From positions 68,175,411-68,239,410 of the forward strand of contig CM055092.1 of the NCBI GenBank assembly GCA_029204225.1: DNA of 64,000 nt, written 5' to 3'. A program made the position numbers and the translations under genes. The notes beneath the pieces were generated by a model. That model did no database searches. It was not told the DNA's origin and saw nothing but the letters and a program-made list of their open reading frames with translations. Numbering within the stretch: position 1 is the first letter of the stretch; the number at the start of each line of letters is the position of its first letter. Source of the stretch: Diphasiastrum complanatum. Lineage: Eukaryota > Streptophyta > Lycopodiopsida > Lycopodiales > Lycopodiaceae. Shown here piece after piece: positions 1-64,000 of this stretch.

Positions 1-1140
1 ATCAAGCTTCTTGCGAAACTTATTAGGAATATGTGCATATACTGCACAGCCAAATATTCTGACGTGAGACAGGTTGGGTTTTCTACCCCACCATAGCTCA
101 TGTGGTGTCATGTGAGGAACACCAGATTTACCTGTCCTGTTCTGGATGTATGCGGCTGTAGCTACTGCTTCAGCCCACAGTGCCCTTGGAGCCTTCGAGT
201 ATGCCATCATGCATCTGGCTGCTTCCATCAGGGTCCTGTTCTTTCGTTCAGCAACACCATTGTGCTGAGGTGTGTAGGCTGCAGTTCTTCTATGAATGAT
301 GCCACGATCATTGCAGAAGTTAGTGAAGTGATTCGAGATATATTTGCCACCTCGATCTGTTCTGATCTGCTTCACCTTGCTGCATGTGCATCTCTCAGTC
401 CAATTCACATATTTTGTAAATTTATCGAGTGCTTCATATTTGTTCTGAATAAAATACACTCTGGAAAACTTGCTATAATCATCAATGAACGTTATATAAT
501 ATTTTGAACCTCCTACTGAGATCACGTTGAATGGACCGCAGATGTCAGAGTGCACCAGCTCCAGAATCTTTGTCGTTCTGTAGGAGTCTTTGACGAATGG
601 TGTGCATGACATCTTGCCTTTCAAACATGCATCACAGGTGGTCGAACTGGTTGCATTCGAGATGCTGACCCCTGTTATTGCTCCATGATGACTTGTCTGG
701 TAGAGTGCCATTGAGTTCATGTGGCAGAGTCTTCTGTGCCATAGAGTGTCTAGCGCGTCGTCATGGGTCTGATGCATTTGATCTTCAGGTAGGTGCACCT
801 TTAGATAATATAGGTTGCCCTTCCTTATGCCTTGAGCAATGAGAGTGCTGGTGCTGGCATCAATCACGTTGCATGCTTCGTTAGAAAATGTCACGCGCAT
901 CCCTGCATCTGCTATTCTTGCTACAGAGAGCAAGTCTTGTTGCAGAGTTGGCACGAACAGATCCTATAATTTTGTATTGATCAGATTCAAATTCTACCTT
1001 ATGACCTATATCTGTAATTCTACTTACTGTTAACAGATAGCCCCGACTAGAGTCACATTCGATCCTTTTAAACTGCGGCGGCCTCTCCATCTCTTCTATG
1101 ACAGCTATCTACGTTCGGCTGATTTTCTACTATTTGCAGA
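1..1140 (-). pseudogene. Ty1/copia pol fragment (protease-side to integrase), cut by window edge
   Basis: Read on the minus strand, translation gives a copia polyprotein running from the core upstream of GAG-pre-integrase (about 1090) through a CDACLKGKM-type zinc segment, the integrase core (LVHSDICGPF, FIDDYSKF, QIRTDRGGKYIS, HNGVAERKNRTL) and the post-integrase WWGRKPNLSHVRIFGCAVY motif near position 60. The integrase D-D-E residues are readable, but the frame changes around 960, so the copy is broken. Reverse transcriptase and RNase H would lie to the left, outside the window. The sequence is of the same lineage as the plus-strand copia at 26.7-29.5 kb. Confidence 0.85.
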
Positions 1141-1299
1141 GACATATGAGTCTTCCACACACCCACTTTCGCACATTTCTGATTTTCAGTGGAGTTTTGC
1201 TCCACGACCTATGCTGGAAGGCAGGATACTTTGGGCCTTTGGTGGAGTTGCATGTTGTACAGGTCGGTGTATAATCCTTCTATTCGGTTGGTGTCTCAG

Positions 1300-3190
<1,891 letters not shown>

Positions 3191-3192
3191 GC

Positions 3193-3332
<140 letters not shown>

Positions 3333-3451
3333 CTTCTATGGGGGAGGGGAGAATCTTTTATAGGCCGATGTACATGAAATGTACATATATATATAAGGAG
3401 TATGCACCCTCCCCATACAAAAAAAAACTTACAATTACAAAGTGTGTCAAA

Positions 3452-3486
3452 AGAGGATGTATGGGTGCACACCCCATACATCCTCT
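3452..3486. repeat. Perfect short hairpin
   Basis: Two 14-bp arms (AGAGGATGTATGGG and its exact complement) flank a 7-base loop. It lies 120 bp from the microsatellite and could be the core of a small inverted-repeat element. No gene is attached. Confidence 0.75.
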
Positions 3487-3549
3487 CACCTCATGCATAT
3501 GCATGGGGTGGTGTACACACAAATTGTTGTATATATCATGATATATATG

Positions 3550-3715
3550 TTAAAGGCGGGTGGGAGATGTCCACCCGCTGTGATGGGTGGAGCCTCCCAT
3601 ATTAAAAATAAATAAATAAATAAAAAGAAAAGAAAAAACGAATTTTTTTGAGAAATTTTTTTTGTTTTTTTTTTCTTTTTTCCGCGAGGCTCCACCCGCC
3701 ACGGTGGGTGCAGCT
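3550..3715. repeat. Inverted repeat with A/T homopolymer centre
   Basis: GGGTGGAGCCTC near 3583 is answered by GAGGCTCCACCC near 3687. Each arm is itself partly self-complementary (CCACCCGC...GGGTGG). The roughly 90-bp centre is poly(A) followed by poly(T). The layout resembles a small non-autonomous foldback element. No target duplication could be fixed. Confidence 0.5.
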
Positions 3716-4514
3716 GCCGAATCCCAAAAATAGTCCAAAGTTTTGAAAAAAAAATTAATTGATCCTATGTTTAAAGTGATTTTGTAGAAAAACAATGATG
3801 TATTGAATATTGCAGTGTTGATGTATTCAACAAAACAACAATAAGAGATTTATGAGCTACAAATAACTACAGAGAAGCATACATTCTGACATGATACTAA
3901 ACGCAATAAAAGATAGATTGGTTCAGTAAGTAGCATGTACAAATCAGATGATAAGAGCACAAAACAATAATGGATGAAACCTTGTACTCTAAGTTATCTC
4001 TGAGTGATTGAAAGACTCTGTCTGATACACAACCGCTAACAGTCGCATTTCATAATAGTCGTAATGTGTTGGCATCCATCCAGTTAGGACTTCCCAAAAA
4101 TTTACTTGCAAATCAGTTAGGACAAGTTTGTAGCTTCAAATCAAGTGGAACAATAATTGTCTTTCTTCGACATGTCGACTCCTTGTTGGGGGTATTCCCG
4201 ACAAATTGTAAATAAATAATATTGCCCAATAAAATGTGTTGTGAGGGCATGGCATCCTGCGCGTATAAGCCCATGGCCCAATGAGCACGCAAGTTAAGTT
4301 GTAAATAAAATAATAGACTTGGGCCCCTTTGTAATTAAAATAAAACTTGAGGCCCACAGTCAATTTTAAATTTAGAGTTTACTTTTTAGAGTTGGGTCCA
4401 ATTTTGGACTCACATGAATCTTGTGATTTCCAATGTACTTTTTGTGGACCCTTGGATCAAGTTGGGTCCAAGATGAATGGATAGGATCAATGTAAATATT
4501 AGCCAATAGGATTT
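3716..4514. other. AT-rich stretch, no gene seen
   Basis: AT-rich sequence with frequent stops on both strands. A short copy of the motif TTTACTTGCAAAT near 4100 resembles the terminal part of the adjacent foldback element. Nothing else is supported. Confidence 0.5.
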
Positions 4515-5465
4515 TGGGACGGGGTTTGACATTTTGCAAGTAAATCATCTACAAGTTTTGTGAGTTTAGTGTTTTTAAATTTCGTCGAATTGATAGCACA
4601 TGGCATGCTAAATTGTTTTTAGGTTTTCGAAATTTATTCTACTCCATTTTTGGGGGTAAAATCTATTTGTATACTTCATTCTCATGTTGTTTATTTTCTT
4701 ACTAGCTAAAAGATATGTTTGCAAATCATGTTGCCTACAAATTGTACATAGTATGCTATATCATTGAAAACGGAGAAAATTCAACCACTTTAATTTTACA
4801 TTTATCAAGCTAAACATTTGTCTACTGCCAAGGATTGATGTACGAACATACATTAAAAGACATGATGGTATGTGGCCAAGCCTATGATAGGTATCATAAA
4901 ATCAACGTTGGTAAAAAAAAAACATTTTTATTGTATGTTTTAGATGGAGGCTATAACTTAACTATTAAGCTTATGTTGAGATGATGAAATAATAAAATAT
5001 ATTTATTTTTTATCAAATTTGATTAAAGCAATGTATGCTACATAAAAAATGGAACATTTTTGCCTTTTGAATCATTTCAATCCGAGCAATATTAAGAAAG
5101 TTATCGCCCTTCAAAGTTTTTTAGGCTAATTTTTTTTTCTTGGAGCTTGAAAGGGGTAGCACGCCGGCATGCTACCCCTTTTAGGTTCCAAGGGAAAAAT
5201 GTTTTCTAGTCTAAAAAATATTGAACTGTCATAACTTTCTTACTATTGCTCGGATTGAGATGGTCCAAAAAGCAAAAGTGCTCCATTTTTTAAGTAGAAT
5301 CCATTGGTATAATCAAAGTTAGTTTTTATCTAATGTAAAACAAGTATATATAAATCCTTTATATCTGATAACATACCATGTGCCATGAAATTTTAGAAAA
5401 TCATTTGTAAATAAAACTCGCAAAGAATTTACTCGCAGATTGTCAAAACCCTTTTGGGGCAAGGG
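4515..5465. mobile_element. Long foldback (terminal-inverted-repeat) element
   Basis: The sequence folds on itself around 5167, where AGGGGTAGCA is followed 8 bases later by TGCTACCCCT. Homology continues outwards: 5020-5160 matches the complement of 5175-5320 (shared CAATCCGAGCAAT and AAGAAAGTTAT), and the outer ends 4515-4615 match the complement of 5365-5465 (GTTTGAC...GCAAGTAAAT and GCACATGG). The left arm carries about 350 extra bases (4640-5000). It has no coding capacity, as in long-inverted-repeat Mutator-like or Foldback elements. Target duplications were not resolved. Confidence 0.65.
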
Positions 5466-5979
5466 CCTTCCCCATTTATCAAAAGGCACCATTTGAATTC
5501 TATTTCCATGCTTAATGAGAAGGAATAAACTCTACCACATTTTCGAGAGAAGCATCTCATTTGCTACTCACTACTTGCTAATGCTTTTGATTGTGTTTTC
5601 CATTGATTTCTATTTAATGTTTATTGATTGTCTTAGTTAGTGTTTCTCCATTAGCAAGCATAAGGAGCATTTGAGCTAACCTCCACTCTCACTCTCCATC
5701 TCTGGTATTGAATATTGTTTGAACTTTTTGATTCATTCATAATCACTAATTTTGTTATTTATTCATTTCAACTTTTTGGTGATTTGCTTATTATATACTG
5801 TTGTGAATACTATGAGTGTCCTAATTTCTACTGACATTTTCACAAACATTATGTTTGCAATGCATATCAGCATTGGTTGTTGAAGACCATTTGGCCGATG
5901 AGATTTCAATTGGAAACTCACTAGGCTCTATCTTGACTTCTAAATCTATGAAATCCATGTTAAATAATAACAAAATGAA
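5466..5979. other. Spacer upstream of the transposase-like gene
   Basis: AT-rich, with stops in all frames. It may hold the promoter and 5' exon(s) of the gene that follows. No clear TATA box or first methionine could be chosen. Confidence 0.4.
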
Positions 5980-7818
5980 ATAAATTAAGGCTTCAGTTAC
6001 TGATAGCATTATGGATGAAGTTGGAAATATATTAGACACTACATTGCTTCAGGGGACATGTGACTTTTCTAGCATCAGTAGGGAAGCATATGCAACAATG
6101 TTTAAGATGATAAAGGAGGCATTTGCACAGGTAAATATTAAAAAGTTTCCAACCCCACGACCATTTTATATTTAAAAAAAAAAAGACATGTTAAACCATG
6201 GTGTGCAGACAATAGTTGGTAATCCATCTCATATCAATGAAGTGTATTGCTGGAAAGGAGAAAGTCTAGCATATAACAATTCCAACAATTTATTTATTGA
6301 CATTAATCAGTTATTAACATTCATCATAGATTTTTACGGTATTACAAATGAGAATGTCAATAATAAATTGATAGTTTTTCTCAAGTTAGATGAGTCTAAA
6401 ATTATAAAAGGACAAAAAATGGAAAGACTCAAACTCACAATCATGAATGGAGCACTTTCAAATTCAGAGGACTCAGAAGGCCTCAATTTCAGTGTTCAAT
6501 CAGAAAATGATATCTGGTGGTTGGCAGCATTTCAGGTATAGCAGTTCCTTCGCATAATAAATAGGGATAATCATTTGAATATGGATTTTATATCTAAAAT
6601 CTTCTCTGTGTTAATATTATGAGGCTAATCACGTTTTTGTATTCTCTTATAGGTGCGGAAGAAGACCATAACATTCTCTCATGGATATTTAATAGAACAT
6701 CATATCCTGCCACCATAAAAAAATCACACGGAGGGAGTTCCACTCAATATTCCTGGAATTGGCACTTTCAACATTGAATGGCATTTAGCAAGAGATCTGA
6801 AGACATTAAAATGTATGTTCAATGTATCTCATGGCGCCAACTCTAAACACCTTTGTTTGTACTACATGAAAACAGCAAAAGACATGACAAGGAGTACAGG
6901 AATATCAAAAGATCAAGAAAATCCTAATTGGAAACCTGTACTACCGATTACTCTACGAAATGTTCATATCTGTACATTGCATGCGGAGGTGCATATTATA
7001 GAAAAAATAATATATCTTCACATCTTGTTTGCATGGAATTCTGAGCCAGAGGCCTCTGCAAAGGAAGCTATTTCCATATTAGAGGATGTGTTGTCCAAAG
7101 CAGGCTTACATAAAGGCCACATTAAAATAAAAAAAGATGACAAGTTATTAGGTAAAACAGGAAATATTCCATGCAAGTTGAGCATTGGAGGATCTAAAGC
7201 TCGAAGATTTTTATCAAATTATTTTGGCAAACAATCTAAGGTTCAATACACGGTTTGGAAAGAAATTATTGCAGCAACTCAAGATTTTGAAGAAGAAGGT
7301 TCTACTCGTATACACAAAGTAGAAGTTTGAAAAAAAGTTAGACAACATGGTGAAATACTTGAGAAAAGATAAATTTTCAAATACTGATGTTCAAATGATA
7401 CAGAAAACAACCAATGAATTTGTGGATGCAGTTCAGAGTGCATGGGGTGTTGATCATATAACACATTATATGGTAAGATTTTGATTTTACACAACCATAG
7501 ACAAATATGTGCAATTAAATTAGATACTTTTGGTACTGATTTAGATTGTGTTTTTATGACATGCAGCACATATTACGACATCATTTGACATTCTTTGCAA
7601 GAAATAGTGGAAGTTTTAGCATATGGTCATCGCAAGGAATGGAAAGAGCGGCATTTCATAAAAGTACACAACATGGCGGGACTAGCACAAAAAACAGCTA
7701 TATACTACAACTTTTCCAATGGTTTTACAGAAGAATCCAAATTCTTCATAATACAAAATCGACGGATTATAAAAAATTTCAAAAAGCATGCAAATCTATA
7801 CAAGCCAGTAGGCTATAG
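5980..7818 (+). pseudogene. Transposase-like multi-exon gene, unrecognised family, one in-frame stop
   Basis: Four exons are supported by consensus splice sites: about 5980-6130 (ends CAG|gtaaat), 6209-6535 (CAG|gtatag), 6653-7472 (ATG|gtaaga) and 7567-7818 (after gacatgcag), all joined in phase. Conserved-looking blocks are LKLDESKIIKGQKMERL, FSVQSENDIWWLAAFQ, GIGTFNIEWHLARDLKTLKC, LHAEVHIIEKIIYLH, and a C-terminal H-rich block with SFSIWSSQGMERAAFH and QHGG. From memory this style resembles uncharacterised transposase-type proteins of algae, seed-free plants and invertebrates; I cannot name the family. Defects: TAA at 6716-6718 in exon 3 and a frame slip near 7328. A CxYY replaces an expected CxxC near residue CLYYMK. 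It converges on the minus-strand gene ending at 7936. Confidence 0.55.
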
Positions 7819-7935
7819 ACACACAATATAATTTTGTATATTAAATAAAAATATTTACAAAGTACAATTCAGCAGTATCTAATCTGCTTCCGATATTTTT
7901 CCAAATGAAAGTTGCAACTTAGAATAATGCAACAA

Positions 7936-9420
7936 TTATTTTCTTTCGTATGGATCCAATAGCTCATAGTTTTCATGCTTACTAAGATCAACGTAAGCAG
8001 TATACACTGCAAAATGAGATGATCTGAACATGGAATTCACTGGTCCATATCCTAAAATTTTAACCGCAATAGTTTTCTTTACAAAAATTATTTTATGCAC
8101 TTTATTAAAATTATATCCTCCAAGAAAATGAGACAGTGCCTTGATTGCCATAATCATAGTTTCACCATGTTGATGAAACTTTGAATGGGCAACACTTATT
8201 TCGTTATTCTTGAAAGACTTTACATAGTGCCCGAGTGCATGATCTCTTGAAAATTCTCCCGCAAAAGATCTTTGCCCTCCTCAACGAATTGCAAAATCAT
8301 CAAGGAAAATTGTTTCCTGAAATGATAAAAAACAAAGTAAGCTCCAGTATATAATCTGACATAAAAAATCTACTAATACTTGATAAGAGACAAAACTTAC
8401 GCATTCGACTTTGTCTTCTCTGATTACTGTCTCACCATCAATATTATGTCCACCTTTCGATGTCAATATTGTTGGTGAATAGACAATTGGCTGTGGAAAT
8501 CCAAATTGACTTTGGATTCTAAGAAACTCCTCCTCAGAAGGCAGATCATCTTCTTTGTTGCGCATTTCCTCCACAGCCATTTTCAAGCAATCTTTCCCTG
8601 AATAAAATTTATCGTTATGTACATCGTCAACACTAGGGAGAAGATCATTAGCATCAAATCAATAATATCCAGAAATTCATCAAGCTCTTTGCTCAAAATG
8701 CAAAGAGTCTCAGCTTCAGTGAAGTCAAAAAGATCCAATATTGTCAAAAAGGAATTATTATCTATATTATAAGTAGGCAAAGTGATCAAACATTTATCAG
8801 AAGGAGAAAGGGTGGTGGGTGTTCTAGGGCCTATAAAGGTAGAGCTATTTTGAGCAGGATCAAAATCAGAACAATCATCTAAATTAATACTCGTATCAAT
8901 AAAAAAAGGGTTTCTTTATCTACAATCTTTGACTTTTCAGACTTTGTACCACTAGAAGAAGTTGCTTTAGAAGTGGAGGACACAGAGTCCGAATCGTCAA
9001 AAATATTTAACAAAAGAAAAAAAAACAAAAGCAGATTGAAAATCAACAAATCTACATTTTTATTATGAATTGGGCACTCATCTACAGACTTGAAATCATT
9101 ATGTAACTTGGTAGACATTTTGTCAATCTTAGCTTTATAGATATGCTTGTCGAGTGCCACCAAGTCCTGATAATGAATCATGTCTTATTCTGAGACCTGA
9201 ATAATGGAGTACTGAACAGGGACTTACATCTGAGATATATCTCAGAAAATGCCTCCACACCAGGGCCCTCAGTTATAGAAGGTAGAATAAAAAGAAAAGG
9301 AGAAAAAAGAGATTTGAAATAGTCCAACCTATCAGTAATACCAAATTCATTAAAAAAAAAAAACCAAACTGGATTCAAAATTAGACATTTTAAACAAAAA
9401 TAACAGAACTGAAGTTTCAA
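7936..9420 (-). pseudogene. Unrecognised acidic multi-exon gene, divergent partner of the H3-Ulp1 gene
   Basis: Reading right to left, a start codon at about 9391 (MSNFESSL) opens a serine- and acid-rich protein (DDSDSVSSTSKATSSSG near 8970; FTEAETLCILSKELDEFLDI near 8700). It continues through an exon at 8586-8401 (EEMRNKEDDLPSEEEFLRIQ, ending TGC|gtaagt) and a last exon at 8316-7936 (SFAGEFSRDHALGHYVKSF, ending NYELLDPYERK). The last two exons join in phase across a consensus intron. I do not recognise the family. Disabling changes: slippage in a 12-A run at 9352-9363, frame shifts near 9180, 9030, 8900 and 8585, and TGA at 8283-8281. Conservation of long coding blocks beside so few lesions suggests recent decay. 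The 5' leader shares sequence with that of the divergent gene at 10847. Confidence 0.45.
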
Positions 9421-10515
9421 ATATCGCTCTCAGGCGCAAACACCAGGTCTGACAAGCAAGTCCAGGCAACGTGCGCTCGAAAGAGATAATGGAAGCTGGA
9501 GTATTGGATCCGAGCGCAAGAACAATGAGCAGGAAAGAAAAGAGATACGAAACGCACTTGAATGCGATACCGGAGGATGCAGTATCGAATCCAGACGCAT
9601 AATAGTCAACGAGATGTAATGAGAGCAAGCGGCGCGCTTGAAATCAATATCCGGCAAACCAATCATAAATTTGTGTGAAAATCTGAGCCAAAAAATACCT
9701 ATTTATATTAAAATTTTCGCAAGTGTGGAGAAGTGGCGAAGAAACATGTGTCGACATGTGATTGGCCCAAATAAATGCATCGTATCTTGAATGATTGATC
9801 TAACATCTGTCACGTGCGAGAATGACACGCATCGTCAAGGGATTCGCGCACGTGTCACAGCCCACGTGTCCTTATAATTTGGTCATCATTGTCAGTACGG
9901 ACATTCCACGTGGACTAATCATCAAACGACACGTGTCCCAAAAATTCATTAAAAAAAAAACAAACTGGATTCAAAATTAGACATTTTAAACAATGATATC
10001 ACTCTCAGGCGCAAACCCCTGGACCGACAACCACGTCCAATCAACGAGCGCTTTGAAGTTGGAGTATTGGATCCGAGCGCAAAAACAACGACCAGAAAAG
10101 AAAAGGTATGCAAGACGCACTTGAATGCGATACCATACGATGCAGTATCGGATCCAGGCGCATAATAGCCAACGAGTTGTAATGAGAGCAAGCGGCGCGC
10201 TTGAAATTGATATCCGGCAAAGCAATCGTGAATTTGCGTGAGAATCCGTGCCAAAAAGATCTATTTATAAAAATTATTTCGCATGCGTGGAAAAGTAGCG
10301 AAGGAACACATGTTGACTTTTGATTGGCAAAATAAATGCGCCGTACCTAAAAGGATAGATCTGACATCTGTCTCGTCTGAAAATGACACGCGTCGATCAG
10401 GGATTCGCGCACGTGTCTCAGCCCACGTGGCCTCATAATTGGTATATCATAATCAGTATGGACATTCCACGTGGTCTAATCATCTGACAACACGTGTCTC
10501 GGCCATCTTTTCACA
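9345..10515. repeat. Tandem duplication (2 x ~600 bp) of a G-box-rich divergent promoter/leader
   Basis: 9345-9944 and 9945-10515 align along their length, sharing AACTGGATTCAAAATTAGAC, CACTTGAATGCGATACC, GAGAGCAAGCGGCGCGCTTG and ATTCGCGCACGTGTC, with an estimated 80-85% identity by eye. Each unit ends with several CACGTG cores (GCGCACGTGTC, GCCCACGTG, TTCCACGTGG, CACGTGTC), the plant G-box bound by bZIP and bHLH factors. Each also has a minus-strand TATAAATAG (9698-9707; 10261-10269). The left unit overlaps the first codons of the minus-strand gene, so the right unit is an extra copy of leader plus promoter. Confidence 0.8.
9698..9707 (-). promoter_or_regulatory. TATA box of the minus-strand partner gene
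   Basis: TATAAATAGG on the minus strand lies about 300 bp upstream of the proposed start at 9391. Upstream of it (higher coordinates) is a cluster of CACGTG cores. An equivalent box is present in the second promoter copy at 10261-10269. Confidence 0.5.
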
Positions 10516-10530
10516 CGTGCAAAAATTTCG

Positions 10531-10540
10531 TATATATAAG
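10531..10540 (+). promoter_or_regulatory. TATA box of the H3-Ulp1 fusion gene
   Basis: TATATATAAG lies about 310 bp upstream of the start codon at 10847 and just after a run of CACGTG motifs. The intervening leader contains no upstream ATG in a long frame and repeats GATATCG/CTCAAGCGCGC words that also occur, inverted, in the leader of the minus-strand gene. Confidence 0.6.
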
Positions 10541-10846
10541 CCCTCAAAATTTTCATTTTTTTTCACAAAATTCTCGCTTTTAGCTCCCGATATCGCTCTC
10601 AAGCGCGCTCTTTCATCCTTCAGGCTTCCGCTCTCTCATAGTGCGCTTGAGTCCGATACCGCCTGCTGTGCGATATCGCTTTTGAGCGCACATCTCTTTT
10701 CTGCGTATAATCTCTGTAGATCTTGTGCTCGAAACCGATATTCAGTGCTGGTATCGATCTCAAGCTCCCTTTCGTCGCAAATTTTTTCGTTTTGATCCAC
10801 TTTTGTTTATTTCAAACTTCTTTTTGTTAATTTTTTTCTTCCGAGA

Positions 10847-12650
10847 ATGATGGCCAGGATTAAATCCACTGCCCGTGCCATCACCACTGTACAGCCATCT
10901 CATTCTCGTGTTCCCCCTGGTACTGGCCGTAGGCATGGCAGGAAGCAGGTCTGGCTTACGGAGATCAGAAAACTCCAGAAATCAACTGAATTGTTGATCC
11001 CCAGAGCTCCTTTCGGCCGATCTGTCCGAAATGTCACTCTATCACTTGGGCTTGATGTTCGTTTTGTCGTGACAGCCATGCAGGCTTTGCAAGGTGCTAC
11101 AGAAGATTTTTTGTCCCAATTTTTTGAGGATACTTGTCTTTTGGCAGTGCATGGTAAGCGTGTCACCATCATGCCAAAGGAATTCGTCATTCTCAAAAGG
11201 CTTCGGGACAGATATTTTGGTCTGCATGTAGATAATGCCATCACCTCCAGAAACCTACCTCTGGATAGAACCGACGTGCCTACTACCTCTAGGAGGAAGA
11301 GAAAGTAGGTTGTCCCCAAGAAGGCTGGATCTCGAAGGCTAGCTGCTTCCCTTCCTCCTAGACGTATCCCTGCCAAAAGACCTCGTGTCATCCTAAGCTC
11401 TGAGTCAGATGCTGGAGAATCTAACTCAGATCGAGAATCTTCACCCAGTCCTCCTCCGGTTATTCGTCCAGCTCCTCAACAGGTTTCATCACCAAAATTG
11501 TTGATTACCCAAGAGGAGCTAGACAAAATAACAAAAAAATCTGTAAATATTGTTTCCACTTCTCTTTCTACCCCTCCTGTACATAATTTTTTTGTGAGAA
11601 TTCCATACGATCCAGCCCAGGTTTTTTTTTATTCTGACCATTATAATCAATACGAGACCTACCTAGCTAACAAAATTGATCTTCTCGACAACTTTTTTGA
11701 TTTTTTCCTTCCAGATACACGTAGAAGCTTTAGATTAGGTCCTAGATTTTGTGCCGAGCTTAAAGATAAGACCTCAAAATTTTCAGATGCAATAGTAGAG
11801 GCCGGTGTTTCATTTTTGCATAATAGTATTAGTTTCGATTCCCATGGTACAGTTTTTGTTGTTCCATTTTTCATGGGAGCGGTAAAGGCGAAAGAAGCCA
11901 ATTTTGAGAAGACTGTCTATTTTATCGAGTGCAGTCCTATGGCAAAATTCTATTTGATTCCATATGAAAATAAGTAAGGATTGCTCTTTTGTTTTTGTTG
12001 CTTTATTCTGGACTATTGCATGCCTCATTGCGTTAATAAGAATGGAACTTTTTTATAAATATAAATTTATCAATATTTGTATCTTGGTTGTTGCAGTCGG
12101 CATTGGAGCCTAAACATTCTTTTTGTAAAGATAAATGAGGGAGTATCAAATTTTCTATGTGTAAATTAAACTCAACTGCAAATACACATAGAGAATTTGA
12201 TTCTCTACTTCATGATGTCGTCCGGGAAATACCGACAACGGCAACTTCAATTGGAGATATAACCATCAAATCTCTGAAGGTATATTCAATTTATCTCTGA
12301 TATGCATGTATTCATTTTCTTAAATCAAATGTATCGTCATAGCATAAATAAAATTTCTATCATAATATTACTAATTTTCGTTCTCTATATGCAGTGTGTA
12401 CAGCAGAATGACGCTTTTAGTTGTGCATGGTTCATCCTATACAATATGAAGCTATTTTTTGAATGGTATAATTTACAAACGGATGTAGATATTGAAAAGG
12501 TAATATTCTATTCATTTGTAGTTCATTTCATTCTGCATTCTATTTTTCCATCTGATCTTTTGTCCCAACCTTCATCCATAAGTTCAACCAATAGCAGAAA
12601 GGCAGGCCTCGTCAACCAATAGCATTTCCACATGCTGCTCGACGAAACAG
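10847..12650 (+). pseudogene. Divergent histone H3-like domain fused to a Ulp1/SENP-like (C48) protease domain
   Basis: Exon 1 (10847-11973) starts MMARIKSTARAITT, echoing the H3 tail (A1, R2, K4 and R8 kept, K9 replaced by Ala). After a shortened tail it gives an H3 fold: EIRKLQKSTELLI, PFGRSVRN, LDVRF, ALQGATEDFLSQFFEDT and HGKRVTIMPKEF. Loop 1 has canonical rather than CENH3 length. An in-frame TAG (11306-11308) follows a basic RRKRK; the same frame stays open to 11977 through a PAKRPR basic patch, an acidic SESDAGES segment and a globular region. Exons 2-3 (12097-12279, 12395-12499) supply RHWSLNI (Ulp1 His) and VQQNDAFSCAWFIL (Ulp1 Gln/Cys motif; usual DCG is SCA). The Asp is uncertain (KLNST, or the D of EFDSL). 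There is a frame slip near 12150. A last exon from 12595 is tentative. Likely nuclear. Either a recently decayed gene or one using readthrough. Confidence 0.75.
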
Positions 12651-12792
12651 CAATATATGTAAAAAGTCTTTATTTTATTTATATTTGGAAAATTCTACGT
12701 TATGTAGAACCCCGAAGCTAAGGTTTCAATTGGTCCACATGGCAACGAAAATAAGAAAAAAAATAAAAAAGCATCTTTTTCAAAGGCCCTCG

Positions 12793-13110
12793 TCAGGCTC
12801 TAAGTTTTTCTAATGCTTGATCTCTCTTCTTCTTGTAGCAATCACTTGCAAAGTGTCCTTTGATGCCACAATAGAAGCACTTGAGCTTTGATCTATCCTT
12901 CTTTTTGCCAGTTGAAGAAGCATCCACTTGATCTTGCCCTTTAGACCACTTACTTTTGGTTTTGCCCTTGAATTTGTCCTTTGTGAACATAGCATCCTCT
13001 TGAAGTGTCGATGTAGATCCACTTCTTGCTCAAAGCCTATATTCCTCATTGATCAAGATATCTTGAAGATCCTTGATCTCCCTCTTGAATTGGTAGAGTG
13101 TGAAGATCTC
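12793..13110 (-). pseudogene. Copia gag fragment with CCHC zinc knuckle
   Basis: The minus strand encodes a basic linker (TKDKFKGKTKSKWSKGQ) and the knuckle CFYCGIKGHFASDC, preceded by DLQDILINEEYR. Gag should lie upstream of integrase, yet here it follows the integrase of the adjacent copia. It is therefore a fragment of another copy joined at about 13110. Confidence 0.75.
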
Positions 13111-14472
13111 ATGGCCTTTAGCTTTCTTCAATCCAAGAAACGTAGATTTATCGAACTTCACGTCTCTACTCGTTATCACCTTCTTTGAGGTTGGGTTGTA
13201 GAGCCTGTAGATCTATGATCCATTCGAGTATCCGACCATGGTTGTTTGCTCCTACTTTTCGTTGAGCTTGCTTCTTTTTTCTTTGAGAATGTGCATGTTG
13301 CACATCCGAACACACGTACATACGACAGATCAGGCTTTTTACTTGTCCACATTTCATACGGTGTCTTGCTTTCCAAGGTTGTTGTTGTTGATCTATTCTG
13401 CAACTGTACAGTTGCAGCTATTGCCTCAGCCCAAAATTGACTTGGCAATTGAGCCTGTGCCATCATGCATCTGGATCCTTCAACAAGCATCATGTTTCTT
13501 TGTTCTGCAACACCATTGTACTATGGTGTATATGCAGGAGTGAACTGATGCTCTATTCCTTGTTCTTGACAGAAGTCTGAGAACTCCTTGCTCTTGTACT
13601 CACCACCATTGTCAGACCTGATGGTCTGCACTTTCTTAGAAGTGTGTCTCTTTGTAAATGCCATGAACTTCTTGAAAGAGTCAAACACTTCAGATTTCTT
13701 TCTTAGATAGTAGATCGTTGTCATCCGGATGTAATCATCGACGAATGTTAGAAAGTACCTCGATCTTGAGAGAGAATCTACTTTCATTGATCCGCAGACA
13801 TCTGAATGGATGAGCTCAAGGACTTCTTTGGCTCTTCTTCCCTCATATACAAAAGGAATTCGATGTTATTTTCCCTTCTAACAGGCTTTACAGAAGTCGA
13901 TGTCGGGTCAAGATATCTTCAGACCTGTGACTATGTCTTTCCTGCTCATGTCGTAGAGGCTTCTCATGTTCAGATGGTACATTCTTCTGTGCCAGAGTTG
14001 ATCTTCGTTTATGCATTAAGTATGATATCATAGCTGCTGATAATCTTTGCCTAGTACAGGTTACTTTCTCTTGACCCAACAATCAGCAACTTGTTTGATT
14101 TTTGCTCGATCATCCGGCATGTATTGCCATCAAACAGGACTCGAATTCCGAGATCTACCGTCTTCGAGACTGATAGAAGGTCTCTTCTCAGTGAGAGTAC
14201 ATAGAGTGCTCTTGGCAGCTTTGCTTGTCTCGACAATGTACGTAGCTGTAGGGATCCGATGCCTTTGACATCATGTCGGCTCTCGTCCCCTAGTATCACT
14301 GCTCTTGATTTGTCGAGACATTTTTGTTGTAGGTGATGTGTGAAATTGCTCCTGAGTCGATGACTACATTGTAGTCATGATGTGTGTAGTTGTCGAAGCC
14401 TCATCGAATATCATGAAGGCTTCATCGCTCCTATCCGTATCCTTCGACGATTCTGCAATATTGGCCTTTTCA
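13110..14472 (-). pseudogene. Copia protease-integrase segment (3' part of an interrupted element)
   Basis: From 14472 leftwards the minus strand encodes a protease VIDSGAISHIT motif, an ILGDESRHDVKGIGS core, the pre-integrase region, integrase (TFVDDYIRMTTIYYL, IRSDNGGEYKSKEF, EHQFTPAYTP) and SRDVKFDKSTFLGL after the core. Several stops and frame changes are present (for example near 13176 and 13520). Its gag lies at 21693-22110; the two were separated by insertion of the gag-only LTR element at 14478-21687. Confidence 0.8.
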
Positions 14473-14477
14473 GTCTT

Positions 14478-15616
14478 TGTTGGCTGATTCTGATGAATCC
14501 CCAAGGTACTCGGACAGAGCAACTCAAGAGCACCGCTCACCTTAGACCGAGGAGGTCTCTGAGAAGACGAGACTAATGAAGACTGAGAGTCGAGTATGAG
14601 AGCCGAGAAATGCTAGTTAGTAATAACAAGCAATAATTGTGTAAGCCTCATGGTGAATCCCGGAAGATGGAATGACCATGTAGGAACTAGTATTTCTAAG
14701 CAAATGTAATAAATGCAAGTAGACCCCTCTTAAATAAATTAGAGTGAGCCACCTTTTGATGCCACTTGTAATTTGTGAAGTGTGGAAATTCCACTAGGAT
14801 GCCACCTAAGGAGCTCTCTTGCTTATTTAAGATACTCCCTCTTTGTGAAGAGGAGCTTTTTGCATTGTATCTACTCCATGCCTAATAAGAAGATTTTCCA
14901 TGAGTTTGATGCTACACTAAGCTGCTTGATCATGATGGTTTTCTTGAGTGATGCCCCTATGATCATGCCCTTCCATTCATATTGTGTGTGGTTGTGGATT
15001 TAGAGTGGATTAGTTTTCTTGCTTTCCTAGTTGTGGAGTAGATTTCATGTTTTCTTGTGGATTAATGTAGGAGCCGGCATTCAAGTAAACTAAATAGGCT
15101 AGAAATGTGGCATAAATCTTGCATATTCTCTAACATTCTAGTTCTTGATGTTCTTGGGATGTCCAAGAATCAAAAGGCTGGTTAGTTTCTTGATTCTTGG
15201 ACTTCTAACATGCTGTAGATTAGTTTTTGTTTCTTGTTTTGTCAATTTATGCAAGTAAAGTAGTGTAGGATCTGATTTTAGTTCATTTTGCAATGATCCG
15301 TCCTAGCATTCTGTTTTTAAGTGCCATAATAATGCCCAACCGTGTTTCAAGAAGAGCTGTTTTTGGGCATTCTTGGTGTGCTTGCATGGTAGAATGATTG
15401 CAAATGATTTCAAGAGTTCAAGAGTGTTCGAAATCTGAGTATTCATGACAGGTTGAACCATACTACAACCCCGAGAATCTGCTGCATGATTTGGGCATTG
15501 AACCAAATAGAAATGACCAAGAACATGCCCAACTAACAACCAAAATGGAGGTAGCATAAACTGTAACAAGAAGCAAACAAGCAAAACTACTAGACAAACA
15601 GAGGAATCGGTAAATA
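14478..15616 (+). repeat. 5' LTR of the gag-only element
   Basis: 1139 bp, colinear with 20558-21687. It differs from the other LTR by many substitutions and small indels (for example a roughly 25-bp gap near 14770 and extra bases near 15180), so the insertion is not recent. Confidence 0.9.
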
Positions 15617-15829
15617 TTTGGCACCAGTTGTCACTTGAACACATGCACATCTCTACTTTATCTCTATTCCAACGTTCTATTATGATCCGCTCCATAAACA
15701 ACATCATCCATATCTGGATCTGCCATCATATGTAGTCTGACACTTACAGTCTGCCACATTCTTGAATAGCATCATTATAGGGCCGTTCTTGGATAGTATC
15801 ATCCTAACTCTACGATTGTGTGTTAACTA

Positions 15830-16660
15830 ATGTGTTACATCTCAACCGAAGGCCTCACCTCACTCTCAACCGGAGACCTCAGTAAAATCTCAACCGGAGA
15901 CCTCAATAAACTCTCAACCGGAGGCCCAACTGAAATCTCAACCGGAGGCACAGCTTCCATCTCAACCAAAGGCCTCACCTCACTCTCAACCGGAGGCCTA
16001 GCTAAAATCTCAACCGGAGTCACTGCTTCCATCTCAACCGAAGGCCTCACCTCACTCTCAACCGGAGGCACAGCTTCCATCTCAACTGAAGGCCTCACCT
16101 CACTCTCAATCGGAGACCTCAGTAAAATCTCAACCGGAGACCTCAATAAACTCTCAACCGGAGGCCCATCTTAAATCTCGACCGAAATGTTTTTCTGGAT
16201 TCTCGACCGAAGCATTTTTCTGGGATCTCGACCGGAGCCAAAGTGTCCGCTGAAATCTCGGCCGAAGTGTCCGCTGAAATCTCAACCAAAGTGTCTACTG
16301 AAATCTCGGTCGAAGTGTCCGCTGAAATCTCGACCGAAGTGCTCGTTGAAATCTCGACCGAAGTGTCCGCTGAAATCTCGACTGGAGCCGAAGTGCCCCC
16401 TCAGATCTCAACTGGAGCCGAAATGCCCACTCAAATCTCGACCCGAGCCAAAGTGCACGCTGAAATCTCGACCGGAGCCAAAGTGATCTCGACCGGAGCT
16501 GAAGTGCCCATTCAAATCTCGACCGGAGCCAAAGGCAACGATCAAATCTCGACCGGAGGGATTCGATCAGATCTCAACCGAAGCAATCAGGTCAAAGCTT
16601 GACCGGAGCAATTAAAACCCATCTCGATCGGACCATAACTTTTGATCAACATCTCTAATT
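15830..16660 (+). repeat. Minisatellite of ATCTCAACCGGAG-type units
   Basis: About 800 bp of tandem 18-45-bp units around ATCTC(A/G)ACCGGAG(GC)C. Early units are longer and alternate in a higher-order pattern (about 15840-16170); later units use CGACCGGAGCC AAAGTG. Both strands stay open for about 100 codons, giving artificial ISTGG/SVEMEA-type peptides. It lies in the leader of the gag-only element, before gag. Confidence 0.85.
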
Positions 16661-16927
16661 GCAATTTCGACCGAACCACCATCTTCCCAACACCTTCGAG
16701 ACTGAAAAAAAAAATGGCATGAACACCAAAAAAAAAATTTCAAAAAAATATAACTCATACCAATAGAAAGCCCTTTTTATACTGAGTCTCCACCTTCACT
16801 TCCTTCAACACCCTAAAAAATCCAAAAACACCAAAAATCCTAAACTATTCAAAAACACCAAAAACCCTAAAAAATCCAAAAACACCAGAAACACATACCC
16901 AACACAAAAAAGACACAACAATACCCA

Positions 16928-18268
16928 ATGGCCAACAATACAGATCCTGAAATCCCAGAAGATTATCCATATGAGATCAGGTCCCCTGTAGCTGAACAAA
17001 TCAGACGTCATAGGTTCTACCAAATGCGGGCCCAAATACACGAGCCATTCACAAACCCATTCGAGGGACAAGAATCTGATAGAGCTGAGTCTTCACGAGC
17101 ACGAGTCTATTCTTATGGTGCTGACCCCTCCCAGGTCATAACCAACCTTAATGGTGCTTTTGCTACCCACCATGCTCATTTTGAAAGACGTACACCCAAG
17201 CTAGATCTACCAAAGTTTGACGGTAGTTCGGACCCTCAAAGATTTTTGCAAATCTTTGAGAATGCATGTGATGTGTATGGCGAAACATCTCCCAATGCTA
17301 TGGTCCAGCTATTTTTTATGACCATGATCGCTAAAGCACGTGATTGGTTTTTCAACCTTGATTGTGAAGATAAGACAGACTGGTCAATCTTGAAAGAGTC
17401 CTTTATCAAGCGTTTTAAGCCCTTTCGCTTGATCGAGAGTCCTTTTGTCAAATTTAGTAACATCAAGATGGCAAAGGATGAACGTGTACGAGACTATATC
17501 AAGCATTTCAAATGCCTCAAAAGTCAAGTACAGGAATAGCCCTCTGAACAGATGCTCATCATCTGGTTTTTAGTCAGCCTTCCAAGATGGATTAGACGCG
17601 AGCTTAAATCAAATGACGAATATATGAGCCTCAAACTAGCTATGTCTGGTGCCATCAAGGAGGAAGACGAAGGATTAGATATTGATGAATCCAGGGAAAG
17701 ACGAGCACCACGTGCTCCTCTCCAGGAGTCGAAGCCGATCGAGGATACCCGAGAGCAGCTTTGGAAATCCTAGTTGGAGTTGTTTAATAAGCAACATCAA
17801 CTACAGATGGAGAAACTCACCAATGAGTTTCAAGCTACCCAAAGCAGTATGTCTGGTCAGTCAAACCCTGCACAGGTACCTTATAGATGAAAAACAATAT
17901 GGTGCCCACACTACCGAGATACGCATCCTATTGATGCTTGTCCTTCATATCGACCTATCCAAGCACATACAATTCAACAATATGAAGAACACCCATCACA
18001 ATCTGGAAATGCCTTGCCTTATCATGAATATCCACCGGAAAGTCCAGAACCACTAGCCATACAAGATGGCTACGCCGTTATACAAGGGCCACTGCACACC
18101 AAATGTTCCATCTATGGTGAAACCAGCCACTTCATGGTTGATTGTCCAGTTAAGACCCAATACCATGCTGAGTGTCCCGACTATATCCGAAAACACAATT
18201 TCAAATACTGTCCAAAGCAATCAACTAAGATCCTACATGCCCGTCACGTCAGTTATGAATCACAATAG
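16928..18268 (+). pseudogene. Retrotransposon gag with three in-frame stops
   Basis: One reading frame from 16928 (start MANNTDPEIPEDYPYE) to 18268 contains a Ty3-type gag domain: LDLPKFDGSSDPQRFLQIFE, DWSILKESFIKRF and VRDYIKHFKCLKSQVQE. It ends in a knuckle-like CSIYGETSHFMVDC in which the second Cys is Tyr. Stops occur at 17537-17539 (TAG), 17771-17773 (TAG) and 17888-17890 (TGA). No pol follows. This is the only recognisable protein of the LTR element. Confidence 0.85.
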
Positions 18269-20557
18269 GATCTTCACGTCAACAACATGAGCACCATAGC
18301 AACCAACAGTTAAACCTGCTGCTCAATCGAGAAGTTTCTTGTAAACTTCTATATCATCATCCAATACACTAGTTTCATAATGCAAAAAGACACTAATATG
18401 AAATGAGTCCTTGTCGAAAGAAAGTGAAACCAATATTCCGTCATCTGCTACAATGTCCAACCAAGAGCAACCTCTACAGGGAATTGACAGTTTCTCTCCC
18501 CTTCTACAACCTCAAATCTATTTGTCTTTCCACATGCTGATAAGATTTCCAATTTGCCAATCCACAATAAATCTAGGATTCGGAAATCCATGTAGATATT
18601 CGGTTTCGAATCTCTTGTTCAGACAACCATACCTGCATCTCAAGCTATATCTTACAACATCTGCTATCAATGATGGTAGATTTAGTGTAACCAACCATGT
18701 CTTGTTTTGACAAGGGCCTGTCAGAGTAAGTCACATTACTCTACAAAACAGCTGAAATATTGCAACTATCAAGGTACATTATCAATGTTGATGAATGCAA
18801 GTTTTGTTCGACAAGTGCTATACAGTTCTCACTCTCTGTAACGTTTGTTTATTTTCTTGTTTCTCTTCACCTATTTGGTGTGATTGATTTTTGCATGAGG
18901 AATAGCTATTGCACAAGAGTCTTCTATAGAGCATCTCCAAAACAAATTTTCATTCATCTATCCATCTTCAGATTCCCTTGTACAACAGTTTAGGATTTTT
19001 GCGACATATGAAAAATCCATGTCAACTTAGAGTTGATTCCTGCATCTCATTGCCATATTATTCTTTGAGACAACTAAAGAAAAAAAAAAATTTAGTTAAA
19101 ATTTGTTCAATCTTTAGTCCAATCGCATGTTCAACGAGTTTCAACTACGTGTTCCACACGCCAATCCAATCCTGAGCATGAACAGTCACCAGCAACAACA
19201 TCCCCACCAACAGATTTTTTTTTTGGGGGGGGGGAGAGAGAGTGGATTTGCTTGGATCCACTGGAGCAGTTGCGCTGCCAGCAAAAACATCAGCAAGATC
19301 GACAGCCAAGGTCACAAGTCTAATATGAAAAAGACAAGGCTAAAGAAGGCAGATGGGTAATCCAAAAAGACTCAATCAGAAGAAGTACCCCAGTCACGAT
19401 GAAGATCCTTCAGAAAGGGAAATACAAGCATTGGAAAATCAGTCTCCTTCTTCAACCAACCTCTTGCCATACTTCTGCGCCCATTCGCATGTCTATCCAC
19501 ACCATCTACCATTGTCACTACCACCCTCCCTTCCATCTATTTGTTTATCATCAATTTACTGTTCTTCTGAGAAATTTTCAATTTTTTATAGTGTTACCGA
19601 AGCAGCTGATAGATCATTGCAAGTGTCTTGCGGAGACCAACTACCACCTATATTGGTTGTTCAGCCAAAAAAGACCAGGCGAAGCAGCTAGAAGAAATAA
19701 AAAAAAAGATCCAGGAAGCTGAGGAGGAAAGGACAAAACTTAAGCAACAGATGAGTCAGATCGATCTTGATCAAAAGAAACTCTCTGGAGTAATGATAGT
19801 TGAATCCCCTCTTATGAAGCCCAAAGAGATCCAAAAGTAACGGATCAAAAGAAAGAGTTGCAGAAAATGAAAGATGAAGACATCCGTGAACCTGGAAAAT
19901 AAAGCGAGCTCCTCATCCAGCAAGTGGTGGTCGAAGCTCGACATTGCAAGGGTCCAAGGCTGCAACTGTAGAACTATCAGTTCCTTCACCCTACCACCAA
20001 GCCTTCATCATGTTTCCTTACCGTTACCAAACCGCCCATCCAAAACTGTTCCTACCACCAATTTTTTATGAATCCATCCCCTTGATACTGATAATCAAAG
20101 TTTGTGCAACCTGCAGATCAAAGGTTTTCCTTGAGACTGGAACTTCAACTGAGAGAAGAACCACGGAAACACCCAGAGGCAAATGGAGGATACAGACCTC
20201 CCAGAAGATAGAATCTGCCAAGGAACCAAAGATGAAACCGTCAATGGCAGATACAAGTGACTAAACAAAGAGACACATGGAAAGCACTCATGTATGCAGA
20301 GTTGTGAAGCTGCTGAGAGCTCTCCAAATTTTGAGAACGTCAACCCATTACAGCAATAAGACATTCTAATCCAAATGCGGCAATTTGTGAAAAACAGTTT
20401 TTGTGATAAAGACTAGCGACAATAAGCACTTGGTTTTATGTAAGCGAACGAGGATCTACGCTTTTCCAAGTGACGATCGAAGATGCCAATGCAAAGCAGA
20501 GCGACATCGTCCAATATGAGTTGTAGTGGGTCCTGCAACACATTAGGGGTGGGATGA
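18269..20557 (+). other. Non-coding internal region of the gag-only element
   Basis: No pol motif is seen on either strand. A short frame at 19628-19840 gives a charged coiled-coil-like peptide (QLEEIKKKIQEAEEERTKLK) of unknown meaning. The last bases (20544-20557) are the polypurine tract. Confidence 0.6.
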
Positions 20558-21687
20558 TGTTGGCTGATTCTGATGAATTCCCAAGATACTCGGACAGAGC
20601 AACTCAAGAGCACCTCTCACCTTAGATCGAGGAGGTCTCTGAGAAGATGAGACTAATGAAGACTGAGAGCCAAGTATGAAGGCCTAGAAATGCTAGTTAG
20701 TAATAACAAGCAATAACTGTGTAAGCCTCATGGTGAATCTCGGAAGATGGAATGACCATGTAGGAACTAGTATTTCTAAGCAAATGTAATAAATGCAAGT
20801 AGACCCCTCTTAAAGAAAGTAGAGTGAGCCGCCTTTTGATGGTGACCTCTAGTGGAGAGCAATATTCCACTTGTAATTTGTGAAATGTGAAAATTCCACT
20901 AGGATGTCACCTAAGGAGCTCTCTTGCTTATTTAAGAGACTCCCTCTTTGTGAAGAGGAGCTTTTTGCATTGTATCTACTCCATGCTTAATAAGAAGATT
21001 TCCCATGAGTTTGATGCTACACTAAGCTCCTTGATCATGATGGTTTTCTTGAGTGATGCCCCTATGATCATGCCCTTCCATTCATATTGTGTGTGGTTGT
21101 GGATTTAGAGTGGATTAGTTTTCTTGCTTTCCTAGTTGTGGATTAGATTTCATGTTTTCTTGTGGATTAATGTAGGAGTCGGCATTCAAGTAAACTAAAT
21201 AGGCTAGAAATGTGGCATAAATCTTGCAATATTTTTTAACATTCTAGTTCTTGATGTTCTTGGGATGTCCAAGAATCAAAAGGCTAACATGCTGTAGATT
21301 AGTTTTTGTTTCTTGTTTTGTCAATTTATGCAAGTAAAGTAGTGTAGGATCTGATTTTAGTTCATTTTGCAATGATCTGTTCTAGCATTCTGTTTTTAAG
21401 TGCCATAATAATGCCCAACCGTGTTTCAAACAGAGTTGTTTTTGGGCATTCTTGGTGTTCTTGCATGGTAGAATGATTGCAAGTGATTTCAAGAGTGTTC
21501 GAAATCTGAGTATTCATGACAGGTTGAACCATACTACAACCCCGAGAATCTGCTGCATGATCTGGGCATTGAACCAAATAGAAATGACCAAGAACATGCC
21601 CAGCTAACAACCAAAATGGAGGTAGCATAAACTGTAACAAGAAGCAAACAAGCAGAACTAATAGACAGACAGAGGAATCGGTAAACA
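20558..21687 (+). repeat. 3' LTR of the gag-only element
   Basis: 1130 bp, TGTTGG...TAAACA, preceded by a purine tract and followed by the GTCTT target duplication at 21688-21692. Confidence 0.9.
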
Positions 21688-21692
21688 GTCTT

Positions 21693-22110
21693 GTTCTTTT
21701 TTTTAATTGTATCTGCATTCATATGTTGAATGCTCTTTCTTCTTGCAATGCATGCAAGGGATCGTTGGGTTGAACCAACATCTGTCAGCTGTGTGTCCCA
21801 GCTTTTGACAATGATCACATGAAGAAGTTTGCTTGTTGTTGTTGTTGCCTCTTGTCGATGACTTTGAATGAGCCTTGTCGAATCAAGGCTTGTTCTTTTT
21901 CTTTCCCTTCATGAAAAGGGCCTTCTCCTAGTCGCTGCTTCCTTCTTGTTCAGCTCTCATCAATCTTGCACTAGCAACAAGACTGACAGCTCGTTCGAAT
22001 GTCATCTCTGATAAGCTCAGGATGAGCATTCTCCTTGGCTAATAGGATGTAGGTAGAGACTTCATGAAGTACATCAACTGTTGTGGTGTTGGGACCTGAT
22101 GCTCCTTTCT
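21693..22110 (-). pseudogene. Copia gag fragment (5' part of the interrupted element)
   Basis: The minus strand encodes two zinc knuckles in series, CDHCQKLGHTADRC and CMHCKKKEHSTYEC, after an N-rich basic linker. Removing the LTR insertion (and one GTCTT) puts this directly upstream of the protease segment ending at 14472 on the same strand. The N-terminal part of gag is degraded. Confidence 0.75.
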
Positions 22111-22389
22111 AGATGCACGATAGTTTCGACTCTATCATCAACACAACTCATTATCATTCACAGAGGTAGATCACATTATTTCCAATTATCAAAATTCAGA
22201 TCATAATAACATGAATAAAAAAAGTAAGACAAGTCATGTGTTAAATTTGTCAAATGTAGTATGTATTGCTTAATGATGAAAATACATATGTTGCGTCTAC
22301 TCTGATTACACTATAACAATATCGCATCTAATTCTGCTATAAATTTTGCTCATACACAAACTATAATTGTGATAGCTTATTAACGATTA
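22111..22389. other. Unassigned AT-rich stretch
   Basis: No coding motif. It may be leader or LTR remnant of the flanking retroelements. Confidence 0.35.
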
Positions 22390-22749
22390 GTCTATGCCTA
22401 TGGCGGAACGGTGTCCCATCTAGCTTCTCTAGATTCACGGCTCCATGATTAAGAATTTCTTTGATCCGCTAAGGACCTTCGCTTGTGAATTTTAATTTTC
22501 CCTTGATCTCCTTGATTTTATATATCAGGACTAGATCTCCGGAACGAAGATCTTCTTTTGTAATCTGCGATCGTGCCATGCTTTGTGTCTTTCCTTTTCA
22601 GCTGCCAGTGCATGCACAACTAGTAAGTGTGTTTCACGGAGCTTATGCAGAGCTTCGTGGCGTAGTTGTAGAGATTTGGATTCATTAAGGCGTTGCGTTT
22701 TTTTGCCACCACTAGCAAATAAAGTTAGTATGCGACATTTACATTCCAC
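22390..22749 (-). pseudogene. Ty3/gypsy integrase C-terminal fragment
   Basis: On the minus strand, KERHKAWHDRRLQKKIFVPE and the following LKFTSEGP, LEKLDGTPFRHR resemble the segment after the integrase core of gypsy elements (x-HDR-x-K-x-F-x-PGD followed by a chromodomain-like tail). Stops interrupt it and the rest of pol is absent; a GA microsatellite abuts it. Confidence 0.55.
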
Positions 22750-22793
22750 ATAGGTTTGTGAAGAGAATAAAGCGATATATGTACGTAACAGAG

Positions 22794-22922
<129 letters not shown>

Positions 22923-22983
22923 CCACCAACCGTACCCGCTAGCAAAGTCTCTCAGGGGGCAGTTAGCACCCTGAGATGGAGTG

Positions 22984-24720
22984 CTAACTGCCCACCGAAA
23001 GAAATTTAGCATTTTTTGGTAAAGTAAACTTGAGTCCAAGGAACAAATTGTGTAAGAATAGGTTGTTTATAATCTCATATAATCTTCCTCTCATAAAGTC
23101 ATTACTTTGAAAAGCAAGAACAATGTTTCCGACCTCATCCATAAAAGTATCATGTTCGCTACAACAGTACATGGCAGCAATAATTTGAGCGATAATAACT
23201 TTATATGAATTCATAATCGACCTATTGGAAGTTAAGTGTATATATTGAAAAAACGAAAGCGGAAGTTCCCTTCGCTTGTCAAATTTTTTCATATGAAATT
23301 TACTTGAAGGAGAATCAAAGGTAGTGGTAATATTCAAAAAATTGACCGTATTATCCGAAGCGTCTTCATTTTCTATGGTGAGGTATTCCAAAGGATAGAT
23401 CCATAAGGAATTATCATCGACACGAGGTTGCTCCTTGTCTAGAAATACAAGAGCATTTGTGTTGTTTATGAAACAAATATCCTGAATATAACGAAAAGTA
23501 TGCTTGAAAGCACGTAGGTATTCCACCTTTCCAAGTCTGGCAAGTCTTTTCATAAAATGTAATTCAAAGAATGACAAATATTAGTTACACAATGTAGGGG
23601 AACAGGCAAAACCCATAGGAATACCATAGACTTGTTTCCAAGTCTTGTTTCCTAATCTTACTATGCAATTGTCAACCAGTATATCATTATATTGGCAAAA
23701 AGGTTCCATGTCAATCACAGTCCAATTATCAATTTGATTAGTATCCCATTTCCAATCAAATTGCTTAAGAATCGATTTCCATTGATAGGCAAGTTTTTTG
23801 TTTTTACAAGACTTGAATGCATACCCTATCATTCTCTGTATTATTATTTTTAGCCCATCGGGACCATTAAGAGGAATATTTTCATAGCATTTCACAAGTC
23901 AGTAGACCACATCGAAGTGATTTTGTTAGGCACATATAGATAAAATTCAGTGGATGAATCGCACTGCCAGATAGGTTGGTATCCACATTTAGGATACTCC
24001 AGTATGAAGTTGCATTAAGGCCTGCTCTCTCCATAAGGAGAGGAGTCAGCATACCAAGAGCTCCGAAAATAAACGTGGCCACTTTAGAAAAATAACAGTC
24101 ATGTGCGTTTGTAATCCATCTGAACGCATTTTTATGTGCTTTGAAAGTACAAAGTAAGAAAGGTAATTCTTCTTTTCCTATTAGAAAATCAGGTATTTTA
24201 GTAGCAAAAGTATCTCGAATCTTAATCATAGCCATGTCTAGTGTATTATCATTTTCTTTTGGAAACGGGACAAAATCTGGACTCCACAATCTAACCAAAG
24301 CCAAATTTCTTACAAAATAGATGCACATAAAACATGGGTTATGTTGAGCCTTATCCACACCATTCACATATAGATTGGTAGTAATCCAATTATGCTCATC
24401 AATGGCATTTGTAAGTTTTTTATTCATAATACTTTTTTCATGTAACCACTAGCTCAATAGAGGAAGTTGACAGAAGGAAGGCTCCAAAGTTTATAAGCAG
24501 TTTTTGCATATTTAAACTCAATGACACGACTAGGTACCTATGGTACTTGGCAGCTATTGGCTTGAAAAAATTCAAAGGCAGATTGATTTTCCACATCACA
24601 GATTTCTTGTGAGAAAGACTCTAATTGAGAAGCACTGTGTTCATCAAGGTCTTCAGTAAAAATCAAAGGGTGAGGTGAAGTAGGAGCAGTAGTAGGGACC
24701 CCTCTTGACAAGTCAAGACC
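22984..24720 (-). pseudogene. Reverse transcriptase of a probable Penelope-like element, frameshifted
   Basis: Three blocks on the minus strand read in order. The first (24427-23882) has LPFLLCTFKAHKNAFRWI and ends STDL. The second (23895-23581) has KCYENIPL (motif A style) and YGIPMGFACSPTLCN (motif B). The third (23577-22984) has AFKHTFRYIQDICFINN (motif C; the usual RYxDD is RYIQD) and KFDKRRELPLSFFQYIHLTS. The IPMG..SP plus FRYIDD style fits Penelope-like or telomerase-related families rather than copia, gypsy or LINE. No GIY-YIG endonuclease was seen, as in endonuclease-lacking Penelope-like elements. One frame shift lies near 23890 and one stop near 23580. Upstream to about 24720 the same strand keeps a plausible N-terminal part with stops. 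Confidence 0.55.
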
Positions 24721-24729
24721 AAACCCTTT

Positions 24730-25460
24730 GAATCCTTCAATTTATAGCATAACACGACCCTGAATCCATTGGAGTTTTTGTAGGTTTACAGGCGACCATT
24801 TCATGTTTGAATAAAAGATTGCGTACCTCTGATGACTGATGTAAATCAATTTGTGATCATGATCTCTGAAAGTCTATATACCAAGGCAAAAATGGGCCTC
24901 CCCTAAATCTGTCACATTGAATTTCTTCAGCAACATCTCTTTGACATCTTTCAACATTCCAATGTTATTACTAAATAATAATGTGTCGTCAACATATAAT
25001 GTAATGATAATGAAAGATGAATTCACTAATTTGTAGTAAACATTACAATTAGTTGAACTTGGTATAAAACCACTGCTTGAAGAATCTGAAAGTATTGGAT
25101 TTATTCTTCAAAAAGTAAGTAGCAGTTCTCCTTGAAAAATCATCAATAAAAGTCAGAAAATAAAACGCTCTCCCTGTGGAAGAAGTCTGCATTGGGCCAC
25201 AAAGGTCAATATGTACAAGATCTAGAAATATTTAGAAGTATGAATTATAGTACTTGCAGAAGAGTTTTTTCATCGGCTGGGATGATGAAGAAAAATTCGA
25301 ATTCGACCCTGAGCCAGAATTTGATCCTGAGTTGAATTTGACCCTAAGCCAAAATTTGACCTAGAGCCAAAATTCGATCCTGACTGCATGTTGCTCTTTT
25401 TGCCTGAATAATCAGATTTTGTGGATTTCTTTTCCTTGTACTCATTGTGTTCAAGACAAT
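24730..25460 (-). pseudogene. Internally deleted copia pol fragment
   Basis: The minus strand reads a G/S/N-rich linker (SGSNFGSRSNFG), then an integrase start (LVHIDLCGPMQTSSTGRAFY, FLTFIDDFSRRTATYFL). It then passes abruptly to reverse transcriptase (IITLYVDDTLLFSNNIG, KKFNVTDLGEAHFCLGI). The end of integrase and the start of reverse transcriptase are missing. Confidence 0.7.
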
Positions 25461-26724
25461 AGTTCCATTGAAATGGGTGGACTTAGCACATTCTGACAAT
25501 GTGATGCTAACCACTTAGGTGCTAACGTCATGAATTGACAAGTCAGTTGGGAAATTTAGTAATAGTGCACCATTGTTGACGTGCAGCTGACCAGGTCCAA
25601 GATAACAATGGCCAAGATGAAGTGAATTTTGTACCAAAATACAAGTATAGTAGGGATGGATAATTGTTTTTCAAACAACGATCAAGTTTTTCAAGCATTG
25701 AATGTAGAACAAATGATCAAACAGATCTTGATTCTACCAACAAAGCGTGCAGTTTACTTGACAAAGGATGAGAAAGAAATGAACGCGAACTCAAAACATT
25801 TCTATTCGTGACCAACTCAAAAAGATTCACGAAGGATTTGTGAAATTTGTCTTGCAGTCAACTTGAAAGATTCGCGAAACAGTTTCTTGTAGAAGCTCGT
25901 GGCTTTCTTGTTGAAGCTCGAAAGATTCGTGAACAGAATCTTGTCGCTAAATATTTTGTTTCTTGTTCAAGCCTCATATGTCGAGAAATTGTCGCAAACA
26001 ATCCGCAAAATCATCTGGACTGTTCTTCAAGCTCACCTATCATGAAACTATCTCGAACAGTTTGCAAAATATTCTAGATTTCTTCTTAAAAATTATGATC
26101 TGTCGCGAACAATTCGCAAAAGACGAAAATGTCACGAAGAGACAAGTGTCGCGAACAATTTGCAAAACACGAAGCTGAGACAAAGAGATGGACTGTCACA
26201 AATAATTCACGAACAGAATTTATTCGAGCTTGGAAAGAGAGCGTCTATTTGAATATCAACCGTCGTAAACAGTTAGATATCTATTGTCACAACATTGAAA
26301 GGCCAAAAGACCTGTAAATAAAATGCCAAAAGACCTGTCCTGTAGCAATATAAATACATGTGCACTACTCATTGTAACACACTCACTCAATCAGAGACAC
26401 AACAGTGAGATAAGATAGCAAGAGATGTATATTGATGAATCAGATTCAGAGTTATAAAAATTCGTTTTTTGATCAATAGTTTCTTATTGTTTAAAATTGT
26501 CTTAAGTTGTCTCTTACTTCCGCATATAATTTTTGCATGCATATTCAATCGGAACTAATACTATTTTATTAGTACCTTGATCAAATACAATCTCAATTAA
26601 AGACACTGATATTAGTTTGATTTATTCAAACATTTGTGCGAAAGATTAAAGATCTGTTTATTTCCTTGCAGAATTCTGGTACAGAAAATACAATTTCTAA
26701 GGAAAAACAACTTAGTTATTTTCT
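25461..26724 (+). other. Leader/LTR-like region of the following copia, with TCGCGAA-type repeats
   Basis: No gene. At 25830-26200 variants of GTCGCGAACAATTCGCAAAA recur about ten times. A TATA box (ATATAAATA, 26346-26354) and the stretch after it look like an LTR U3/R region. TGGTACAGA near 26678 is a weak primer-site candidate. A matching 3' LTR was not found, because the element is truncated at its 3' end. Confidence 0.4.
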
Positions 26725-29490
26725 TTGAGCCCCTACCCAAGTCATTCCACACAACAAAAACCTTATTGGCGAAAGATGCTTCAAAAGGCAATAGACGGAG
26801 TTAAGGAGGAAGTAGAAGCTTGTGAACGCTATGATGACAATGGTGATTCAGAAAATGCTCTATTTACTCAGAAGAATAAATCTTCTAAGAAGTCTAAGTT
26901 TAAGAGGGAGTCGTCTAAGAAGAATGAGTCTAAGACTAATGAACAACAATCTGGAAAATAACAGAAGAATTCTGGTGATAAGAAGATCTGCAATAGATGC
27001 AGAAGATCAGGTCACACAGAAGAAAAGTGTTGGCTAAATCCAAAGATTGAATGCATTCATTGTCATAAACGGGGTCATGCAGCAGTAGACTGTTATCAGA
27101 ATTCCAGAAACAAAAAGGAGCAGAATCGAAGCAAACCTTCAGATTCAAACTATGTCGAAGACAAAGCAGAATGCTCCAGAGCAACAGAAGACAGGGCAAC
27201 AAGGAATTCAGCAGGTTATGTTAGCACTAATCTATGTTGTTCATCTGATTCAATTTGAGAAGTAGTACTTGATTCATGAGCCACCTCACATTTTGTTTTC
27301 TCGAAACAAATTTTGTCTGAGTACAAGAAGATGAACTATTCGAGATTCATTATACTTGGAGACGGTTCTAAACATGTGGTTGATGGAACTGGCGTATCAT
27401 GGCTAGACACGAATCAGGGAGACAAGAAACTGGAGGAAGTTCTCTATGTCCCTACTCTTGATAAAGATCTTCTATCCATTGCTAAGATAGTCAATACAGG
27501 CATGTCAGTAACCTTCACGAAGAACTCTTGTAGTTGTTCGAGGAACATGGAAGCCTTGTATCAAGCCAACAAAAGTCAGAGAATTCAAGGAGTCGAAATC
27601 AAAAGTAGAGATATTCGAACTACCTGCGAATTCTGTCTTAAAGGCAAGATGACTAGAACACCTTTCGGTAAGGATGTTTATAAAGCAATTAAGGTGCTTG
27701 AAATTGTGCATTTAGATATTTGTGGACCATTCCGAGTATTGTCGTTGGGTGATGCAAAGTACTTCATTACGCTTATTGATGACTTCAGCAAGTTCGCTGT
27801 AGTATACTTTATTTGTACTAAATCTAAAGCTTTTGAGAAATTCGTTGAGTATACGAATTGGGCTGAGAAGCAGACAGGCAATAAGTTGAAGCAGATTTGC
27901 ACAGATTGTGGAGGTGAGTACATTTCCAACAAATTCAAAGCTTACTGTACTGATGGAGGTATTATGCACACAAAGACTGCATCTTACACACCTCAGGATA
28001 ATGGAATAGCTGAACGAAGGAATCGTACACTGGGGAAGCTGCAAGGTGTATGATGGGTCATGCGAAGGCACCAAAACAGTTGTGGGCAGAAGCAATGGCT
28101 ACATCAAATTATCTTCAGAATCGTATTCTGAAATCTCGAATACCGGATAAAACTCCTCGTGAGATATGGTGGAAATCAAAGCCAAATCTTGGACATGTTC
28201 GGACATTTGGATGCACATTGTATATGCACATACCAGATAAGCTGAGAAAGAAACTCGATGAAAAGACAGAACAAGGTTTTCTGGTAGGATTCGAGTTACA
28301 TTCGTCACATAATCATGTTTATGTACCCGAAACTGGCAAGATAAAAGTTGTTCGAGATGTTAAATTTGATGAGACGAAATACATAGCAGACAGTGATCTA
28401 GTCGGCTATGAGATTCTCAAAAATTATTATGAGCTACCAACGACAACAGAAGAAAAACAAGCAGAAGCTAAAAGACCAGATTCAGAGGGAGATCAAGATC
28501 GATTGCCTGACAGACTCGAAATGCCAGCTCGAATTCCAGCAAAAAAGCTCGAATCAGAATCGAACTCGAAACCTGCAAAATCGAACTCGAAACCACCTCT
28601 GAGAAGATCAGACAGACAACGAAAACCACCAGAAATGTATGGTCAGGATGTTTTTAATACAGCCATCAAATTTTGTGGATTCTCTGACGAACCTCAAACA
28701 TTCGAGGAAGCTGTAGATGGACCAGATAAAAATCGCTAGATTCAGGCAATGGAGGACGAAATGTCATCCATGTACAAGAACAATGTTTGGACACTTGCAC
28801 CTATACCTGATGGCAGAAAACCAATTAAGTGCAAGTGGATCTATAAGATCAAAACAGGTCCTGATGGAGAAAACATCATATACAAAGCAAAGTTGGTTGC
28901 TAAAGGATTTTCACAGAAGTATAAGATCGACTACACTGCTACTTTCTCACCGATAGTCAAACATACATCAATTTGCTTGTTATTCGTGTATGCAGTGGCT
29001 CATGATCTGAGAATCCATATTGTGGATGAGAAAACTACTTTCATGCACGCAGAATTGGAAGAAGACTTATTCATGGACCAACCACTTGGTTTTGTAAACC
29101 AAGAATATCCAGAATACGGATGTCACATGAATAAAAGCATTTGTGGTCTGAAACAAGCAACGAGACAATGGTTAGAAAGAAGGATGAAGTACTACATTCC
29201 ATAGGCTTCAAACCTCTATTTGCTTAATCAAATGTCTATATCAAGCAAGTCCAAAATGAAATAATCATTCTAGCTGTTTATGTTGATGACACGCTTATCT
29301 TCTCAAGAAGAGATAAGTTAATTTCAGATGTCAAAAGAGACATTTCTGAAATATTTGAGATCGCTGACCTAGGAGAAGCTAAAATCTATCTAGGCTTGCA
29401 GATCGTGAGAGACTTTGAAGGTGGTAAGTTGTATCTTCACCAACAAAAGTACACTCAAAAGATCATTGAAGACTTCAACATGCTTTTCTG
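26725..29490 (+). pseudogene. Ty1/copia gag-pol, long but truncated before RNase H
   Basis: Order on the plus strand: basic gag tail; knuckles CNRCRRSGHTEEKC and CIHCHKRGHAAVDC; protease core with FIILGDGSKHVVDG; CEFCLKGKM; integrase with HLDICGP, QICTDCGGEY and DNGIAERRNRTL (all D-D-E residues); post-integrase IWWKSKPNLGHVRTFGCTLY; reverse transcriptase with KCKWIYKIKTGPDGENIIYK, a degraded motif A (IHIVDEKTTFMHAELEE), ICGLKQATRQW and AVYVDDTLIFS. Stops at 26959, near 27257, 28051 and 28737, with frame changes near 28050 and 29200. Homology ends at about 29483 after QKYTQKIIEDFNM, so RNase H and the 3' LTR are lost. Confidence 0.88.
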
Positions 29491-29997
29491 TTTTAGATTT
29501 TTGTAGGTTTTGAACAAAGAAGAGCTGTAAACAGCCACAGAAATCTTCGAACAGAACGCAGATAAGAATCCCACGATCAGAACAACTACACAACAGCGGC
29601 TCACAGCGAAACTCTTTCCAAAGAACGGGGTCAACCAGCAAAACTCTTCAAACTAGTATAAAACCACAAACCATGAGATTGCAGCATGAACACTTTCATG
29701 TTGTCGCAAAACAGCCATTCGCTTCATCTACACAAACAAAACAAATCTTGGTCTCCAACAGAAACCGTTGCATGCAGCAACAGCAAAGCCCCTGGAAATG
29801 GCAAGAAACGTGATACAAGGAATCCACGTGTCAACTAACACGGAATCAAAAAAACCCCATAATATAAATTGAAAAAAAAAAACAATAGCTTAGGAAAAAA
29901 AATTAAATAGCCAATTCATTTAAAACTGCCACATGTCATACTCAGCAAAACCTAAAATACAAATTTAAAATATTTATTTGTCTTTTATATGTACTAG
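29491..29997. other. AT-rich spacer after the truncated copia
   Basis: No supported gene on either strand. Confidence 0.4.
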
Positions 29998-30121
29998 GTA
30001 GCGGGCATGAGCAGGCCCGCTACCGGCCATTGTGAGTGGTCAGTATCTACCGAGCCGCTCTGCGGCGAGGTAAGTACTGACCACCACTTTTGCCAGTAGC
30101 GGGCCTGCTCGTGCCCGCTAC
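29998..30121. repeat. GC-rich hairpin with 26-bp near-perfect arms
   Basis: 29998-30023 (GTAGCGGGCATGAGC...) is the complement of 30096-30121 with a single mismatch. Inside, GTGGTCAGTA pairs with TACTGACCAC and the centre GCCGC pairs with GCGGC, so nearly the whole 124 bp can fold. The right flank ends GCGCTAGTG (30142 region), the complement of a CACTA-type terminus. A small non-autonomous CACTA-like or foldback element is one reading, a hairpin RNA precursor another. Confidence 0.7.
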
Positions 30122-30800
30122 CGGGCGTAATTTGCGCTAGTGTTTGAATCGGTCTCCTTTGAAAACGATTAGAAATGAGTCGGTGACCTGTTTTCAAAGA
30201 GAAATGACAGTCGCTGACCTGTTTCCAGTTTCCTTGCAAGGAAACGTCAACGTCGGAGTTAGAAAGTACGAAGATTTCCTGCTTGGTAGGTAATTAAATC
30301 TAGGACATCCTAGAAGGTACCAAAATACGGCTCTAAACATCTGTGTTCAGAGCCTATAAAAAAATAACACGTGTCCGTTATGACTCCAAAAGCAAATTAT
30401 GGAAATCACAACACAAGCAGGTCAATCTTTAACATGACCGCTAAGTCCTGCCTGCAAAGCAAGGCAGGGCAAAAAAAAATGGGTATTGGTAAGTATATCA
30501 AATACAGAAATACGATTGTATATCAAAGAGCCTACACGTCATAAACCTTGTAAAATTAACGAACATTTTCCACAATATCTATATTATAATAAAAATAAAA
30601 ATGTTACGTTGAACTGGCTGGCTTCCGAGGCGGCGCAACGCGCCGTCGTGAATTTGCGATTTTCTCTGGTCGCGCCCGCCGCTGCCTTCTGGGATCTCCA
30701 TAAAATAAAGCCACCAAAGTCCAAGAGACACCAAGAAAGGGAAAAACAGGACATCGTCAGGCTCAATATACTCGCATTAATCTTCTTCCTCCTCTTGGCA
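30122..30800. other. Upstream region and leader of B12D
   Basis: No other gene. A local GC-rich patch at 30615-30700 with GCGGCGCAACGCGCCG and the CT-rich leader ending CTCCTCTTGGCAATGG precede the start codon. Confidence 0.5.
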
Positions 30801-31840
30801 ATGGCGACTATTGCTCCGTTGAAGCGATGGATCAAGCCTGAGGTTTGTGTTGCGATCCATCTGGGTTTTCCTGATGCGCTATCACTTTGCTTTTTGTTTC
30901 TGATTCAGCAGCGGGCGAGGCGAGACTTTTAGTGTTACATTGTTTTTTCTAGAAGGCAAGATTATTTCGAATTTTGTCGTCTTTGGTCTTTGGATAGTCT
31001 ATAATCTGCGCACATGTATCTTAGCTAGCATTTTGTAGCTCTCTTTTCTGTCAGCCAATGTTGCGAGTTTGCTCACGCCTGAATTAGTTTAAGAACGTTG
31101 CTTTGCGTTGGACTTCTACTTTGATAATCGGATAAACTTTTGCTGCTAATTCATTGCAACCAAAATCAGCCAAGAGGAATGACAGAAATATTATGCATTG
31201 CCTGAATTGACTGTTCTAACTTTCTCAGTAAATAGTACTACTGAATTTGTAGTCACGTTTTGGTGCATTTACATACCATTGTCACTTTTGTGCCCTCTCT
31301 CAGAAAATGGCTGGGCCAGAGCGAAAGCATTCACAGTTGCACATATTTTAGTCATTTAAACCTTTGGATAATCTTCGTTAGAATCTGTATTCTTTTTCAA
31401 TTGAAAATAAAATGCTGGCTTCACAGCAAAAATGCAACTCAAACTGAGAAATTTGAGATTGATTGATAAGTGCAGGTGTATCCCCTGTTTTTAACAGTCG
31501 GTACAGCAGTCGGACTATGCGGTTTCATGATCGTGCGCAATCTTTCCAGTCACCCCGATGTCAGGTATTCTAACAACAGTCGATGTGAATTCATTTGCGA
31601 TAATGTCATATTGCTACTACATACGATCATAAGTACCTGAACAAGTTTCCGTGACGCTTACGCTTTATCGGGTATTGTATGCATTGAATCAGGATCGACA
31701 AGGAAGGCCGAGCAGCTGGCTTACTGGAGAACTACAGAGAGGGAAAGCAATACAAAGATCATGCAGTGCGCAGATTTGTGAGCGGCCATAAACCAGAGAT
31801 CATGCCGGGTATTAACAAATACTTCAGCGGAGGAAATTGA
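30801..31840 (+). CDS. B12D family protein (NDUFA4/MLRQ-related)
   Basis: Three exons: 30801-30842, 31476-31564 and 31693-31840, all GT-AG, joining to a 92-residue protein. It begins MATIAPLKRWIKPEVYPLFL, then a hydrophobic segment (about residues 15-35, TVGTAVGLCGFMIV), RNLSSHPDVR, and the family signature EGRAAGLLENYREG and HKPEIMPGINKYF near the C terminus. Plant B12D proteins are about 88-90 residues and share W-x-(R/K)-PEVYPLF and KPEIMPGLN. They are small mitochondrial single-span proteins related to the MLRQ/NDUFA4 subunit, and some are induced in seeds, senescence or low oxygen. The ATG is the first in a good context (GGCAATGGCG) and every splice junction falls in phase. No defects. 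Confidence 0.93.
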
Positions 31841-32651
31841 TCTATTGGCTTGGAGCTCGCGTAGTTATGACTACCAGCTTGTCAAAACCATTTAATGTCT
31901 GTTTATAAATTGCGGTCCGGTTAGGAGATAATGAGAGGTGATTGCATTGGGAGTTATCCTGATCAACTGCCTATGAATCACGTTTTTTTATGCAGAACTG
32001 TTGTGTGCATAGTAGGTACTAAGCACATAAATACACGCTAGCAAAAGCATTTACATGCACTTGATCTCCAAAGTTGTGTAGATAGACGATTTGGCAAGGT
32101 AGTTTTTTCCTACGTTCACTCGACAGTTGTGTACATAGAACATTTGGATCAATACAGCATGCACATATATAGTTCTACTTTCTCTTGTATGTTGTACAAG
32201 CTAACGACAGTAATTACTAATTGCAATGATGCATTCAGTGGAACCCTCATGATTAAATGATGCTTCCACTTTACCACGGGTGCATTTTTTTACGAGCAAG
32301 AATATCTCCTTGAAATTCTACAAAATCACACAAAACGGCACCCACATATTTTGCATCACTTCGGGTATTTGGAAATGGTACTTTGATATTATGAGCTTTG
32401 CCACCATAACTTTAAGCTATGTGATGATTTGCCTAAAAGCTGAGGTGTCATTTGCAAATGAATTTGAGCATTAAAGTGAGTATTCAATTTTTCTCATTCT
32501 AATAGCATGCAATCTATGTTTTAATCTCTTAACATGTTGAAAGCCTTGAGACATATAGATCACCTTACTTTTTGTATAGCGCCAACATTAAATAAATAAT
32601 TGGAAATTTTCAAAAGATCCCATTCCCTTCAAATAACATAGATATGTCAAG
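31841..32651. other. 3' flank of B12D, no further gene seen
   Basis: AT-rich. Presumably holds the B12D 3' UTR. No conserved reading frame. Confidence 0.5.
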
Positions 32652-32840
32652 CTACAAAGGTTCAATAATTCCAAGAAAGATGTCTCTCTCAATACATTCG
32701 AGTTGCCACCTAAAGACCATTCTACAAACAATCCCATAACAAAAGTGGCAATAAAGAAACACATGCTCAACAATTTCATCCACTCTACAACACAATAAAC
32801 AAAACTTAGTGTCAACAAATAACCTCATTTGCTCATGCAA
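32652..32840 (-). pseudogene. LINE 3' fragment (reverse-transcriptase zinc-binding domain)
   Basis: The minus strand reads TKFCLLCCRVDEIVEHVFLY followed by CHFCYGIV, the Cys-x2-Cys...Glu-His-x3-x-Cys pattern of the zf-RVT domain found after reverse transcriptase in plant LINEs. Nothing else of the element is readable nearby. Confidence 0.6.
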
Positions 32841-35339
32841 ATTGTGTCTTTAGTACTAAGTCCAATGATTTCAAATCAATCAAATTACCCATTTTTTTCC
32901 TTTTGACAAAGTCTTTTTTTAGTAGCTTTTAGACCAACAATGAGTCCAAAATATGCATCATGTAATGTCATTTATTTCAAGAGGTCTCTTCTTTTTGTGC
33001 AATATGATATTTGAATATTTTTATTTGGAAGCATTCAAATGTCAACATCTCTTTTTCAAGTAAAAGGTGATGCTAAGAAGTTGTAGTCTTCCTTGCTCGA
33101 AACAATACTTGTTTATATATTGGTAGCATTTAATTGAAGCCTTCATTTTCAAAACATTTTAAATTTTAAAACTTTTAAAAGTAGCACATGATAACATTAT
33201 ATTGAAATTTTTGGCTATTTTGTGAACTAAGAGCTAGTTTGAATCTTAAATAGTAGGGCCCTACTTTTATACGAAACTATAGGAGTTGGAAAAGGAATTT
33301 ACAAGAGATCTAGATTGTTCATGTTGAGCAAAAATGTCCTAAATGTCAAAATTTAAGATCCAAACTGATCCTAAACATAGACCTAAGCACAATAGAAGAT
33401 GCACAAAAATCAATCTTACATCTGTAGACAATTTATAACATAGAATTAACAATTTGATCAAGATCTACTCAACATAACTTGATCGAATTGAAAGCAAATC
33501 AAAACACAAATATATCTAAAATAATTCTCTGTAAACAGGCCATAAAACGTCACATGAACATTTCTTTTCACTATCCAATAGAGATTGATCAAGCTTACAG
33601 CAAGTACTCTAATAAGTAGAAGAAAACCAAAAAATAATGAGATAGCCTTGACTCCAAGCCTCCCAAAAGTGGAATGCCACTTAGGTTCTCCATTCTCCAT
33701 GACCTATCTACCTACTATTTTTAGTTGAAAGTGATGACTCTCTCTCTCCTCTCTGTAGAGTCATTTGGCCAAGCTTATTCAAAAGTAGTCCTAAATAGTC
33801 ATATTGGCCAAATCTGTCAAATTAAAGCTAAAAATGAGCTTTTAATGACTAAGTAATCAAATGAACTTGGACCCAACTTTTAAATTGGTCATGGACTTTA
33901 TTTTCACACGTGTGAACCAACCATGTGAAGTTTATTTGCTAATTTGGCCCCATTTAATCTCAAATTGCCAAACTAAAGAAAACCAATTGACAATTTTCAC
34001 ACTCTTTCAACTAAATTTAGCATAGATTTAGAATATAATCCCAAATGTGATCTATGCTTCATGAATAAGTGTTTTGCTTTCAGTATCTATAAATATGAAA
34101 TGGATAGACTTCATAATTGATAAAATATATCAACAAAGTAGCATTTTTTTTTGAAACAATACTAACAACTAGTTCTCTTCAAGAAAATTTATATTTTTTA
34201 TAAATCATATAATTTGGTTTGTTTCATAATTTTATTTTGCAATAGTGATTTGTTTTATGATATTTTAAAATATTAATTTCCAAAACTTAGACTCTAAATA
34301 TCTCTATAAATCTTTGTAGATTTTTTTTTTTTTAAATATTAATTGACATTCATATTGTAATTGTAAGATTTTTTTTATAATAATACAATTATTTTCATTC
34401 CAAAAAGCTTTAAAATATTAAAATACTTGTATTAAAATAATATTTTCAGAAAACTAAAAATAATTTCAAAGCTCGATGGTCAACACAATGAAAATTAAAT
34501 TCCCTTTGTTTCCCTCTTATCTTTGTGCTACTTTTTTGAGACTTACTACTATGTTTCCTTCTTATCTTTATGCTAATTTGAATTCCCAACACAACGCACC
34601 TTGATACTTCTACTTTGTTTCCCTCTCATCGTCTTTGTACTTTAAAATCATACTACTTTGCTTTTGTGAATTTTGGATTAGCAACAATGTGCTATTAATG
34701 AAACATTTATTCCTAAATGATTGCATCTCATAACATGCATTAAGCCCGAACATATTAGTAGTAGTCTCACACATACAACTTGCATGGAAGTAAGTGCCAA
34801 GACCTCAATTTGAATTTGGAGAATGCACTACACTATCCCATTGCATGAGAGTTCATGTTTACTTGGAAGTAATTGAAATGTCTAGAGACCTCCTAGTGAG
34901 TAGAAGTATCATCATGTTGATATCATTTTCTTAACCCAACATGCAACCAATCAATGAATCCCACCTTGTTGAAAGGTGGAAAAGCCACTTGCAATGGTTT
35001 TATTTAATTAAAGGAGAGAATTGATGAATGTTGGAGGGATATTAGCTTTTTGTCATACACACCAAATCAAGGTTTATGACAATTTTAGAGTTTTATAACA
35101 AACAATTAAAGGCCTTACTAATATAGAAAATGCAAAGTTTCAATCATGAGCCCAATTATATGATTTTGTGACAAATATTGCCTGGGCACTACACAGATTA
35201 TAAGCGGAGTAGTGTCAATTTTTATATCCGTCAGATATCAATATTAACTGATTATTTATAAATGCAAGTTTCAGGTATCAATATTCAAAGACCCATATCC
35301 TTACCTGCCAATTTGAAAGCTTTTCAATCCATACCATGT
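32841..35339. other. AT-rich intergenic DNA
   Basis: Very AT-rich, especially 33100-34600. Possible complement of LINE leader text near 33460-33700 but without motifs. No gene, RNA or repeat that I can support. Confidence 0.5.
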
Positions 35340-35456
35340 CATTTCCCTACCTTCACCCAACGGGGTTGGCTCAGTTGGTTGGCTTGGCATCCAAAGTTTC
35401 TTTGGTCCCAGGTTCGAGCCTCCCCTTGGAAACCAAGAAGCATTTCCCTACCTTCA
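35340..35456 (+). mobile_element. tRNA-derived SINE or retroposed tRNA pseudogene
   Basis: CATTTCCCTACCTTCA occurs at 35340-35355 and again at 35441-35456: perfect 16-bp target duplications around an 85-bp insert. The insert has a pol III A box (TGGCTCAGTTGG, 35367-35378) and B box (GGTTCGAGCCT, 35411-35421) at tRNA spacing and ends in an A-rich tail (AAACCAAGAAG). It is too short for a typical plant SINE body, so a bare tRNA-like retroposon is likely. Confidence 0.85.
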
Positions 35457-37109
35457 ACTTACTCTTATGTGCAAACATCCCTAATAAATAAACACACACT
35501 TCAATGCTTTGTTCAAATCGATAGAATCCTAAACTAAACCTTATATGTTTAAACATGAAAATAGAATTTATTAGATATTTTTCCAAACAATGAGTCACAT
35601 AGTATCACTTGCCTTTATATTTTCTCTATGAAAGAATTGCCAATCCTCCTATCACTTTGGAATATCAAATAAGGTTCATGTGTATCAAACTAACAAAGCT
35701 AAAGGAAACGAGACAATTTTGCTACAACATATCTACATTTTGCAAAAACTAAACGAAAAAATTCAGCGATGTAACCTAGCTATCAACAAAAACTCCAAAT
35801 TGAAAAAAATGTGCTCACCTACATCTACCCACAAAAACAGTAGTGTTAGAACAAAGGATTTCTCAAAGAAGTTTCTATGCATATTCTCAAACGGAATTCT
35901 TTGTTTCATTCTAGCCAGGTGTCGTGTGCTCACTATGCACCTCTGTCTGCTTTACATATTTGTACATCGGTGATTTGGAAACGTCTCGTGTGGTGAAAGA
36001 TTGTTTTGAAAAAGCAATATCTAAAGCAACATAAATGAAAAAGCAATATCTGGATTTCTTGTCTTGGCTAGAGGTTATTGGCTTTGCGGCAGCAGAGTAC
36101 AAGTGACGAGCACAGCCACTAGTTGTATAAGTCGTAGTAGGATTGAGTCGTTGGTTGCGTTCTTTCAACAAAGATACGTTTGCGAGCATTGCGAAGATGG
36201 GAAGAGCATCCTAAAGCGCAATCTCAATGGCGAACTCGCTTTTATCATAGTGTCTTATGCAAGGTTGAAACATTGGTCAGTCAACGAGTAAACAAAAATG
36301 TTATCTAATTTGCAACTCGTATTTTTTTTTGTAGATTGGGTGACCCTAATGTAATACAAAGTTGATATGTAAATTCAAGATTTGTTTCAATTCTACACTA
36401 CTAAGTTTATTATTTGTATCTTCAATCGATCCCACTCTTTGCTTTTCATAACGAAGTGTCATGAATATATTTTTACAATAAACCATATAATCGAGCATTG
36501 AGTCAACACAAACGAACATTGAGTCAACAAAAATTTCTATAAACTTTTTTTTTTTTAAGGTGTGCAAGCTAAAAAGAAATCTCGAGTCTAAGGTGAGATA
36601 CCTACCCAAGTAGGTATGTTTACACTGATAATAAGGCGATGCCAAGTTCTCTTGAAGATCCATCAAACTTGGAAAAGTCTTTTGAATAGCAATACTTTGA
36701 ACAACGTTAGATGATCTGATTGTCCTCGTGTGATTGGTTAATTGCTAAAATCTAATCTACAACTCCTTTTAGACATGCATATTTAAAGAAGAACTCATCT
36801 CAGCATCCTACAACATCAAGGGTTTACATGTATGAGAAATACATCCATTTCCTTTGCATATTACCTTTTTCAAATGAGACACAAAGTATAGTTTGTTTCT
36901 TTTGCAATTTTTTCGATTAATGTACGCAAAATAAACAATCATCATTTGTTTTTTTCAATTCATATATGCAATACGCATTCATTTCATCTACAAATTATGA
37001 AAAATATGTATATAGAGCGAACAAAAATAAAACATTGGAAGTGAACAAGTCACATAACTTTATGAAATGACAGTACTCTCATCAATGTAGTCCAAATTTT
37101 CCTCACTGA

Positions 37110-37113
<4 letters not shown>
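35457..37113. other. Intergenic DNA, no gene seen
   Basis: Scattered short frames only, none with a recognisable motif. Confidence 0.45.

Positions 37114-37199
<86 letters not shown>
37114..37199. repeat. (TC)n microsatellite
   Basis: About 42 uninterrupted TC units. Confidence 0.95.
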
Positions 37200-37201
<2 letters not shown>

Positions 37202-38287
37202 CCCGTTGTTGCTCCCACTAGTTTTATACACAGGGATGTCATTTATTTCCCTCAAGTATATCCTTTGTCAAAGATTGCATGGAAGATCCACACAATTTCA
37301 TGTTGTATTCACACGGATATTTGCACTGACAAGTATGGTCTCAGTTGAAAATCTATCCATGCATAGCTTTGCTTGCACAGTATCTTAGCTAGATAAGAGT
37401 GGTTCATGTGGCAAGTGACAACTAGGAGCCCACAAGCTCAAAAATGGCTATGGTTCTATATGGTTGTCTGGTCAGAGAAACAATTTTCTTTTTTGCCAAG
37501 TCTCTCCTCCAAGGATGTTAACTGTTGAATTGAAAATTAAGCATATGGAACATCCACACATGGATTTCAACACAAGCATCCCCATTATGTCAACATTATG
37601 TTAAAGTACCTTATTGAAGAATATGGTGAAACAATGCATCTTATTTGGTCTCACTTTTCTACCACCATCTTCAATCAACCAAGATGCAATGTACGTAGAC
37701 AAGCTTTCACGGGGTCAAGATATATAGGCTAACACAACAATGAAAAGGGCTCATTCCTAGAATTGCCCAGAATTGAACAGTAGACACAACTGAATCAAAA
37801 GCCAAAGCAAGCTTCTGCGCTTCCTACGATGAAGTTCCCTCAAATTCTAAAGCCAAGACAATGGCTTAGCCTTATGGCCTAAGTTTGTCCACAAATTGTT
37901 CATAGAAATAATAAAGATACAAAAGCTCCTCCCTTGGATTTCCGTTATCATCTCCCCCAATTGTGCCATTGTTTGTCTTAGATGCCCTTACGTTTCATCC
38001 TTATCTGCACCAGTCACTCCAATAGCACCCCATTCTCTCACTCATTGTCTAGACTCTAGACTTATTCTAATGGTCTTCCAGTGATCTTTGCTAGTCATTT
38101 GAGTTATTTTCCAAGTTACAGCTATACTTTAGAATGACCTAAAAAGACTCCAATACATTGAAGATCAGACCAGTCTATTTCTTTGTAATTTGTATTAATC
38201 AAAAAGTTTATTTGCAAAAAACCTGAGTCAATTTGTCACCTTTGGAAGATTGGCCTTGAAACATAATTACTCTTTTATTCTTTGCCA

Positions 38288-38290
<3 letters not shown>
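37200..38290. other. Intergenic DNA, no gene seen
   Basis: Moderate AT content, short frames only. Confidence 0.45.

Positions 38291-38366
<76 letters not shown>
38291..38366. repeat. (GA)n microsatellite
   Basis: About 38 uninterrupted GA units. Confidence 0.95.
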
Positions 38367-38371
<5 letters not shown>

Positions 38372-40202
38372 AAATTTCAATATTTCAATTTCAAAATAAA
38401 CGACACAAATTAAAACAGACTTCCCCCTTTATTTAATAGGTAGAGAGAGCCCTACTCAGTGTTGCTTCCCCTAGATGGCTACGTAGAACGTTGCAACATT
38501 AATGGACAACTCCCACTCCTCTTGTTCGGAGAAAAATCAAGAAGGGAAGACGGTTGTAATAGGATCAGCTTGTAGCAGGCAGACATGCCTGAGACAATTG
38601 CTTAGAATGCTAAATGAGTACCATCCAGTGATTTATGATAGATTATAATACATCCAATACTAAGAACTTAAAAGGTGACTAATAACCTGGGGAAAAGGAA
38701 AGGAATTGAGGCTCAGCCTGTGAGAATACAACTCATCTGGTTACAAAAAATGTCTCCTTGATACCTTACCTTTTTATATATACATTTTTTTAGTCACACC
38801 ATAGCAACCAAGACTATAGAGACATCAAAGTTGACCTGCAAACACTGCATATTCTTCAGGCTTGCCAAAGCACTTAAGGTTACATCCACAGATTATAGCA
38901 CTTATACTTACATTCAGGAAGCTGTTTAAACTAGTTGCACATACTTTGGTAAGCTGTTGTACAACACTTAACAGCATAGTGAGGACTCTTACAGTAGCAT
39001 CACCTAGATGCAGATGATCATTGAGCCACAAGTGTTTGCAAGCAGCCAGACGACAGCCCATATGAAAAAGATGTAGTTGACGCCAGACATAGCACTGCAT
39101 GCCATCAGGTGCAAACTTATTTCAACTTTCAGACAGAACACGAAACCACAACTTCTGACTATCAAGCTTCAATAAAGAGCATCTATGGCTCTGTTTGGAA
39201 GCCCAATCTTCTGTGAGATGAAAGCACCTGACGTTCACTACGCAATCAGATGTTTTCATAAGAATTTCCATCCTCCTGAGTCCTATGATAATTGAGAGAT
39301 AAAGAGCATAATGGGCTCACAAATACTTCGTTGTTTAGAGCTACCAAGTTACATGAGGAAAGTTCAATGGAGCAATTTTACTGGTTAGCTCGTTGCCAGC
39401 AACACATGGTATGTCTACTAAGAACTCCTTCACTTCTGACGAACGTTGCTTGAGCTTAAACTAACAACAGAGCTACATTCAGCCTTGCTTCAACTTGGAG
39501 GGTTTCATAATTAGCATCAAAATAACAACACTTCTGTAAGTACCCAAAGTAAAAATGATTTCTTGCAAACTTGAAACTTCTCCATATGGTTATATAGCTG
39601 GCACATTTAATTCAACATACTATATATTTCGTAGCTAAGTGGTTCAAATCCCCATGTACATTCTAAAAGATTCAGGAAGCTAGTTTAGTTTGTAGCTCTC
39701 TTTGAATCCCTGCATTCATTTCGAGAATTAAAAACAAAGAACATCAAAGCTAATTTATTTTATATATTATGCTACTAGATTTGCATTATTTTTACTGTCA
39801 AGTTCTGTACGACTTGATTTATCCATCATGGAACAGATTGAGAATCTTAGCCAGGTTGAAGCACACAAACAAGTTAACAACCTATAGGATGTCGTGCCGC
39901 TCTTAAACTCAATGGTAGAAACCACGCACAGAATGGACTGCACAGCACAATATACATCGCTGCTGTTTGCGTCTTGGACCTCTTGCAACTTCATTTTGCT
40001 ACAAGCTCATTAGGTTAAGGCTTTAAATGTCTTTTAGCTTACGATTCCCAAATACCTTCCAAGAAACTTTTGCAGTTAGTGCAAAACACATAACCTAGAT
40101 TTTACCCAAAAGCTTAAAGCACTCCACCCTTTGCATTCACAAGTATGCAAACGTTTCAGAAAAGTACATGCCTCATCACAAAAATATAGTACCTTGCTTT
40201 TT
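38367..40202. other. 3' flank of gamma-tubulin
   Basis: Downstream of the gamma-tubulin stop codon. A 91-codon minus-strand frame at 38825-39100 has no recognisable domain. The region may be 3' UTR plus intergenic DNA. Confidence 0.4.
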
Positions 40203-63520
<23,318 letters not shown>

Positions 63521-64000
63521 CCTTGCTTGCTGATGGATGGATGGATCGATCCCAAGCTTTGCGCGCACGAGAGAGGAGAGAGCGGGAAAGGAGGTGGATG
63601 TGAGCGAAGTGAAAAAGGAAAAATTGAGCTGTCTACATTAGGGCAACCTGCTGGGTTATGTGGGCTAAAGCTCAAAACCCAAGGGTGGACTTTGACAACA
63701 TATAAGGATATGCAAGTTTGTTTGCTATACCCCTTTATCTTTGTTCGTCCTCTACTTTATCTTGGTCTTGGATTTCTTCCTTGGACGTCCTCGGCGCTTT
63801 TCACTTGGGCTTCCGTCGTCCAAGGCTCTACTTTTTCTTATTCCCTTGGCTCTCCGTCATGAAACTCAACTTGTTATGTGTCTTCTCTCGATCGCTTGGC
63901 TATACCCTATGACATTGCGACTTGGAATTTGTTCCCTCTTTTTCCCCTTTGGTGTCTAGTCTTTGGAAGGCATTCGCATTCTGGGTGTTCCTTTTGGTTC
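63521..64000 (-). promoter_or_regulatory. Presumed promoter/leader of gamma-tubulin
   Basis: Upstream of the start at 63520. A purine-rich patch (complement of GAGAGAGGAGAGAGCGGG) near 63570-63595 is typical of a leader. No TATA box could be fixed. No other gene is supported. Confidence 0.35.

Follow-up and report, generated by a model that had tools for sequence, protein, structure and literature searches.

The window, a 64,000-nucleotide stretch of Diphasiastrum complanatum DNA, contains the remains of a gene, here called gene C, whose first exon (10847..11973, + strand) encodes an H3-like domain, a basic linker and the N-terminal part of a C48-like domain. ATGs at 10847 and 10850 provide the start, the H3-like stretch ends at 11305 and an in-frame TAG stands at 11306–11308, after which the frame is open up to a donor at 11974. 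Exon 2 (12097..12279, +), a homologue of exon 2 in the sister copy L037, contains RHWSL (the catalytic His region) and KLNSTANTH. Exon 3 (12395..12499, +), which at 105 nt is as long as its L037 counterpart, contains CVQQNDAFSCAWF, with the Gln and Cys of the protease-like site. GT donors stand at 11974, 12280 and 12500, and the first two introns end with AG at 12096 and 12394. A putative last exon read from the sequence (12598..12662, +) is uncertain and has no clear resemblance to L037 exon 4; a fourth exon of the L037 type is not recognizable in the window before foreign repeat DNA begins at about 12613. An earlier note on this DNA described a single frame with one TAG running across consensus introns. 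The frame, the TAG and the GT/AG introns are as described there, but the frame is broken a second time within exon 2, with HW... in one frame and KLNSTANTH... in another. The locus holds a decayed member of a repeat family, and the fused protein cannot come from the window copy in its present state.

Several other repeats lie in the window. The repeat DNA at 12613–12815 matches the locus L036, and Copia-like coding remains were seen by eye at 12820–14480 on the − strand. Direct repeats at 14478–15614 and 20558–21685 (91% identical) look like long terminal repeats, while those at 57998–58721 and 61059–61783 (99.9% identity) and at 50674–51105 and 55120–55552 (97% identity) are probably, as a guess, the ends of young retrotransposons.

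The H3 fold in the window (10850–11305) matches the Pfam Histone family PF00125 with E = 5.6e-25 and 88.4 bits (cut-off 26.4), as the earlier note had anticipated. The C48 profile PF02902 gives no match to the window's exon-1 read-through part taken alone; the region 11633–12499, which includes the protease-like motifs RHWSL and VQQNDAFSC, aligns with the C48 half of L037 at 24% identity (tblastn, E 8.5e-16, one gapped alignment). In L037 gene C comprises four exons separated by GT...AG introns and is stop-free over 470 amino acids. L047 is also open over four exons, these two being the open copies among 15 family-1 (sister family) copies examined; the other 13 are damaged or were not cleanly mapped. 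The L037 protein matches both PF00125 (E 1e-27) and PF02902 (E 1.1e-10, 42.2 bits, about twice the cut-off of 20.7). The H3–Ulp1 fusion that had been claimed from the window is thus found in an open sister copy that passes both Pfam cut-offs, and the C48 assignment holds for L037 and fails for the window's exon-1 piece alone.

Among solved structures, the second half of L037 matches Ulp1-like proteases weakly (E 0.0011 and 0.0015). In an alignment of L037 with yeast Ulp1 (1euv), His, Gln and Cys fall on His, Gln and Cys, residues which we take to be catalytic in the yeast enzyme. No clear Asp is present in L037 at the place aligned with the catalytic Asp of Ulp1, and an Asn in the KMNST/KLNST motif lies nearby. 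Open copies of gene C encode a single protein made up of an H3-like tail and histone fold, a basic, Pro-rich linker and a Ulp1-like (C48) cysteine protease domain.

The continuity of the fusion was examined in the 1.74 Gb genome with window exon 1 as the query (375 residues, the TAG treated as a residue), and 109 copies, the window included, were scored from 10,419 candidates. A continuous same-frame match crosses the H3-to-protease junction in 107 of these 109 copies, the window among them, and covers at least residues 71–324 of the 375 in all 107; in the remaining two it is split by a frame change. Ten of the 107 are stop-free, five of them over all 375 residues. Because the match beyond the junction stays in one frame in nearly all scored copies, the TAG marks the window copy and not the end of the gene; homologues ending at the TAG, which had been named beforehand as one case against the fusion, did not occur. 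The window copy, which alone gives no C48 match, could be put down to chance motifs or an assembly join, but this explanation is refuted by the 107 continuous copies and is further opposed by the E-values, the copy number and the conserved introns, so that it is scarcely credible.

A Histone profile search of the genome returned 153 matches from the best 150 of 6,325 candidates. The top 13 are at the level of H3 itself (E about 1e-45), and the six that were translated are all ordinary H3; the remaining listed matches have E-values of 1.6e-28 to 2.3e-20. Since only the best candidates were scored in each search, the candidate totals are not copy counts, and some copies on small contigs resemble duplicates of chromosomal copies. 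Twenty stretches drawn from the 153 matches comprise 15 of family 1, four of a second family (family 2) and one, L050, left unassigned.

Upstream of gene C in the window, broken pieces of a transposase-like gene, gene A (5846..7794, +), carry the motifs KLDES, LARDLKTLKC, HICTLHAEV and SSQGME. The pieces, at 5846–6538, 6619–6768, 6719–7075, 7079–7472 and 7561–7794, are 53–71% identical to those of sister copies, apart from one short piece at 39% (tblastn). Three copies of gene A align with the common motifs KLDE, LA.DLKTLKC, VH.CT.H.E and QGME, which in our view resemble DDE transposases with a zinc-binding insert, presumably such as RAG1/Transib and CACTA. Searches with gene A gave nothing above cut-off in Pfam (one weak sub-cut-off match to BLYB), nothing in NCBIfam, one PDB chain at E 0.28 and one PHROGs family at E 0.16, none of them meaningful; with no family match, the transposase nature of gene A rests on its motifs and position. 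Scans of viral contigs gave no viral relatives of gene A or of the H3 part. Between genes A and C, broken pieces of a conserved protein without a Pfam match, gene B (7969..9357, − strand), resemble gene B of L033, with 27–42% identity over 8524–9357 (tblastn) and 45–47% over 7969–8340 (tblastx).

The same association recurs at other loci. C48 follows H3 at 14 of the 15 family-1 loci, gene A is found upstream on the same strand at ten and gene B at 11; absence of gene A or B here means little, as only about 4 kb upstream was covered. An exception is L042, in which gene A lies downstream on the opposite strand beside an inverted terminus. For the window subfamily, the best 150 of 11,285 gene A places were paired with the best 150 of 4,819 protease-part places: in all 18 pairs within 10 kb, gene A is on the same strand and upstream by 1.3–6.6 kb, the other three arrangements numbering zero. 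These 18 include the window's own pair, and some are probably assembly or segmental duplicates.

The family-1 terminus, CAYTAGAGGAGTTCTCAATATCAAAAAGAC, has 2,072 matches in the genome at up to two mismatches, and the reversed control has none. Among 100 listed exact places per family, adjacent termini within 12 kb face each other in 12 cases, point outward in none and have the same direction in five. Three facing pairs, 5.4, 8.1 and 9.4 kb apart, have the H3-side sequence at one end and about 35 bp common to both ends; only the ends were read, and no single family-1 element was read over its full length. Of ten inspected 3' ends, eight have CATTAG and two CACTAG, to be set beside the CACTA...TAGTG ends of CACTA (EnSpm) transposons. 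Matching 3-bp flanks (TCA) occur in one of four family-1 elements and not in the family-2 element L045, so that these five elements gave no consistent target-site duplication. For the element in the window no 5' end was located: the family-1 terminus has no match there, and the DNA upstream is decayed or too diverged. The locus belongs to an inverted-repeat transposon with genes A, B (on the opposite strand) and C; the mobile-element setting that the earlier note had suggested is supported by the transposase-like gene, the inverted repeats and the high copy number. Taken with the domain matches, gene C is almost certainly a transposon gene encoding an H3–C48 fusion.

Gene C could alternatively be a variant histone of the host, or a transposon gene since domesticated, with the copies as its pseudogenes, which would account for some copies being open. 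This is very improbable given at least 109 dispersed copies accompanied by a same-strand transposase-like gene and common terminal repeats, and the canonical host H3 genes are separate.

Three known types of element were considered, and no superfamily is assigned. Membership of the hAT group is not supported, as gene A has no hAT Pfam match and no 8-bp duplication was seen by eye at five elements, and neither is a CACTA-type transposase, as the gene A pieces have no Transposase_21-type Pfam match. Nor is a MULE/VANDAL element with KIU, only Histone and C48 passing the Pfam cut-offs among the pieces of genes A, B and C and of a further gene, D, that were scanned.

The region directly upstream of gene C in the window (9400..10846, no strand assigned) contains two direct repeats about 560 bp apart and, in an array, words of the ACACGTGTC and CGATATCGC types; the direct repeats D1–D5 upstream of the gene have spacings of 561–596. 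The 7-mers ACACGTG/CACGTGTC and CGATATC/ATATCGC are in excess here relative to the rest of the window, and CACGTGTC and ATATCGCA also rank among the most frequent words of the region that precedes gene C in L037, L039 and L047, though not in L041. Such words could represent binding sites or plain promoter elements.

Family 2 (L040, L045, L048, L049 and close kin) encodes a long protein with the H3 fold as its last part. L015, also of this family, has an open frame of 417 amino acids, with a 412-residue version that starts with MARTKQTAR, the exact start of H3, and continues into Gln- and Pro-rich stretches. Inverted repeats of about 38 bp beginning CATTAG lie 9.0 kb apart in L045 and enclose both the H3 gene and a homologue of gene A; L040 is arranged likewise, and gene A was not seen in L049. 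A terminus separates H3 from gene A in L048, and this gene A therefore belongs to a neighbouring copy; it is 45% identical to gene A of family 1 and 42% identical to that of the window. The family-2 terminus has 1,868 matches in the genome, with none for the control. No C48 domain was found in L040, L045, L048 or L049 by tblastn with the C48 half of L037, and family-2 genes B and D have no C48 match, gene D being a 286-residue frame in L045 that is without a match. Inspection by eye showed a protein resembling gene B in L045 and in L048, whereas tblastn with family-1 gene B found none in this family; if this family-2 gene B is right, the order A–B–C would be common to both families, with B and C reversed. 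L018 (C13:7456604-7459897) contains an H3-like frame of yet another kind, the third, in which a MARTKQTAREPQ start lies upstream and the fold has diverged.

It is possible, if not quite probable, that these elements represent a large unnamed group of plant transposons whose core genes include an H3-type histone older than the split of the two families. Each lineage would then have remodelled the histone, either by fusing a protease to it or by separating the intact ARTKQTAR tail from the fold with a long Gln/Pro-rich insert, and the elements would assemble or modify the nucleosomes of their own copies, perhaps within centromere-like blocks.

The nearest solved structures to the window fold are H3 chains (E about 5e-22); below the cut-off, weaker Pfam matches are to CENP-T_C (window and L037) and CENP-S (L037). 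The window fold is 49% identical to host H3 and 44% identical to both of the CENH3 proteins compared, AtHTR12 and human CENP-A. Loop 1, which is longer in CENH3, has one extra residue in L031 and L047 and no extension in the window or family 2. The H3 folds of the transposons form a weakly supported cluster (0.75) in a small tree that also included one mis-framed row, L037. Residues R49, R63, R69, R72, H113, R116, T118, D123 and R129 are taken here to be the H3–H3 and H4/DNA contact residues of H3. R69, H113, R116, T118 and R129 are conserved in the window, L047, L031 and three family-2 copies, and R49 and R63 are lost in all of these alike; R72 is replaced by Lys in family 2, and D123 by Glu in the window and by Asn in L047. 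With several pairing residues kept but R49 and R63 lost and D123 variable, binding of H4 by the transposon H3 fold appears plausible.

Comparisons between subfamilies (L031 versus L037, L041, L043 and L047, with L039 left out of the set) give dN/dS values of 0.15–0.22 for the H3 fold and 0.28–0.48 for the exon-1 part of C48, the four values for each not being independent since all share L031. Within the L037 type the values are scattered (0.47–2.15 for H3 and 0.56–1.81 for C48), and dS relative to the window is saturated for both domains. The pattern points to genes that are maintained during jumping and lost after insertion. It also bears on passive capture, in which a transposon would have picked up an H3 gene and a Ulp1 gene and multiplied them along with itself, neither having a role, in the way that fungal hAT elements carry H3. 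The majority of the copies examined here are broken, and the fungal hAT elements that took up H3 are reported as hundreds of mostly inactive copies (PMC6710886, PMC3538342). Passive capture is nevertheless weakened by the between-subfamily constraint on both halves (dN/dS < 0.5), by the existence of open four-exon copies and by the retention of an H3-fold gene in two families whose A genes are 42–45% identical, and is considered improbable.

A transposon-encoded H3–C48 fusion that counters silencing is the explanation we favour, and taken as a whole it is reasonably probable. In this scheme the H3 fold would pair with host H4 and so place the fusion protein in or beside the nucleosomes of the element, where the protease would strip silencing proteins of SUMO or a similar modifier. 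Copies of the element would thereby stay expressible. Such an anti-silencing role would be akin to that of VANC in Arabidopsis VANDAL elements, but aimed via the histone fold. As a specific proposal, a chromatin or anti-silencing function of the fusion protein is tentative and falls a little short of probable.

The distribution of the termini along contig C1 is uneven. The interval 64.95–66.70 Mb (1.7% of the contig) holds 28 of the 100 listed exact family-1 termini and five of the 37 listed family-2 C1 termini, and the interval 95–100 Mb (5% of the contig) holds 26 of the 100; the first block could represent a centromere or the product of local duplication. The fused protein might instead serve transposition itself, with the H3 fold guiding the complex to certain chromatin, such as a centromere-like block, and the protease trimming or deconjugating partners. 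The 28 and five listed termini in the first block would suit this role, and Ginger1 transposases are reported to include Ulp1 and OTU domains (PMC2836005). However, in the present elements the protease sits in a separate gene and not in gene A, the C1 cluster could reflect local duplication or relaxed selection, and the second interval contains the 26 further listed termini. A role in transposition is regarded as rather unlikely.

Parts of this arrangement have precedents. Fungal hAT transposons amplify an H3-like gene in Pyrenophora tritici-repentis (H3L) and Pseudocercospora fijiensis (PMC6710886, PMC3538342), and share with the present elements the form of an inverted-repeat DNA transposon that carries and amplifies an H3-like gene beside a transposase. 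The fungal genes are not described there as fused to a protease, and the P. fijiensis elements are reported to have 8-bp target duplications, whereas here C48 is fused, neither a hAT domain nor an 8-bp duplication was seen, and two diverged families possess H3-fold genes. VANC proteins are reported to remove silent marks from their own VANDAL copies, and some, the KIU genes, carry a Ulp1 domain (PMC13317346, PMC10398659). KIU resembles gene C as an accessory gene of a plant DNA transposon with a Ulp1 domain, but its Ulp1 is described as joined to a VANC-type protein and not to a histone, and gene A here has no MULE Pfam match. Ginger1 provides a protease of the same family on a DNA transposon, as a C-terminal Ulp1 or OTU domain (PMC2836005); there the protease is described as lying within the transposase, whereas gene C, separate from gene A, has it joined to H3. 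CACTA elements of Chenopodium are reported to have Peptidase_C48 in a second ORF and ends with the CACTA motif (PMC8978399), to be compared with the CATTAG and, less often, CACTAG ends of the present elements. The present elements differ in the lack of a Transposase_21 Pfam match and of a reliable 3-bp duplication; the word 'histone' is absent from the main text of that paper. Among the titles and abstract openings listed from the open-access literature, in several cases the top 10–20 of up to 208 papers, a scope outside which subscription papers and most preprints fall, no transposon histone, H3–Ulp1 or H3–C48 combination or histone-carrying plant transposon was found, fungal cases aside. Captured chromatin genes in transposons are thus known, and this fusion and arrangement were not found described.

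Known transposons carry Ulp1 and, in fungi, H3. A protein in which the two are joined, and which selection has apparently maintained in an abundant family, would allow a test of whether a histone serves a transposon to bring a SUMO-type protease to chromatin and thereby to evade silencing. The protein would also represent a naturally occurring H3 variant that carries its own enzyme. H3-like frames of these kinds number at least hundreds in this one genome, and perhaps thousands by the terminus counts, which bears on how H3 and CENH3 annotations are to be read.
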